64,000 nucleotides of DNA from Kiritimatiellia bacterium. Lineage in GTDB: Bacteria; Verrucomicrobiota; Kiritimatiellia; RFP12; DVOR01. The stretch's first letter is position 1. Every line of letters begins with the position of its first letter. The notes beneath the pieces are model-generated. The model was not told the origin of the DNA. It worked only from the letters and a program-made list of their open reading frames with translations, and did not search any database. The translations under genes were made by a program, and so were the position numbers. The stretch covers positions 699,286 to 763,285 of the forward strand of contig JAFXKZ010000002.1 of NCBI GenBank assembly GCA_017531445.1. Direction: 5' to 3'. Below are positions 1 through 64,000 of this stretch, one piece after another.

Positions 1-1
1 A

Positions 2-562
2 CACAAAACACTCCGCGGACCGCGCGCCGGGCTTGTGCTCTGCAAAGAAAAGTATATCGCCGCCATCAACAAGAGTGTCTTCCCCGGCATTCAGGGCGGT
101 CCGCTCGAAAATGTTATCGCAGCAAAGGCGGTTTGCTTCAAAGAATGGCTCCAGCGCGATGCCCGGGCATACGCCTCGCAGATTGTTGCCAACACCCAAA
201 CGCTTGCCCAAGTGCTGCAAGACGAAGGGTTCCGTTTGGTCTCCGGCGGCACCGACAATCACCTCTTCCTCGTTGATGTCAAGGCTTCGGGCATCACGGG
301 CAAGGTGGCAGCGGCGGCGTTGGACAATGCAGGTATCATCTGCAACAAGAACACCATTCCGTTTGATACCGAGAGTCCTTTCGTCACGTCCGGCATCCGG
401 ATTGGCACGGCAGCCGTCACAACCCGCGGCATGAAAGAACCGGAAATGAAGCAGCTCGGCGCGTGGATTGCCGCCATTCTCAAGCACCCTGAAGACGAAA
501 CACTCCAGCAAGAGGTGCGCGCCGAAGTGCGTAAGATGGCCACCCGTTTCCCGGTTCCGTAA
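2..562 (+). CDS. glyA: Serine hydroxymethyltransferase, C-terminal part
   Basis: The enzyme interconverts serine and glycine with tetrahydrofolate and feeds one-carbon units to purine and thymidylate synthesis; it is cytosolic and uses PLP. The reading frame is already open at base 2. The first residues, HKTLRGPRAG, are the family signature that holds the PLP-binding lysine (here residue 2 of the visible part). The rest matches the C-terminal domain, with the conserved stretch NKSVFPGIQGGPLEN and a TSGIRIGT motif. The N-terminal half lies before the window. An AAGGAG ribosome site for the next gene overlaps the stop codon, so the two are probably co-transcribed. Identity is confident; the start cannot be seen. 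Confidence 0.95.
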   Translation, partial: HKTLRGPRAGLVLCKEKYIAAINKSVFPGIQGGPLENVIAAKAVCFKEWLQRDARAYASQIVANTQTLAQVLQDEGFRLVSGGTDNHLFLVDVKASGITGKVAAAALDNAGIICNKNTIPFDTESPFVTSGIRIGTAAVTTRGMKEPEMKQLGAWIAAILKHPEDETLQQEVRAEVRKMATRFPVP

Positions 563-572
563 GGAGCATCCG

Positions 573-1004
573 ATGACACGCGCAGAGAAAGCGAATGTCA
601 TTCTCGTCTCGATCGCCATTGCCATTGGCGTGGCGATCGGTTTTTATTCCGGCTATCTTGCCCGAGAGACGAAGCAGCCCGGCGAGGCAATCCGCACTTC
701 AGATGCCACAGGCCACTGGAAACGTCATACCGAACCGGCCGCCGACATCAACGCAGAAATTCTCACGAATACACGCATCCGCCTGATTATGCAGGCGATT
801 CCAACGTCGGCTCTGCTCAATGCCGGCGAACTTCCGCAATCACTTGATGCGCTCATTTCGGAAGGATTATTGGGGAAAGAGGTCATCCGTGACGGATGGG
901 GGCGTCCATTATCCTACACCATCGATACCGAAAGCGGTGTCTACTCCGTCCGTTCGCTTGGTGCTGATGGCATCCCCTCGCAGGACGACATCCCCCGACC
1001 GTGA
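573..1004 (+). CDS. Membrane-anchored protein with a type II secretion G-like C-terminus
   Basis: This is a 143-residue protein. One hydrophobic helix at residues 8-27 is followed by a periplasmic part ending in DGWGRPLSYTID and YSVRSLGADGIPSQDD, which resembles the calcium-loop C-terminus of major pseudopilins (GspG). It lacks the prepilin peptidase motif (G-F-T-L-x-E) at the N-terminus, so it is probably a plainly anchored relative and not a pilus subunit. The start at 573 is chosen because AAGGAG sits 6 bases upstream, right on the glyA stop; an upstream in-frame start would run inside glyA. The secretion operon at 6.2-12.4 kb could be its functional partner, but that is inference. Confidence 0.7.
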   Translation: MTRAEKANVILVSIAIAIGVAIGFYSGYLARETKQPGEAIRTSDATGHWKRHTEPAADINAEILTNTRIRLIMQAIPTSALLNAGELPQSLDALISEGLLGKEVIRDGWGRPLSYTIDTESGVYSVRSLGADGIPSQDDIPRP

Positions 1005-1050
1005 AGACGGCCTTTGCCAAAGGCCGCCGTTAATCCCGACGTTTCCCGGT

Positions 1051-2283
1051 ATGCAAAAGCTGCTTGTTCTCAATGTCGCTGCGCTCGGCTATGATTTGCT
1101 TTCCGCGAATGCGATTACGCATCTGGCCGGTCTTCCCGTCCGATCCCTTGCCACAGTCTCCCCGGCGGTGACCTGCACCGTACAGGCAACGCTGCGCACC
1201 GCACTCCCGGTTTGCGCACATCAAATGCCTGCAAACGGGCTCTACCTCCGCGATTTACGGCAGAGTTTCTTCTGGCATCAAGCCTCTTCACTCGTAAAAG
1301 GCCCCCGCATTTGGGAAACGTTCCGGGCAAAAGGCGGCCGCGTAGGGCTTTACTTCTTTCAACAATCGCTCGGTGAAACTGTAGACGAAATCCTCTCTCC
1401 TGCCCCCATTCACACCCATGGCGGCGGCATGATTATGGCGACTTACAGCCACCCTCCTGCGCTGCTCAACGGCAAAAACCCTCTGCCGCTCTGGCGTTAT
1501 TGGGGACCGCTCGCCTCGCCCAAGGTCGGACGCGCCATCGTCCGCACCCTTTGCGCCCGGCTTCAATCGGGGAATGCTCCCGAACTTTTGATGGTTTATT
1601 TACCCACTTTAGACTATGATTTGCAGCGATACGGCACAACGCATCCCAAAATTCAATCCAATCTCCGCGAAGTCACAACGCAAATCGAATGCCTTGTCGC
1701 CGAAGCTCGCCGCCGGGACTATGAAATTCTTATCGTCGGTGACTACGCAATCACCGATGTTACCGCCCCTGCGTGTTTCCCGAATCGCGCACTTCTAGCG
1801 GCAAATCTGCTCAACGTGCGCACCATTCGCGGAATGCTTTATCCCGACTTTCATCAGTCGCGCGCCTTCGTGCTCTGCGACCACCAGACGGCACTCGTCT
1901 ATTGTCAAAACGAAGCCGATCGACCGCTTGTGCGCGAATGCCTTGCGGCATTGCCGGAAGTTGAGCACATTGAGGAACACATGGCCGGAGCCGACTTCCA
2001 ATTGACCGCCAAACGCGGCACCTGGTTCGCCTATCCCTGGTGGGACAAACCGCAGCAAGCCCCCGACTATGCCACGCACGTGGATATTCACAACAAGCCG
2101 GGATTTGATCCGTGCGAGCTCTTTTTCGGCAAAACACCCTTTCAAAGCAGTACCGACACCTCCCGAATCCGCGGCACGCATGGACGCAATGATGTGCCGG
2201 TGGCATTGGCTACCACCCTGCAAATCTCTGCCACCTCCCTGCTGCAACTCGCCGAAGCACTCCGCAGGCACCTCGATTCTTAA
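1051..2283 (+). CDS. Alkaline phosphatase superfamily phosphodiesterase-like enzyme
   Basis: This 410-residue protein has the fold signature of type I phosphodiesterase/nucleotide pyrophosphatase enzymes. It opens with LLVLNVAALG, where the family has a metal-binding Asp near the N-terminus. SPAVTCTVQATL resembles the nucleophile-threonine motif, LPTLDYDLQRYG the mid metal motif, and GTHGRNDVPVA carries the C-terminal histidine. The usual S-D-H-G-M motif is replaced by VGDYAITDV followed by NRALLAANLLNVR. This recalls the phosphatase-like protein found in bacterial eboABCDEF prenoid-transport clusters, a comparison made from memory. There is no signal peptide. The start at 1051 follows a 46-base gap after the previous gene. 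The substrate is not predictable. Confidence 0.7.
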   Translation: MQKLLVLNVAALGYDLLSANAITHLAGLPVRSLATVSPAVTCTVQATLRTALPVCAHQMPANGLYLRDLRQSFFWHQASSLVKGPRIWETFRAKGGRVGLYFFQQSLGETVDEILSPAPIHTHGGGMIMATYSHPPALLNGKNPLPLWRYWGPLASPKVGRAIVRTLCARLQSGNAPELLMVYLPTLDYDLQRYGTTHPKIQSNLREVTTQIECLVAEARRRDYEILIVGDYAITDVTAPACFPNRALLAANLLNVRTIRGMLYPDFHQSRAFVLCDHQTALVYCQNEADRPLVRECLAALPEVEHIEEHMAGADFQLTAKRGTWFAYPWWDKPQQAPDYATHVDIHNKPGFDPCELFFGKTPFQSSTDTSRIRGTHGRNDVPVALATTLQISATSLLQLAEALRRHLDS

Positions 2284-2507
2284 ACCGCCCATAGCCCTCT
2301 TGCAAGACAAAGCCGCACCCGGAATCGCTTACGCTCAAGGCGTTTACGCAAGAAGTCTTGTTGCGTTTCCCGGACAGGACAAACCCCGCATCCCCAAAAC
2401 GCAATCAAAGACATCACGCCTTGTCAACGGTTGCCACGAAGCAATGCAAGCCGCCCATCCTCCCGTTTTCCCCATCCCCTTCGGGAAAACCTTGCGAGAC
2501 CTCATTT

Positions 2508-2590
2508 CAACATGGGCGAAACCCATGCGCAACATGGGCGACTTTCCGATTCAACATGAGCGAAACGCATACGCAAAGTCGCCCATGTTC
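2508..2590. repeat. Phased 22-bp repeat element A
   Basis: Four copies of the core have their GGGCG/CGCCC pentamers starting at 2514, 2536, 2558 and 2580, exactly 22 bp apart. The first three read forward (CAACATGGGCGA, third copy CATGAGCGA) and the fourth is inverted (TCGCCCATGTT). The 10-11 bases between cores differ. The layout FFFR is the reverse complement of the FRRR layout of elements B, F, G and H. Confidence 0.85.
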
Positions 2591-2687
2591 ACCGCCCCTC
2601 TCCTCCGGATACCTTCCGTCAACCGTCCGCTCCCGAAACCCTTGACGCCTTTTCTGAAAACTTTTTCAGCCTTCTCCCAAAAAAACC

Positions 2688-2717
2688 TTGCATTCAATTC
2701 CCGATATTTGCTATCAT
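2688..2717 (+). promoter_or_regulatory. Promoter of the tRNA-Val/tRNA-Pro unit
   Basis: TTGCAT (2688-2693) and TATCAT (2712-2717) are 18 bp apart, and a TGC just before the -10 box makes it an extended -10. The predicted transcription start is about 15 bases before tRNA-Val. Confidence 0.55.
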
Positions 2718-2738
2718 GTCCGCGTTTTAACCCACACC

Positions 2739-2815
2739 GGGGGATTAGCTCAGTTGGTTAGAGCGTCTGCTTGACATGCAGAAGGTCACTGGTTCGAGTC
2801 CAGTATCTCCCACCA
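2739..2815 (+). tRNA. tRNA-Val (anticodon GAC)
   Basis: This is a 77-nt cloverleaf. The acceptor arms GGGGGAT and ATCTCCC pair with one G-T wobble, and the discriminator A is followed by a genomically encoded CCA at 2813-2815. The anticodon stem-loop is TCTGC-TTGACAT-GCAGA with GAC at 2773-2775. The T arm contains GGTTCGAGTCC. It lies 4 bases before tRNA-Pro, and both are probably cut from one transcript. Confidence 0.95.
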
Positions 2816-2819
2816 TAGA

Positions 2820-2896
2820 CGGACCGTAGCGCAGCCTGGTAGCGCGTTTGCTTGGGGTGCAAAAGGTCTCGGGTTCAAATCCCGACGGTCCGACCA
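2820..2896 (+). tRNA. tRNA-Pro (anticodon GGG)
   Basis: This is a 77-nt cloverleaf. The acceptor arms are CGGACCG and CGGTCCG, with discriminator A and encoded CCA at 2894-2896. The anticodon stem-loop is TTTGC-TTGGGGT-GCAAA with GGG at 2854-2856. The T arm is GGGTTCAAATCCC. It is the second member of the tRNA pair and is followed at once by a terminator. Confidence 0.95.
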
Positions 2897-2910
2897 TTTC
2901 TTTTCAATCC

Positions 2911-2936
2911 GCAGCCAATCGCTGTGGCTTTTTTAT
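2911..2936 (+). terminator. Rho-independent terminator of the tRNA unit
   Basis: The stem is AGCCA/TGGCT (2913-2917 and 2925-2929) with a 7-base loop, followed directly by a run of T. Confidence 0.7.
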
Positions 2937-3250
2937 TATCTGAACGCTCACTCCTCACAGGATTTGAACCCGGAGTAACCGCTTGCGCGGCGCAGTCTTG
3001 CAGACGGATAAATCCCGACGGCACACAAGAGCGTTGTTTCTTCGCAAAAATATGCGCTCAACCGGGCGGAGGATTCCGAGCGTCCCCACGGAATCCCCTG
3101 CGGTTTCCGGCACCACTTCCGGCATCCAACTGCACGTCTTACGTCTTCACACCACAGCAGTGTTTCTGCAACATCCCCCGAAACGGACAACCTCCAAAGG
3201 CAACCTTTTGCGCGACTTTTCGTTGCGTGTACCCGCTTTTCGCCAAATTG
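2937..3250. other. Intergenic stretch with no recognised feature
   Basis: About 310 bases lie between the tRNA terminator and the bioG promoter. Open frames exist on both strands but none has a ribosome site or a recognisable motif. No phased repeat element is present, unlike most long gaps in this window. Confidence 0.5.
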
Positions 3251-3259
3251 TGCTAGAAT
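3251..3259 (+). promoter_or_regulatory. Extended -10 promoter directly before bioG
   Basis: TGCTAGAAT (3251-3259) is an extended -10 box. Only six bases separate it from the ATG at 3266, so transcription should begin at or next to the start codon. No good -35 box and no ribosome site are visible. Confidence 0.5.
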
Positions 3260-3265
3260 AAGCGC

Positions 3266-3901
3266 ATGAAATGGCGTTTTTATCCAGGCGAAGATTCTTC
3301 TGTCTTATGCGTATTTTATGCCGGATGGGGCATGGATGAACATCCGTTTGAACACTGCACCGGCCAACGGGACACGCTGATTGTGTGGGACTATACCGAC
3401 CTCTCACCGCTTGATTTTCCGTTTGACGACCGCCCAGTCGCGTTGGTCGCCTGGAGCATGGGCGTCTGGGCTGCCACGCAAACGTTCCCGACCGACCATT
3501 TGATTTCGGCAACAGCTTTCAACGGCACGCCCTATCCGATTGATGACACACGCGGCATTCCTCCTGCGGTTTTTGATGCAACACTTGCCGCCCATTCGGC
3601 GAATGGACTGGCACGATTTCAACGACGGATGTGCGGCGGAGCCGCCGCAATGAACCTTTTTTTACAACGCGCCCCCCGGCGTACCGTTGAGGATCTCGGC
3701 ACAGAACTTGCCGCACTCGGTTCAGCCATCCGCACGCGACCGCCGCGTCCGTTCCCATGGACATGCGCCATCGGATGCGCCGGAGATAAAATCTTTCCGC
3801 TCGCAGCTCAACGGATGGCTTTCCCGGATTTAATTGAGCGTCCCGGCGCACACTGGGAACCCACACTGTTGGAATTACTGCTGAAAGGACGCCCCGTTTG
3901 A
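3266..3901 (+). CDS. bioG: Pimeloyl-ACP methyl ester esterase, BioG type
   Basis: This 211-residue alpha/beta hydrolase of the DUF452/BioG family removes the methyl group from pimeloyl-ACP methyl ester, ending BioC-dependent pimelate assembly for biotin. The nucleophile elbow VAWSMGVW gives Ser64. Asp174 in GCAGDKIFP and His196 in PGAHWEP complete a plausible triad. FYAGWGMDE near the N-terminus is typical of the family. The stop overlaps the TTG start of bioC by 4 nt, so the two are translationally coupled. The mRNA is predicted to be leaderless because the -10 box ends 6 bases before the ATG. No other biotin genes are in the window. Confidence 0.9.
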   Translation: MKWRFYPGEDSSVLCVFYAGWGMDEHPFEHCTGQRDTLIVWDYTDLSPLDFPFDDRPVALVAWSMGVWAATQTFPTDHLISATAFNGTPYPIDDTRGIPPAVFDATLAAHSANGLARFQRRMCGGAAAMNLFLQRAPRRTVEDLGTELAALGSAIRTRPPRPFPWTCAIGCAGDKIFPLAAQRMAFPDLIERPGAHWEPTLLELLLKGRPV

Positions 3902-4650
3902 TCGGCGCAAGTGCCATTATCAGTCGCTTTGCACGGGCGATTTCCACCTACGAAGCGCAGGCTTCAGCGCAGAGTATTGCAGCCGAACGGTTGGCTGATT
4001 TGCTCGGAAATCACCTTCACGTGCTTGCGCCACGCATCCTCGAAATCGGCTGTGGCACAGGGTTACTCACGCGCCAGATTGTCACACGTTTCACGCCTTC
4101 GGAACTCATCCTCAATGACATTTGTCCGGAGATGGAGGTCTGCTTTGCCAATCTGCCACGGGCGACATTCCTTCCCGGCGATGCGCAAACAGTGGCTTGG
4201 CCGGGCACATTTGACGCAATTGTTTCCGCCTCGGCCATTCAATGGTTTGACGATCTTGGAGCCTTTGCCAACCGATGCGCGGCGGCATTACCGCAAGGCG
4301 GCTTGCTCGCTGTCTCCGGGTTTGGCCCGAAAACGCTCCCGGAAATCCGCGAACTAACGGGGAAAGGCTTGGACTATCCGGTCTTTGAACAGTTTGTTTC
4401 CGCATTTACTTCCGCCTTCACACCCTTGGAGACGCAGCACTTTACGCACACCATGCACTTCAAATCCGGATGGGACGTTTTGCGCCATTTGAAGGAAACC
4501 GGCGTCACAGCCACGGGTGCTGCCGAGAAAACGGCATGGACCCGGCGGCGACTGGCGGCATTTGTCGCAGCCTATCAAGCCCGGTTCACTGCTGAAAACG
4601 GGGTCTATTTGACGTATGAACCTTTCCTTTTCGTGGGGGCTCGCCGATGA
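3898..4650 (+). CDS. bioC: Malonyl-ACP O-methyltransferase
   Basis: This 250-residue class I SAM methyltransferase methylates malonyl-ACP so that the fatty acid machinery can build the pimeloyl chain for biotin. ILEIGCGTGLLTRQ (about residues 42-55) is motif I. The acidic motif II is near SELILNDICPEM, and the substrate-side stretch FDAIVSASAIQWFDD is typical of BioC. The N-terminal FARAISTYEAQA matches the family opening. The start is TTG at 3898, overlapping the bioG stop (TTGA); no ATG lies near the expected N-terminus. It ends in an ATGA overlap with the next gene. Its role is strongly supported by bioG next door. Confidence 0.9.
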   Translation: MIGASAIISRFARAISTYEAQASAQSIAAERLADLLGNHLHVLAPRILEIGCGTGLLTRQIVTRFTPSELILNDICPEMEVCFANLPRATFLPGDAQTVAWPGTFDAIVSASAIQWFDDLGAFANRCAAALPQGGLLAVSGFGPKTLPEIRELTGKGLDYPVFEQFVSAFTSAFTPLETQHFTHTMHFKSGWDVLRHLKETGVTATGAAEKTAWTRRRLAAFVAAYQARFTAENGVYLTYEPFLFVGARR

Positions 4651-5714
4651 AAACGTTTCGGATTTTCCCTTTTGTTCACACGCTGCAACGCATACTTTTC
4701 ATTTGCTTCATGGGGCTTTCTGCACTTCTTTCTGCACAGTCTGCGGTGACGCTCCGCCCGGTGAAAACCACCGATTGGAGCAAGGACCTCAATCTCGCTG
4801 AAGAGGTCTCCATCCCCCTGACGCCGGAGCAAGTGCCGGGCTTTTGCGACTTGATTTTGCGGATGGACGAACTGTATCTGCGGGTAAGTCTCCGCCAGAG
4901 AGCGCATGAAGCATGGTTGAAACAGGTGGGAGAAACCGAGGAAATCGAAACGCAATTGCAGGCGCGGTTTGATCTTTCATTCCAGGATCGCACGTATCGT
5001 TTTGACCGATTCGGCCGTCTGATGCTCGACCAACGCTTTACCGATATTGAGGACTCCGAGCTGATCAGCCGCTTTGAAGCACAGTACCGCTCGTTGCTTG
5101 CCGCATCGGATTTCGCCAAAGCCGAACGCACCAAACCGCAGGAACAACCCAAAGCAAAGATCCTTTCCGTGCCGATTTTCGCCGGCTTTGAGGATGACCG
5201 CTACCAACAGCATGATGCACTTATTTTGAAATTGGTTACGGAATTCAACGCCAATCGCTGCCAATGGGCCGGCGCGGCACCGGATGCAAAAATCGAAATT
5301 CCGGAGTTGAAACCGGCGTTAATCAAAGCGATGATGTTGGAAGAGGCGGGAGGAAACGGACCGCGCTCGCGCAAAGCGTGGAACAAGGATCCGTTGCAAG
5401 TCAATGTGCCGGGCGACTGGGATGACTCCAAGAAAGCGTTGGGGTTGCGCCGGCCGAAGGAGCGCAACGAGGGGTCGCTGGAGAATAATTTACGTGCCGG
5501 GATCAAGTATCTGGTGCGAAAAGGATTTGGCACATCGGGCAACCCGGTTGCTTCCCGAAGCGGCGTCTATTTCGATTCCTGGCGCACTGCGCTGAAGCGT
5601 TACAATGGCAGAAACGACCGCCTTCATGATGGACGTTCCTATCGCTCGGCCTATGCCGACCGGATTCTCCGGCGGGCCAAACGTCCGGATCGCTTCGTGC
5701 CAATCGCACACTAG
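4647..5714 (+). CDS. Secreted lysozyme/transglycosylase-like protein
   Basis: This 355-residue protein has an N-terminal hydrophobic segment (about residues 13-30) ending in SAQSA, so it is probably exported. The C-terminal half has the look of a lytic transglycosylase/lysozyme fold. LIKAMMLEEAGG supplies a candidate catalytic glutamate. DPLQVNVPGDW, then NLRAGIKYLVRKGFG and WRTALKRYNG, resemble the substrate-groove and C-terminal helices of goose-type or SLT lysozymes. The middle third (about residues 60-170) is helical and unassigned. It overlaps bioC by ATGA, an odd partner for a cell-wall enzyme; the coupling suggests co-expression and not a biotin role. Family assignment is from motif resemblance only. 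Confidence 0.55.
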   Translation: MKTFRIFPFVHTLQRILFICFMGLSALLSAQSAVTLRPVKTTDWSKDLNLAEEVSIPLTPEQVPGFCDLILRMDELYLRVSLRQRAHEAWLKQVGETEEIETQLQARFDLSFQDRTYRFDRFGRLMLDQRFTDIEDSELISRFEAQYRSLLAASDFAKAERTKPQEQPKAKILSVPIFAGFEDDRYQQHDALILKLVTEFNANRCQWAGAAPDAKIEIPELKPALIKAMMLEEAGGNGPRSRKAWNKDPLQVNVPGDWDDSKKALGLRRPKERNEGSLENNLRAGIKYLVRKGFGTSGNPVASRSGVYFDSWRTALKRYNGRNDRLHDGRSYRSAYADRILRRAKRPDRFVPIAH

Positions 5715-5756
5715 TTGCGCGGCGTCAGCTTTTTCGTGCAATCGGCAAAAGACGCA

Positions 5757-5784
5757 CGCAGGTTTGAGAGGCCTGAAACCTGCG
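5757..5784 (+). terminator. Hairpin after the lysozyme-like gene
   Basis: A 9-bp inverted repeat CGCAGGTTT/AAACCTGCG has a 10-base loop and is followed by GTTTCTCCC. It is a plausible but weak terminator. Confidence 0.4.
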
Positions 5785-5850
5785 GTTTCTCCCACGATTT
5801 CAAGCCCGACGGGGCGCATAAAACGCAATAAAAAAGGAACTTCTGCAAGC

Positions 5851-5890
5851 GCGTTTACCGCGTGTCACGTACACGCGGTAAACGCATTTT
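5851..5890 (+). terminator. Perfect 15-bp inverted repeat, terminator-like
   Basis: The arms at 5851-5865 and 5871-5885 (GCGTTTACCGCGTGT and its complement) are perfect, with a 5-base loop and then ATTTT. It lies about 140 bases after the lysozyme-like gene and probably ends that operon. The T tract is short, so an operator or other structure is possible. Confidence 0.5.
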
Positions 5891-5970
5891 AACGCAGTTT
5901 TTTCTGCATCACGGGCAACCATTCGCTGCACGCTGTCGCTGTGAAGAAGGCAGACTTACAGCTCGCCTTT

Positions 5971-6056
5971 TGAACATGGGCGATATCGGGCAGGCAATCC
6001 CGCCCAGATTGAAGTTGCAGTTCGCCGCTATTGACGCGCCGTTTCGCCCATGTTCA
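5971..6056. repeat. Phased 22-bp repeat element B
   Basis: Core pentamers start at 5978 (forward, AACATGGGCGA), 6001, 6023 and 6045 (all inverted, the last TTTCGCCCATGTTC). Spacings are 23, 22 and 22 bp. The layout is FRRR. It lies between the lysozyme-like gene and gspK. Confidence 0.85.
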
Positions 6057-6091
6057 AACGAAGCACCGGGGGCAACGGTTTCCGCCCGTGT

Positions 6092-6124
6092 CGAAGGCCC
6101 TGCGGCAAGGGCGAAGGGCCTTCG
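6092..6124. other. GC-rich hairpin upstream of gspK
   Basis: A 10-bp inverted repeat CGAAGGCCCT/AGGGCCTTCG has a 13-base loop and no T tract. It may be a structural or regulatory element; I cannot assign it. Confidence 0.3.
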
Positions 6125-6221
6125 GTAGCGGCGCATCCTGTTCCCGCTCAAAATCCGACTGCTTTCACTTGTTTTTCAATTGCTTTCTCTATTTATTGTA
6201 GCGCGTTTTTTCTCCGGATTT

Positions 6222-6232
6222 GGTATGCTATT
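6222..6232 (+). promoter_or_regulatory. Possible extended -10 box before gspK
   Basis: GGTATGCTATT, preceded by TTT, closely matches the block before the AsmA-like gene (GGTATACTATTA at 15524). If used, the leader of gspK would be about 5 bases. There is no convincing -35 box. Confidence 0.35.
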
Positions 6233-6240
6233 AGGAAACG

Positions 6241-7479
6241 ATGAGGCAACATATCAACAACACCGGGCGAAAAGGCTTTGCTTTAATCGCCGTTATTTGG
6301 ACGCTGGCCGTGCTCAGTCTCCTGGTGTGTTCGTTTACCCTTGATGCCTACATGGAGGGCAAGGCCGCCACCTATGTGCGCAACCGCCATCAGGCTACGG
6401 CACTTCTGGAATCGGGCGTTGTACTGGCGGAAATGCTGATGGAGCGGCAGGAAAAAGTCAGTGGCGAGGAAACCGAAGAAGAGGTCGCCAAAGACCGCTG
6501 GATTGAACCGGCCATCCGCCTGAAGCGCGGGCAGCGGGTGGAAGTGTCGCAACGGCTTTACCGGGATGAAGCAGGCGCGCTCCAATTTGAAACCGCCAAT
6601 GTCTCCGCCGCAGAATCGCATGAGCCCGAAGCGGAAATCTTTGTGGCCATAGAGCCGGAGCCGGCACGGTGGAATCTGAATAAATTGGCACACGCCGGAT
6701 TTGGAGACAATGCCGACCTCATTTGGAGCCGCATTCTGACCCTCGCCGGAGTGCCGGAAGAAGATCAGAGTGAATTGGTCGATTCGTTCTACGACTGGGT
6801 GGACGAAGACAGCGTCACGGTGTCGGCAGAAGGCGCGGAAAGTGATTACTACGAAACCCTCGACCCGCCCTACACGTGTAAGAACGGTCCGCTGGATACC
6901 GTGGGCGAACTCGCCTACATCAAGGGGTTCAACCGCAATGGAGGCGTATTGCTCAAGGGCGGCGTATGGAATCCGGAAGATGCAGAAGACCGCCAAATCT
7001 CCGTCTCCGGTATTGCGCATCTCTTTTCGCTTTACGGCACAGGCAAGGTCAATGTCAATGCTGCGCCGCGTGAAGTGCTCTTGACGGTGCCATGCCTGGA
7101 AGATGCCGATGGGCTCATCGTTGATACGATTCTGGAAGAGCGTGAAGGGCTCAATGCCGACAGCCCTGATGCCTCCACACGGGTGAAGCAGAATGCGCGC
7201 GGCAGCACTTCCAGTCTGGGCACACCGGCGATTGAAGATTACCACTTTACGGATATTTCAGACTTTTTGGCGCGCATTCCCGGCATCAGCCAGGAAGAAG
7301 CCAATACCTACCTCACCGTGGATTGCGCCATCTACAAGCTGGAACTGGAAGGGCGGGTCGGTAATGTCCGGCGCAGGGCGACGGCCGTGGTGCAGAAAGG
7401 TGCCGCAGATACAAAGTCCGGCACCAGTTCCGGTTCCAAAAACAATCTCGTCATTTTACGATGGCAGGAAGAGACCTGA
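6241..7479 (+). CDS. gspK: Type II secretion minor pseudopilin GspK-like protein
   Basis: This 412-residue protein starts with a short basic leader and GFALIAVIWTLAVLSLL, a class III prepilin-like cleavage and helix region lacking the Glu at +5, as expected for GspK. The large periplasmic domain follows. Residues about 225-285 (LYGTGKVNVNAAPREVLL) carry the GspK-typical NVNAA motif, and LARIPGISQEEANTYL is helix-hairpin-helix-like. GspK caps the pseudopilus tip. The gene heads an operon with gspL, gspM and gspD; its 3' end overlaps gspL by 19 nt. There is no clear ribosome site, and the -10-like block lies only a few bases upstream. Confidence 0.8.
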   Translation: MRQHINNTGRKGFALIAVIWTLAVLSLLVCSFTLDAYMEGKAATYVRNRHQATALLESGVVLAEMLMERQEKVSGEETEEEVAKDRWIEPAIRLKRGQRVEVSQRLYRDEAGALQFETANVSAAESHEPEAEIFVAIEPEPARWNLNKLAHAGFGDNADLIWSRILTLAGVPEEDQSELVDSFYDWVDEDSVTVSAEGAESDYYETLDPPYTCKNGPLDTVGELAYIKGFNRNGGVLLKGGVWNPEDAEDRQISVSGIAHLFSLYGTGKVNVNAAPREVLLTVPCLEDADGLIVDTILEEREGLNADSPDASTRVKQNARGSTSSLGTPAIEDYHFTDISDFLARIPGISQEEANTYLTVDCAIYKLELEGRVGNVRRRATAVVQKGAADTKSGTSSGSKNNLVILRWQEET

Positions 7480-8720
7480 TCGTTTCAAGCATTCAACCCA
7501 ACCTTTCAGTTATGGCGAAAAAGAAAAAGCAACCTTCCTCCGAAATCCTTCCGGCAGTGCCGGCGTATGAAACCGTTTATACGCTGATTACGCTTCCGGA
7601 AGAAGCCGAAGCGACGCTTGAAGAGGCGATTCCATTGCAAGCCGAAGCCCTTTCACCTTTCGATGAAGGTGAATACACCCTCGCGTGGGAAGTGCTCGGA
7701 CGGCAAAACGGTATGTTGTCCATCTGGGTGGCGATTGCGTCCAATGAAGCCCTCACACAGAAGTGGCACGCGCTTCTCTGCGCACGGAATCAGCTCGCCT
7801 CGGTGCGTCTGGATGCCACACCGCTCTGCTGGAGTTTGGCACTAAAAACACGCGATCCGGCTCTGAACGAGGGGCAAACCCTTGCCTTTCTGCGCACGGC
7901 AAACGAACAATTGCTCCTTCTTTTCGTCGATGGCAATCCGGCACTCTTCCGGGGGCTCTCCCCCGAAGCCGGGGCCGAAGAAGTGCAGCGTGAAGCGACA
8001 TGGCTCCTGACACAAGCCACGCTGAATGGTCTTCTCGGCGAAACACCCCTCGCTGTGCGTTGCTATGTTCCGGACCCTGCTGCCGCGCCGGAGTTTGCTG
8101 CACTGGCAGAAATGCCGGCACAAACGGTGGTGTTTTCGGAGGAAGAGGCACAGGAAAGTCTGCAACGAGCCCTCAAACAGCGCGTTGCAGAGGGGAAGAC
8201 CTTTGACCTTACGCCTGCGTGTTGGCGGGAAGAAGTGCGCGCCAAACGCAGAAAACGCACCTTGATTTGCTCCGGTATTCTGCTCGGCTTGCTCTGGTCG
8301 GCAGCCGCGCTGACGCTCTTCCTTTTGCCCAAACTTTACGCGCAACGTGCCAAAACTGCCGCATTGCGCATTCAAGCCCACCGCACCGCCTACAACGACG
8401 TTGTGGACTTACAGGAACGCATCGGGCTCATCATGCGTTATCAGGATCGCCGCTTCTCGGCATTGGAAATGCTCCGTCTTGTCTGTGCGGCCAAAGCGGC
8501 AGACATGACCTTTCTCTCAATGACCTACCGGCAAAAGCAGTCGTTACGCCTTACCGGGCTCTGTGAAGACACCTCCAGCGTTTACACCTTCAAAGAAACA
8601 ATTCAGAAGGATGAACGCATCCGGGAAGTGCGGATCAACCGCTTGGCGCAGGACGCGAAGACCCGGCAACAGCGGTTTGACATTGATATCATCTTCATCA
8701 TTGAATCAGAGGAAGAATAA
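7461..8720 (+). CDS. gspL: Type II secretion inner-membrane platform protein GspL-like
   Basis: This 419-residue protein has a cytoplasmic part (residues about 35-265) resembling the degenerate actin-like fold of GspL/PilM. One transmembrane helix at about residues 273-295 (LICSGILLGLLWSAAAL) is followed by a coiled, ferredoxin-like periplasmic domain. In type II systems GspL ties the cytoplasmic ATPase to the pseudopilus. The start at 7461 lies inside the end of gspK and would be translationally coupled; an ATG at 7512 is an alternative that removes 17 residues. The stop overlaps the gspM start (TAATG). The family call rests on order, length and topology more than on motifs. Confidence 0.65.
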   Translation: MAGRDLIVSSIQPNLSVMAKKKKQPSSEILPAVPAYETVYTLITLPEEAEATLEEAIPLQAEALSPFDEGEYTLAWEVLGRQNGMLSIWVAIASNEALTQKWHALLCARNQLASVRLDATPLCWSLALKTRDPALNEGQTLAFLRTANEQLLLLFVDGNPALFRGLSPEAGAEEVQREATWLLTQATLNGLLGETPLAVRCYVPDPAAAPEFAALAEMPAQTVVFSEEEAQESLQRALKQRVAEGKTFDLTPACWREEVRAKRRKRTLICSGILLGLLWSAAALTLFLLPKLYAQRAKTAALRIQAHRTAYNDVVDLQERIGLIMRYQDRRFSALEMLRLVCAAKAADMTFLSMTYRQKQSLRLTGLCEDTSSVYTFKETIQKDERIREVRINRLAQDAKTRQQRFDIDIIFIIESEEE

Positions 8721-9262
8721 TGAGTGCGATTTCACAAAACGACCGTAAACTCCTCATTCTCTTCGTGATTGTCGTGGCCGTCGGCAGCCTCGGCATCTGG
8801 TATCCCAAGGCTAAAAAAGAGTGGACGGCGAAGAAAAACGAATGGCAACGCCAGGAAATGCGGTTGCAACGCGAGCGCAATATCATCAATCTGCGCCCGG
8901 AGATTGAACAGCGGTATGCGGAGTTGCGCGATCATATGCCCGTCTTTCCGGAAGGAAAATCCGTGGACACCTACTGGCTGCCCATCATGGACAACAGCGC
9001 AAAAGCCAATAATGTCAATATCGCACAGCGCGCCATCGGCGGCGAAGAAAATCTCGGAGAAGTCACCGAACTTACCCTTGAATGCCGCGATTGGGAGGGG
9101 CGGTTGGATTCGCTGGTCTGGTTCCTTTACGATCTGGAAACGCGCAAAGACGCCATGATGGACATCCGTGCGCTCACCATCAAGCCCAATCCTAAGAAAG
9201 CCGGCATCCTGCAAGGGGCCTTCACACTCAACTGCGCTTATATGCGTCAGGCGGCAGAATAA
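8720..9262 (+). CDS. gspM: Type II secretion GspM-like protein
   Basis: This 180-residue bitopic protein has one transmembrane helix at residues 10-27 (LLILFVIVVAVGSLGIWY), then a coiled-coil stretch and a small alpha/beta periplasmic domain. This is the topology of GspM/PilO, which pairs with GspL/PilN in the inner-membrane platform. It starts one base inside the gspL stop. Sequence similarity in this family is always poor, so the name depends on position between gspL and gspD. Confidence 0.6.
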   Translation: MSAISQNDRKLLILFVIVVAVGSLGIWYPKAKKEWTAKKNEWQRQEMRLQRERNIINLRPEIEQRYAELRDHMPVFPEGKSVDTYWLPIMDNSAKANNVNIAQRAIGGEENLGEVTELTLECRDWEGRLDSLVWFLYDLETRKDAMMDIRALTIKPNPKKAGILQGAFTLNCAYMRQAAE

Positions 9263-9289
9263 ACTTTACCTTTTATCGGAGTAACACTT

Positions 9290-11959
9290 ATGCGTCACCT
9301 TTCATCTTTCGTTCTCTTGAGCGCAACGCTTACCCTCGGCGGTCTTCTTGAAGCACAGACACGCGCCACACGCACCCCTTCCATCCGCCGCACCGGAAAT
9401 ACAACGGCCCCCCAGACCGCAGCCAATGCCGCCACCTCCACCACGGAAGTCGCCCAACAATTGGCAAAAGCAGAGCGGGGAAAAGGCGGCAGACCCAAAC
9501 TGAAATTTGATAACGCCCCGGCAGAACTCTTCTTGCAAATCTACTCACAAGTGACCCATCGGACGCTTCTTACCTCGCCCGATATCCCTAAAGTGACCAT
9601 GAGTCTGCGCTCTACCGATGAAGAACACTGGTCGGATGATGAATACATTCAGGCCATTGAACAGCAGCTCCAGCTCAATGGTATCGGCCTTATCCCTGTG
9701 GGAGAACGCTTCGCACTCGTCGTCCCGTTCAAGAGTATCGGTCAGCAAGGTATCGAAACCTTCATGGAGATCCCGCCGTCAGGACGCCACCCGGAAGAAG
9801 GCCGTATCGTGCGTCAGATCCTCACGCCTAAGAACGTCTCTGCCGAAGAAGTGCAGAAAGTGGTGGAGGGATTTAAGCGTCCTGACGGACAGATTCAATA
9901 CCTGGAGCGCACCAACTCCCTGCTCATCACCGATACACAAGAGAACGTCAATCGCATGATTGAAATCCTTGCTTTCATCGATAAGCCCATGCCGGTGCTC
10001 GAAGAAGTGCAGGTCTATCCCATTCGTTATGCCAAAGCTGAAGATATCAAAAAAGCCCTTGAGGAATTCGTAGAAGCCTCACGTGAACAAGACGAAAAGA
10101 GCAAGAAATCCACCGCTGCTCCACGCCTCGGCAATTCAATCAGCGGCGGAATGCAACGCGGTGTCTCCATTCAACGCCAGCTTCCCGGCGTGACACGTGC
10201 AGGAGCTCCTGCCGAAGAAGCGTCAAGCTCCGTCTCCGATGCGCTTGTCAATGATGCCGACCGCGGTATGATCCGTGGCAAGGTGCAAATCATGGCCGAT
10301 GCCCGCTCCAATCAGCTCATCATCGTAACCCGCCCCTCCAACATGGCCTTCTTTGAGCGCATCATCAAGGTCTTGGACATTGAAACCGCGCCCGAAATCG
10401 CCGTGGAAATCATCCGTCTCAAGTACGCACAAGCCGAAACGAAAGACTCCAATAAGGGCGTGGCAGACCTCCTCAACGACCTCATTGACTCGACCTCTTC
10501 CAAGAAAGAAGACTCCGACAATCGCAACTCCACAGCGAATGCCAGCAAGAGTAACCTCACCAATCAGAACACGCCTGCCCCCGCGCCGCAGGTCAACCTC
10601 TCTTCCTCCAGCAAGAGCAAGATTGGCGAACTGCGCAAAGAAAATATCAAGATTCTCGCCGACAGCCGTATCAATGCCGTCATGGTGATGGCTTCACCCG
10701 GCGACCTCGCCGCCATCAAAGAGATCATTGCTGAAATGGATGTGCCTGTCGCGCAGGTGCTTATTGAAACGGTGGTGCTCAGCGTTGGTCTCAGCGATGA
10801 AATCTCTACCGGTGTGCAATGGGTCAAACGTGTCAGCGGCGGCAACAAGTATGCCGACTCCTATGGTGGCGGCGGAATGCCGGAAGGTGCCGGAGCCTCT
10901 CCGTTGAATCTTTTCAATCTTGCGACCAATGTCACCTCTTCCATCGGTGCTATCAGCGGCGGATCACAATACTACGGCACAATCAACAAGCTCAATCTGG
11001 ACTTCCTGATCCGTGCTACGGAAAGTGACAGCCGCACGAAAGTGCTCACCTCTCCTATCCTGATGACACAGGACAACAAGGAGGCAACGCTGGAAAACAC
11101 CGAGCTTGCCTATCTCTACAACGGCATGAAATACATGGGCTCTTCCTATTCCGGTTCGGACTATCAACCGGACATTAAGCAAGAAGAAATCGGTCTCACC
11201 ATCACTGTCACACCCCGCATCAATCCTGATGGCACCGTGGTATTGGAATTTGAAGAGACCTTCCAAAATCTTGGCGTCCCTCAAGAAGTTCCGGGGTCGG
11301 GTATCGATGGAGCCTCATCCCGCTGGCCCTCGCCTGTGACCCGGAAACTGTCGGGCAGCATCTCGGTCAACAATGGACAGACCGTCATCCTCGGCGGCTT
11401 GGTGACGCAATCCAAAACCGAATCTGAAGGCGGCATTCCGATTCTCAAAAACATTCCTTTCATCGGGAAATATCTCTTTGGCTATACGTCCTATGAAGAC
11501 GAACGCGACGAACTGCTCGTCTTCCTCACCCCGTATGTCTTTGAAGATTCTGAAGAAGCGCAGGAAGAGGCAAAGCGTCGTAAAGATTACCTTGATGCCG
11601 CAGGTGTCTGGAACAAGGGTTGGTCGAAGTCTGAACTTGCAGACGTAACCGATGAAGAAGACATCCTCCGTCGTGAAAGCAACAAGCGCGTCTATGAGAC
11701 AAAACAGCTTGAAGCCAAGGAGAAACGCACCAAGGCACAGCGTGCTCATGACCGCAAGATGGAAAAACGTCTCAAGGATTCCATCCGGCGCAAGCGTGAA
11801 CAATTGGAGGACGATTACGACGCTATTCCGGAAGCAACGCGCAGGGAATTGGAAGCCGAAATAGAAGAAGAACAGATGATGCACCGGGCGTTGCTGAAAG
11901 ACATCATGGAAGCCAATGCAGCCGAACAGGAAGCAACAGAACAGGAGTCTGCCGAATGA
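9290..11959 (+). CDS. gspD: Type II secretion outer-membrane secretin
   Basis: This 889-residue secretin forms the outer-membrane channel of the system. A signal peptide (residues 1-23, ending LLEAQT) precedes an N0 domain (about 60-150) and N1-N3 repeats, each with the pattern of ILADSRINAVMVMAS or LERTNSLLITDT. The secretin core has VLTSPILMTQDNKEATL and, near its end, NNGQTVILGGLVT and GIPILKNIPFIGKYLFG. N3 contains a Ser/Asn-rich insert. After the core, about 150 residues form a highly charged coiled coil (many E, K and R), longer than the S-domain of well-known secretins. It follows gspM by 27 bases and overlaps the next gene by ATGA. Confidence 0.93.
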   Translation: MRHLSSFVLLSATLTLGGLLEAQTRATRTPSIRRTGNTTAPQTAANAATSTTEVAQQLAKAERGKGGRPKLKFDNAPAELFLQIYSQVTHRTLLTSPDIPKVTMSLRSTDEEHWSDDEYIQAIEQQLQLNGIGLIPVGERFALVVPFKSIGQQGIETFMEIPPSGRHPEEGRIVRQILTPKNVSAEEVQKVVEGFKRPDGQIQYLERTNSLLITDTQENVNRMIEILAFIDKPMPVLEEVQVYPIRYAKAEDIKKALEEFVEASREQDEKSKKSTAAPRLGNSISGGMQRGVSIQRQLPGVTRAGAPAEEASSSVSDALVNDADRGMIRGKVQIMADARSNQLIIVTRPSNMAFFERIIKVLDIETAPEIAVEIIRLKYAQAETKDSNKGVADLLNDLIDSTSSKKEDSDNRNSTANASKSNLTNQNTPAPAPQVNLSSSSKSKIGELRKENIKILADSRINAVMVMASPGDLAAIKEIIAEMDVPVAQVLIETVVLSVGLSDEISTGVQWVKRVSGGNKYADSYGGGGMPEGAGASPLNLFNLATNVTSSIGAISGGSQYYGTINKLNLDFLIRATESDSRTKVLTSPILMTQDNKEATLENTELAYLYNGMKYMGSSYSGSDYQPDIKQEEIGLTITVTPRINPDGTVVLEFEETFQNLGVPQEVPGSGIDGASSRWPSPVTRKLSGSISVNNGQTVILGGLVTQSKTESEGGIPILKNIPFIGKYLFGYTSYEDERDELLVFLTPYVFEDSEEAQEEAKRRKDYLDAAGVWNKGWSKSELADVTDEEDILRRESNKRVYETKQLEAKEKRTKAQRAHDRKMEKRLKDSIRRKREQLEDDYDAIPEATRRELEAEIEEEQMMHRALLKDIMEANAAEQEATEQESAE

Positions 11960-12420
11960 ATCTCACCGCAGAACAGGAAGCCCTCGTCCGCCAATGGGTA
12001 GCAGAGGGTGCCTCATTGAGCGATGTCCAAAAAAACATTCGCGCCGAGTTTGGACTTCACCCGACCTTTTTTGATGTCCGTATGCTCGTGATGAACCTCG
12101 GTGCGCAGGTAAAAGACAAAGAAGTTCAGGTCGCGGCAGACGATGTCACCAAGGCGAAACTCCCCCCCAAACCCGGCGCGGAGACCACGCCCGAAGTGCC
12201 GGGCGCAGTTACGGTCTGCGTAGACACGCTGCAAGTGATTCCGGGCGCGATTGTTTCCGGTAGCGTGGTCTTCTCCGATGGCAACAAGGCGCGGTGGTAT
12301 TTTGACCAGATGGGACGCTTCGGATTTGAACCCGAATTGCCGGGTTACACACCGCCGGAAGCCGATATGCAAACCTTTAAGCTGCAACTCAGCCAGGAGC
12401 TGCGTTCGCGCGGCTTCTAA
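11956..12420 (+). CDS. Conserved-looking 154-residue protein coupled to gspD
   Basis: I do not recognise a family. The N-terminal half (MNLTAEQEALVRQWVAEGASLSDVQ...) looks like a short helical, helix-turn-helix-like bundle. A Pro-rich linker follows at about residues 75-90. The C-terminal part is a small beta-rich domain with FSDGNKARWYFDQMGRFGF, ending in an amphipathic helix. There is no signal peptide or membrane helix, so it is cytoplasmic. The ATGA overlap with gspD and the absence of a terminator between them argue for a role tied to the secretion system, perhaps an assembly or regulatory partner. Confidence 0.7.
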   Translation: MNLTAEQEALVRQWVAEGASLSDVQKNIRAEFGLHPTFFDVRMLVMNLGAQVKDKEVQVAADDVTKAKLPPKPGAETTPEVPGAVTVCVDTLQVIPGAIVSGSVVFSDGNKARWYFDQMGRFGFEPELPGYTPPEADMQTFKLQLSQELRSRGF

Positions 12421-12500
12421 CGCACCTGCATTCTGCCATGCGCCCGGTTCCTATCAACCGTAGGCGCGTGGCCGTTGTTACTTCCCGCACTTCTTTTCTC

Positions 12501-15146
12501 ATGATGCGTACACGTTTTTCTTTCCTCCGCACCGTGAAGTTTTTGCTTCCCGTCCTCCTCGCGGCCGGATTTGCATGGCTCTGCGCTCCGCTTCGGGCGA
12601 AACCGGTGGAAGTCACCTTCATGGGTGGATTCGACCCTGACCAACCCGAAAGCGCGGTGACGCGTCAAATCCTCGCCCTCTCAGCCGAACATCCCGACTT
12701 ACGTCCGGCAAAATGGGGCGGACTCTGGTTGCCGGGTGCCGGCGGACGCTCGCCGCTCCTTCTGGCGATGGCCGGCGGCAATGCGCCGGACATCTACAAC
12801 TGTTGGTTCCATATCATTCAGAATGACATTGCCAACGGCTTCCTGATGCCGCTCGACCATTGGCTCGGACAAGAGGGGAAACAGTGGGACGGATGGCAAC
12901 GTGTCCCAGAACTCTGGCACAAAGTGGCCACAAAAGAGGGACATCTTTACGCACTCCCGGCCGCCTCGGTCGCCTATTACGGCATCATTTACCGTAAAGA
13001 CCTTGTGCGCGAAGCGGGGTTGGATCCGGAGGTTGTGCCGCACACATGGGATGAATTCATCACATGGTGCCGCCGTCTTACGTCCGCAACAGGTTTTACC
13101 TCTGCTGCCGCTTCCGGGCGACGCGCCTTTGGCGTATGCGAAGCACCGTGGAACTGGCTGCCATGGATGCAGAGTGCCGGAGGCTCCCCCGTGCAGCAGT
13201 CGCGTCTCTCCCCTCTGCGCGGCACAGCGTTTACCTTTCCGATGGAAACGCTCCGTTGTCTCACGTCTGACGGCGAAGACCTTTCCGATGTGCCGCCGGT
13301 ATGGCGCGCCAATTTCGATTCTGAAGAAGCGTTTCAGGCGGCGCACTTCCTCCAACGGCTCATTTGGGAACCGTGGATACGCGATCCCCATTCCGGCGAA
13401 CCTATCGCTCTTACAGCGGCAGCGCGCGCGGCAGGACGCCTCACGATCGCCGGGCGAACGCTGCATTTCCAGCCGGAAGACGTCCTTGAAGGCGTTGTGC
13501 GGAAGTTGCCGCTCAATAACGATCCCGAACTCTTTATCCGGGGGGAAATCGTGGCAATGTTTGCCGGCACCGAAGCACTTGAACGCATCACCGGCACGGG
13601 AGGGCTCGACCCCGACCTGATCGGCATGATGCCGTTTCCTGCGCGTGATGCCTCCTTGCCGCGTGTCTTTCAGGCACACCGTCACTTCTGGGGCATCAGC
13701 GAAGGCGTGGCGCGCCGGACGCAAGCAGAGCAGGATCTTATTTTCGCCTGTCTGGAACGGCTCGCCTCCCCCACCCTGAATGATGAGCGTATTAAAGAAC
13801 AAGTGCTGGAAGGCAATGCCCGATGGTGCCACCCGGCCGACCTGAAACGGCTCGGGCTGGAGGCCTATCTGGATGAAATCCCACCGACCATCCGCCAGCT
13901 GTATGCCGATCTTGATGCCGGTAAAATTGTCGCACGCACCGAACCTTTTGTGGGCTTTTGGCAGGGTGTCAGCGACTTGATTCAACGGCGGTTGCTCGGT
14001 ATTCTGCTTTCTGAAGCGGGGCGCAATTTGGATGTGGAAGCAACGCTCCGGCGCATCAATGAAGATGCCAACCGCGGGTTGATGTTCCGCGTAGCCGATG
14101 AAGAGATTGCTAAAGGACGCCCCATCGCCTGGGGAATCACGGCCGTGCTCTGCATCGCGCTGCTGACGCTCCTCAGCCGCAACGTCTGGCGTCACCGCCG
14201 CGATCGGGCGCGCGAGCGCATCGATACAATTGCTCCTGCTGCCCAAACACCAAAAACCTCATGGCGGCAATCACCGGTAAAAATTGCGTGTTTGATGCTG
14301 GCTCCCGCCCTCATCAGTATTACGTTATGGAGTTATTATCCGTTGATCCGGGGGGTATTGATGGCCTTTCGCGACTACCATATCGTCGGCGACAGCCCAT
14401 GGGTCGGCTTTGACAACTTCATTCTGGTGGCGGGCGACTGGGGCTTCTGGTGCAGTGCCGGGCGCACCCTGAAATATGTTTTCCTCACCTTGGCTCTGGG
14501 ATTCTTCACGCCGGTAATTCTTGCCATTCTCCTCTCCGAAATCCCACGCGGCAAGGTCTTTTTCCGCACACTCTACTTTTTGCCGCACCTTACCTCCACA
14601 CTCGTCATCACGCTATTGTGGCAATTGATGTATGACCCCACCGAAAAAGGGATGCTCAATCAGTTGCTCGCCTTTTTCGGATTGCCCCATCAGACATGGC
14701 TTCAAGACCCGGCCTGGGCAATGGTTTGCTGCGTTCTGCCGGGCGTATGGGCTGGCGCGGGGATGGCCTCGCTCATCTATATTGCAGCACTTCAGGCTCT
14801 GCCCTCCGACTATACCGAGGCTGCGGCCATTGACGGGGCCGGCTATTGGAGCCGTTTCCGTCATGTGATTCTGCCGCAAATCATGCCGCTGATGGTCATC
14901 AATTTCGTGGGGGCATTCATTGCCGCCTTCCAAAGTATCGGCAGTATCTTCCTCCTCACCTTTGGAGGGCCGGGAGATGCGACCGATGTGCTTTCGCTCG
15001 CCATCTGGAAAGAGGCCTACAACAATCTGCGCATGGGGTCGGCTACGGCAATGGCCTGGTTCCTCGGCACCGCGCTTGTGGGCTTCACCTATCTGCAATT
15101 CCGCATCCTGCGCAAGGTTGAATTCCGCCGCGCAGAAGAAAACTGA
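12501..15146 (+). CDS. Fused sugar-binding protein and ABC permease
   Basis: This 881-residue fusion has a signal peptide (residues about 10-32), then a type 1 extracellular solute-binding domain (about 35-475; LLLAMAGGNAPDIYNCW and YALPAASVAYYGIIYRKDL are typical). A connector and a transmembrane helix follow at about 548-568. The MalF/UgpA-like permease domain runs from about 590 to the end, with the EAA loop at EAAAIDGAGYWSRFRHVILP. It would import a carbohydrate or glycerol-phosphate-like solute. The partner permease (MalG type) and the ATPase are absent nearby. The start at 12501 gives the best signal peptide; 12438 is an alternative that adds 21 residues. Neither has a clear ribosome site. 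Confidence 0.85.
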   Translation: MMRTRFSFLRTVKFLLPVLLAAGFAWLCAPLRAKPVEVTFMGGFDPDQPESAVTRQILALSAEHPDLRPAKWGGLWLPGAGGRSPLLLAMAGGNAPDIYNCWFHIIQNDIANGFLMPLDHWLGQEGKQWDGWQRVPELWHKVATKEGHLYALPAASVAYYGIIYRKDLVREAGLDPEVVPHTWDEFITWCRRLTSATGFTSAAASGRRAFGVCEAPWNWLPWMQSAGGSPVQQSRLSPLRGTAFTFPMETLRCLTSDGEDLSDVPPVWRANFDSEEAFQAAHFLQRLIWEPWIRDPHSGEPIALTAAARAAGRLTIAGRTLHFQPEDVLEGVVRKLPLNNDPELFIRGEIVAMFAGTEALERITGTGGLDPDLIGMMPFPARDASLPRVFQAHRHFWGISEGVARRTQAEQDLIFACLERLASPTLNDERIKEQVLEGNARWCHPADLKRLGLEAYLDEIPPTIRQLYADLDAGKIVARTEPFVGFWQGVSDLIQRRLLGILLSEAGRNLDVEATLRRINEDANRGLMFRVADEEIAKGRPIAWGITAVLCIALLTLLSRNVWRHRRDRARERIDTIAPAAQTPKTSWRQSPVKIACLMLAPALISITLWSYYPLIRGVLMAFRDYHIVGDSPWVGFDNFILVAGDWGFWCSAGRTLKYVFLTLALGFFTPVILAILLSEIPRGKVFFRTLYFLPHLTSTLVITLLWQLMYDPTEKGMLNQLLAFFGLPHQTWLQDPAWAMVCCVLPGVWAGAGMASLIYIAALQALPSDYTEAAAIDGAGYWSRFRHVILPQIMPLMVINFVGAFIAAFQSIGSIFLLTFGGPGDATDVLSLAIWKEAYNNLRMGSATAMAWFLGTALVGFTYLQFRILRKVEFRRAEEN

Positions 15147-15274
15147 GCGTTTCCCATCTTCTTGCCGCACAATCCGCCCCAAGCAAAACTGGATTCCCCG
15201 GAAAAGAAACCCGCTTCCCGCCGCCTTCGGGGGCTTCGTGCGCCGTGCCGTTTTCCCGTTCCTGCGGAATGGAG

Positions 15275-15364
15275 TTTGAATCCCGTCGAAACGCGGCGGA
15301 AAGATGGGCGAAACGGAGCGTGCGTTTCGCCCATCTTCGGGGGGCACTCCCGCCGGGATTCAAA
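15275..15364. repeat. Phased 22-bp repeat element C with palindromic outer arms
   Basis: Core positions are 15284 (weak, CGTCGAAACG), 15306 (GATGGGCGAAACG), 15328 (CGTTTCGCCCATC) and 15351 (CCCGCCGG), at spacings 22, 22 and 23 bp. The inner pair forms a near-perfect hairpin, AAGATGGGCGAAACG with its complement. Outer arms TTTGAATCCCG (15275-15285) and CGGGATTCAAA (15354-15364) make the whole element an inverted repeat. Confidence 0.8.
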
Positions 15365-15523
15365 AAGGTGTTCCGGCCGTTGCCATTTCATCGTCATTTA
15401 CTCCGTAAAACGACTGCCTCCCTCCGATTTCCTTTCTGCGCCCGCACCCGTTTCAAAATCTGAAGAAAATACCGTGCTTTCCGCTTTATTTCCATTGTCT
15501 CCCCCACAGAAACGCGCAGGCTT

Positions 15524-15531
15524 GGTATACT
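15524..15531 (+). promoter_or_regulatory. Extended -10 box before the AsmA-like gene
   Basis: TTGGTATACT carries a -10 box TATACT at 15526-15531 with TGG before it. The leader would be about 40 bases, long enough for the GAGG ribosome site at 15569. Confidence 0.4.
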
Positions 15532-15579
15532 ATTAAGGAAGCGGTTTTGCTCCAAACGCTTGAAACCCGAGGCGATGAC

Positions 15580-18500
15580 ATGAACTTTCTCCGTCCGATC
15601 AACGCGCAAAAAGACAGCCGAGGCAAAAAGCATCCGCTGCGCCCGGTGCTCTGGTGGTGTATTCTCCTCCCGGTTCTGCTGCTTGCACTTGTGCTTGCTG
15701 CGCCCACCCTGCTCTCTACCGCAGGTGTACGCAATCTGCTTTTAGCCACCCTCAACCGTCAAATCGCGCCGGCCACCCTTTCAGTGGACACGTGGCAACT
15801 CTGCTGGACACAACCGCAAACGGTTACCAACATCACCTACACCGATCCGGCGGCAGGGCTCACCGCCACACTCCCCTCGCTTACGCTCAATCCGCTTCTG
15901 GAGCTCTTGCCCATAGGGAAAATCCGTGCCGAAATCGCGCTTCAATCCCCCACCCTCCACTGGGATGCCGCCGCGCTTACAGCGCAGAAACCTCCGGCAA
16001 CAACCGTTACCACGGAGCCAACACCTCCAGCCGATACTGCCGCAGAAACGCCTGCGATTCTTCTTCCTGCATGGGACATTGCCCTCCGGCTGAACATCAC
16101 TGATGCGACCTTCATCTCGCCGCAGTTGCCGCAACCAATACTACAGCGCGGCGACTTCTCCCTGCACCTCCCGGCGCGGGATGCGCCCATTCAGCTCACA
16201 CTTTCTTCGCAATGCCTTGCCGCGCCCCTTACGGCAACGGCAACGCTCTGTCCGCTCACAGAGCTTGTGGCAGCAGGTGTTTCTCCCCGCGCCTTGCAGG
16301 AAGCCCGGGTGCAGTTTGACGCCCCCTGGGCACAATTGATGTTTCAGGCAACGGCCACAGAAAAATCGCTTCCGGAGGCCTCGCTTGATTTCACCTTGGA
16401 GGCAGGTCGGGCCTTTTCACGCTTGCGTCCATTGGATCTGCTGCCGCAAGCGCTCAACAGTGTCTCCGGAGCCATCACCCTGAAAGCCGCACTCGCCCCG
16501 ACCGGAAACGGGAACTTCCAGACAACCTGCTCGCTCACCGGCAAGGAATTCGCCTTTGCCTATGATGGGAAAACGCTGCTTTGCGAACCCTCCATTACCG
16601 CCAATCTGCTGTTGATTCCGGAGCATCCGCTGGAAAGCCGTCTCCATCAACTTGACGTCCGCCTGCCGGGGGTAAGCGTTCGTGGCGCGGGTACGCTCAA
16701 TGACTGCACCCTGGAAGCCTCCTTTGACACGGCAGCATTCTGGACAACATTTGCGCCATTCATCGGTGCGTATCCCTTGTTACAACCTTTCACCGCCACA
16801 CTTTCTGCCGCGCTGCACCATCAGTCGCTGGAGCTTTCCGCGGCACTTCACCACCGGCAACGCGCCATCGGCTCTCTCTCGCTCAAAGCTGACGGACTTG
16901 ACGTTGAAGCGCAATCGGTGCAAGCCTTGAAGCTCAACAGCCGCTGGTCGCTTGAAGACCTCCTGGCTATCGTCTCGCACCTGCCCAAAACAAGCGTTGC
17001 CAAAGGGGAACTCTATGCCAATCTTGCCGCCAAAGGGTCGATCGACCATCTGGAAGCCGAGGCTCTGTTTGCCTGCCAGAACGCAACACTCCGTTCAACG
17101 GCATGGACCATCGTTGCGCCGCAACTGGCCAAAGGCGAAGCTAAATTCGTTCTGGAAAACGACCGTCTCGCGCTTCGCTCGCTCGCACTTTCCTCGCCTA
17201 TCGCCACCCTCTCCGGCGAAGCAGACGTGCAATTCTCCCCCTCACCTACAGGCGCATTCCGCATTACCGGAGAACTTTTGCCCGAAACACTTTTCAAAAC
17301 ATGGCGCAACTGGGGAAAAGACGAGACGCCTTTCCAGATGAACGGCACCCTTTCCTGCGCCCTTTCCGGTACATTGCAAGCGCAAACACTGAATACTGCT
17401 GCAACGGTTCAAACCGAAAATCTGCAGTTCCACCCCAAAAACAGCGACCCGCTCCCCCTGCCGTTCAAGCTCCAACTCAATGCCGACCTTCAAAAACAAG
17501 GTGCCACCCTGAAGCACTGTGCGTTTACAATGCAAGGGCTTGAGGTCAACGGCAAAGGTGCGCTCGCGCTTCCCGATGGACAGCTCGCCCTGACAGGGGA
17601 ATGGACGCCCGACTTCGACACGCTCTTTACCACACTGCCGCCACTGGCAAAACACCGCGGGACGTTCGCCATTTCCGGGCGGCATCCCAACGCTTTTACC
17701 TTTGAAACGCCCCTCTTTCACGGGCTTCCGGGGATTGTCAATTACGGAAGAGGCTCCACCACGCTCGCCTTTGATACACTGACGTGCCCCGGACTGGACG
17801 TTCCGGGCGGGCGGCTTGCCTTTACATTGGCTGAAGGTGTCGCCGCGCTCGATGGCGAACTCGCTGTCAACAACGGTAAACTCTTCCTGCATCCGCGCCT
17901 TTCCTATGAGGGCACCGACCCGGTACTGACATGGAAACCCGACCACCCCGTATTGGAAAAGGTGCAATTGACGCCCAAGCTCTTTGATACCACGATTGCC
18001 GCACTCAGTCCATTGCTCATCGGCTCTGCCTCTCCCTCGGGAGCACTCTCGCTCACCTGCAACGCACTCCGTCTGCCACTTACACCGCAAATGAAGACGG
18101 CTGTAACCGCCGCTTTCACTCTTCAAACCGAAAACTGCCAACTGCACCCCAATGGTGCTGTTCGCGACATCCTCAACGTGATTTCCGAACGCTCGTCCGC
18201 GTTGCGACTGGATGACCAAACCTTTCGGGTCAACATCGATCAAGGTCTGCTCGTTACCGACCCCATCCATTTTCGGATCGAAGCACTCAAAGTGTCGTGC
18301 GAGGGAAAGACCAATCTCGCCACGCAAACGATTGATTACCGTGTAACAATCCCCTTGACGGCGCAACTGCTGGGGCGTTCGCTCGCCAAACACGCCAAAC
18401 CGGGCCAAACAGTGGTCTTACCTGTCCATGGCACGATGACACAACCTAAAGTTGACACCACGCCACTGGCGAATGCGGTCAGTTCGGTCGCCGTGGAAAG

Positions 18501-18651
18501 AGCAAAGCAAAAGCTCTCTGAGAAGTTGGACAAAGCACTTCAAAAGCGCGCCCGCAAAGCCGCAAAGCCGCCCGAAAGCGGGCGATCCCCGGAGAAAGCC
18601 TCGCCGGAAGACGCATTGGAAGAGGCGTTACGCAACCTTTTCCGGCACTAG
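15580..18651 (+). CDS. AsmA/TamB-like large envelope protein
   Basis: This 1023-residue protein has one N-terminal transmembrane helix (about residues 17-38, LWWCILLPVLLLALVLAAPTL) followed by a very long beta-rich repetitive periplasmic region. It ends with an AsmA-like C-terminal domain (VISERSSALRLDDQTFRVNIDQGLL, then TQTIDYRVTIPLTAQL). Such proteins form long hydrophobic grooves thought to carry phospholipids between the membranes. The last 50 residues are basic and Pro/Ala-rich. The start at 15580 is chosen because GAGG lies 7 bases upstream; an in-frame start 11 codons earlier has no site. The small zinc-ribbon gene follows after 29 bases. Confidence 0.75.
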   Translation: MNFLRPINAQKDSRGKKHPLRPVLWWCILLPVLLLALVLAAPTLLSTAGVRNLLLATLNRQIAPATLSVDTWQLCWTQPQTVTNITYTDPAAGLTATLPSLTLNPLLELLPIGKIRAEIALQSPTLHWDAAALTAQKPPATTVTTEPTPPADTAAETPAILLPAWDIALRLNITDATFISPQLPQPILQRGDFSLHLPARDAPIQLTLSSQCLAAPLTATATLCPLTELVAAGVSPRALQEARVQFDAPWAQLMFQATATEKSLPEASLDFTLEAGRAFSRLRPLDLLPQALNSVSGAITLKAALAPTGNGNFQTTCSLTGKEFAFAYDGKTLLCEPSITANLLLIPEHPLESRLHQLDVRLPGVSVRGAGTLNDCTLEASFDTAAFWTTFAPFIGAYPLLQPFTATLSAALHHQSLELSAALHHRQRAIGSLSLKADGLDVEAQSVQALKLNSRWSLEDLLAIVSHLPKTSVAKGELYANLAAKGSIDHLEAEALFACQNATLRSTAWTIVAPQLAKGEAKFVLENDRLALRSLALSSPIATLSGEADVQFSPSPTGAFRITGELLPETLFKTWRNWGKDETPFQMNGTLSCALSGTLQAQTLNTAATVQTENLQFHPKNSDPLPLPFKLQLNADLQKQGATLKHCAFTMQGLEVNGKGALALPDGQLALTGEWTPDFDTLFTTLPPLAKHRGTFAISGRHPNAFTFETPLFHGLPGIVNYGRGSTTLAFDTLTCPGLDVPGGRLAFTLAEGVAALDGELAVNNGKLFLHPRLSYEGTDPVLTWKPDHPVLEKVQLTPKLFDTTIAALSPLLIGSASPSGALSLTCNALRLPLTPQMKTAVTAAFTLQTENCQLHPNGAVRDILNVISERSSALRLDDQTFRVNIDQGLLVTDPIHFRIEALKVSCEGKTNLATQTIDYRVTIPLTAQLLGRSLAKHAKPGQTVVLPVHGTMTQPKVDTTPLANAVSSVAVERAKQKLSEKLDKALQKRARKAAKPPESGRSPEKASPEDALEEALRNLFRH

Positions 18652-18680
18652 CCCTGCAAACGAAGACGGAGCATACGGGT

Positions 18681-19298
18681 ATGGCAGATTGGAATATACG
18701 CCCACGCGCACTGCAGTGTTCAAACTGCGGAACAGACTTTCCCCCGAAGTCCAAAGGACACACCTTGCTGCACACCACTCCCGAAGGGCACCTCCGGAAA
18801 GACCTCTGTGAAGGCTGTTACAACGCCTTGGACCGCGCAACTCTCGGCATCACCTCCGCCGAATGGCCATTCACAGTGCCGGAGACGCCAACGAAACGCT
18901 CCGGCAAAGCGGCACCGGTTCAAAAAGAAACGGCCATCCAACTGCTCCGCAAACTCGTTATCCGCGATGCCGAAAAGGATATTGAAGCGATCTATGTGCT
19001 GGCGATTCTTCTGGAGCGCAGCAAGCAATTCATTGAACGTGATGTGCAGCACTCTACCGACGGGAAAACGCTCCGTCACTACGAATTTCGTCCCACCGGA
19101 GAGCTTTTCACCATTAAAGCCCCCAACATCCGCCCCGATGATCTGCCGTTTGTCCAGCAACGCGTCATCGATTTACTGGAAGGGCGCGAACGCATCCTGC
19201 CCCCGGTGCCCGAACCACCCTGTGCGAAGCTCAAACGCTACCGGAAGAATATGCGGCAACGGCAGGGCGTCATGAAACGTTATTTGAGAAGAGGTTAA
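18681..19298 (+). CDS. Zinc-ribbon hypothetical protein
   Basis: This 205-residue protein has two CxxC pairs in the first 45 residues (CSNCGTDF and LCEGCYN), consistent with a zinc ribbon. The helical centre, with LRKLVIRDAEKDIEAIYVLAILLERSKQF, is followed by a mixed segment and a very basic tail. The centre looks like a cytoplasmic protein conserved in related bacteria, as far as I recall; I cannot name it. It lies in a tight run with the next gene (1 base gap), polA and mfd, so it may belong to a DNA or RNA metabolism operon. The start has no strong ribosome site. Confidence 0.75.
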   Translation: MADWNIRPRALQCSNCGTDFPPKSKGHTLLHTTPEGHLRKDLCEGCYNALDRATLGITSAEWPFTVPETPTKRSGKAAPVQKETAIQLLRKLVIRDAEKDIEAIYVLAILLERSKQFIERDVQHSTDGKTLRHYEFRPTGELFTIKAPNIRPDDLPFVQQRVIDLLEGRERILPPVPEPPCAKLKRYRKNMRQRQGVMKRYLRRG

Positions 19299-19299
19299 C

Positions 19300-19719
19300 G
19301 TGGAAAATTGGCTTTATTATCTCGGCTGTTCATTGGCTATTACGCTGCTGACGCTCCTTATCTGGTGGTGGAACCGTGGCGCACAACGGCGACGATTCCA
19401 CCGTGTTTTCCCCAAAAACAACCATCCCTTCTGGACGGTAGAGGAGGCACTCTTTCTGGCACTGATTGAGAAAGCCTACCATCTGCCTTTCGGTTGGGCC
19501 AAACGATTGCCGCCCTCTTCCACTCCCATGGGGCTTTATCTGGTACTTTACCCGGAACATTGTATCTATGACGCCTGTGAGAATGAACAGTTTGTAAGCG
19601 CACTCCGGCGTCAATTGCAATCACGTCTGCCGCAAGAGCCGCTCACACAAACATTTGAAATGCTTGTCTCACTCTGGCATGAAGCACGGCAACACGTCCC
19701 TTCCATCCAAGAACCCTGA
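19300..19719 (+). CDS. Small membrane-anchored hypothetical protein
   Basis: This 139-residue protein begins with GTG. It has an N-terminal transmembrane helix (WLYYLGCSLAITLLTLLIWWW, residues 4-24), a short basic patch and a cytosolic alpha/beta part with no motif that I know. GAAGAGG about 7 bases before the GTG supports this start. It is wedged between the zinc-ribbon gene and polA with 1- and 13-base gaps, so all are probably one transcript. Confidence 0.7.
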   Translation: MENWLYYLGCSLAITLLTLLIWWWNRGAQRRRFHRVFPKNNHPFWTVEEALFLALIEKAYHLPFGWAKRLPPSSTPMGLYLVLYPEHCIYDACENEQFVSALRRQLQSRLPQEPLTQTFEMLVSLWHEARQHVPSIQEP

Positions 19720-19732
19720 AAGAGCTCCTGCC

Positions 19733-22429
19733 ATGTCCGCTACCAAAGGTAAACTCATCGTTGTTGACCTGATGCCGATTCTCTATCGCGGGTACTTTGT
19801 CTTTCTCAGCAAACCGCGCCGAACCGCCAGCGGCATCAACACCTCCTCGCTCTCCCTTCTTGCCTCGACGCTTGAACAGCTTATCCGCAAATTCAATCCC
19901 ACACATCTGGCGATTGCCATGGAAAGCCAAACGCCCACCTTCCGGCATACGCGTTATCCGGAATACAAAGCGCAACGCGAAAAGATGCCGGAAGACATTG
20001 CCGCCGCCATCCAACAATCACAAGAGCTTGCCGACGCGTGGGGCATCCCGTTGATTCAAGTAAATGGATATGAGGCGGACGATATTCTCGGAACATTGGC
20101 AACACGTGGCGTGAACGCAGGCTTTGAAGTCATCGTCGCCTCCCCGGATAAAGACTTGGGACAACTTGCTGCGCCGGGCATCTCCATCTATCGCCCCGGC
20201 GAAAACGCTCCGCTCTCCGCCGAAGAGATCGCCCGCCAGTGGCAGCTCCCTTCCGCCGCGCACCTTGTAGACTATCTTGCACTGGCAGGTGACAGCAGTG
20301 ACAACATCCCCGGTGTGCCCGGAATCGGTCCAAAGACTGCCGTTAAACTGTTGACCGAATACGACACGCTGGAAGCCTTGCTCAAGGCCGCACCCACAAT
20401 CAAAGGAAAAAGCGGTGCGCTTCTGACAGCCCATCAGGATCTGGCGCGCTTAAGCAAAGAACTCGTTACCATTGTGCGTGATGTGCCGTTGGAACTTGAC
20501 TGGGAAGCTCTGCGCGTTCCCACACCACAAGCCGAAACCCTCGCTCCCGTATTGAAACATTACGAGCTCAAAAAAATCGCACAGCAGCTCAACCTTTCCC
20601 TTGAAGCAGCAGAAAACCAGGCGGCATTTGATTTCGATGCCCCCGCCACCCCTACCGAAAAAGCCTATACGTTTGAAACCATCACAACGCAAACGCAGCT
20701 TCAAGAGGTTGTCGCCCGCTTGCTGAAAGAGACCCGGGAGGTTGGCCTTGCCACGCTCTCCGCTCCCGATACGAACACCTTTTCATGTGCCTTTGCACTT
20801 GAAGACGGTCGTGGATGGTGTGTCACATTTGAAGCATCCCGACAGCAGGACGCTCCCGACTTCGCCGCATTTCTCCCATTACTTACGTCTGGCAGCATCC
20901 AAAAGGTTATTCATGGTGCGCGGGAATTAAAAACATTTCTCTACACCCATTCCGGGACTTCTGCCGCCAATCTCAAAGATACGCTTCTTGAACACTATCT
21001 TTGTGCCGTAACCGAACGGCATGAATTGGAAATGCTCATCGTGTCAGTGCTCCAAGATCACCCGCGATACCCAATGCCGGCACTTGCAGAAGTACACGAA
21101 CCCCTGCACCGGAGCGAACTGCAATACGCATTGACCGAGCGCGCCTGGATGACGCTTCGCCTCCATAAACACTTGGAAGCACAATTGAAAGCGATGCAAC
21201 TGACGACATTGCTTGAGACGTGCGAAGAACCGCTTTCAGACACACTTCTGCAAATGGAACGCGCAGGCATCCGCATTGACCTGCCGGCCTTGCGCAATTT
21301 CCGGGCCGAACTTGAGGGCGAAATCATCCAATTGGAACTCGCCATTCGCGATTACACCGGTGCGGGAATCAATCTGGCTTCTCCCAAACAAGTTGGCGAA
21401 TTTCTCTTTGGCGATCTGAAGCTTGACCCCTCCATCAAACGCACCGCCCGTGGACAATTTCCCACCAATGAAGAACTGTTGTTGAAGCAACGCGACAAGC
21501 ATCCGGTTATTGATCTGCTTCTGGACTGGCGCGCTTGTGTGAAGCTCAAGAACACGTATGTCGATCGTCTTCCCGAACACATCCATCCGGAAGACGGAAG
21601 AATCCACACTACCTTTCATCAGACGCTTACCGATACCGGACGCCTCTCCTCCTCCGATCCCAACCTCCAAAACATTCCCATCCGCACCGAACGCGGACAA
21701 CGTATCCGCGCAGCGTTCGTGGCACGCGATGCAGATTGGGTGCTTCTCTCGGCAGACTATTCACAGGTTGAGCTCCGCTTGATGGCAGCAATGAGCGGCG
21801 ATCCGCAAATGATTGCCGCCTTCAGAAGAGGAGAAGATATCCACGCACAAACAGCAGCAGCGGTCTATAATGTTCCGTTGAACGAGGTGACCCCACAGCA
21901 ACGCTCACGTTGCAAAATGGTAAATTTCGGCATTCTCTACGGCATCTCTGCCTTTGGCTTGGCAGAACGCCTCCGCATTCCCAGAAGAGAAGCTCAACAA
22001 CTCATTGAAGCGGTTTTCACACACTATCCCTCTGTCAAAACCTATATGGAGCATCTGATTGCAATCGCCCGGGAAAAAGGATATGCGGAAACTCACTTCG
22101 GACGGCGGCGACCGCTCCCGGATTTGAACTCACGGAACGGTGCCGTCCGTGCCGCAGCAGAACGGATTGCCCTCAATATGCCGATTCAAGGCACGGCGGC
22201 CGACATCATCAAATATGCCATGGTGCGTATTCAAAAAGCCCTTAACGACCGCAAGTTGAAAACGCAGATGTTGCTGCAAATTCACGACGAACTGCTCTTT
22301 GAAGTGCCGAAATCCGAAATCGAAACCGTTACGCCTTTAATTAAAGAGACCATGGAAACGGTTGTAACGCTTCCGGTGGCCCTTCCGGTAGTCATCGCAC
22401 ACGCAAACGATTGGCTGACGGCACACTGA
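19733..22429 (+). CDS. polA: DNA polymerase I
   Basis: This 898-residue protein fills gaps and removes RNA primers. The N-terminal 5'-3' nuclease (about 1-290) has LALAGDSSDNIPGVPGIGPKTA, with the helix-hairpin-helix and metal aspartates. The central 3'-5' exonuclease-like domain (about 310-490) seems inactive: the Asp-x-Glu motif is replaced by VGLATLSAPD. The polymerase domain has motif A (LLSADYSQVELRL), motif B (RSRCKMVNFGILYGISAFG) and motif C (LQIHDELLFEV). The start at 19733 gives the usual N-terminus; a longer frame runs into the previous gene. mfd follows after 16 bases. Confidence 0.96.
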   Translation: MSATKGKLIVVDLMPILYRGYFVFLSKPRRTASGINTSSLSLLASTLEQLIRKFNPTHLAIAMESQTPTFRHTRYPEYKAQREKMPEDIAAAIQQSQELADAWGIPLIQVNGYEADDILGTLATRGVNAGFEVIVASPDKDLGQLAAPGISIYRPGENAPLSAEEIARQWQLPSAAHLVDYLALAGDSSDNIPGVPGIGPKTAVKLLTEYDTLEALLKAAPTIKGKSGALLTAHQDLARLSKELVTIVRDVPLELDWEALRVPTPQAETLAPVLKHYELKKIAQQLNLSLEAAENQAAFDFDAPATPTEKAYTFETITTQTQLQEVVARLLKETREVGLATLSAPDTNTFSCAFALEDGRGWCVTFEASRQQDAPDFAAFLPLLTSGSIQKVIHGARELKTFLYTHSGTSAANLKDTLLEHYLCAVTERHELEMLIVSVLQDHPRYPMPALAEVHEPLHRSELQYALTERAWMTLRLHKHLEAQLKAMQLTTLLETCEEPLSDTLLQMERAGIRIDLPALRNFRAELEGEIIQLELAIRDYTGAGINLASPKQVGEFLFGDLKLDPSIKRTARGQFPTNEELLLKQRDKHPVIDLLLDWRACVKLKNTYVDRLPEHIHPEDGRIHTTFHQTLTDTGRLSSSDPNLQNIPIRTERGQRIRAAFVARDADWVLLSADYSQVELRLMAAMSGDPQMIAAFRRGEDIHAQTAAAVYNVPLNEVTPQQRSRCKMVNFGILYGISAFGLAERLRIPRREAQQLIEAVFTHYPSVKTYMEHLIAIAREKGYAETHFGRRRPLPDLNSRNGAVRAAAERIALNMPIQGTAADIIKYAMVRIQKALNDRKLKTQMLLQIHDELLFEVPKSEIETVTPLIKETMETVVTLPVALPVVIAHANDWLTAH

Positions 22430-22445
22430 TGCTTCTTCCCCAAAC

Positions 22446-25400
22446 ATGAAACGGCTGAGCGACCTCGTTCCAAAGTTTAATACTCTCCTTGGTGCCATTC
22501 TCCCACGCAAGGAGCCGCGCTTTGCCACCGGAGACCTCCCGCTTCCCGTTGCAGTTCTTACGGCATTATCCATCGGCAAAAAGCGACGGATGCTCCTTTT
22601 GCCTACACCTGAACTTGCGGAAAGAGCACTTGCCGATGCAGCCCTGTTCGCCCCCAAGCTTCCACTGCTTCCGCTCACCCCCGCCGATGATGAGAATGCG
22701 CTCCGTACAGGTGAACGCATCGCACAAGTGCGCCAGATTCTAACAATGAAAGAGGCGTGTCTCATCGTTACATCGCTCCATGCATTGTTGCAACCTATTC
22801 CCGACCCCGAGCAGCTCGACACAGAAACCCAAACCCTTTCCATTGGCAAGACGCTGAACTTTGACTCATTGCCGGAAAACTTGTGCCAGATGGGGTATCA
22901 GCGTGAAGAAATGGTCGTAGAGCCACTCACCTTTGCCATTCACGGAGGCATTCTTGATCTTTGGGCAAGTGGCGATGAGATGCCGGCACGCATTGAATTC
23001 TTTGGCGATGAGATTGAAAGCATCCGCCGTTTTGATCCTGCAACACAATGCTCTACCCAGCGCATAAACGCTGTCTGCCTTCCCCCGACACCCCGCGCAA
23101 AATTCAAAACAGTTCAATTGTTTCCGCTCCTTGATGATTGCGCAATAACCCTTTATGATTGGCCGGAGATTGAGACACTTTATGCGCAATTGGAGCAGGC
23201 TGCTTCAGCAAAGCTGCTCTCACACGATCGCTTCCACCAACATCTCTCAGCACGTAAAGCGCGCAGTTGTTATATCGGAGAGCCTCTCTTCTCCGGCATT
23301 CCTTCGGTTGCACTCGCAGCACAACCCATCAATGGCGTTGCCGAAATTGCCGGAAAAGGCGGTGCACATCACCCCGATTTCTACACACGCATCCGGAAAG
23401 AACTTCTTGCCGATTTAGACACGCGTTCCCGGAAGAAAGAGGCAGTCGTTCTCTGCGTTGACTCTGCAGCCGCCTGTGAAATCCTTGCAAACGAACTGCC
23501 GCCCGATTCGCCAATTCCGCTATTATCCGCCCCACTTTCGGAAGGGTTCACGCTTAAAAACCTGAATCTTACGGTTGTCACCCAGCGAGATCTCTATCCA
23601 ATCAAACGCACATGGCAGGCAGTCCGCCGGATGAAATCTGCCGCAGGGCAACGGTTGGAATATTCATTTGACGTTGAACCGGGCGAATTAGTCGTCCATC
23701 TTGCTCACGGCATTGGCCGTTTTGTCGGACTTACAGAAATCGATTTGAACGGCAAACGTTCCGAAGTTTTCACGTTGGAATATGCCAATGGAGCCAAGCT
23801 TCATGTGCCGACGACACATGCGCATCTGCTCTCTCGTTACATCGGTCCGGCCACGGGTAAAGTCCGTCTGCACTCACTTGATGGGAAACGATGGCAACAT
23901 GAAAAAGAGGCTGCCAGCAAGAGTATTGAAGATCTCGCCGTCAGCCTCTTGGAAACGCAAGCACGCCGGAGAGTGGTGCCCGGCTTCCCCTTTGACCTTT
24001 CAGACCCGTGGATTGCAGAGTTTGAGGCCTTGTTTCCATGGCAGGAAACCCCCGATCAAGCGCGTGTGATCGCCGAGGTGAAAAAGGATATGGCTGCACC
24101 TGTCGCCATGGATCGTCTTCTCTGTGGTGATGCCGGCTATGGGAAAACAGAGGTGGCCATGCGCGCTGCCTTCATCGCCGTAACCAACCATAAACAGGTC
24201 GCCCTTCTTGCTCCGACGACCGTCTTGGCGGAACAACACTACGCCACCTTTTGCGATCGCATGGCGCATTTCCCAATCCGCATCGAAGTCTTGTCGCGCT
24301 TTCGTTCAACAACCACCCGGCAGAAAATTCGCAACGCGACCGAACGTGGAGAAGTTGACATCCTTATCGGCACGCACGCGCTTCTCTCTGAAAACGTAAA
24401 CTTCAAAGAATTAGGTTTGCTCATAATTGATGAAGAGCAGCGCTTTGGCGTAGCTCACAAGGAGCGTCTCAAGCGGATTCGTGCGCTTGTTGATGTGCTT
24501 ACCATGAGCGCAACGCCCATCCCAAGGACACTTTACCTCTCACTTACCGGTGCCCGCGACCTCTCACTGATTCAAACACCGCCACTGAATCGCGTGGCTG
24601 TTGAAACAATTATCCAACGCGATGAAGATGCACTCCTTGCGGCGGCCATTCGCAAAGAACTTGCCAGAGGCGGTCAAGTATTCTACCTTTACAATCGTGT
24701 TCACACCATTGGGCGCACCTACGCTCGCCTTCAAGCCCTCGTTCCCGAAGCCAGAATTCTCATCGGCCATGGGCAGATGTCGCCACGTGAACTCGCCGAG
24801 ACAATGCAAACATTTGAACGGGGAGAGGCGGATGTCCTGCTCTGCACAACTATTATTGAAAGCGGCATTGACATCCCGAAAGCCAATACTATCCTTATTG
24901 ACCGGGCAGACCGTTTCGGTCTTGCCGACTTGTATCAATTGCGGGGGCGTGTAGGACGCTCTTCGGTCAAAGGGTTTGCCTATTTACTGTTGCCGCAAGA
25001 CGGTTACATCGACAGCGACAGCAAACGCCGCCTTCAGGCACTTCGCAGGCACAGCGGACTTGGCGCAGGATACGCCATTGCTATGCGCGACCTGGAGATC
25101 AGAGGTTCCGGAAATCTTCTTGGCGCAGCGCAAAGCGGTCACATCGCCGCAATCGGCTTCGGGCTCTATTGCCAACTGCTCCGCAGGACGGTCGCACGGC
25201 TCAAGGGCGAAACCATCCCGAATCTGGTTGATGTGGAACTCGCTTTCGACTTCCTTGATGCCTCCCCCGGTTCAGAGGGCGACAATGCAGCCTCCATTCC
25301 CTATGATTACGTGGAAGATGACGCACAACGGATGAATGTCTACCGGCGTCTGGCAGAAGCGGCGTTCCCCTCGGAATTGGAGGCACTCAAAGCCGAACTC

Positions 25401-25634
25401 GCCGACCGCTATGGTCCACTTCCCATTGCTGCAGTGCGCACCTTTGCGCTTGCGCGGCTGCGAATGTTGGCTGCGGAGAAATCGCTCGCCAAAGTGGAAG
25501 TCACCCATCACCGCCTCAACTGTTACGCCAAACTCAACCATGCGCCGGTGCGCCACTATACACGCCTGCCCTTACCGGATGAATCCCCGGATCGACGTCT
25601 TACCCGCCTTTACAAGCTGCTTGAATCCCTCTAG
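22446..25634 (+). CDS. mfd: Transcription-repair coupling factor
   Basis: This 1062-residue translocase removes RNA polymerase stalled at lesions and recruits UvrA. The N-terminal UvrB-like part includes LDLWASGDEMPARIEFFGDEIESIRRFD. The RNA-polymerase-interaction segment has GELVVHLAHGIGRFVGL. The helicase core has Walker A GDAGYGKTEVAMRAAF, box II IIDEEQRFGV, SATPIPRTLYLSLTGARDLS and RAD-like RVGRSSVKGFAYLLLP. The C-terminal TRCF domain closes the protein. Length is a little below the 1150 residues of E. coli Mfd. uvrA lies 10 kb downstream in another operon. It is a confident assignment. Confidence 0.96.
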   Translation: MKRLSDLVPKFNTLLGAILPRKEPRFATGDLPLPVAVLTALSIGKKRRMLLLPTPELAERALADAALFAPKLPLLPLTPADDENALRTGERIAQVRQILTMKEACLIVTSLHALLQPIPDPEQLDTETQTLSIGKTLNFDSLPENLCQMGYQREEMVVEPLTFAIHGGILDLWASGDEMPARIEFFGDEIESIRRFDPATQCSTQRINAVCLPPTPRAKFKTVQLFPLLDDCAITLYDWPEIETLYAQLEQAASAKLLSHDRFHQHLSARKARSCYIGEPLFSGIPSVALAAQPINGVAEIAGKGGAHHPDFYTRIRKELLADLDTRSRKKEAVVLCVDSAAACEILANELPPDSPIPLLSAPLSEGFTLKNLNLTVVTQRDLYPIKRTWQAVRRMKSAAGQRLEYSFDVEPGELVVHLAHGIGRFVGLTEIDLNGKRSEVFTLEYANGAKLHVPTTHAHLLSRYIGPATGKVRLHSLDGKRWQHEKEAASKSIEDLAVSLLETQARRRVVPGFPFDLSDPWIAEFEALFPWQETPDQARVIAEVKKDMAAPVAMDRLLCGDAGYGKTEVAMRAAFIAVTNHKQVALLAPTTVLAEQHYATFCDRMAHFPIRIEVLSRFRSTTTRQKIRNATERGEVDILIGTHALLSENVNFKELGLLIIDEEQRFGVAHKERLKRIRALVDVLTMSATPIPRTLYLSLTGARDLSLIQTPPLNRVAVETIIQRDEDALLAAAIRKELARGGQVFYLYNRVHTIGRTYARLQALVPEARILIGHGQMSPRELAETMQTFERGEADVLLCTTIIESGIDIPKANTILIDRADRFGLADLYQLRGRVGRSSVKGFAYLLLPQDGYIDSDSKRRLQALRRHSGLGAGYAIAMRDLEIRGSGNLLGAAQSGHIAAIGFGLYCQLLRRTVARLKGETIPNLVDVELAFDFLDASPGSEGDNAASIPYDYVEDDAQRMNVYRRLAEAAFPSELEALKAELADRYGPLPIAAVRTFALARLRMLAAEKSLAKVEVTHHRLNCYAKLNHAPVRHYTRLPLPDESPDRRLTRLYKLLESL

Positions 25635-25858
25635 CGAATTCTATTCAATTCCACACGCTCTGCAACACAGTTTCCCTGTTGCGCCCTTGCACCCCCTGCT
25701 CCCTTTCAACCACAGATGAACGTGTGCATCACCTTGTGCCGATGCAGTCTTATCCCGGGAACGGCTCTAAACCGCACACGCATTCCCTACATTCTTTGAA
25801 CTTCCCGCCCCTTTCCCTGCGAAACCGGAATCTCAAACATTTAATCGTTCTGTTTCTT

Positions 25859-25966
25859 TCAGGCACCCAAAATCAAGCCTACGCCATACGAGAGTGCCCC
25901 CGCCATCGCCAAGAAGCCGGAGAAGTTCAGCGTCGGCTGCCGCGGTACAATCCACGTCCCCTGCAA
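25859..25966 (-). pseudogene. Possible orphan C-terminal membrane-helix fragment
   Basis: A minus-strand frame of 35 codons from a TTG encodes a Gly/Ala-rich hydrophobic stretch, WIVPRQPTLNFSGFLAMAGA, followed by LSYGVGLILGA and a stop. It reads like the last helix of a membrane protein. There is no ribosome site or upstream body, so if real it is a gene remnant. The alternative is chance; confidence is low. Confidence 0.2.
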
Positions 25967-26002
25967 TCCCTTTTAACGAAAGGCAAAGGTTGGCACAGTC
26001 AA

Positions 26003-26046
26003 GCGCGCACGCTTTCTGGAAAACGGTTTCCGCAAGACGTGCGCGC
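26003..26046 (-). terminator. Large hairpin after the C10 protease gene
   Basis: The 9-bp outer arms GCGCGCACG/CGTGCGCGC enclose a second small inverted repeat, GGAAA/TTTCC. It begins 15 bases after the protease stop. There is no long T run, so it may act as a transcript stabiliser. Confidence 0.4.
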
Positions 26047-26060
26047 ACTTCCCAGAATGT

Positions 26061-28718
26061 TTACTTAAGAATGGCGCGAAGGCGGAAGAAGCGGTGTGCT
26101 TTCAGGTCTGCCGCGTCCCAAGCAGCTTCATCAAGTGTTGCTTTCCCTTCCAGTAAAAACGCGGCGTTTTCTGCGGTCTGCGGTGTGAAGTGAACGCGCA
26201 CAAGCCCGCCCAGATTATCAAACTCCAAGCCGGTAATGCGGAGTTTATCTGCTCCGTTCAGCGGATCTGTGCCGCAGAGAAACTCCTGCCACCCCGCGAA
26301 GCCGTCTTTATCAGCATCTTCTGCAGCGAGGGCAGAGAATGCAGCCGCCTCGGTGCCCAACCCCGTCTCACGGAACCACGCATGGGGGATGGCAAACGTT
26401 TCGCCGCTTTCCAATGTCCAAATCAATTCGGGCACCTCATAGGGCGTGGAGGGCGTTGTCTGTCTGAGGACAAGCACCAGATCTTTACAGACTTCATTGC
26501 CGTATTGATCTTTGGCAACGAGCGTGAGAATCAGGCGCGATCCATCCATATTCACAATTGTTTGCGCACTCGTTAAAACCACATCAAAGGTTGTTGAATC
26601 ATAACGGTAGACCGTAATCGCTGAATCAGGAACGAGCGTAGGGGTGCTGATTTGTGCGGAAAGCGAGACCACAGCGTCATTGCACGTTACGCGCAGTCCG
26701 GCTGTGCCGGAGAGCGCACAAGGCAAGAGCGTCTCTTCTATCAGTGCGTCTGCTCCGAGCGATCGGATGGAGGTAATCGCAGGCGGGGGGATAGATTGTT
26801 GAAGAAAGGTTGTGGCGGCAGACCAGGGGCGGCAGGTTTTACCTGCTACCATTTTCGGAACGATGGAGAGATTGTATTGGCATCCATCTTCCAATCCGTC
26901 AATCGCCTGCTCCCGTACGTCTGCTGCGACCTCCCAGCTTTTTACGACTGTGGCGGTGGAATTATACGTATGGCTAACCTCCAGTTTGCCAATACGATAA
27001 TAGGGTGACCAATTGTAGATTGAATTTGTCGTGCGGCAATAGCGCAAGCGCAATTGCGAAGGTATCCCTGCATAGTCTGCTAAAGAACGCGTTGTTTTCT
27101 CCCAATCGGAAGCGTCCGTATCGGCACTGGGCGGGAGGAGCACCAGCGTTTCCCAATCGCTTGTTGCGGCATTGCGGATTTGCACTTCCATGGTAAACCC
27201 ATCGGTGTATTCCGATTTGCTGATGCAGGAGAAGACGGAGGCTTCCGAAGGAATAAAGGTTTCTGTAAAGGTACAGAAGTTCTCTGTATACCGTTCACAC
27301 TTGAAAGCGGCGAGGACCTCCACCGTTTCTGCTTCATACGTAGCCTCCGCCCCGGAAAAGATTGCAGGGTCACCTGTATAGGCAGCAGTATCGGCAGGAT
27401 TGAAGCTCCAGGAGGTCACTGCGGTGTTATCCACCGGAGAGACATTGATGGTAAAACCTGTAAAGGCAGCAGCATGATGCGCAGGCACAGCCCATGTGAG
27501 GCGGTAACCGGGAGAGATACACTGCGGAAGGGGTTTCGCTTGTATTTGCAGTTTGGGCGCATGATTGAGCAACATCCAATCAATATTGTTGGCAGTTCCC
27601 GATTCACCAAACGCATAAAAGGTATTGTTTGAGCCGCTGTAGCCATAGTTCAGATGGAGATAATGATTGCCATTGCTATCCACCGAATAACCATCCGCAA
27701 CCACGGCATGCATGGGAATGGAGGTGGGAATCGGCAGCCCGCTGTCCAACGTAGCCTTGATCTTCGCCACGTCTTCTTCGGAGAAAGGCGCGTAGGATTC
27801 TTTCACAATAATATCCGCTTCATCGTATTCATACCAATGATTATTGCAAACCATCGGCGTCACTGCTCCTGACATTGTGGGCGCGAAGTTCATATGCGCA
27901 AGCATTGCAGAGAGCAAGCCCAGGCGGGCGACCGGAAGGCGGCTACGTTCGCTTGTGCTCAAGCCCGAATAGGTATCGGTCATCTCCGACCATTGCAAAT
28001 CGGTCCCACCGCGCAGACGATACTTATACGAACTTTGCAGTGCACACTCAAACGCTGGCAGGGACGCAGTAACCGTGGTATCCAACCATTTCGGCCAGGC
28101 ATGATAGCGCATAATCTGCATATACATGGTGGCCACACACCCCACCGGTGCCCGGTCATTTGCCGAAGGGACGCCCGCTTCGGCAGAGACTTGCGGACAA
28201 AAATCATTAAACGGGGTCTTTTGCCCCCACAAGGAGGTCATGAGCGGCCCCACCTTTTTCTCTTCCGAGGTGGAGTAAAGGGTGAGCGCGGGCCGATGGA
28301 GTAAAGCTTCCCACTGCGCTTCTGCGGCGGAAGGCGTTTGCGCGAAAAGTGCGATTTCCCCCTGCCCGGAATCTGCTTCTGCCGCACGCACCTGCGCTTG
28401 TGCGCTGTGCAGCATCGCGGTGGCGGGGTGATCTGCCGGGAATACGCTGAAAGGGTCGGTACTGTAAGCCAGCACGGGGAGCTGCCGGGTAGAACCGGAA
28501 AAAAGGAAATGTCCCCCGGGTGAAAGGTGCACCACCCAAACGCTCTCCAAGGCTTCCACCGAGCGCACCTGCGCATCCGGAAACGTTTTTTTGAAAAGCG
28601 GCTCTGCCAGTGCAGCCGTTGCCGCACGGACAACCTCGTCTTCCGTGACTGTGCGCGTAAACGCTTCCGAAGCAATACAGCACCCCAAAAGGATTATCCC
28701 AAGCGTTACACCTCTCAT
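26061..28718 (-). CDS. Secreted C10-family cysteine protease (streptopain-like)
   Basis: This 885-residue protein has a signal peptide (1-19, [11 protein letters not shown]), then a propeptide-like N-terminal region (about 20-150). The C10 catalytic domain has Cys194 in [17 protein letters not shown] and His337 in [16 protein letters not shown], followed by the family-typical [13 protein letters not shown]. Two or more beta-sandwich-like domains follow. Near the C-terminus [19 protein letters not shown] is a calcium-loop repeat common in secreted proteins of this bacterial group. It should degrade host or dietary proteins outside the cell. GAGGAGG, just upstream of the ATG at 28718, is a strong ribosome site. 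A TATGAT box at about 28757-28762 is a possible promoter. Confidence 0.85.
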
Positions 28719-28939
28719 TCGCGCCTCCTCAAATACGGCATGAGTCTCTGCAACCTATCATAAACGATTCGTTGTATTTCCGAAATTGGAATCATTCCTT
28801 TTTCCTCCCGGTGCGTTCACTGCAACACAGCATTTCAGAGTTATTAAGCCCGATATTTCACCTGTCAGAATCCTTTTGCCGGGCGCATCAGTTCTCCCCC
28901 GCCCCGGTCTCCTTCCCCCACGCCCTCAGAAGTGCTCGG

Positions 28940-29024
28940 AAACATCGCCGAAACCGGAACGCAATCCCGCCCATGTTCAGCGTCAATATGGGCGGCATTC
29001 CCCTGCGAACATGGGCGGGATTGC
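28940..29024. repeat. Phased 22-bp repeat element D with perfect 18-bp arms
   Basis: Cores start at 28946 (CATCGCCGAAAC), 28968 (inverted, CCGCCCATGTTC), 28990 (forward, AATATGGGCGG) and 29013 (forward, AACATGGGCGG), with spacings 22, 22 and 23 bp. The arms at 28961-28978 and 29007-29024 (GCAATCCCGCCCATGTTC and its complement) are perfect 18-bp inverted repeats. Confidence 0.85.
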
Positions 29025-29147
29025 AGAAGCCCTTTGAGCAAGGCTCCTTTTCTTCAGCGCGAACGCATGGGAAAATGCGAAGAAACCTGCCGCGCTTCTG
29101 CCGTATTCGCCATTTGCACGGTGCGCCGGGGAAAGGTTTGATACAAT

Positions 29148-29157
29148 ATCATTGTAA
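29148..29157 (+). promoter_or_regulatory. Extended -10 promoter of rfbB with a dyad
   Basis: TTTGATACAAT gives -10 box TACAAT at 29152-29157 with TGA before it. TACAAT-ATC-ATTGTA is an inverted repeat over the start region and could be an operator. The leader is about 37 bases with CGGAGGG 9 bases before the ATG. Confidence 0.45.
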
Positions 29158-29200
29158 AGGCGATTTACGTGAAACAACACATTCACGGAGGGGAAAAAGG

Positions 29201-30253
29201 ATGAAAAAACGCGTGATTGTTACCGGCGGTGCCGGCTTTATCGGTTCAGCAGTGGTGCGGATGCTCGTGCGCGAGGGCGTTGAGGTGCTCAACGTAGATA
29301 AACTCACCTACGCCGGCAACCTTGCCTCCCTCAACGCCGTTTCCGATGCGCCCAATTATCATTTTCTGAAGGCGGATATTTGCGACCGTGCCGCGATGGA
29401 AACCGCGTTCCGCTCTTTCCGCCCCGATGGCGTGCTGCACCTGGCGGCAGAAAGCCACGTTGATCGCTCCATTGACGGTCCGGGCATCTTTCTGCAAACC
29501 AATATCATCGGCACCTACACCCTGCTGGATGTGGCCAACGCCTACCGGAAGTCGCTCCCCGACGATGCGCAAACAGCCTTCCGGTTCCTTCTGGTTTCCA
29601 CCGATGAAGTGTATGGTTCGCTCGGAGCCGAGGGCTATTTTACCGAAACCTCGCGCTATGATCCGCGTTCCCCCTACTCCGCCTCCAAAGCCGCCGCCGA
29701 CCATCTCGCTGCTGCATGGTTCCACACCTACGGTTTACCCACGCTGAAAACCAATTGCTCCAACAACTACGGTCCCTATCATTTCCCCGAAAAACTCATT
29801 CCGCTGGTGACGTTGAATGCACTGGCAGACCGACCGCTTCCGATTTACGGGAAGGGCGACAATGTGCGCGATTGGCTCTTTGTGGAAGATCACGCCCGGG
29901 CATTATGGCTGGTGCTCAACAAGGGACGCTGCGGCGAAACCTACAACATCGGCGGACATAATGAACGCACCAATTTGCAAGTTGTGCAAGCCATCTGCGC
30001 AATTCTCGACCGGTTGCGTCCGCGAACCGATGGAAAATCCTACGCCGGGCAAATCACCTTTGTGCAGGATCGCCCCGGACATGATGCGCGCTATGCCATT
30101 GACCCCTCAAAAATCACCGCCGAGCTTGGTTGGCAACCGCAAGAGACCTTTGAAACCGGTCTGGAGCGCACGATTCAGTGGTATCTGGAAAATGAAGCAT
30201 GGTGGCGGCCGCTGCGCCACATCGCCGGGCAGCGTATCGGCACCGGAAACTGA
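29201..30253 (+). CDS. rfbB: dTDP-glucose 4,6-dehydratase
   Basis: This 350-residue short-chain dehydrogenase-like enzyme makes dTDP-4-keto-6-deoxyglucose for rhamnose and related surface sugars. The NAD-binding motif is [39 protein letters not shown] and [11 protein letters not shown] carry the catalytic Thr-Asp-Glu and Tyr-x-x-x-Lys. [18 protein letters not shown] is typical of the family. The start at 29201 is supported by CGGAGGG at 29186-29192. The other rhamnose genes (rfbA, C, D) are not beside it, so it stands alone between the protease and the glycosidase. Confidence 0.95.
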
Positions 30254-30306
30254 CAAGCCCCCTGCCTATCACCGGCTCCATCCCGGAAGCTTCACGGCGT
30301 AACACG

Positions 30307-30333
30307 TTGAAACTTCTGATATTATGCTATAAT
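30307..30333 (+). promoter_or_regulatory. Promoter of the GH31 gene with an overlapping dyad
   Basis: TTGAAA (30307-30312) and TATAAT (30328-30333) are 15 bp apart, and TGC precedes the -10 box. GATATTA-TGCTA-TAATATC around the -10 is an inverted repeat that could be a repressor site. AGAGGAAACGAT before the ATG supplies a ribosome site. Confidence 0.55.
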
Positions 30334-30369
30334 ATCAACCTCTTGCTCTAACCAACGAGAGGAAACGAT

Positions 30370-33300
30370 ATGCGACAAATCTTATTGGCAATCATGTGCA
30401 TTGCCGCGACAAGTGCCTTTGCACTGACCCCCGGAAAAGCAATTAAAATGGTGCCGCAAAGCGGCACTTCCAAGAGCTTTGATGTCATTACAGAGCACGG
30501 CATCACCATGCGCTTGCAGTTCTACACCCCAAATGTTTTCCGCGTACTCGCCGCACCGCAGACGTTGATCCCCTACCGCGATCGGCAGGGAAATCCGCTC
30601 AAAGACGAAGCCGGTAACCTCAAGACCTACGTCTCGGCGAACTATGCCGATCCCTTGAATGACCCCGACAAGACGCAAATCCTTACCTCCGGAGCCGCCG
30701 AAGACAAGAGCCGGGTCACCTTCCGAGACAACCGCGACGCTGGCACCTACACCTTTTCAACCCCGGCAATAACCGTTACCCTGAACAAAGCCGATTGCCG
30801 GATTTCTGTGGCCGATGCGCTGGGGAATATCCTCCTTGAAGAAGCCAAGCCGCTGGACTTAACCGAAACCGCTACCACGCAGACGCTTAAGACCCATCCT
30901 GATGAGTTCTTCTACGGCGGCGGCCAACAGAACGGCACGTTCAGTCACAAAGGACGCACAATTGACATCGTCGCCGACAGCAACTGGGACGAAGGCGGTC
31001 ACCCCAATCCGGCACCATGGTATATGACCAACACCGGCTATGGTGTGCTGCGTCATACCTTCTCGGTGGGACGTTACAACTTTGAAGCCCCCGATGTCAT
31101 CACAACCGTGCATCGTGAAAACCGCTTTGATGCTTTCTATTTTATCGGCGGAGACTTCAAAGGAACGCTCGATCTTTACACGGCATTCACCGGTCGGCCC
31201 AATTTCATTCCGATGTGGGGGCTCGAACTCGGTGACGCGGATGCCTACATGACACGCGACCCGGAAACACGCGACCCGGCGCAAAATGAAGACGGATCCT
31301 ACAAAGAGCTCACCCATGAAGCCGCAGTAAACGTTGCCCTCAACTATCGGGAAGCCGGGATGCCCGGCGGCTGGTTGCTGGTCAATGACTGCTACGGCTG
31401 CGAGCATATGCAACTCGGTTATACCGTAGAAACGCTCAAAGCCCTCGGCTTCCGCACCGGGCTCTGGACAGAAGGCGCACTCGACCTCATCAAGTGGGAG
31501 GTCGGCAAAGCCGGTTCACGTGTCCAGAAAATCGATGTCGCATGGTGCGGCCCGGCCTATCAGCATGGTCTGGAATGCAACCGTGCAGCCGCAGAAGGCA
31601 TTGAGAAAAACTCCAATGATCGTGCCTTCGTCTGGACGTGTCAGGGATGGGCTGGCACCCAACGTTACGGTATCTGTTGGACAGGTGACCAATATGGCAG
31701 CTGGGATTTAATCCGTTATCACATCCCGACAGTCACCGGCTCTTCCATGAGTGCTCAAGCCTATGCCACCACTGATGTCGATGGCATCTTCGGCGGAAGT
31801 CCGGAGACCTATCTGCGCGACTTGCAATGGAAATGCTGGACGCCTGCCATCTATGTGATGAATGGCTGGAGCCACATCAATAAGAGTCCCTGGAGTTATG
31901 CGGAGCCTTACAAATCGCTTAACCGCAAAGCACTTCTGCAAAAGATGCGCATGACGCCTTTCTTCTACGCCTATATGCGCAATGCATGGGATTGCGGAGA
32001 GCCTATCGTGCGCCCGCTCATATGGAATTATCCGAACGACCGTAAAACCTGGACCGATGAGACCCAATATCAATTCATGGTTGGCAAAGAAGTGCTGATT
32101 GCCCCGGTTTACAATTCCATGAAGCTGAATAAGGGCTGGAAGAAAGACATCTATCTCCCGGAAGGCACGTGGATTGACTTTAATGACGGCCGCCGCATTG
32201 AGGGACCCACCACCTTGGCTGCGTATCCGATTGATCTGGCGAAACTTCCGGTGTTCATCAAGGCAGGCAGTATTCTTCCCATGTATCCTGAGATGCTAAG
32301 CATGGGCGAAAAAGCTCCCGATCCGCTCACCTTTGCGGTCTACCCCAAGGGTTATGCACACTTCAACGTCTATGAAGATGACGGCGAAACACGTGCTTAC
32401 CGGAAAGGCGAATACTCCACTCAGCTTGTTGAATGCTTCGCGCCTGAAACGGAAGGTGCGGGAAACATCCAAATCTCTATCCACCCTGCCGAGGGGGACT
32501 TTGAGGGGATGTTGGAAACGCGCGTCTATGAATTTGAAGTCCATCTGCGCACCAAACCTGTCAACGTCTTCCTCAATAAAGAGGAGGTGCTTGCCGTAGA
32601 GAATGCAACGCTCTTCAAGAATGCCCGCCAGGCATGGTATTACGATGCAGGGGATCGTTATGGCGTATTACACATCAAGCTGCACCGTCAATCCGTCCGC
32701 AAAGCGGCCGAACTCTTTATCCATATGAACCCCGCATTGGCCGCAGAGCTTCAACCGACAGCTCCCTACCCGGTGCCGGAAATCACCGACGAGTTGGATA
32801 AAGAAGACTTCGTTGTCACGGCTTCTTCATGGACAAACGACGGCCCGGCAAAGAATGCCTTTGACGGCACTGAAGAAACCATGTGGCACACCTATTGGGC
32901 CAAGGATGCCAAGCGTCCTGTCGCCTACCCGCACACGCTTGATATTGACATGAACGGACTCTATGCCGTTAACGCTGTCACTTACCTGCCCAGAGCCAAC
33001 CTCGGCAATGGCGTGGTCAAAGAATACGAGGTGTGGACCGCACGCTTCCCCGGTGTCTATACCAAGGTCGCCGACGGCGCATTTGAACCGTTCACCAAGG
33101 TTGAATCCCGGAAAATCACCTTTGAAACCACGTGGGCGCGTTATGTACGTCTTGTTTTCAAGTCTGCACAACGTGGCGAAAATTTTGCCTCTGCTGCGGA
33201 AATTGACATCCTGCAAGATCTCAATGCCGCACCCTTGCCGGACGAATTCAAACCGATCGGCACCGAGACCCTTACCGTGGAAGGTCAGCCTTTCCCGAAT

Positions 33301-33618
33301 TGCCGCAAGGATACTGTCGGCTCCGAATGGACATGGGAGCTTGACGGGACATGGGATAAAGTGCTCGGCCATACGGGCATGGAAACCGGAAATACCAATG
33401 AAGGAACGGTTACATTCCGTGTCTTTGCCGATGAGACGCTGCTCTTTGAACGGCTTGGCATGAAGCCACAGGATGTAAAACAATTGATCAATGTCGACAT
33501 CCCTGCCGGCGCAAAACAATTACGCTTCACCCTGAGCAAGCAATCCAGCGAATGCAATGCGGAAGCGACCGGCGTCTGGACAGATTTGCGCCTCTTCCGT
33601 GCCGGTTCCGGGAAATAA
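30370..33618 (+). CDS. Secreted GH31 glycosidase with discoidin-like domain
   Basis: This 1082-residue protein has a signal peptide (1-18). The GH31 beta-sandwich and catalytic barrel cover about residues 20-700. Asp389 in QKIDVAWCG is the likely nucleophile and Asp440 in CWTGDQYGSW the likely acid/base. A GH31 C-terminal sandwich follows. An F5/8-type (CBM32-like) domain spans about 810-950 (SSWTNDGPAKNAFDGTEETM), and an NPCBM-like sugar-binding domain closes the protein (about 960-1080). The IDVAWCG-plus-TGDQYGSW pattern resembles the GH31 group with alpha-N-acetylgalactosaminidases, which would fit mucin use; that is an inference from memory. It is monocistronic. Confidence 0.85.
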   Translation: MRQILLAIMCIAATSAFALTPGKAIKMVPQSGTSKSFDVITEHGITMRLQFYTPNVFRVLAAPQTLIPYRDRQGNPLKDEAGNLKTYVSANYADPLNDPDKTQILTSGAAEDKSRVTFRDNRDAGTYTFSTPAITVTLNKADCRISVADALGNILLEEAKPLDLTETATTQTLKTHPDEFFYGGGQQNGTFSHKGRTIDIVADSNWDEGGHPNPAPWYMTNTGYGVLRHTFSVGRYNFEAPDVITTVHRENRFDAFYFIGGDFKGTLDLYTAFTGRPNFIPMWGLELGDADAYMTRDPETRDPAQNEDGSYKELTHEAAVNVALNYREAGMPGGWLLVNDCYGCEHMQLGYTVETLKALGFRTGLWTEGALDLIKWEVGKAGSRVQKIDVAWCGPAYQHGLECNRAAAEGIEKNSNDRAFVWTCQGWAGTQRYGICWTGDQYGSWDLIRYHIPTVTGSSMSAQAYATTDVDGIFGGSPETYLRDLQWKCWTPAIYVMNGWSHINKSPWSYAEPYKSLNRKALLQKMRMTPFFYAYMRNAWDCGEPIVRPLIWNYPNDRKTWTDETQYQFMVGKEVLIAPVYNSMKLNKGWKKDIYLPEGTWIDFNDGRRIEGPTTLAAYPIDLAKLPVFIKAGSILPMYPEMLSMGEKAPDPLTFAVYPKGYAHFNVYEDDGETRAYRKGEYSTQLVECFAPETEGAGNIQISIHPAEGDFEGMLETRVYEFEVHLRTKPVNVFLNKEEVLAVENATLFKNARQAWYYDAGDRYGVLHIKLHRQSVRKAAELFIHMNPALAAELQPTAPYPVPEITDELDKEDFVVTASSWTNDGPAKNAFDGTEETMWHTYWAKDAKRPVAYPHTLDIDMNGLYAVNAVTYLPRANLGNGVVKEYEVWTARFPGVYTKVADGAFEPFTKVESRKITFETTWARYVRLVFKSAQRGENFASAAEIDILQDLNAAPLPDEFKPIGTETLTVEGQPFPNCRKDTVGSEWTWELDGTWDKVLGHTGMETGNTNEGTVTFRVFADETLLFERLGMKPQDVKQLINVDIPAGAKQLRFTLSKQSSECNAEATGVWTDLRLFRAGSGK

Positions 33619-33640
33619 CCGCCATTATGCGCCCACCTTT

Positions 33641-33680
33641 ATCGCTCTGCGGCAATGCGTAGCCGCAGAGCGATAACTTT
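33641..33680 (+). terminator. Terminator after the GH31 gene
   Basis: A perfect 13-bp stem ATCGCTCTGCGGC (33641-33653) pairs with its complement at 33662-33674, with an 8-base loop. AACTTTTAT follows. Confidence 0.65.
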
Positions 33681-33747
33681 TATGCGGCACTTTTATGAAA
33701 TCTCCATCGGTGCCCAATCAAAAGAACACCCGAAACGCTGCACATCA

Positions 33748-33933
33748 TCAACAGACTTCTTCCAGATGTTCAAGGTAGAGCCGCTGCAATTCCTTCTCTC
33801 GCAAACGCTTTATTCCGCCACTTATCCGACGCGTTTCCCACTTATCCTGCGCGGCGCGCGTCCAACGGACATTCCAGTTCCCACGAAAACGATTCGCCTG
33901 TTTCCGGGACATTTCGCCTGAAGGCTCTTTCAT
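33748..33933 (-). CDS. Small basic protein, 61 residues
   Basis: The start at 33933 is preceded by AAAGGAG 6-7 bases upstream, a strong ribosome site in an otherwise empty gap, so this is probably a real gene. The protein (MKEPSGEMSRKQANRFRGNW...) is rich in Arg and Lys, with KQANRFRGNWNVRWTRAAQDK and a helical C-terminal half, RLREKELQRLYLEHLEEVC. It could bind nucleic acid or a ribosome, but I recognise no family. An upstream in-frame ATG would lengthen it to 94 residues but has no ribosome site. It is divergent from epmA. Confidence 0.5.
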   Translation of the reverse strand: MKEPSGEMSRKQANRFRGNWNVRWTRAAQDKWETRRISGGIKRLREKELQRLYLEHLEEVC

Positions 33934-34141
33934 CTCGCACTCCTTTACGTTCGCATTTCCATTCCAGTTTTGCTCGTCGGCACCGCACCTTTGCAGTCCG
34001 CCTACATCTTTCCAAACGCAACACTTCGGCAAAAGTTACCTCCGTCTCCCTGCCCTATCCGCTTGCTCTCCTCTCTTCACAGACGATTGTCACATTCCCC
34101 TCCGGCAATCATTTTCCGCGCCCCCGCCCGCGCATTAAATC

Positions 34142-34228
34142 CGTTTGGGCGATATCGGCTGACAACTTCGCCCAAATCGGCAGCAAACATGGGCGATGTT
34201 TGAGGGGCAATATCGCCCATGTTCAAAA
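34142..34228. repeat. Phased 22-bp repeat element E
   Basis: Cores start at 34147 (forward, TTTGGGCGATATC), 34169 (inverted, ACTTCGCCCAAAT), 34191 (forward, AACATGGGCGATG) and 34214 (inverted, ATATCGCCCATGTTC). Spacings are 22, 22 and 23 bp. The layout FRFR is different from the others. The last two copies form a hairpin. Confidence 0.85.
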
Positions 34229-34379
34229 AAGAACTCCTTATACGCTGCCCGCCCCAAGCACAACCATGACACGCGCCTGTCATAAAACCGACCGCGTTTA
34301 CCGGTAGTGGCACCTCCTGAAACGCCTATGAATACAAAAAAGAATTATTACAATCCGAATCGCTCAAAGGCTTGTTTTT

Positions 34380-34388
34380 TGCTATAAT
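34380..34388 (+). promoter_or_regulatory. Extended -10 promoter of epmA
   Basis: TGCTATAAT (34380-34388), after a run of six T, is a perfect extended -10 box. Ten bases separate it from the ATG. No ribosome site fits, so the mRNA probably has a leader of 0-4 bases. Confidence 0.6.
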
Positions 34389-34398
34389 CCGCTCCACT

Positions 34399-35268
34399 AT
34401 GATTGATTCCGGAGCGATTGATTTTGAAACGTTGCGCCAACGTGCAGAGGTGCTGCGCACCGTGCGGACATTTTTTGACACGCGGGGGTTTTGCGAAGTA
34501 GAGACGCCGGTGCGGATTCCCGCCCCGGCCAATGAAGCCTTTTTGGAACCCCCTCCATCCGGTGCGGCACGCTGGTTGCGCACCTCTCCCGAATTGCACA
34601 TGAAACGCCTGCTGGCTGCTGGTGCCGGGAAAATCTATCAGATCGGTCCCTGCTTCCGGGAATACGAATGCGGCAAACGGCACAATCCGGAATTCTCCAT
34701 GCTGGAATGGTATCGTCCGAACGCACCCTTTCAAACCCTCTTCACCGATGTCGCCGAGCTTGTCTCTGCTGTGATGAAACGCCCCCTTCAACCGCAAGTA
34801 TTCACCGTGTCCGAGCGTTATCGCACCCTTGCCGGATGGGATCCGCTCACCAGCTGGGATGAAGATCGCTTCGACGAGGATATGGCCTTGAAAATAGAGC
34901 CCTCCCTTCCGCAAGAAGGGCTCGTCTATCTGGTGGATTATCCGGCACAGGCAGCGGCACTGGCACGGTTGAACCCGGCAGACACACGCGTAGCCGAACG
35001 CTTTGAAGCCTATCTCAACGGCGTTGAAATTGCCAACGGCTATGGCGAACTCATTGATGCCAAGGAGCAGCGTCAACGCTTTGAAGCCACCATCGCCATG
35101 CGGCAGGAACGGGGATTACCCGTCTACCCGATTGACGAAGACTTTCTGGCAGCCTTGCCGCAAATGCCACCAACCGCCGGGATCGCTTTGGGCATCGACC
35201 GTCTGGTGATGCTCGTATGCGGTAAGCAACAATTGTCCGATGTGCGTCCTTTCTGCGACGTACGCTAA
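34399..35268 (+). CDS. epmA: Elongation factor P beta-lysine ligase
   Basis: This 289-residue protein is a class II lysyl-tRNA-synthetase-like catalytic domain without the anticodon-binding domain. It activates beta-lysine and attaches it to EF-P to help ribosomes through polyproline stretches. Motif 2 is [22 protein letters not shown], and motif 3 [30 protein letters not shown] is typical of EpmA. The start at 34399 is fixed by the -10 box 10 bases upstream. An in-frame alternative at 34372 lies before the promoter. efp and epmB are not in the window. uvrA follows 14 bases after the stop. Confidence 0.93.
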
Positions 35269-35282
35269 TCTGGAGACCGCTT

Positions 35283-38144
35283 ATGTCAGGCGACATTCTC
35301 ATCACCGGCGCACGGCAAAACAATCTTAAAGGCATCGATGTCCGCATCCCGCGCGACTCGCTTACCGTCATTACCGGGCTCTCCGGCTCGGGCAAAAGTT
35401 CGCTGGCCTTCGACACCCTCTATGCCGAAGGCCAGCGGCGGTATGTTGAAAGTCTCTCTGCTTACGCACGGCAATTCCTCGATCAATTGCAAAAACCCGA
35501 TGTTGAGCACATCGAAGGGCTCTCCCCGGCGATTGCCATTGAGCAACGCACCAGCGGCAGCAATCCACGCTCCATCGTGGCCACCGTCACGGAAATTCAC
35601 GACTATCTGCGCCTGCTCTGGGGAAACATCGGCCACGCCCATTGCCCCCACTGCGGCAAAGCCGTGCATCCGCAAAGCGCGGAACAAATCGTTGAGCACA
35701 TCACGCAATTGCCCGAAGGCACCAAGCTCCTTCTGCTTGCTCCTGTCGTGCGCGGACGTAAAGGTCGGCACGATGACGTCCGCACCCAATTGCAACGCCA
35801 AGGCTATGTCCGCGCACGCGTGGATGGGAAAATCCTTGATATCGAAACCGAATGGCCCGATCTTGATAAAAAATGTGCGCATCGGATTGATGTCGTCATC
35901 GACCGTTTAATCATTAAACCCGGTCAGAGAAGCCGTATCACCGACAGCGTGGAACAAGCCCTCCGTGCGGCGGACGGACTGGTGGAAGTGGCAATTGTCA
36001 GAGGAGAATCCACCCTCTATTCCGAAAAAAACGCCTGCGCCGACTGCGGTATCAGCTTTGAAGCCCTCAAACCACGCAGCTTCTCCTTCAACTCCCCCTA
36101 CGGTGCCTGTGCCAAATGTTCCGGGTTGGGTGCCCTCATGGTCTTTGACGAGGCACTGGTCGTTCCCGACAAGAGTAAACCTCTGCGCGAGGCGATTGTC
36201 GGATGGAGACGTGGCGGTCATCACCTTCTGATGTACTACAACTGGCTGCTCAGTGCCTTCGCAGAAAACCGGGGAATTGATCTGGATACCCCCTTTGAAG
36301 CCCTTCCGAAAAAGCTCCGGGAAGAACTGCTTCACGGCACAGGTTCGCAGCCGGTGGAATTGGTTTACTACCTCAAAGGCGTACGCAATACGATGGACAA
36401 ACCCTTTGAGGGCGTCCTTCCCAATCTGCAACGGCGTTACGCCGAGAGCGACAATGACGACACACGCGAAACGCTTTCCCAATTTCTCTCACCGGAACAA
36501 TGCCCCGAATGTCACGGCAAACGTCTCCGGCCGGAAAGTCGCGTTGCGACCGTTGGCGGACGCACCTTGCCGGAGATCATGGCGTTACCGGCGCGCGATG
36601 CGCTGGCTTTCTTCAATGCTCTGGCTGAAACAACACCGGAAGCCGCCGATGCCATCGTGCCGGAACCGCTCACTGCGCACGAACGCACCATCGCCACAGA
36701 CATCTTGAAAGAGATCCGCCGTCGGCTCAGCTTTTTAGTTGATGTCGGTCTGGACTATCTCTCACTTGAGCGCGAAAGTTCCACCCTCTCTGGCGGAGAA
36801 ATGCAGCGCATCCGCCTGGCTTCGCAAATCGGCAGCGGGCTTGTCGGCGTATTGTATGTGCTGGACGAACCGACTATCGGCTTGCATCCCCGGGATAACG
36901 AACGCCTCATTACAATGTTGCACCGCCTGCAACAACGCGGCAACACCGTGGTGGTGGTGGAGCATGATGAGGAGATGATCCGCCGCGCCGACTACATCAT
37001 TGACATCGGCCCCGGCGCAGGTTCACACGGCGGAAACCTCGTCTATCAGGGGCCGGCAAAGGGCTTGTTGAAGTGTAAACACTCCCTGACAGCCGATTAT
37101 CTCACCGGACGTAAAACCGTCCCCGTGCCCAAACGTGTGGCTCCAAGCGGACGATGGTTGACACTGGAAGCGTGTACACAAAACAACCTTCAGAGCCTTA
37201 CTGTCAAGTTACCTCTGGGCTGCTTCATCTGCGTTACCGGCGTCTCCGGATCGGGGAAATCAACCTTGGTCGATAATATTCTCAAACGCGCTTTGGCTCA
37301 TCATTTCTACGGATCGCGAGCGAAACCCGGCTGTTATAAAAAGATTACCGGATTGAAACATCTCGACAAAATGATCGAAATCGATCAGTCGCCTATCGGG
37401 CGAACGCCGCGTTCCAACCCTGTTACCTATACCGGATGTTTCACGGCAATCCGTGAACTTTTCGCCCAAACGCCGGCTGCGAAAGTGCGCGGTTACAAGC
37501 CCGGACGCTTCTCGTTCAATGTCAAAGGCGGCCGTTGCGAAGTTTGCCAAGGCGATGGTATGAAGCGATTGGAGATGCATTTTCTGCCCGATGTCTACGT
37601 TCCTTGCGAGCAATGCGGCGGCACCCGCTACAATCGTGAGACGCTGGAAGTGCGCTACAAGGGCAAAACCATCGATGATGTCTTGCGGATGACAATTGAC
37701 GAAGCGCTCGAATTTTTCCACGACATTCCGGCAATTGCCAATAAGCTTTCCACCATTTCCGAAGTCGGCTTGGGCTACATTTGTCTGGGACAATCGGCAA
37801 CAACGTTTTCCGGAGGCGAAGCGCAACGCATCAAATTAGCGACCGAACTTTCCAAGCGTGCAACCGGGAAAACGCTCTACATTCTGGATGAACCTACCAC
37901 CGGGCTGCACTTTGCCGATGTCCACAAACTGCTCTCTTTGCTCCAACGTTTGCGCGACCAAGGCAACACCGTCGTTGTAATCGAACACAATCTCGATATC
38001 ATCAAGTCGGCAGACTGGATAATAGATTTGGGGCCGGAGGGTGGAGACCGTGGTGGAACACTCGTTGCCTGTGGCACACCCGAAACGGTAGCAAGCGTTG
38101 CACACTCCTACACCGGCCAGGCATTAAAACCACTCCTTTCTTAA
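35283..38144 (+). CDS. uvrA: Excinuclease ABC subunit A
   Basis: This 953-residue ATPase recognises damaged DNA in nucleotide excision repair and hands it to UvrB. It has two ABC ATPase units. The first has Walker [20 protein letters not shown] and signature [18 protein letters not shown]. The second has [10 protein letters not shown] and [16 protein letters not shown]. Zinc-finger cysteine pairs are at CADCG...CAKCSGLG and CEVCQGDGM...[13 protein letters not shown] before the ATG supports the start. It is probably co-transcribed with epmA. mfd is at 22.4 kb. Confidence 0.97.
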
Positions 38145-38273
38145 ACACAAATCACACCATTTACGCATCATTTGCCCAAAAGCATGCTAAACTAATGGCG
38201 CGATAGCATCATGAAGCCCACCATTTTGCACGCTTTCTCTCACCTTTTTATTCATTCATTTGGAGTATCAACC

Positions 38274-39440
38274 ATGAATCCGTTCGTGTATGACATCCCG
38301 GTAAAGGTCTATTTCGGGGAAAATCAATTCTGCTTTTTGGGCAAAGAGCTTGCCCGCTTCGGCAAACGTGTGCTACTGACCTACGGCGGCGGTTCCATTA
38401 AAAAGATTGGGCTTTACGACGTCATCCTTTCGGAACTGGCCAAAGAAGGACTGGAAGTCTACGAGCTTCCCGGCATTGAACCCAATCCGCGCATTGAATC
38501 CGTTCGCGCAGGGGCCCAATGCTGCAAGGAGCATCACATTGATGTGATTCTGGCTGTTGGTGGCGGCTCTACGCTTGACGCGGCAAAGTTTATGGCCGCA
38601 GGTGCCTGTGTTGATCACGACCCATGGGAATTCTTTACACGCGAAGCTCCTATTGAAAAAGCGTTGCCGCTCGTCACGGTGCTCACGCTTTCTGCTACCG
38701 GTTCCGAGATGGATTGCGGAGGCGTTATCAGCAATCTTGCCACACAGGATAAGCTCGGCCGGCTCGCGCCTCCGCTACTTCCCAAAGTCTCTTTCCTCGA
38801 TCCTACCGTGACCTATTCGGTAAGTCCCTACCAGACCGCCTGCGGCGCGGCCGATATGTTGAACCACATTCTGGAAGTCTACTTCACCACAGAACACGAC
38901 CTCTATATGCTTGATTGCTTCATGGAAGGATTGATGAAAACCATCCTCCGCTACACACCCATCGCCATGGAGCACCCCGACAACTACGAAGCTCGTGCCA
39001 ATCTCATGTGGACCTCCTCGTGGGCAATCAACGGTTTTATCAATGGCGGGAAACAGCACGACTGGAGTTGCCATCCCATGGAGCACGAACTTTCTGCTCG
39101 TTACGACATCACCCACGGCCTCGGCCTTGCAATCATCACCCCCCGATGGTTGCACTACTGTCTTGACGAGAGCACCGTCGCGAAATACGTCCAGTTCGGC
39201 GTCAATGTCTTCAACATCGACGCCTCCCTCCCACCCATGGACATCGCCCGGGAAAGTATCCGTCAATTGTCTGACTTCCTCTTCAAAACATTGAAACTCG
39301 ACGACACCTTCACCAAGGTCGGCATCTCTCCCGACGACATCCCCCTTATGGCACAGAAAGCCTGCCGCTGGGGCACCATCAACGGACTTAAGCCGCTCAC
39401 CCCAAAGGATGTTGAAGCCATCTTTACCATGTGTATCTGA
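38274..39440 (+). CDS. Iron-containing alcohol dehydrogenase (butanol dehydrogenase type)
   Basis: This 388-residue NAD(P)-dependent enzyme of the BDH/YqhD group reduces aldehydes in fermentation. GGGSTLDAAKFMAAG is the nucleotide-binding motif, and LSATGSEMDCGGVISN the family signature. The metal ligands lie in GAADMLNHILEVYF and QHDWSCHPMEHELSARYDITHGLGLA. The start at 38274 is supported by GGAG 8-10 bases upstream; an earlier in-frame ATG at 38211 adds 21 residues without homology. TGCTAAACT at 38186-38194 is a possible extended -10 box. Two terminators follow, so it is a single-gene unit. Confidence 0.93.
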   Translation: MNPFVYDIPVKVYFGENQFCFLGKELARFGKRVLLTYGGGSIKKIGLYDVILSELAKEGLEVYELPGIEPNPRIESVRAGAQCCKEHHIDVILAVGGGSTLDAAKFMAAGACVDHDPWEFFTREAPIEKALPLVTVLTLSATGSEMDCGGVISNLATQDKLGRLAPPLLPKVSFLDPTVTYSVSPYQTACGAADMLNHILEVYFTTEHDLYMLDCFMEGLMKTILRYTPIAMEHPDNYEARANLMWTSSWAINGFINGGKQHDWSCHPMEHELSARYDITHGLGLAIITPRWLHYCLDESTVAKYVQFGVNVFNIDASLPPMDIARESIRQLSDFLFKTLKLDDTFTKVGISPDDIPLMAQKACRWGTINGLKPLTPKDVEAIFTMCI

Positions 39441-39460
39441 GCACGTTAAGCCCCTCTTCC

Positions 39461-39483
39461 GCCTCTATGGGAGGCTTCTTTTT
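39461..39483 (+). terminator. Alcohol dehydrogenase terminator 1
   Basis: The stem GCCTC/GAGGC has a 5-base loop and is followed by TTCTTTTTC. Confidence 0.65.
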
Positions 39484-39491
39484 CCCCTCAA

Positions 39492-39517
39492 CCGCCCGAC
39501 AACCATCGGGCGGCTTT
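39492..39517 (+). terminator. Alcohol dehydrogenase terminator 2
   Basis: An 8-bp stem CCGCCCGA/TCGGGCGG has a 6-base loop and is followed by CTTTT. It lies a few bases after terminator 1. Confidence 0.7.
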
Positions 39518-39677
39518 TCGTTTACACTCCACCTTCTCGGAAGATTTACGCAGCGAGATTTTGCTCCGCTGTCGGCATCCATCGCACCGCTTTGCAAACC
39601 ACCCGAAAACACATTGCGCCTCATGTAAGCCGTCTGACATCGCTTTTTCCGCAAACCAAACAGGCAAAACGGCAAAG

Positions 39678-39750
39678 AAAAAACCCTCCCGAACAATGTT
39701 CGTGGAGGGGTGGGGTTGTGTGTCTGTGTAGGAGAATGTGTTTTGAAAAC
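39678..39750 (-). ncRNA. Candidate small RNA, about 73 nt
   Basis: A consensus promoter (-35 TTGCAC, 17 bp, -10 TATTAT, at 39785-39757 on the minus strand) predicts a transcript from about 39750. It ends in a terminator: stem CCCTCC/GGAGGG with an inner GAACA/TGTTC pairing and six T (39709-39678). The transcript has no ATG or ribosome site. Its 5' part is unstructured and rich in C and A, with TTCTCCTACAC and ACCCCACCCC that could pair with ribosome-binding sites. I know no family that fits. The RNA lies in a convergent gap. It is a candidate, not proven. Confidence 0.5.
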
Positions 39751-39756
39751 GCGAAT

Positions 39757-39785
39757 ATAATACCAAAAGCAACACGCCTGTGCAA
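39757..39785 (-). promoter_or_regulatory. Promoter of the candidate small RNA
   Basis: TTGCAC (39785-39780) and TATTAT (39762-39757) are 17 bp apart, and the -10 box is preceded by TGG. It is one of the best sigma-70-like promoters in the window. Confidence 0.6.
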
Positions 39786-40099
39786 GCAAAAAAAGCATCT
39801 TACCCGAAAGAGTGCCTCTGAACCATCCGGGGAGTCACCTCGCCGCCACGTTTTAAGACGTGCGCCATCTCTGCCAAGCCCTTCATGTCCACCCTCCCCC
39901 GCGATGCTCCACAACTTTACGGCAGCACCCGAAAGCGTTTCCTTTACAAAACGTGCTTCGCCTAAAACACGTATTCCCCATAAAAATCCCAAAAAAGAAG
40001 TCATCTGCCACCACGGTTCGGCTTCCCAAAAACGGAGACAGCGCACCTTTCAACCGCACGTCTGCGCACTCCCGGGAAACTCCCCCCATGCTTTGCATT

Positions 40100-40185
40100 C
40101 ACTGTCGGCGACATTGACCTTACGTTTCGCCCATTTTCGTTCTGCATCCCGCCGAGATTCACTTGCAATATCGCCGATGTTGAAA
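40100..40185. repeat. Phased 22-bp repeat element F
   Basis: Cores start at 40106 (forward, TCGGCGACATT), 40128 (inverted, TTTCGCCCATTTTC), 40150 (inverted, CCCGCCGAGATTC) and 40172 (inverted, TATCGCCGATGTTG), exactly 22 bp apart each time. The layout is FRRR. Confidence 0.85.
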
Positions 40186-40275
40186 ACGGACACAGCCCGA
40201 ACGTCAAAACAACTCCGCGAAAGGGTTATTCTCACCCTCCCGCGACTATCTCCGCCACCACGACTGAATGCCTTC

Positions 40276-41889
40276 TTAAAGCAGCTGTTGCCCGGATGAT
40301 AAATAGAGAATCTGCCCCGTAACAGAAGGCGAGGTTAACAGAAATTCCAACGCCGCGGCGATTTCACGGGACGTTGGACGCGGCGTCAGACAATCGCCCG
40401 CCTTTTCCGAATGTTCCTTCTGGGGCGGCGGAAAGACCGGACCGGGTGCAATCGCATTAACACGCGCCGCGCATCGCGTTTTGCACATCACCGCCCCAAG
40501 CCCCGGAGAAGGCGTTTCTTCAGACGTGCAGCACCCCTCTCTAAGTTTTCGCGCTGCGTTGTCCCCCGACAACGTGGACTTCTGTTCAAAAACCGCCGTT
40601 TCTTGCGCACCTTCGCGCCCCCACTCCAATGCCTTTTCAAGCGTCCAGTCCATCAATTTTTGTTTGGAATAAAGATACGCACGGACCGCACTCGGCACAG
40701 AAGACAACTTGCGCTGAACGCGCGCATCCAAAAACGTGACGATTTGCGCCGAAGGGAAGCGTTGATGGAACGCCCTCGCCAAACGGACAATTGCATGGAA
40801 ATTCGCCTGATCCATGCGTTCCTGTGGCGCATTCAACTCAAAAAGTCCTGCAAAAAATACCGCCGCATCACACGTTTTGATTTGTGCAACCGCTTGCTCC
40901 GGAGCAAATGTATTCTCCAGAAAATCACCGTATTCCCTGCGCGATAGAACGCAAATCTCAAAGCCTCTTCTTGACAACAGCGGCAATACCGCCGCACCAA
41001 TCCGTCCCGGACCAACGAAAACAACACGGAGGCGTTTTGCCCCTCCAAACGCGTCAGGCTTGCGATGCGCACACGATTTCACACACGCTGCAAAAATCCG
41101 CTTCATGCTATTCCACACAGACAAGAAACCACATTCCCCCTCCCTTTGCACCACACCTTGCGTACACTTTGACAATTCGTCACCCACTCCCGGCACCCGT
41201 GCCAACCGTTCCCGGTCAAAGGCTCCACTTACATCAATTGAATCAGCATCCCCTCTCCGACACATATCCCCAACCGCTTCCGGAAAGCCTGCGTTCCCCG
41301 CCAACAATACCTTCTTTCGGGTGCACAACATTTGCGGATCTGCATCCGGCATACTTACGTCCACCATCGATGAATCCGTGTCACGGGCGGGGGTTTTCTG
41401 CGCATTAGCCTCCGGCATACATACGCCCCCTACCGATGAAATCGTATTGTGAGCGGAGGCTTTCCGTGCGTCCATCTCCGGCGCAACTACACGCCCCTCC
41501 AATGACGCCGTGTCGTCCACATCCGGCATCCGTGCCAACCGTTCCCGGTCAAAGGCTCCACTTACATCAATTGAATCAGCATCCCCTCTCCGACACATCT
41601 CCCCAACCGCTTCCGGGAAGCCTGCGTTCCCCGCCGATGAAGCCATCCCCTCCAGATTCCGCACCCGATCAACGCGTCCTTGCTTCACAGAAAACGATTC
41701 TCCGGGCAATCGTTGCGCCCGTTTCGATAGTACTTTCACGAATTTCCATGCCCAATGACACGTATTTGCATCAACATCACCGCAACACTCATCACTGCGG
41801 CACACTTCAGCCTTTGCCATGCGGCGTGCCTTTTGCGCAATCATCCCCAAAAATCCCGCAAGAGCAGCAACGCCGACAATGAGACCCAT
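40276..41889 (-). CDS. Membrane-anchored SDR-like protein with internal repeats
   Basis: This 537-residue protein starts with a hydrophobic helix (MGLIVGVAALAGFLGMIAQK) and a Cys-rich patch. Residues about 80-240 are built from roughly 22-residue repeats (such as DTDSSMVDVSMPDADPQMLC) inside a duplicated 38-residue block, AGNAGFPEAVG...RERLAR. The C-terminal 250 residues look like a short-chain dehydrogenase: VVFVGPGRIGAAVLPLLSRRG replaces the usual T-G-x-x-x-G-x-G, YLYSKQKLMDWTL gives Tyr-x-x-x-Lys, and VNAIAPGPVFP is typical. The C-terminus recalls FolM-type pteridine reductases. AGAGGAG 10 bases before the ATG supports the start. It follows infC by 43 bases, where rpmI and rplT usually are. 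Confidence 0.6.
   Translation of the reverse strand: MGLIVGVAALAGFLGMIAQKARRMAKAEVCRSDECCGDVDANTCHWAWKFVKVLSKRAQRLPGESFSVKQGRVDRVRNLEGMASSAGNAGFPEAVGEMCRRGDADSIDVSGAFDRERLARMPDVDDTASLEGRVVAPEMDARKASAHNTISSVGGVCMPEANAQKTPARDTDSSMVDVSMPDADPQMLCTRKKVLLAGNAGFPEAVGDMCRRGDADSIDVSGAFDRERLARVPGVGDELSKCTQGVVQREGECGFLSVWNSMKRIFAACVKSCAHRKPDAFGGAKRLRVVFVGPGRIGAAVLPLLSRRGFEICVLSRREYGDFLENTFAPEQAVAQIKTCDAAVFFAGLFELNAPQERMDQANFHAIVRLARAFHQRFPSAQIVTFLDARVQRKLSSVPSAVRAYLYSKQKLMDWTLEKALEWGREGAQETAVFEQKSTLSGDNAARKLREGCCTSEETPSPGLGAVMCKTRCAARVNAIAPGPVFPPPQKEHSEKAGDCLTPRPTSREIAAALEFLLTSPSVTGQILYLSSGQQLL
41190..41302. repeat. Internal direct repeat, copy 1
   Basis: The 113-base block aligns without gaps with 41523-41635, with about three mismatches by eye. 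The offset is 333 bases (111 codons), so the reading frame is kept. Both copies lie in the SDR-like gene. Confidence 0.85.
41523..41635. repeat. Internal direct repeat, copy 2
   Basis: This is the partner of 41190-41302. Between the copies about three 66-base units repeat imperfectly, each with a CATCCGGC or CCTCCGGC-like segment, so the region is a degenerate minisatellite with a higher-order duplication. Confidence 0.8.
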
Positions 41890-41932
41890 CTCAGCATCAC
41901 TCCTCTTGGAGACCTTTGTTTGATTGGTAAAA

Positions 41933-42565
41933 TTACGAACGCGTTGGGCTCAAACCCGGCGCATGACGCGGCGGCGGTGCAGAGTCTGCCGGAGCGGCTT
42001 TCTTACCACCTTTCACCGACTTCGGAGCGAGCAAACAACCCAAGGTGCGGCCAAGCAACTTGGGAGGCTGCTCCACTTGCGCCTTCTCCGAGCACTGCTC
42101 AATCACATTCTTGATCATCTCTTCGCCAAGCTCCCGGTGCGCATTCTCACGTCCGCGGAACATCAACGAAACCTTGACCTTATTCCCTTGCTCAATGAAG
42201 CCAAGAATCTCACGCACCTTACGCGTTACATCACCCACATCAGTCGCGGCATGAAACTTGATTTCCTTGACCTGCGTCGCCTTCGCATTCTTGCGTGCCT
42301 GCTTCTGCTTAAGGCTTTCTTCATAGCGGAACTTGCCATAATCCATCAGCTTGCAGACCGGCGGCTGTGCATTCGGTGTGATCTCCACAAGGTCAAGACC
42401 TTGCGCTTCTGCGAGGGCTTGCGCCTTGCGCGTCGGCATCACGCCGAGCATCTTACCGGTGGAATCCACAACGCGGACTTCCGGCACACGAATTTTATAG
42501 TTGGTACGAACGAAGTTGTTTGTCTTGCGTCCGCTCTGATCGTTACGGTCTTGGGGGAATGCCAA
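41933..42565 (-). CDS. infC: Translation initiation factor IF-3
   Basis: This 210-residue factor checks start codons and keeps the ribosomal subunits apart. The N-domain has IRVPEVRVVDSTGKMLGV and PVCKLMDYGKFRYE; the C-domain has VKEIKFHAATDVGD and VKVSLMFRGRE. The start codon is TTG at 42565, with AGGAG 8 bases upstream; no ATG or GTG fits the N-terminus. Since IF-3 itself rejects weak start codons, this suggests self-regulation, as with ATT in E. coli infC. The C-terminal 30 residues are a Lys/Pro/Ala-rich extension. thrS lies 30 bases upstream. The usual rpmI-rplT genes do not follow. Confidence 0.95.
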   Translation of the reverse strand: MAFPQDRNDQSGRKTNNFVRTNYKIRVPEVRVVDSTGKMLGVMPTRKAQALAEAQGLDLVEITPNAQPPVCKLMDYGKFRYEESLKQKQARKNAKATQVKEIKFHAATDVGDVTRKVREILGFIEQGNKVKVSLMFRGRENAHRELGEEMIKNVIEQCSEKAQVEQPPKLLGRTLGCLLAPKSVKGGKKAAPADSAPPPRHAPGLSPTRS

Positions 42566-42595
42566 GTGAATCTCTCCTGTTACGGGTTTGTGTTC

Positions 42596-44335
42596 TTACT
42601 GTTCTGATGTTTCGTTGCGAATCATCTCAATAAAGGCTTCTGGAGTCATGGTGCCAAGGTCGCCCTTCTCGCGGCTTCGCACGGCGACAACGCCTGCTTC
42701 TGCTTCACGTCCGCCAATGACAAGCATATAGGGCACCTTCGCCAACGTCGCCTTGCGAATTTTTGCCCCCACTTTGTCATTTGAAGGATCCACCTCCACG
42801 CGCAGGTCCGCCGCCTGAAGCTTTGCCAAAACTTCACGCGCCATCGGCACTTGCGCATCGGTAATCGGCAGCACTTTCGCCTGCACCGGGGCCAACCATA
42901 CGGGAAACGCTCCGGCATAATGCTCAATCAAAATCCCGAAGAAGCGTTCCAACGAACCCAGTAATGCTCGATGCACCATGTAAGGACGATGCTCTTTACC
43001 ATCTTCTCCGACGTAAGTAAGATCAAAGCGTTCAGGCAAGTTAAAGTCGAATTGAATCGTTCCCAGTTGCCATTCCCGCCCAAGCGCATCCTTGATCTTC
43101 ATATCAATCTTGGGACCGTAGAACGCACCACCGCCTTCATCCACCTCGTAGTGCATTCCCTCTGCCTCCAGTGCCGAACGCAACGATGCTGTAGCCTGTT
43201 CCCACTTTTCTGGATCTCCCACAGCTTTTTCGGGGCGGGTGGAAAGGTAAGCCGTGATATCCCGGAATCCGAAACGGTGCAAGATGTGCAGACAGAACTT
43301 CACAGTGAAGCGGATTTCTTCCTCAATTTTCTCCGGCGCACAGAAGATATGCGCATCATCCTGTGTGAAGCCCCGGACGCGGAAAAGCCCATGTCGCACA
43401 CCGTCTTTCTCGTAACGGTAAACCGTTCCCAGCTCTGCCCAACGCAAGGGCAGGTCGCGATAACTGTACTTTTTGGCGAGATACGCCTGAATGTGAAACG
43501 GACAGTTCATCGGCTTTGCATAATACGTTTCCTGAACTGCCTTGTCTCCCTCGCCCTCTGTCACGTTCATCGGCGGGAACATTCCATCTTTATAGAAGCC
43601 GAGATGCCCGGAAGTCTGCCAGAGATTCGCCCGCCCGATATGCGGCGTAAAGAGCATTTCATACCCATGACGGAAGTGTTCTTTGCGCCAGTAGTCCTCA
43701 ATCGCCACGCGAACCCGTGCACCTTTGGGCAACCAATGCGCCAACCCGGGGCCGACACTTTCCGTAATCGTGAAGAGTTCCAGCTCTTTTCCGAGTTTAC
43801 GATGATCGCGTTTCTTTGCTTCTTCAATCCGGTTGAGAATGGCGTCAAGCTCTTTTTGCGAAGGCGCGGCGATACCATAAAGACGCTGCAACATCTTATT
43901 TTTCTCGCTGCCGCGATAATAGCTTCCGGCCACACTCATCAATTTCACCGCGCCGATGCACCCGCTGTGCTCTACGTGCGGCCCGCGGCACAAATCCACG
44001 TAGTCGCCGGTGCGATAGAGACTGACCGTTTCACCTTCCGGAATATCGGCGAGACGATCCAATTTGTAGGGTTGATCTTTGAAGATTTCCGCAGCCTGTT
44101 CGCGCGTAACTTCTTCGCGGACAAAGGGCAATTTCGCGCCAATCAACTTGCGGACAGCCTTTTCAATAACCGGGAAATCCTCGGCACTCAAGCGATGTTC
44201 CAAGTCAAAGTCATAGTAAAATCCGTCTTCTGTAGCCGGACCAATATCAATCTTGACATTCTCAAAGAGCGAACATACGGCGGAAGCCACCAGGTGGGCA
44301 GCACTATGCCGGAGTTCTTCAATTGTTGCACTCAT
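42596..44335 (-). CDS. thrS: Threonyl-tRNA synthetase lacking the TGS domain
   Basis: This 579-residue enzyme charges tRNA-Thr. It begins directly at the editing domain (LRHSAAHLVASAV, with DLCRGPHVEHSG as the second editing motif), so the N-terminal TGS domain of about 60 residues is missing. The catalytic core has the zinc ligands in PMNCPFH, DDAHIF and MVHRALLGS. The anticodon-binding domain begins at WLAPVQAKVLPITDAQ. The ATG at 44335 is chosen because AAGGAG lies 8 bases upstream. A TATAAT box at 44368-44363 gives a leader of about 20 bases. It is the first gene of a thrS-infC-SDR operon. Confidence 0.96.
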   Translation of the reverse strand: MSATIEELRHSAAHLVASAVCSLFENVKIDIGPATEDGFYYDFDLEHRLSAEDFPVIEKAVRKLIGAKLPFVREEVTREQAAEIFKDQPYKLDRLADIPEGETVSLYRTGDYVDLCRGPHVEHSGCIGAVKLMSVAGSYYRGSEKNKMLQRLYGIAAPSQKELDAILNRIEEAKKRDHRKLGKELELFTITESVGPGLAHWLPKGARVRVAIEDYWRKEHFRHGYEMLFTPHIGRANLWQTSGHLGFYKDGMFPPMNVTEGEGDKAVQETYYAKPMNCPFHIQAYLAKKYSYRDLPLRWAELGTVYRYEKDGVRHGLFRVRGFTQDDAHIFCAPEKIEEEIRFTVKFCLHILHRFGFRDITAYLSTRPEKAVGDPEKWEQATASLRSALEAEGMHYEVDEGGGAFYGPKIDMKIKDALGREWQLGTIQFDFNLPERFDLTYVGEDGKEHRPYMVHRALLGSLERFFGILIEHYAGAFPVWLAPVQAKVLPITDAQVPMAREVLAKLQAADLRVEVDPSNDKVGAKIRKATLAKVPYMLVIGGREAEAGVVAVRSREKGDLGTMTPEAFIEMIRNETSEQ

Positions 44336-44362
44336 TCTCAAAGCTCCTTAAAATCGTGGGAA

Positions 44363-44368
44363 ATTATA
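44363..44368 (-). promoter_or_regulatory. -10 box of the thrS operon
   Basis: TATAAT is preceded by GG and lies 27 bases before the ATG. No strong -35 box is seen, and the leader is too short for a T-box. Confidence 0.45.
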
Positions 44369-44411
44369 CCTTAAATTTGCACACTTCGGGAAAAGAAAAC
44401 CACGTTTTTCA

Positions 44412-44432
44412 GCAAAAAGTGCATCTTTTTGC
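44412..44432 (-). terminator. Possible terminator of the secreted hypothetical gene
   Basis: The inverted repeat GCAAAAAG/CTTTTTGC has a 5-base loop and is located 32-52 bases after the stop of the upstream gene. It is A/T-rich and lacks a further T run. Confidence 0.35.
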
Positions 44433-44463
44433 ATTCAAAACGCGGTAAGCGTCCAACTTCGAC

Positions 44464-46011
44464 TCACTCACCATCTGTGACAGGCACCAATGTTGCCTGC
44501 AGGAAGGGGAGTTCTTCTTCGTTTTCAATTTTTGGCAGAGCGAAAACGGCAGCCGTGCCATCTGCCGAGAATTCAACATCGTATTCCGTGGCTTCTGCGG
44601 TCGCAAGCGCGGCCAAATCTGCCGCCCGGCGAATGCGCAACCGTGCAGCCCGCGCAACGGCTTCGCGCAGATTGGCCCCCTCCGGCCCGACCACGGTGAA
44701 GGAAATGGTATCGGCTTCCGGAACGATTCCGGTTACAGTCAAACGCAAGGGCTCTTCGGTTTCAGGATCCATGTAGAGCAGAAACGCATCAAACGCGTGT
44801 TGCGTCAGCGCATCGGGCTCTGCGGCATAAAGCGCGACACCCTCGGCTTTTTGCGGCAACCATTCCGAAAGCGTGACATTATAAGCCGTCGCCCAATCCG
44901 CATACAAATCGAACAATGCGCCCGGTTCACGCACGAAAGGCGTAAACAGACTGGCATCATACGCTGCGAGCGTTACCACGTCATCAGCGGATTTTTTCTC
45001 CATCCATGCGCCGTAAAAACCGCCATCTGTTGCCGAAAACGCCAAATGATTCAGGGTATCAATGGGTGCATCGGCCATGGCAATGCCATTGGTACCATTC
45101 AGTCCGCCGCCGGCAGCGTAGGCATCGTCAATGGCATACAGCCACTCCCCTTCGCCCAAACGCGTAAAGTCGAATTGATAGACGCCGTTTTCAATCATCC
45201 AGGGATAGCCCAACCCTTTCGTTACGCACACTTCACCGGTGCCATCGGCCCGTGCGACAAAGATACGGTAGGCGCGACGGAAATCGCCATCGGCATTTTC
45301 ATAAACGTTGAATTCAATCCGGACAACAACTTCGCCGCCTCCAACATCGGCATAGGCGACATCCGATTGCTCAAAGGTATAGGTATAATCTTCCGGAAGA
45401 CCAGTCCCCGGATCAACTGCCGAGCCTGCACGAACGCAACTTACATGAAAATACCCGTCTTCCAAAACGCACAATCCCAGCTTCGCAGCCGTGAACACCG
45501 GATCGGCCTCACCATTCGGCACACTGTCAGCGTAGGTCGGATACATCTCTTGCAGTTCACTCATCGCCGGGGCTTCGGCGCACTCAACAAAACGCACACG
45601 CGAATAGACACTGTAAATCCGCACTTTGCCCAATTCCGAATCCATCCGCACCGGCACTTGCACCGCGCCGGAAGTCTCGCTGATTCCCAGTGCCAGATAG
45701 GTGTTTTCATCCTCTATCTGCCCGGCAAAACGCAGCATACCCGCACCAACATTATCAGCATCGGTCTCCGAGGAAACCGCATAGTCCTGCGGTGCTTCCA
45801 GCGTTTCTTTGAACGCATTGAAGACGCTCCAGCCTTTGTAAGCATCTGAAGGCAACGTTACATTCTGCCCTGCGGCGGTCAGAAAGGTATAGGGCGCATC
45901 ACGCGTCGCTTCCGGAGAAAGCCACACCATCTGCTGCGCATTGGCAACCTCTGCCTGTGCGAGAAGCACAGAAGCAGCTGCACTCAAAAAGGCATATCGC
46001 ATTGCTGTCAT
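44464..46011 (-). CDS. Secreted hypothetical protein
   Basis: This 515-residue protein has an N-terminal signal peptide (MTAMRYAFLSAAASVLLAQAEVANAQ). The remainder is acidic and probably beta-rich. It opens like surface or adhesin-type proteins in which a concanavalin-like domain alternates with strands (YRIFVARADGTGEV, YQFDFTRLGEGEWLYAI). I recognise no catalytic motif or anchor. The ATG at 46011 is supported by AAGGA about 7 bases upstream; a longer frame (11 more codons) has no site. Promoter TTGCGC-17-TATTCT lies just upstream. It may be a structural or binding protein. Confidence 0.65.
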   Translation of the reverse strand: MTAMRYAFLSAAASVLLAQAEVANAQQMVWLSPEATRDAPYTFLTAAGQNVTLPSDAYKGWSVFNAFKETLEAPQDYAVSSETDADNVGAGMLRFAGQIEDENTYLALGISETSGAVQVPVRMDSELGKVRIYSVYSRVRFVECAEAPAMSELQEMYPTYADSVPNGEADPVFTAAKLGLCVLEDGYFHVSCVRAGSAVDPGTGLPEDYTYTFEQSDVAYADVGGGEVVVRIEFNVYENADGDFRRAYRIFVARADGTGEVCVTKGLGYPWMIENGVYQFDFTRLGEGEWLYAIDDAYAAGGGLNGTNGIAMADAPIDTLNHLAFSATDGGFYGAWMEKKSADDVVTLAAYDASLFTPFVREPGALFDLYADWATAYNVTLSEWLPQKAEGVALYAAEPDALTQHAFDAFLLYMDPETEEPLRLTVTGIVPEADTISFTVVGPEGANLREAVARAARLRIRRAADLAALATAEATEYDVEFSADGTAAVFALPKIENEEELPFLQATLVPVTDGE

Positions 46012-46032
46012 AACACAATCCTTGCTGATAAT

Positions 46033-46061
46033 AGAATAGCGCATTTGGGAACAATGCGCAA
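46033..46061 (-). promoter_or_regulatory. Promoter of the secreted hypothetical gene
   Basis: TTGCGC (46061-46056) and TATTCT (46038-46033) are 17 bp apart, about 22 bases before the ATG at 46011. Confidence 0.55.
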
Positions 46062-46257
46062 CCTTTTAATCGTGCGCAGCGGTATTTTTCACGTTTTCCG
46101 CCTCTCTCTTTCTATCCGATACGCGGCCTTTGCGCTCCGGCTTCACGTGTCATTTCCCGAAGACACCCCCGCGCTTTCAGTCCTTTTGCAGCGGTTTACG
46201 CGCCGCGTTCAAATCCGTCTGCGCGCCCACGTTGCATCCACACCACAACCCCATTCG

Positions 46258-46345
46258 GGAACATCGGCGAAACAGGCGCACAACTTCGCCGACATTGAAC
46301 AACAACATCGCCGATGTTGCGCAGCCACTTCGCCGATGTTGCCCG
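46258..46345. repeat. Phased 22-bp repeat element G
   Basis: Cores start at 46265 (forward, ACATCGGCGAA), 46287, 46309 and 46331 (inverted, TTCGCCGACATTG, ATCGCCGATGTTG, TTCGCCGATGTTG), exactly 22 bp apart. The layout is FRRR. All four copies carry CGGCGA instead of GGGCGA. Confidence 0.88.
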
Positions 46346-46704
46346 GGACCTCCCGCCGACCCTGAAAGCCACCACCTCTTGCCCCGTCTTTTGAGTGGCA
46401 GAAACGCCGTTCCTATCGACGCGTCTCAGATAATCCCGGCGCGGGCACACCTTTACCCGCGATCGCCGGAAATTGCCCTTGAAGGCAACACTCCGCCACA
46501 AAGCACGGCTCCGGAACCGCAGAAAGAAACGGCGCATCTGCGCCCGTCAAAGCCCCCTTACCACAGAAGCCCCACGGCAAAGCTCACGGGATCTGCACAT
46601 GACGTTGCGAACATTCCGGCGGGCGACTTTGCTTCAATCCGCAAGAGTTTTCAAAAAATTACGCGCGTTTTTTCGCGTCCGCACACGCGGGCGAGCGCGT
46701 TTTT

Positions 46705-46713
46705 TGGTATAGT
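46705..46713 (+). promoter_or_regulatory. Extended -10 promoter of the long plus-strand operon
   Basis: TGGTATAGT at 46705-46713 follows a run of six T. It would drive the membrane/solenoid gene and the queA-manC run. No -35 box is clear. Confidence 0.45.
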
Positions 46714-46764
46714 GTTTACTATTATTTTTAATATCTTTTGGCAGTGTTACCCCAGGTTTTAACG

Positions 46765-49539
46765 ATGTACACAATTTTCAAACAACACCGAGTCAGCCAG
46801 TTTTGGAATCTGGCCGTCCTCGTGCTGGCGTTTTTGTTCTATCTCACAACGGCAGCCTTTACGCCCTACCCCGGTCTCTCGGCAGAGTATTTGACTGCAC
46901 TTTGCTACCCGGAACACGGCGCAGCGTTGTTCACTTCGGCTTTGGACACCCTCTTCTACCGCACACTTGTCATGTTGATCCCCCCGACTGCACTCGGCAC
47001 CGCGACGGCACTTGTGCAGAGTTTTTTGGGGGCACTCCTCACCGCCACCCTCTTCCGCGCGGCCGTGGTCGCCGTCCGCCACGCCACCATTGACCTTACC
47101 GGGATTCGTGAGGACGAGCTTCACCGCACCCTTTTTACCGTCACCCATGTCGCCTTTATCACAGGGCTTGGCACGGCCTTGCTCACATTAACGGCACTGC
47201 CAATATGGACGGCAGCAACGCGCCCCTATCCACAAACACTGCTCGCGCTTGCGACACTTCTTACGGTAACTTTCGCATTGGAATCGCGCTGGAAGACGGC
47301 GCAAAATCTTCTTTTTGACCGTCCGCCTTCCCCGCTTCACCATCTCCTTTTCTCTGTTACGTTTGCCGGCATTTCACTGATTGCCACGCTTCAGCTCACA
47401 CTGCTTCCGGTTATGGGCTTCGCGCTCCTGATTGCCGGCACCGTCTTTATCCACCGGGAAGCAGAAGGCAGGCTTTCGCTCCTGGTCGCCGCGATTGCCG
47501 GATTGCTGACAGGGCTTCTCCTTTCCGTTTTCATCACGGCTCAAAGCGCAGCACTGACCAATCCCACCCACGCCGTATTGCCCGATGCGTTTACCCTTTG
47601 GGCGCAAGCATTCGCGCAAAAAGCCGCCACACTCGTCCCCTACTTCACCTCACTGGAAGGATTAGCCCCGCTCCTTCTCTTCCTTGTGGGCGCGGCACTC
47701 TACTTCGGTTGCTTTCCCTATGCCTACCTGCACCGGGGCACCCCCTTTATCGGTCACCTTGCAGGCGCAGCACTTCTTGCCGCCATCCTCTTCCGGATTC
47801 CGGCGGAACTATGGGTGGGCTTTGAAGCACCCGATGCGCTCAGCATTGCAGGCTGCGCACTGGCACTGCTCTGTATCGCCTTGCTGCTCGGCTCATGGGC
47901 ACACGCGTTTCTTAATACGAAACACCTGTGGTCGCGCACCAAGACGCGCACGGTCGCGGTGCTCTCCATCTGCACCCTTACCGGAAGTCTGGCAATTTTC
48001 CAAGGTGTGCGCAACGCCGCTTGCGCCTCTGCCAACCCGATGCACTCAGCCATGGAGAGCGTTGCGCCTGTGCTGGATGCCCTCGTGCCCCCCGGCACAC
48101 GAATGTGGTTAACCTCGACACCGGATACACTGGGCATCATTGCCCGCCACACACTCGCCGGTACCCCGGTGCAACCGCACCCGGAAACCTTCCTCATTCA
48201 CTCCGAATCCGCCTTATTCCGGCACGGATGTCTCGGTGAATTTGCGCAATCCGATCCGCTGATTCATCACTTGGGCACCGTCGGAAGCGAACCTTTGCGC
48301 CAGTATCTTTTGGCAAATGCCGCTCAATGGGGTATCATCACCGATCTTCCCGCGCAGCCGGCAGCCTCCGAAATGGCACGTGCGGCCACGTTGCTGAAAG
48401 CGACCGACTTCGGCACCTCCCATGCCGGAAAACGTTGTATTCAACTGCTGAACGAACTGGCCGCCCGTCATCACGCTCGCTGTGCCATCATTGCCCAACC
48501 CGAAACCGCCGCCAGCCACCTGCGTTTGGCGCGCACACTCAACCCGGAAAATCCCGGCATCGCCCTCTCGCTCGCCGCACTGGAAGCGCAAGGCATTTCC
48601 ATCACCGAGGCCGAACGCGATGCCGCACGGGATGTGCTTGAAGCTTCGCCGGCCTTGCGAGCCCCAACGGCGCAACAGGCCCTGACCTTTGAGTATCGTT
48701 ATGGACCGGTCACGACAAAGGGCTTCTGCTCGGCGGGCAGACTGCGCAGACTTCAATTGGGGAATGTACCGGAAGTATTGGACGAATTGTGCCACTTATA
48801 CCGCACTGCGCCGGAAACGCTTTCCACGGTTGAACGCTGGATTGCGATTCTCCATCTGCCGGAAGCCGAAGCGGCTGAACGTGTGGCGCAGAGCCACCCC
48901 GAAGCCGGAGACATGGAGCTTTTCTTCTGCCTCTACCCCTCCTCTCCCGTTGCCGAGCAGCTGTATCGGCAACACTCTGCCGCGCTCGCCGAACGCGATG
49001 CGCTTACAGTGCTCTTCCGAAACAAGCATTCGCACCTGCGCGAGCGCACAGCAGATAAGATGAACGCCTTCTTCCTGCGCGATGGTGTTTATGCCTATGC
49101 ACTCTACTATCTCAACGCACTCCTTTCAGAAAATGATCTCACCACCGCCATCGCTTTTGCCGGGAGTTTCAATGTTCAAGAACGGCTCAAGGCGACTCCG
49201 GCGTTGGCCGAGGATCTCCGTTATCGTGTGTTGGAAAAGATGAATGCGCTCCAGCCCAAACGTGCGCAGGACGTTTGCGAAGCGTGGCTGCGCTCCGATC
49301 CGCGTCAGTACCGGCTGTGGACGTTTCTGCTTCGCGCAGATCTCCCCCCGGATGCTCGGGAACACGCCGCCGACAATTGCCTGATGCATTATCCGCTTCA
49401 CCCGCTTGCTGCAGAAATCCATGCCCGGAAATTGGAACGTGAAGTTGGTGCCGAGCTCGCCAATCGCTATCGCGACTCCGTAAAACGTGCGACCGCCGCC
49501 GCTTCCAATATCAAGAAAGACACCCATGCTCACCGCTGA
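46765..49539 (+). CDS. Polytopic membrane protein with a helical-repeat C-terminus
   Basis: This 924-residue protein begins with about 10 transmembrane helices (residues about 10-420), whose layout recalls GT-C type glycosyltransferases or DUF2723 proteins, with a lumenal segment FTPYPGLSAEYLTALCYPEHG after the first helix. The C-terminal half (about 430-920) is soluble and rich in helical pairs, like TPR repeats. I cannot name a substrate. The start at 46765 replaces a TTG 27 bases earlier because it begins the first helix. The end overlaps queA by 14 nt. Confidence 0.65.
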   Translation: MYTIFKQHRVSQFWNLAVLVLAFLFYLTTAAFTPYPGLSAEYLTALCYPEHGAALFTSALDTLFYRTLVMLIPPTALGTATALVQSFLGALLTATLFRAAVVAVRHATIDLTGIREDELHRTLFTVTHVAFITGLGTALLTLTALPIWTAATRPYPQTLLALATLLTVTFALESRWKTAQNLLFDRPPSPLHHLLFSVTFAGISLIATLQLTLLPVMGFALLIAGTVFIHREAEGRLSLLVAAIAGLLTGLLLSVFITAQSAALTNPTHAVLPDAFTLWAQAFAQKAATLVPYFTSLEGLAPLLLFLVGAALYFGCFPYAYLHRGTPFIGHLAGAALLAAILFRIPAELWVGFEAPDALSIAGCALALLCIALLLGSWAHAFLNTKHLWSRTKTRTVAVLSICTLTGSLAIFQGVRNAACASANPMHSAMESVAPVLDALVPPGTRMWLTSTPDTLGIIARHTLAGTPVQPHPETFLIHSESALFRHGCLGEFAQSDPLIHHLGTVGSEPLRQYLLANAAQWGIITDLPAQPAASEMARAATLLKATDFGTSHAGKRCIQLLNELAARHHARCAIIAQPETAASHLRLARTLNPENPGIALSLAALEAQGISITEAERDAARDVLEASPALRAPTAQQALTFEYRYGPVTTKGFCSAGRLRRLQLGNVPEVLDELCHLYRTAPETLSTVERWIAILHLPEAEAAERVAQSHPEAGDMELFFCLYPSSPVAEQLYRQHSAALAERDALTVLFRNKHSHLRERTADKMNAFFLRDGVYAYALYYLNALLSENDLTTAIAFAGSFNVQERLKATPALAEDLRYRVLEKMNALQPKRAQDVCEAWLRSDPRQYRLWTFLLRADLPPDAREHAADNCLMHYPLHPLAAEIHARKLEREVGAELANRYRDSVKRATAAASNIKKDTHAHR

Positions 49540-50602
49540 CTTTGACTATTTTCTCCCGGAAGAACTCATCGCACAAGTGCCGCCGGAGGTGCGCGGCACC
49601 TCGCGTATGATGGTGCTCAATCGCGCCAACGGCACGTTGGAACACAAGCATATCGGCGATATCCTTGAGTATCTACGCCCGGGCGACTTGCTGATTCTGA
49701 ACAACACACGCGTCTTTCCGGCGCGTATTCTCGGTGCATGGGAAGACACTGGAGGCGCGGCCGAGCTGCTCTTGCTCGACTGCCGTGAAACGGAAGAGCG
49801 CACAGCGCATGGTTACACCTCCATCTGGAGATGTATGTGTGGCAGCGGCCGGAAGGCCCGCACCGGGCACACCATCCTCTGCGCCGAGCAACAACTCCGC
49901 GCCGAAGTCCTTTCCAAAGATGAAGAAGGGCACTCCCTGGTGCGTTTCCGCTCCGAGCACCCTTTGATGGCACTTTTGGACGCACACGGATTGACCCCTG
50001 TGCCCCCCTATATCCGCCGGAACGCCAACGATCCGGAAATGGCTCGGTTGGATAAAGAACGTTATCAAACCGTTTATGCACGTGAAGTCGGTGCAGTGGC
50101 CGCGCCGACAGCAGGACTTCACTTCACAGAGACACTCCTGAAAACCTTGGAATCGCGGGGAGTTAAACACGCATTCGTGACGTTGCACGTGGGCCCCGGC
50201 ACCTTCAAGCCGGTGAAGGCTGCACGTGTGGAAGAGCACCAAATGGATGCCGAATACTATCACCTACCGGAGGAAACCGCACAGGCTATCTGCGACACTA
50301 AAGCCAAAGGCGGACGCGTGATTGCAGTGGGTTCGACCTCGGTGCGCACGTTGGAAACCGTCGCCATGCAGCACGATGGCGCGATTGTCGCAACGCATGG
50401 CAGCAGCACCGCCTTCATTTATCCACCGTATCAGTTCAAGGCCGTCGACGCCATGCTCACCAATTTCCACCTGCCGCAGTCCACGCTCATCATGATGGTC
50501 TCGGCACTGGCCGGGCGCGAACGCATTATGAACGCCTATGAAGCCGCCGTGAAGGAACGCTACCGATTCTTCTCCTACGGCGACTGTATGTTAATCCTTT
50601 GA
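49526..50602 (+). CDS. queA: tRNA preQ1 ribosyltransferase-isomerase
   Basis: This 358-residue enzyme transfers and isomerises ribose from SAM to preQ1-tRNA, making epoxyqueuosine in the wobble base of four tRNAs. ADFDYFLPEELIAQVP is the characteristic N-terminus, and GAVAAPTAGLHFTETLL and TNFHLPQSTLIMMVSALAG are family motifs. The start at 49526 lies within the end of the previous gene. manC follows closely. Other queuosine genes are not here, although dus, truA and rluD elsewhere in the window also act on RNA. Confidence 0.95.
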   Translation: MLTADFDYFLPEELIAQVPPEVRGTSRMMVLNRANGTLEHKHIGDILEYLRPGDLLILNNTRVFPARILGAWEDTGGAAELLLLDCRETEERTAHGYTSIWRCMCGSGRKARTGHTILCAEQQLRAEVLSKDEEGHSLVRFRSEHPLMALLDAHGLTPVPPYIRRNANDPEMARLDKERYQTVYAREVGAVAAPTAGLHFTETLLKTLESRGVKHAFVTLHVGPGTFKPVKAARVEEHQMDAEYYHLPEETAQAICDTKAKGGRVIAVGSTSVRTLETVAMQHDGAIVATHGSSTAFIYPPYQFKAVDAMLTNFHLPQSTLIMMVSALAGRERIMNAYEAAVKERYRFFSYGDCMLIL

Positions 50603-50615
50603 GGTGAACGCATCC

Positions 50616-51713
50616 ATGAACAGCAAGCCTTACCTCTTCATCTTAGCCGGCGGACGCGGAGAACGTTTGTGGCCGCTTTCGGCAGGAACCCATTGCAAAC
50701 CGTTCTTAAAACTGTTTGAAGGCAAGACTTTGCTGGAATGTACCGTGGCACGGGTGCAGTCGCTTACAGACCCGGATCGGCTCTTCATCATCACCGCAGA
50801 AGCTCTCCGCGACCAGGTGCGTCAAACGTTGCCGCACCTGCCGGAAGCGCAAATCCTCTGCGAAGCGGCCGGACGTAACACCGCTGCAGCGATTGCATTG
50901 GCGTGCGGCATCACGCTGAAAGCCTCCCCGGAAGCGGTGGCAATCGTTCTGCCGGCCGATCATCTCATCACAGACGAACCCCGCTTCCGCGAAGTGTTGA
51001 ATGCAGCGTGTGCAGTGGCCCGTCAGCGAAAAGAAATCGTCACGCTCGGCATTCAGCCTTCCTGTCCCTCGCCGGAATATGGATATATCGCCTGCGCAGA
51101 CCCTGAACTGCAAGGCGATATCCGGGTGCAACGCGGAAAAGGATTCACCGAAAAGCCTTCAATTCCCACGGCAGAGACCTACCTGAAAACAGGTCAATTC
51201 CTCTGGAATGCCGGTATCTTCGCATGGGAAGCACAAACATTGGCGGCGATGTTCCAACGCTATGCGCCCGAATTTGCGCCGCTTCTCCATGCGCCGGAAA
51301 CACATACTGCCTGCTATCCGCAACTTCCTTCCATTGCCTTTGACCGTGCCATCATGGAAAAATGCCCGGCATTCTCGGTCGTATGCGGTGATTTCGGGTG
51401 GGATGATGCCGGAACATTTCAGGCGTTGGAGCGGCATCTTCCCGCAGATACCGATGGCAATCGCGCCAATGCTGACACGCGCTTTCATGGTTCCGCGCAT
51501 TGTACCGTGTGGAATACCGCACCCGAACACACCCTTGTACTCGCAGAGTGCGAAGCACTTTTCGTAGCGCATTCACCGGAAGTCACGCTCATTTGCCCCC
51601 AATCCAAAGTCGGACAACTGAGCGCATGGCGGCCGGATGCGTTGAACTTGCCGTCGCAAGTCCCCCCGGTTTCAACATCACATTCACCCATCAACAAAGG
51701 TAAATCGGTATGA
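50616..51713 (+). CDS. manC: Mannose-1-phosphate guanylyltransferase
   Basis: This 365-residue enzyme makes GDP-mannose from mannose-1-phosphate and GTP. LAGGRGERLWPLSAGTHCKPF is the nucleotide-binding signature, and VLPADHLI and FVEKP-like FTEKPSIPTAETYL are typical. The isomerase domain of bifunctional forms is absent, so it is the short type. The ATG at 50616 is preferred over a GTG at 50604, because GAGG lies 11 bases before it and nothing before the GTG. The stop overlaps the lipoprotein gene by ATGA. Confidence 0.93.
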   Translation: MNSKPYLFILAGGRGERLWPLSAGTHCKPFLKLFEGKTLLECTVARVQSLTDPDRLFIITAEALRDQVRQTLPHLPEAQILCEAAGRNTAAAIALACGITLKASPEAVAIVLPADHLITDEPRFREVLNAACAVARQRKEIVTLGIQPSCPSPEYGYIACADPELQGDIRVQRGKGFTEKPSIPTAETYLKTGQFLWNAGIFAWEAQTLAAMFQRYAPEFAPLLHAPETHTACYPQLPSIAFDRAIMEKCPAFSVVCGDFGWDDAGTFQALERHLPADTDGNRANADTRFHGSAHCTVWNTAPEHTLVLAECEALFVAHSPEVTLICPQSKVGQLSAWRPDALNLPSQVPPVSTSHSPINKGKSV

Positions 51714-52444
51714 AAACAATCCTCAACACCCTTCTGGCCGTCATACTCCTCAGCGCAGTTGGATGCGTCAGAACCTCACACGTGGCCGCCGACAACGCCT
51801 TGCGTAAACAGGCACTCGCCGCATTTGAAGCCGGACAGACCGCAAAAGCACGGGCACTCATCGCGCAAGCCGACCGCCATTTCGTGCCACGTTCACAACT
51901 TTGGCGCCGCACGTTGGAGCTCCAAATCGCCCTCGCCGAAGGTTCCCAGCAGGGAGAACTGCGAAAATTGCTGTTGGCTTGGGGAGAACAACGCACCGAC
52001 TGGTCACGTGAAGATCGAATCAATGCAGAATTGACATTGGCAGAAACATTCCGCGATGTCCATGCCGCTGATTGGCTTTACGATCTGGATCCGAAAGGAT
52101 GGCCGGCGCACTTGCGCACACGTTACAACCTGTTGCGCTCGGAACTCCAGCAGCACTCCCCGGCATTACGCGATGATACCGTAGCGCGTTGGCGTCTGGC
52201 CATTCGCGGACTTTACGACGCTGGCGACCTCAATGCCGCCGCTATCGAAGCTCAACGCTGCGCATCTTCCACTCAAAATGCAGAAGCTGCGCTCATCGCC
52301 GCCAAGCTTTTTAACGAGCTGGGGGACTACAACAAGAAAGAAGCCGCGCTGACACTCGCCGAAACATTCAACCCGCCGCAAGCGATGTTGCAGGAAATCG
52401 GCTTGATCCGCACAGCACCATTGGGAACCAAAACCACCTTTTAA
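51710..52444 (+). CDS. Putative lipoprotein, helical
   Basis: This 244-residue protein has an N-terminal hydrophobic helix ending at LLSAVGC (Cys19), a fair lipobox, so it is probably lipid-anchored. The mature part is made of helices in TPR-like pairs (LRKQALAAFEAGQTAKARALIAQA, AAIEAQRCASSTQNAEAALIAAKLF). It is coupled to manC by ATGA, which suggests envelope polysaccharide handling, but no function is clear. Confidence 0.65.
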   Translation: MKTILNTLLAVILLSAVGCVRTSHVAADNALRKQALAAFEAGQTAKARALIAQADRHFVPRSQLWRRTLELQIALAEGSQQGELRKLLLAWGEQRTDWSREDRINAELTLAETFRDVHAADWLYDLDPKGWPAHLRTRYNLLRSELQQHSPALRDDTVARWRLAIRGLYDAGDLNAAAIEAQRCASSTQNAEAALIAAKLFNELGDYNKKEAALTLAETFNPPQAMLQEIGLIRTAPLGTKTTF

Positions 52445-52482
52445 CCTTTTGAACTGTCCCGCATTTTTAAGGAGTATCGACC

Positions 52483-52740
52483 ATGACAATTGAAGAAGAA
52501 CTCACCGCTTTACGCGCTGAAAACGCACGTCTTACCGCAGAACTTGAAACGACAAAATATCGTTGGGAGCGCGAATTGATCGTCGCTAAAGCACAATTAC
52601 TAACAGCACAAGAAGAGCTGGAGACCGCCAAAAGCCGCCTGCGTGAAGCGTTATTGCGCAACATTCTCGCCGAGGATGAAGTCTATTCGGTTCGTGAAGA
52701 CGCCGCAAAGGTTGTTGAAGCCATCCGCCAGGAGCAGTAA
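52483..52740 (+). CDS. Small coiled-coil protein
   Basis: This 85-residue, nearly all-helical protein has regular heptads from EELTALRAENARLTAELET onward. AAGGAG lies about 9 bases before the ATG. The next gene starts 2 bases after its stop, so the two coiled-coil proteins are probably made together and may interact. Function unknown. Confidence 0.75.
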   Translation: MTIEEELTALRAENARLTAELETTKYRWERELIVAKAQLLTAQEELETAKSRLREALLRNILAEDEVYSVREDAAKVVEAIRQEQ

Positions 52741-52742
52741 TT

Positions 52743-54056
52743 ATGCCAGCCGATCTAGATACCCGCCGCTGGTCACTCCGAAATCCGGGCGCAGAGATCA
52801 GCAACAACAATATCCCCACAGCAATGCTCATTGAATGGGCAGAGCGCGGCATTATCAAGCCGGGTTATTCCATCTCCTCCGACGGAATTACATGGGTGCC
52901 GGCCGAAACTTTGCCGGAATTACGGATGTCATGGTTCGTCATCGCCGCCGGAAGAGCACCTTATGGTCCTGTTACCCAAACCGCTGCGCGACGCTTTATC
53001 GAAGAAGGTCACTTCCCGATCGATGCCATTCTTTCACAAGATCCGGGTGAACAACCGGTGTCAATGGAGTTGCCTTTGCCCATCGAAGTGCCGCAAAATG
53101 ACCACCTGCAAGAACTGGAAGAAGCGCAACTGAAGTTAAGTCTGCTCGAAAAAGAACTGCGCCTTAAAGATAAACGGATTGATGAATTGCGCAAAGAAGC
53201 CGAACTTCGCCAGGCAGATTTCGTCACCAACAGTGCACCCGATCCGGAGATGTTGCTGAACGAGTTGGAAACAATGCGCGGAGAGTGCGACCGTCTGCGG
53301 GCAACTGCATCCGAAGCAGCGGAGGCAGCCGCCGAGCGTGAGCGCAATTTGAGACAGCGCATTCATTCACTTGAAGTGGCTCTTGAGACAGCACAACACG
53401 AGCAACCGAACGACAATCAGCCTTTGGACGATGCGCTCTACGCCGTCCTCCAGCACGAAGCAGATATTCTGCGCAGGAGTCAAGAAGAGGAAGAACACTT
53501 CATTGAGCAACTGCGCGACCTTGCACGTCAGCGTCTTGTCCAACTTTCCGAACGGCTTTTAGAGATTCGACGCATCGCAGGTGACAACCCTGAACAGATG
53601 ATCTCCAATGCTTCTCGCGGACGGATGCCATTGATGATGGGGTTCACCGCTGCCGCCTCCTCGCACACACCCAATGCTGACCGCATCATCGAATTGGAAA
53701 AACAGATTGCCGAAGGGCGCGAACGCGAAAGTGCACTTCAGCGGCAACTCGTGGCACAAGAGGGCAGAGAGACGCAACTCCGTGCCGAGATCGGGCAAGC
53801 ACAACGGCAGACCTTGAACGCGCTTCAATTGGAAGAGCAATTACGTGCCACCGCTCAAGCACTTGAACGTGAACGCACCGCACGCGAAGACGAACACCGG
53901 GAAAACGCCCACATTCAGGAACAATTGCTCCGGCGTATCGAGGAATTGGAGCGTCTTTCCACCCAGAATAATGCCTTTTCACCGCTGAGGGTTGAAGAAC
54001 CGATGGCCGAGCAAGAGCCGCCCAAATCCTCTTTTGGCTGGTTGAAACGTCACTGA
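52743..54056 (+). CDS. GYF-like domain protein with long coiled coil
   Basis: This 437-residue protein opens with two short regulatory-looking modules. The second, at about residues 60-100 (SWFVIAAGRAPYGPVTQTAARRF), resembles a GYF_2 domain. A long coiled coil (about 125-420) follows with a few breaks, rich in Glu, Arg and Gln, then a short Pro tail ending in WLKRH. No membrane helix is seen. GGAG precedes the ATG. It may be a scaffold protein. dus begins 22 bases later. Confidence 0.65.
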   Translation: MPADLDTRRWSLRNPGAEISNNNIPTAMLIEWAERGIIKPGYSISSDGITWVPAETLPELRMSWFVIAAGRAPYGPVTQTAARRFIEEGHFPIDAILSQDPGEQPVSMELPLPIEVPQNDHLQELEEAQLKLSLLEKELRLKDKRIDELRKEAELRQADFVTNSAPDPEMLLNELETMRGECDRLRATASEAAEAAAERERNLRQRIHSLEVALETAQHEQPNDNQPLDDALYAVLQHEADILRRSQEEEEHFIEQLRDLARQRLVQLSERLLEIRRIAGDNPEQMISNASRGRMPLMMGFTAAASSHTPNADRIIELEKQIAEGRERESALQRQLVAQEGRETQLRAEIGQAQRQTLNALQLEEQLRATAQALERERTAREDEHRENAHIQEQLLRRIEELERLSTQNNAFSPLRVEEPMAEQEPPKSSFGWLKRH

Positions 54057-54078
54057 TTGCTGCGAAAGTTTCGTCCCG

Positions 54079-55046
54079 ATGCATCCCCATCTGCGCCTTC
54101 CACCGCTCTATCTTGCCCCGATGGCAGAGTTTACCTCGCCTCCGATGCGCGTTGTGTGTGAGCAATGTGGAGCCCAACGCACCTACACAGAGATGGTCAA
54201 TGCCGAGGGCATTTGCCGCCGCTCCCCAAAGACGCTCTTTCTCTTGGAGACCTTTTCCGAAGAGCGGCACGTATGGGCACACCTCTATGGTCACGACCCG
54301 ATTCGCCTGGCAGAAGCGGCGCGGTTCGTTGCGGATTTGGGAAGATTTGAGGGGATTGACATCAATGCCGGGTGCCCCGTGCCGAGGATTACGGCTCAAG
54401 GTGCCGGCTCGGCGTTGCTTAACGATCTCCCGCGATTGGAGGCGATTGTCCGCGAAGTTACCCGTGCCGTTTCGTTGCCGGTGAGCGTCAAGACGCGCTT
54501 GGGGCCCAACCCGCAAAGGCCCACATGGCAGGAAACATTGAAGCGACTTGAAGCTGCCGGCGCGCGGGCCATCACATTCCACGCCCGCTACACTTCACAG
54601 GGGCACACCGGCACTGTTCATCTTGATACGCTGCACGAAGCTGTCTCCGCCACCTCGCTTCCGGTATTCGGCAACGGCTCGATTACCGATCCAGCCACGG
54701 CAAAAGCGATGGCGGAAACCGGCGTTCACGCCCTGCTCATCGCCCGTGCGGCCCTGGAAAATCCGTGTATTTTCACTTTCAGCAAGGGCGATCCACACTG
54801 CCTGGCTCTGCAACATCTCCGGCTGGAACTGCGCTACCGTGAGCGCGCACAAGCCTTTTCCCGCCTCTCTCCGGAGGAGGCAACCGTGCTAACCTTCCGC
54901 CGGCATCTCTTCCGTTACTTCAAGGGTTTGCCCGGCGCGAACAGCCTCCGTGGCAATCTAATGCACCTGCACACGATTGACGATCTCCTCCGCGCCATCG
55001 CCCCATTCCGCCCGGAAACGCCCACTTCTCTGCCGACGCAGCACTT

Positions 55047-55050
<4 letters not shown>
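54079..55050 (+). CDS. dus: tRNA-dihydrouridine synthase
   Basis: This 323-residue FMN enzyme reduces uridine to dihydrouridine in tRNA D-loops. YLAPMAEFTSPPMRVVC is the N-terminal signature, and Cys99 in DINAGCPVPRI is the catalytic acid. SVKTRLGPN and FGNGSITDP bind FMN. The C-terminal helical domain is present. Which Dus subfamily it belongs to (A, B or C) is not certain. The stop overlaps hrpA by ATGA. Confidence 0.92.
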
Positions 55051-58661
<3,611 letters not shown>

Positions 58662-58698
58662 GCGCACACCTCAACCGTGCGCCGCTGAAGCTGTGCCT

Positions 58699-58714
58699 CA
58701 CGTGCGCGCACGTG
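58699..58714 (+). terminator. Perfect palindrome after hrpA
   Basis: The 16-base palindrome CACGTGCGCGCACGTG is followed by CATTTATTATTG, between two convergent genes. It could end transcription from either side, with a weak T run. Confidence 0.4.
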
Positions 58715-58763
58715 CATTTATTATTGTAAGAAGCGCAAGGCATACCATCGCCCTTTCCCGGCA

Positions 58764-59735
58764 TTATACATCCAGATAAGGCGAAAAATCCTCCGGCGGC
58801 GGTGCGATAAAATCCATCTGCGCTCCGCTCATGGGATGGGGCAACTGCAACCGGCGGGCGTGAAGTAATTGACGCGCAGGCACCACACTCAAGCGGCGAT
58901 CCAACGCAGGTTTCCCATAAAGTGCGTCCCCCACGATGGGGGTGCCAAGTGACGCCAAATGGACGCGAATCTGGTGCGTCCGCCCGGTTTCAATGCGGCA
59001 TCGCACCCGGCTCACCCCCCCGGGAAGCGTTGCCTCCCGCGCCCAATGGGTCACCGCACGGCGTCCATTGGTTTTGACCACCGCCATTTTTTGACGATGA
59101 AAAGGCGAGCGGCCGATAAGATTCTCCAGCGTCCCTTCCAAAGGCGGCACCCCGTGGACGATTGCCACATATTCCTTGATCAGACGGTGCATTGCAAAGG
59201 TTTCCACCAACGCACGATGGGCGTATTCATGCTTTGCCACCACCATCACACCGGAGGTGTCCATATCCAGACGGTGAACAATGCCCGGCCGCTTTTCGCC
59301 GCCAATGCCTTTGAGATCCGGGCAATGATGCAGCAGCGCATTTACAAGAGTGCCGTGACTGTGCCCGCAAGCCGGATGCACCACGAGCCCGGCGGGCTTG
59401 TGGAGTGCAATCATATCCGCATCTTCATAAAGGATGTCGAGCGGAATCGGCTCCGGAAGAATATCCACCGGCGCGGCGGGAGGCAACGTTAAAACAAGCA
59501 CCATTCCCGGTTGCGGCGCGGCGGAAAGCTTCGTAATCGCGCGTCCTTCCCCATCGGTTAAATGCCCGGCTTTGGCCAAAGCCTGAATCCGCGAACGGGT
59601 CAATTCCGGCAATTTTCCGGCGAGCCATTGATCCAACCGCCGCGCTTCCGCGCCACCCTCAACCATCAGCGTAAACACCTCGGCTTCGGGGGTTTCATCG
59701 GCAGAGGCTGACAAAAGTTCCGTTTCGCCCGTCAT
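58764..59735 (-). CDS. rluD: Pseudouridine synthase, RluA/RluD family
   Basis: This 323-residue enzyme isomerises uridines in ribosomal RNA. An S4-like domain (RRLDQWLAGKLPELTRSRIQALAKAGH, about 32-60) precedes the RluA catalytic domain, with Asp157 in GIVHRLDMDTSG and RIHLASLG-like VRVHLASLGTPIVGD. Family members cannot be separated by eye, so rluD is a best guess. The gene starts 9 bases after truA's stop, and both are RNA-pseudouridine enzymes in one operon. Confidence 0.9.
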   Translation of the reverse strand: MTGETELLSASADETPEAEVFTLMVEGGAEARRLDQWLAGKLPELTRSRIQALAKAGHLTDGEGRAITKLSAAPQPGMVLVLTLPPAAPVDILPEPIPLDILYEDADMIALHKPAGLVVHPACGHSHGTLVNALLHHCPDLKGIGGEKRPGIVHRLDMDTSGVMVVAKHEYAHRALVETFAMHRLIKEYVAIVHGVPPLEGTLENLIGRSPFHRQKMAVVKTNGRRAVTHWAREATLPGGVSRVRCRIETGRTHQIRVHLASLGTPIVGDALYGKPALDRRLSVVPARQLLHARRLQLPHPMSGAQMDFIAPPPEDFSPYLDV

Positions 59736-59744
59736 TGCACCGCC

Positions 59745-60509
59745 TCAATACCACACGCGCCACAAGGTCAAGCCCGCAGCAGGCGCAGAGGGCACCCGCG
59801 CAGTGCGCACATTGCCGGGCTCCAGCAATGCCAGCACCGCCTCCGGCGATTCATTTCCCGAGCCGACACGCAGCAGAAATCCCACAAGCGAACGCACCAT
59901 TTTGTAGAGGAATCCATTCCCCTGCACACGGAAGCAGATCCGCGAACCGCGCTTGGTCACTTCAAATTCATACAACGTGCGCACGGTCGATTCAATCGGC
60001 CGATTGGCATTCGCCGCGAATGCTGCAAAATCATGTGTACCGATCAGATAACCGATTGCCCGGCGCATCGCCTCCAGATCCAAGGGCCGCACGATATGCG
60101 CATTATACAAACGTTTATTGGGAGGCAGAATACGCGTATTCCACACGTAGTAGCGATACTCTTTGCGTTGAGCGTCAAATCGCGCATGAAACCGGGGATG
60201 CACCTCCTGCACCGACAGCGCACGGATATCCGGCGGCAGACGGCCATTGGCATTCAACGCCATCTTGAGCGAGCGCACCGTCATCCGTGTGAACAAATCC
60301 ACATGAAAGACCTGCCCGTGAGCATGCACCCCGTGATCCGTGCGTCCGCTGCTGTGAATATCCACTTTCGGCGCCTTGACAATCCCCGCCAGCACCTGCT
60401 CAATTGTTTCCTGGACACTCGGAAACCCCGGTTGGGTCTGCCAACCGAAATAGGCTGTGCCATCATAAGCGCAAATAATCTTAAACCGCCTTGCTACGAC
60501 CTCTTCCAT
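59745..60509 (-). CDS. truA: tRNA pseudouridine synthase A
   Basis: This 254-residue enzyme modifies positions 38-40 of the tRNA anticodon arm. RFKIICAYDGTAYFGWQ is the N-terminal motif, and Asp58 in SSGRTDHGVHA the catalytic residue. SFMHHQVR-like YKMVRSLVGFLLRVG follows. The start at 60509 fits the family; an upstream frame of 38 codons would cross the promoter and repeat element H. A TGCTATACT box ends 7 bases before the ATG, with no ribosome site, so the mRNA is predicted to be leaderless. Confidence 0.94.
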   Translation of the reverse strand: MEEVVARRFKIICAYDGTAYFGWQTQPGFPSVQETIEQVLAGIVKAPKVDIHSSGRTDHGVHAHGQVFHVDLFTRMTVRSLKMALNANGRLPPDIRALSVQEVHPRFHARFDAQRKEYRYYVWNTRILPPNKRLYNAHIVRPLDLEAMRRAIGYLIGTHDFAAFAANANRPIESTVRTLYEFEVTKRGSRICFRVQGNGFLYKMVRSLVGFLLRVGSGNESPEAVLALLEPGNVRTARVPSAPAAGLTLWRVWY

Positions 60510-60516
60510 GCAGAAA

Positions 60517-60525
60517 AGTATAGCA
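60517..60525 (-). promoter_or_regulatory. Extended -10 promoter of truA
   Basis: TGCTATACT (60525-60517), preceded by a run of T, ends 7 bases before the ATG. It has no clear -35 box. Confidence 0.5.
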
Positions 60526-60564
60526 AAAACGCGCCCGGGATGGCACCTCTGCCATTCCCAAATC

Positions 60565-60650
60565 CAAGATGGGCGAAACGGCTTCACGACTTCGCCCACA
60601 TTCATCTTCAATTCCGCCCACATTCACGTGCAACTTCGCCCATCTTCATA
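60565..60650. repeat. Phased 22-bp repeat element H
   Basis: Cores start at 60571 (forward, AAGATGGGCGAA), 60593, 60615 and 60637 (inverted, TTCGCCCACATTC, TCCGCCCACATTC, TTCGCCCATCTTC), exactly 22 bp apart. The layout is FRRR. It lies between truA and pfk. Confidence 0.88.
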
Positions 60651-60782
60651 CGCCTTTCACGCGCTTCACGCCAACATCACCCACTGCTCCTTGCCCCTTC
60701 CATGCGCACCATGCGCCAACACTCAAAGCCTCATTTCCGCGTTACTTCGTCTGCACCCACAGAAAAAAGCCCTTCGTGAATC

Positions 60783-60822
60783 AAAATAAAAACGCGCAAC
60801 CCCTCCTCGGAATTGCGCGTTT
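60783..60822 (-). terminator. Terminator of pfk
   Basis: A 9-bp stem AACGCGCAA/TTGCGCGTT (60791-60799 and 60813-60821) has a 13-base loop, with TTTTTATTTT after it on the minus strand. It lies 22 bases after the pfk stop. Confidence 0.75.
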
Positions 60823-60843
60823 CTGCTGTGTTGCCGCGACCGC

Positions 60844-62214
60844 TTACGGATTGTAAATCGCATCTGCCACGTTTGCAGAAGGATTCATGTAGAATTCCTG
60901 CCCGGTAGCATCCAACACGGAAGCCCAGAGATTCGAGGAAAGCTCCACTTTGCGACGCTCAATCGTTGCCAACGGAATCGGCACGAGCGAATAATCATCA
61001 TTCAGGCGACCCACCACGCAATTGGTGCGACCGGCCATTGCAGCGTGTACCGCCATGCGGGCGAGACGATAGCAAAGCACCGAGTCGGAAGCCTCTGCAG
61101 GGCAACTGCGAATGGTGTAGCTCGGGTCGATATATTTGACGGTAACATCATCACCCTTGGACTTAAAGTGCTCGGTAATCCGCGTCTTCAAGAACTCGCC
61201 GATATCCTTTTTGAGGACGTTGCCGGAAGCGTCTTTGCGGACTTCGCCTTCCATCAGTTCCTGACCGGCACCCTCGGCTACCACGATTACTGCATGGCTG
61301 CGCCCGGATTCAAAGCGACGCTCCAAAGCGCGCAGAAGCCCACCCTCGCCATCAACAGTGAAGGGTGACTCGGGAATCAGACAGAAATTGACTACGGGGT
61401 TGGCCAATGCGGCATAGGCGGCAATGAAGCCCGAATCGCGCCCCATCAGCTTCACCAAGCCGATGCCATGATAGGCACCCAGTGCCTCGGCGTGAGCCGA
61501 ACGGATCGCAGGAATGGAGGCCGCCACCGCCGTCTCGAAACCGAACGTGCGCCCGACAAAATGGAGGTCGTTGTCAATTGTCTTCGGAATGCCCACTACG
61601 GAAATCTTGAGTCCGCGGCGGCGGCATTCATTGGAGACATCGCGGGCGCAGCGCAAAGAACCATCACCACCGATTGCAAAAAGCACATTGATGCCAAGGC
61701 GTTCCAGCGTGTCAACCATGCGCGAGGTGTCTTGTTGACCACGGGAAGAGCCGAGCAGTGTGCCGCCCTTTTCGTGAATGGTATCCACGATGTCCGGGGT
61801 CAGCAACATCGGATCGTAATTAAATTCAGGAATCAGACCGGCATAACCATAGCGGAAACCGTAGATCGTCTTCACGCCATAATCAAAGGCCAACACTTCA
61901 ACCAGCCCCTTGATCACATTGTTCAATCCGGGACAGAGACCGCCGGCAGTGACAATCGCCGCACGCGTCGTCGCCGGATCATGAAAGATTTTACGGTGAG
62001 GACCGGCACTTTCCAACTTGGGCACCGAACCGTAACGCTGCACAAATTCATGCACATACGTGGCGCGCACACTCAACAAAGAGTACATATCTTCCGGTTC
62101 AACAAAGTGCGTCGTGTTGGCAATCGGCGTATCAATCTTACATTCGCCAAGGGTTTCGGTAAGAAACGTAAACTTGGACGGATCTTCGAAAATGCGCTTA
62201 AACAGCGATGACAT
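60844..62214 (-). CDS. pfk: 6-phosphofructokinase, long plant-like type
   Basis: This 456-residue enzyme phosphorylates fructose-6-phosphate in glycolysis. FAIGGDGSLRCA has Gly at the site that prefers ATP over pyrophosphate, and VVGIPKTIDNDLHFVG has Lys at the companion site, a mixed pattern known from plant and related ATP enzymes. MGRDSGFIAAYAAL binds substrate. The N-terminal 80 residues are an extension. GAGAGGATAAG before the ATG supports the start. A consensus promoter and a leader of about 63 bases with a CACCTG/CAGGTG stem precede it. ATP use is inference. Confidence 0.92.
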   Translation of the reverse strand: MSSLFKRIFEDPSKFTFLTETLGECKIDTPIANTTHFVEPEDMYSLLSVRATYVHEFVQRYGSVPKLESAGPHRKIFHDPATTRAAIVTAGGLCPGLNNVIKGLVEVLAFDYGVKTIYGFRYGYAGLIPEFNYDPMLLTPDIVDTIHEKGGTLLGSSRGQQDTSRMVDTLERLGINVLFAIGGDGSLRCARDVSNECRRRGLKISVVGIPKTIDNDLHFVGRTFGFETAVAASIPAIRSAHAEALGAYHGIGLVKLMGRDSGFIAAYAALANPVVNFCLIPESPFTVDGEGGLLRALERRFESGRSHAVIVVAEGAGQELMEGEVRKDASGNVLKKDIGEFLKTRITEHFKSKGDDVTVKYIDPSYTIRSCPAEASDSVLCYRLARMAVHAAMAGRTNCVVGRLNDDYSLVPIPLATIERRKVELSSNLWASVLDATGQEFYMNPSANVADAIYNP

Positions 62215-62284
62215 AGTGCTTATCCTCTCTTGTTCACCTGACGATCTTCAAGCGAAAAGTCAACAGGTGTTAAATCGGTTCAAT

Positions 62285-62313
62285 ATTATACGTGATTTCA
62301 CTCCAATCGTCAA
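62285..62313 (-). promoter_or_regulatory. Promoter of pfk
   Basis: TTGACG (62313-62308) and TATAAT (62290-62285) are 17 bp apart, near-consensus. The start of transcription is expected near 62278, leaving a 63-base leader with a CACCTG/CAGGTG inverted repeat. Confidence 0.7.
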
Positions 62314-62366
62314 ATAAATCACTCGTGCAAGCACCTTCGGCAAACAAGCGTATACAGGAGCTTTCG

Positions 62367-62531
62367 ATGCGGGCAACAGGCGTGCAATTCTTTTCGCATC
62401 CGCGCCTTTTTGAGAAAGGGGAAGTGCACCATCTCCAGCGTCCGCGCTGCCACCTTTCTCCGGGAGCGTTGCCTATCAACATACGTAGTTACAAACCGAG
62501 AAAAAGTCATCACTCCCGGCATTTCCCCTGA
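62367..62531 (+). CDS. Possible 54-residue protein
   Basis: AGGAG lies 6 bases before the ATG at 62367, and the frame runs for 54 codons (MRATGVQFFSHPRLFEKGEV...). The N-terminal FFSHPRLFEKGEVHHL is faintly like the opening of RsmE-type rRNA methyltransferases (FF...HHL), so it may be a gene remnant. No promoter or partner is obvious. It could equally be chance. Confidence 0.25.
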   Translation: MRATGVQFFSHPRLFEKGEVHHLQRPRCHLSPGALPINIRSYKPRKSHHSRHFP

Positions 62532-62964
62532 AACCTGCCCCACACTTCTCATACGCCGCGTTCACGGAAAATGCCCTGGGAAAACCTTTCTTTACCCCAT
62601 CCCAAACTTTAACCATCCCGTTCAAAGACTTCTTCGGCAACGCCACTTCCATACCGGTAGAAGCCCCGGAACAAAAACACGCCGTAGGTCTTTGCATCAC
62701 TCTTCCACAGACACGTGGACGAAACACCGTGCGACCTTCTGGAAACACACGCCGTTTAGCTTTCGGATTGTCGCATACTTCCGGCAGAAATTTGCATGAG
62801 GATGCTCCGGCACCTACGGCTCGTCCGTCTGCGACATTTCACAAACACATCGCACATTCTGATTGATTCCCCCACACTCATCCGCCATCACTGGATAGCG
62901 CAGGTCGGCACCGATGCGTAAAAACCTCGGCCGGATGCTGCGCACGAATCGCCACGCTTTGGCG

Positions 62965-63050
62965 ACGCCATAATGGAAGATCAAGGGCTCTATAATGGAA
63001 GATTCACGGCTCCATAATGGACGATTGAAGGCTCCATAATGGAAGGCCTC
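62965..63050. repeat. Phased 22-bp repeat element I (variant core)
   Basis: The motif TAATGG occurs at 62971, 62993, 63015 and 63037, exactly 22 bp apart. Units read GCTCYATAATGGAAGATT with small changes. All four are in the same direction. The layout is that of the other elements, but the core does not contain GGGCGA. Confidence 0.85.
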
Positions 63051-63146
63051 TTGCCGTCAAGTCGTATTGCCCACACAAACACGCCACCGCTTGCAGGCAA
63101 CATCCGCGTCTGCGAGGTTTAAGCCCGGGCATCAACCAAAAAGATA

Positions 63147-64000
63147 TCACTTCCGCTGTTTGGCGGCAGCCTCGGCGGCCATCTCAACGAAGGGGATTTT
63201 GTTCACAGGATGGACGTTGTTTTTCTCTCCGAGTCCCGCGCTGAACGTATCCAAATACGTGGCACCGGTCAAACGGCAAGCCTTCTTCTGTGCTTCACGA
63301 TAAGGGGCCCATGGGCGATTCATCACCGGCAAGCCCACCATCAAAAAGGGCGTCTCCGGCGTAGGACGCAGTGTTTCAATCACTGCCAGCAACGTCTCCA
63401 ACATATAATCCTCCGGCAAAGGTTTATCCGGAGAAAGGTTCACCGTAGCATTTGATTCGCCCTGATACCACAGCACACCGTCAATCGGCAGATGACGCAC
63501 TTTCGCGATTCCCTCGCGGTAAAGTTTATTCAACGCCCACCAATAGGCTTCGGTCTTATTGTGCTTCCGCTTCGGATATTCACGCGCACACCATTTACAA
63601 GGGAAATCTTCATTCTCGTGAATCTGCTTGCGATTCGTCACAATCTTCAAGAGGTTCGGATACTTTGCCTTCCCGTTTTTATCTATAGCGGCCATAACCT
63701 CCTCGCTCAGAAAAGCCTCTGTCGAGGCACCTCCGGCTGCAACATAAAGGATCGCAATCGGCTTCCCGGTGGCTTTGGCGCGGCGGATGGCGAAGGATAC
63801 GCCCATGGCACTCCAATTCTTGGCATTAGCGGGCGTGATCTTGTGCCAAGAACCGGTCATGAAATCCCAGAGACGAATATCGCAATCGGCGGTCGCTGCC
63901 GCCTCTTTATCTGCTTGCGCACACCAGCCAAGCTTCCAAAACATATTGGATTGTCCGGCGCACAACCACACCTCTGCCTTCCCTGCAATGTCCTCGGGCA
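63147..64000 (-). CDS. SGNH esterase, sialate O-acetylesterase-like, truncated
   Basis: At least 284 residues; the N-terminal part lies past the window edge, since the frame stays open to base 64000. EVWLCAGQSNMFWKLGW carries the GQSN nucleophile block, YVAAGGASTEAF the Gly block, and GVLWYQGESNAT the Asn/Glu block. A histidine in NNVHPVNKIPF closes the active site. Such enzymes remove O-acetyl groups from sialic acid or other sugars, often in host-glycan use, in line with the GH31 enzyme. A precise substrate cannot be given. Confidence 0.85.
   Translation of the reverse strand, partial: PEDIAGKAEVWLCAGQSNMFWKLGWCAQADKEAAATADCDIRLWDFMTGSWHKITPANAKNWSAMGVSFAIRRAKATGKPIAILYVAAGGASTEAFLSEEVMAAIDKNGKAKYPNLLKIVTNRKQIHENEDFPCKWCAREYPKRKHNKTEAYWWALNKLYREGIAKVRHLPIDGVLWYQGESNATVNLSPDKPLPEDYMLETLLAVIETLRPTPETPFLMVGLPVMNRPWAPYREAQKKACRLTGATYLDTFSAGLGEKNNVHPVNKIPFVEMAAEAAAKQRK

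Follow-up and report, generated by a model that had tools for sequence, protein, structure and literature searches.

A predicted small RNA with two near-invariant single-stranded boxes, and its siblings, in a genus of uncultured gut bacteria

The Listeria small RNAs (sRNAs) LhrC1-5 are 111-114 nt long, contain two stem-loops and three UCCC motifs, and work on lapB without Hfq (PMC4132741). In rhizobia, SmelA075 and SmelA099 are anti-Shine-Dalgarno (anti-SD) sRNAs that carry CCUCCUCCC in hairpin loops and fold into three to four hairpins (PMC3927594). The predicted RNA described here, termed type A, and its sibling type B resemble LhrC1-5 in having several siblings per genome, C/U-rich unpaired motifs and a terminator hairpin (PMC4132741), while type A resembles SmelA075 and SmelA099 in its C-rich motif able to mimic an anti-SD sequence (PMC3927594).

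The type A element lies in an 836-nt gap with convergent genes on either side, within a window of 64,000 nucleotides (the whole stretch of DNA analysed) from a Kiritimatiellia bacterium. The infC and thrS genes are found farther upstream of it, beyond the 537-aa open reading frame (ORF) that borders the gap. The features of the locus are as follows:

39440, plus strand: end of the Fe-ADH gene, flanking the gap
39678-39683, minus strand: terminator U-tract, U6
39684-39709, minus strand: terminator hairpin CCCUCC(A)CGAAC-AUU-GUUCG-GGAGGG, 11 bp with an A bulge and an AUU loop
39707-39716, minus strand: ACCCCACCCC, in the 5' strand and reaching into the stem
39708-39721, minus strand: box 2, ACACAACCCCACCC, an A/C-only strand, near-invariant, also present in type B, its 3' end overlapping the stem
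39726-39736, minus strand: TTCTCCTACAC, within the span of box 1
39726-39739, minus strand: box 1, ACATTCTCCTACAC, unstructured, near-invariant in type A, its core CTCCTACAC common to most type B siblings
39678-39750, minus strand: predicted type A transcript of about 73 nt, its start placed about 7 nt past the -10 element
39757-39762, minus strand: -10 element TATTAT, following a 17-bp spacer after the -35; TATAAT-like in 15/15 genomes, its spacing to box 1 unchanged
39780-39785, minus strand: -35 element TTGCAC; a TTGC-/TTGT-type hexamer about 16-18 bp from the -10 recurs in relatives
40276-41889, minus strand: ORF of 537 aa without a Pfam match, downstream of infC, its end at 40276 flanking the gap

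Each part of the layout proposed by the initial annotation was confirmed on the minus strand, namely TTGCAC, a 17-bp spacer, TATTAT, some 40 start-codon-free bases, a GC stem and six T; so was the convergent gap, and its corollary that the element is not a neighbour's leader agrees with contexts that are mostly unrelated between genomes. No ATG, GTG or TTG occurs between the predicted start site and the stem, a TTG being present in the loop only. Upon folding, the predicted RNA forms a single hairpin (-17.4 kcal/mol, z = -2.97) and leaves its 5' 42 nt unpaired; this 5' strand is built from A, C and U, G being nearly absent.

The upstream ORF has some features of its own: a 124-nt direct repeat (41179-41302 and 41512-41635, 94% identity), a 66-nt tandem repeat, and a C-terminal part that by eye resembles a Rossmann-fold oxidoreductase. 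A homologue of this ORF is located near the type B sRNA of one relative (G008).

A promoter scan of the window returned one site against 1.2 expected, and the terminator was missed by the scan because of its A bulge. The scan being at chance level, the layout alone is close to chance and not decisive; it is conservation among relatives that marks the type A element as real. In a DNA search of 59 genomes (the host and relatives), the element was found in 16, all of one genus, and in relatives the match spans the element only and not its flanks. This genus comprises Ca. Spyradenecus and relatives, uncultured gut bacteria of the PVC group, which NCBI places in Lentisphaeraceae although several records are labelled Kiritimatiellae. 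The exact two-box pattern is present in 16/17 genomes of the genus, with two copies in several. Nine distinct type A sequences were used to build a covariance model. It detects type A in 15/17 genomes, with E-values of 1e-18 or better and scores of 82-96 bits, some of the scored sequences being among the nine.

In the alignment, ACATTCTCCTACAC…ACACAACCCCACCC is invariant or near-invariant, and the whole 5' strand, ACAUUCUCCUACAC…ACACAACCCCACCC, is almost invariant in type A. Given that the IF3 protein is only 74-90% identical to that of the host genome among the relatives where it was found, such near-identity of a non-coding strand is striking. The linker between boxes 1 and 2 is made of AC/AG repeats and varies in length, in type A and type B alike. 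The terminator behaves differently at the level of its letters. All of its stem cells are paired (99/99, 100%) and no pair is broken, while 4/11 pairs are changed on both sides, with 11 two-sided changes in all; the covariation value is 0.338 versus 0.093 in shuffles, and shifting the partner by one column lowers pairing to 51-59%. The 5' strand is kept almost letter for letter while the letters of the terminator are free; the 5' strand is probably the functional part.

The promoter is likewise retained, with constant spacing in all 15/15 type A genomes: a -10-like hexamer stands about 18-20 nt ahead of box 1 and is accompanied by a TTG-type -35, and the promoter score reaches at least 9/12 in 11/15, compared with 0.5% of random sites at the same loci. 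A sigma-70-type promoter driving type A is the best explanation of this pattern. The genes flanking type A differ among genomes. Neighbours are common only to one close pair (G001 and G005), and another pair (G014 and G010) has a single distant gene in common; with neighbours mostly unrelated, type A does not qualify as a leader, a 3' UTR or a coding sequence. Across the genus neither a start codon nor a reading frame is preserved. An origin as a mobile element was considered and rejected, as the flanks are unrelated, no terminal repeats are seen by eye, and conservation ends at the promoter and the U-tract.

The proposal of an independent sRNA with its own promoter and terminator is therefore upheld by conservation, covariation and mostly unrelated contexts: the covariance search in related genomes recovered type A in 15/17 with a covarying stem, and both promoter and terminator, whose lack of conservation would have spoken against the proposal, are kept in 15 genomes. 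We regard the type A locus as very probably a real sRNA gene. Its predicted anatomy, its conservation, its covariation and its independence from neighbouring genes are established at the level of DNA comparison, which makes the case for an sRNA far stronger than the raw sequence does.

Type A has a sibling. Type B carries the CTCCTACAC and ACAACCCCACC boxes as in type A, together with an extra box, AAGAUAUAA; it is preceded by a promoter-like stretch and closed by a terminator whose sequence differs from that of type A. This third conserved box, also read as AAGATATAA, stands directly before the type B terminator (loci L016, L019, L026, L030, L036, L039, L193, L198-L200 and L202) and is absent from type A. 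According to a sequence-only model, type B is present in 14/17 genomes, a count that includes a weak member in G016 and the host's variant copy. The latter lies outside the window:

C1:261372-261422 of the host genome (G000), plus strand: type B sibling with the box 1 variant TACCCTAAACA; promoter-like GATATAAT and next TACCCTAAACAACACAGACTAACCAGTAACCCCACAAATAAAATATAA, with a terminator hairpin behind them

In some genomes type B shows partial synteny. Two rarer forms also occur, a duplicate of type A (A2) in G014 and type C in G016 and G004. When types A, B, the A duplicate and C are counted together, at least one member occurs in 17/17 genomes, and these predicted RNAs are best explained as an sRNA family confined to the genus, its main siblings being type A (at this locus) and type B.

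Outside the genus, exact-pattern matches across the genomes of 84,980 species consist of genus members plus apparent chance matches, mostly coding-like. Model matches were sought in the order (162 genomes) and in the class (346 genomes). Of those outside the genus that were read, none has an evident promoter in front, and most are terminators at gene ends or look like coding sequence. Viral contigs and phage records gave no match. Rfam 15 gave none either, the best hit being Hrs1 on the opposite strand, with 14.8 bits where the cut-off is 56.4 (E = 3), and our literature search turned up no publication about sRNAs from this lineage. This is almost certainly a new, previously undescribed sRNA family of a known kind, as predicted from sequence. 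Across the genus, gene-end terminators are often similar to that of type A, with stem and loop of the GAGGACATTGTCC kind (loci L179, L180, L182-L185, L188-L190, L194 and L195), as if a preferred terminator sequence had spread through these genomes.

The initial annotation had also suggested that TTCTCCTACAC and ACCCCACCCC pair with SD sites, and target prediction at start regions did not bear this out. We used 987 gene starts called by a simple script in a host genome that is about 50% complete, so targets may belong to the absent part of the genome or be remote from start codons; real seeds, moreover, can be as short as 6-7 nt. A 16S rRNA 3' end was looked for in the available part and not found. 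Duplex energies against the 987 called genes gave top values no better than those of 15 shuffled and one reversed control, no k-mer enrichment was found at the 987 start regions, and 8-10-mer wobble matches there were at control level. An apparent k-mer deficit in the middle part (7 versus 27.6) was not accepted as avoidance, given that TAG seldom precedes AGGAG within coding sequence either and that the k-mers overlap. The 10-nt complement of box 1 placed before a start codon (TGTGTAGGAG-N3-9-ATG) occurs in no mRNA of the 17 genomes, which again goes against SD pairing; the single TGTGTAGGAG-ATG match is an sRNA copy read on the opposite strand. The antisense pattern GTGGGGTTGTGT across the genus yields mostly the sRNAs themselves and a few unrelated sites. 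Pairing with SD sites may nevertheless occur by short or wobble-rich contacts.

The box 2 region has two perfect 15-nt complements in the host genome, at C1:399657 (plus strand) and C2:835968-835979 (minus strand). By a rough estimate the chance expectation is well below one; both are intergenic by the called genes, and neither could be clearly tied to a gene.

As for how the RNA would act, we propose that transcription from the promoter yields an RNA of about 73 nt and stops at the RNA's own terminator. The 5' strand, almost only A, C and U, would stay unpaired as the active part, and the RNA would act in trans, most likely through base pairing of boxes 1 and 2 with RNA targets by short or mismatched contacts; the two boxes and their variable linker would then be two seeds. 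Base pairing is the commonest mode for such RNAs. Taken as one, an expressed RNA with an active 5' strand that acts in trans by pairing through boxes 1 and 2 is in our judgement somewhat more probable than the alternatives combined. Hfq was detected in 0/40 relatives and ProQ/FinO in 0/17 genomes, the control genomes being positive for Hfq and the E. coli control for ProQ/FinO; pairing, if it takes place, would thus have to manage with neither. KH domains of KhpA/B type were seen in 6/17 genomes, below cut-off only.

Since the target tests were negative and limited in scope, a role in protein binding has to be taken as a serious rival. The RNA would then be real and serve as a sponge, decoy or scaffold for a protein that binds C/A-rich single strands, for example a cold-shock or KH-domain protein, instead of pairing with other RNAs. 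The two fixed boxes with their variable AC/AG-repeat linker, kept in both A and B, the A/C-only composition of box 2 and the failure to find complementary targets would all suit such a role. However, linear conservation of the boxes is equally expected of pairing seeds, and among possible partners the KH domain was seen below cut-off only; we judge this reading to be unlikely though well worth keeping in mind. Less likely still is a narrower form of base pairing, in which the RNA is an antisense repressor that covers SD sites through CUCCU in the manner of LhrC or RsaE. Box 1 does contain CUCCU, complementary to the AGGAG that is common upstream of host starts, and C-rich motifs of the UCCC type work in this way in Firmicutes (PMC4132741), but complementary sites are not in excess at start regions and not one gene in 17 genomes has the 10-nt complement with an ATG.

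The remaining alternatives deny an independent RNA gene altogether. A chance promoter match joined to the terminator of the upstream minus-strand gene, i.e. the end of a 3' UTR, or else a cis-acting leader or attenuator, would accord with the same-strand ORF that ends at 40276, with a promoter scan that finds no more sites than chance, and with similar terminators bearing the GACATTGTC stem-loop after genes elsewhere in the genus. Yet promoter, 5' strand and terminator are retained as a unit in 15 genomes whose flanking genes are mostly unrelated, and in the window no minus-strand gene follows downstream until far off, past two plus-strand genes, which renders this account very improbable. A short peptide gene, for which the size of the transcript speaks and nothing else, is next to inconceivable: a start codon is absent before the terminator, and the linker changes length in 2-nt steps that would shift the frame.

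The base-pairing reading thus stays our preferred one. Going beyond it, types A and B, with the rarer A2 and C, could constitute a core riboregulator of the genus that employs an almost invariant A/C-rich single strand, is independent of location and functions without Hfq or ProQ, maybe with some chaperone or protein partner yet to be recognised; we advance this tentatively, as conceivable rather than probable on present sequence evidence. With its near-invariant boxes, its pair of siblings per genome and its spread through the genus, and with neither Hfq nor ProQ detected, the family offers a clean entry to riboregulation in uncultured gut bacteria of the PVC group, and one that is approachable through existing gut metatranscriptomes, for which culture is not needed.

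Set against the known systems, types A and B are reminiscent of NgncR_162 and NgncR_163 of Neisseria, which by the description available of them are also two homologous sRNAs per genome (PMC9973317). The features by which LhrC is recognised are not those of type A, which is about 73 nt long, has one hairpin and no Rfam match. The C-rich motif sits on a linear strand in type A, in contrast to the hairpin loops of SmelA075 and SmelA099 (PMC3927594). Type A is a member of neither LhrC nor the rhizobial anti-SD sRNAs, from which it differs in size, hairpin number and motif placement.
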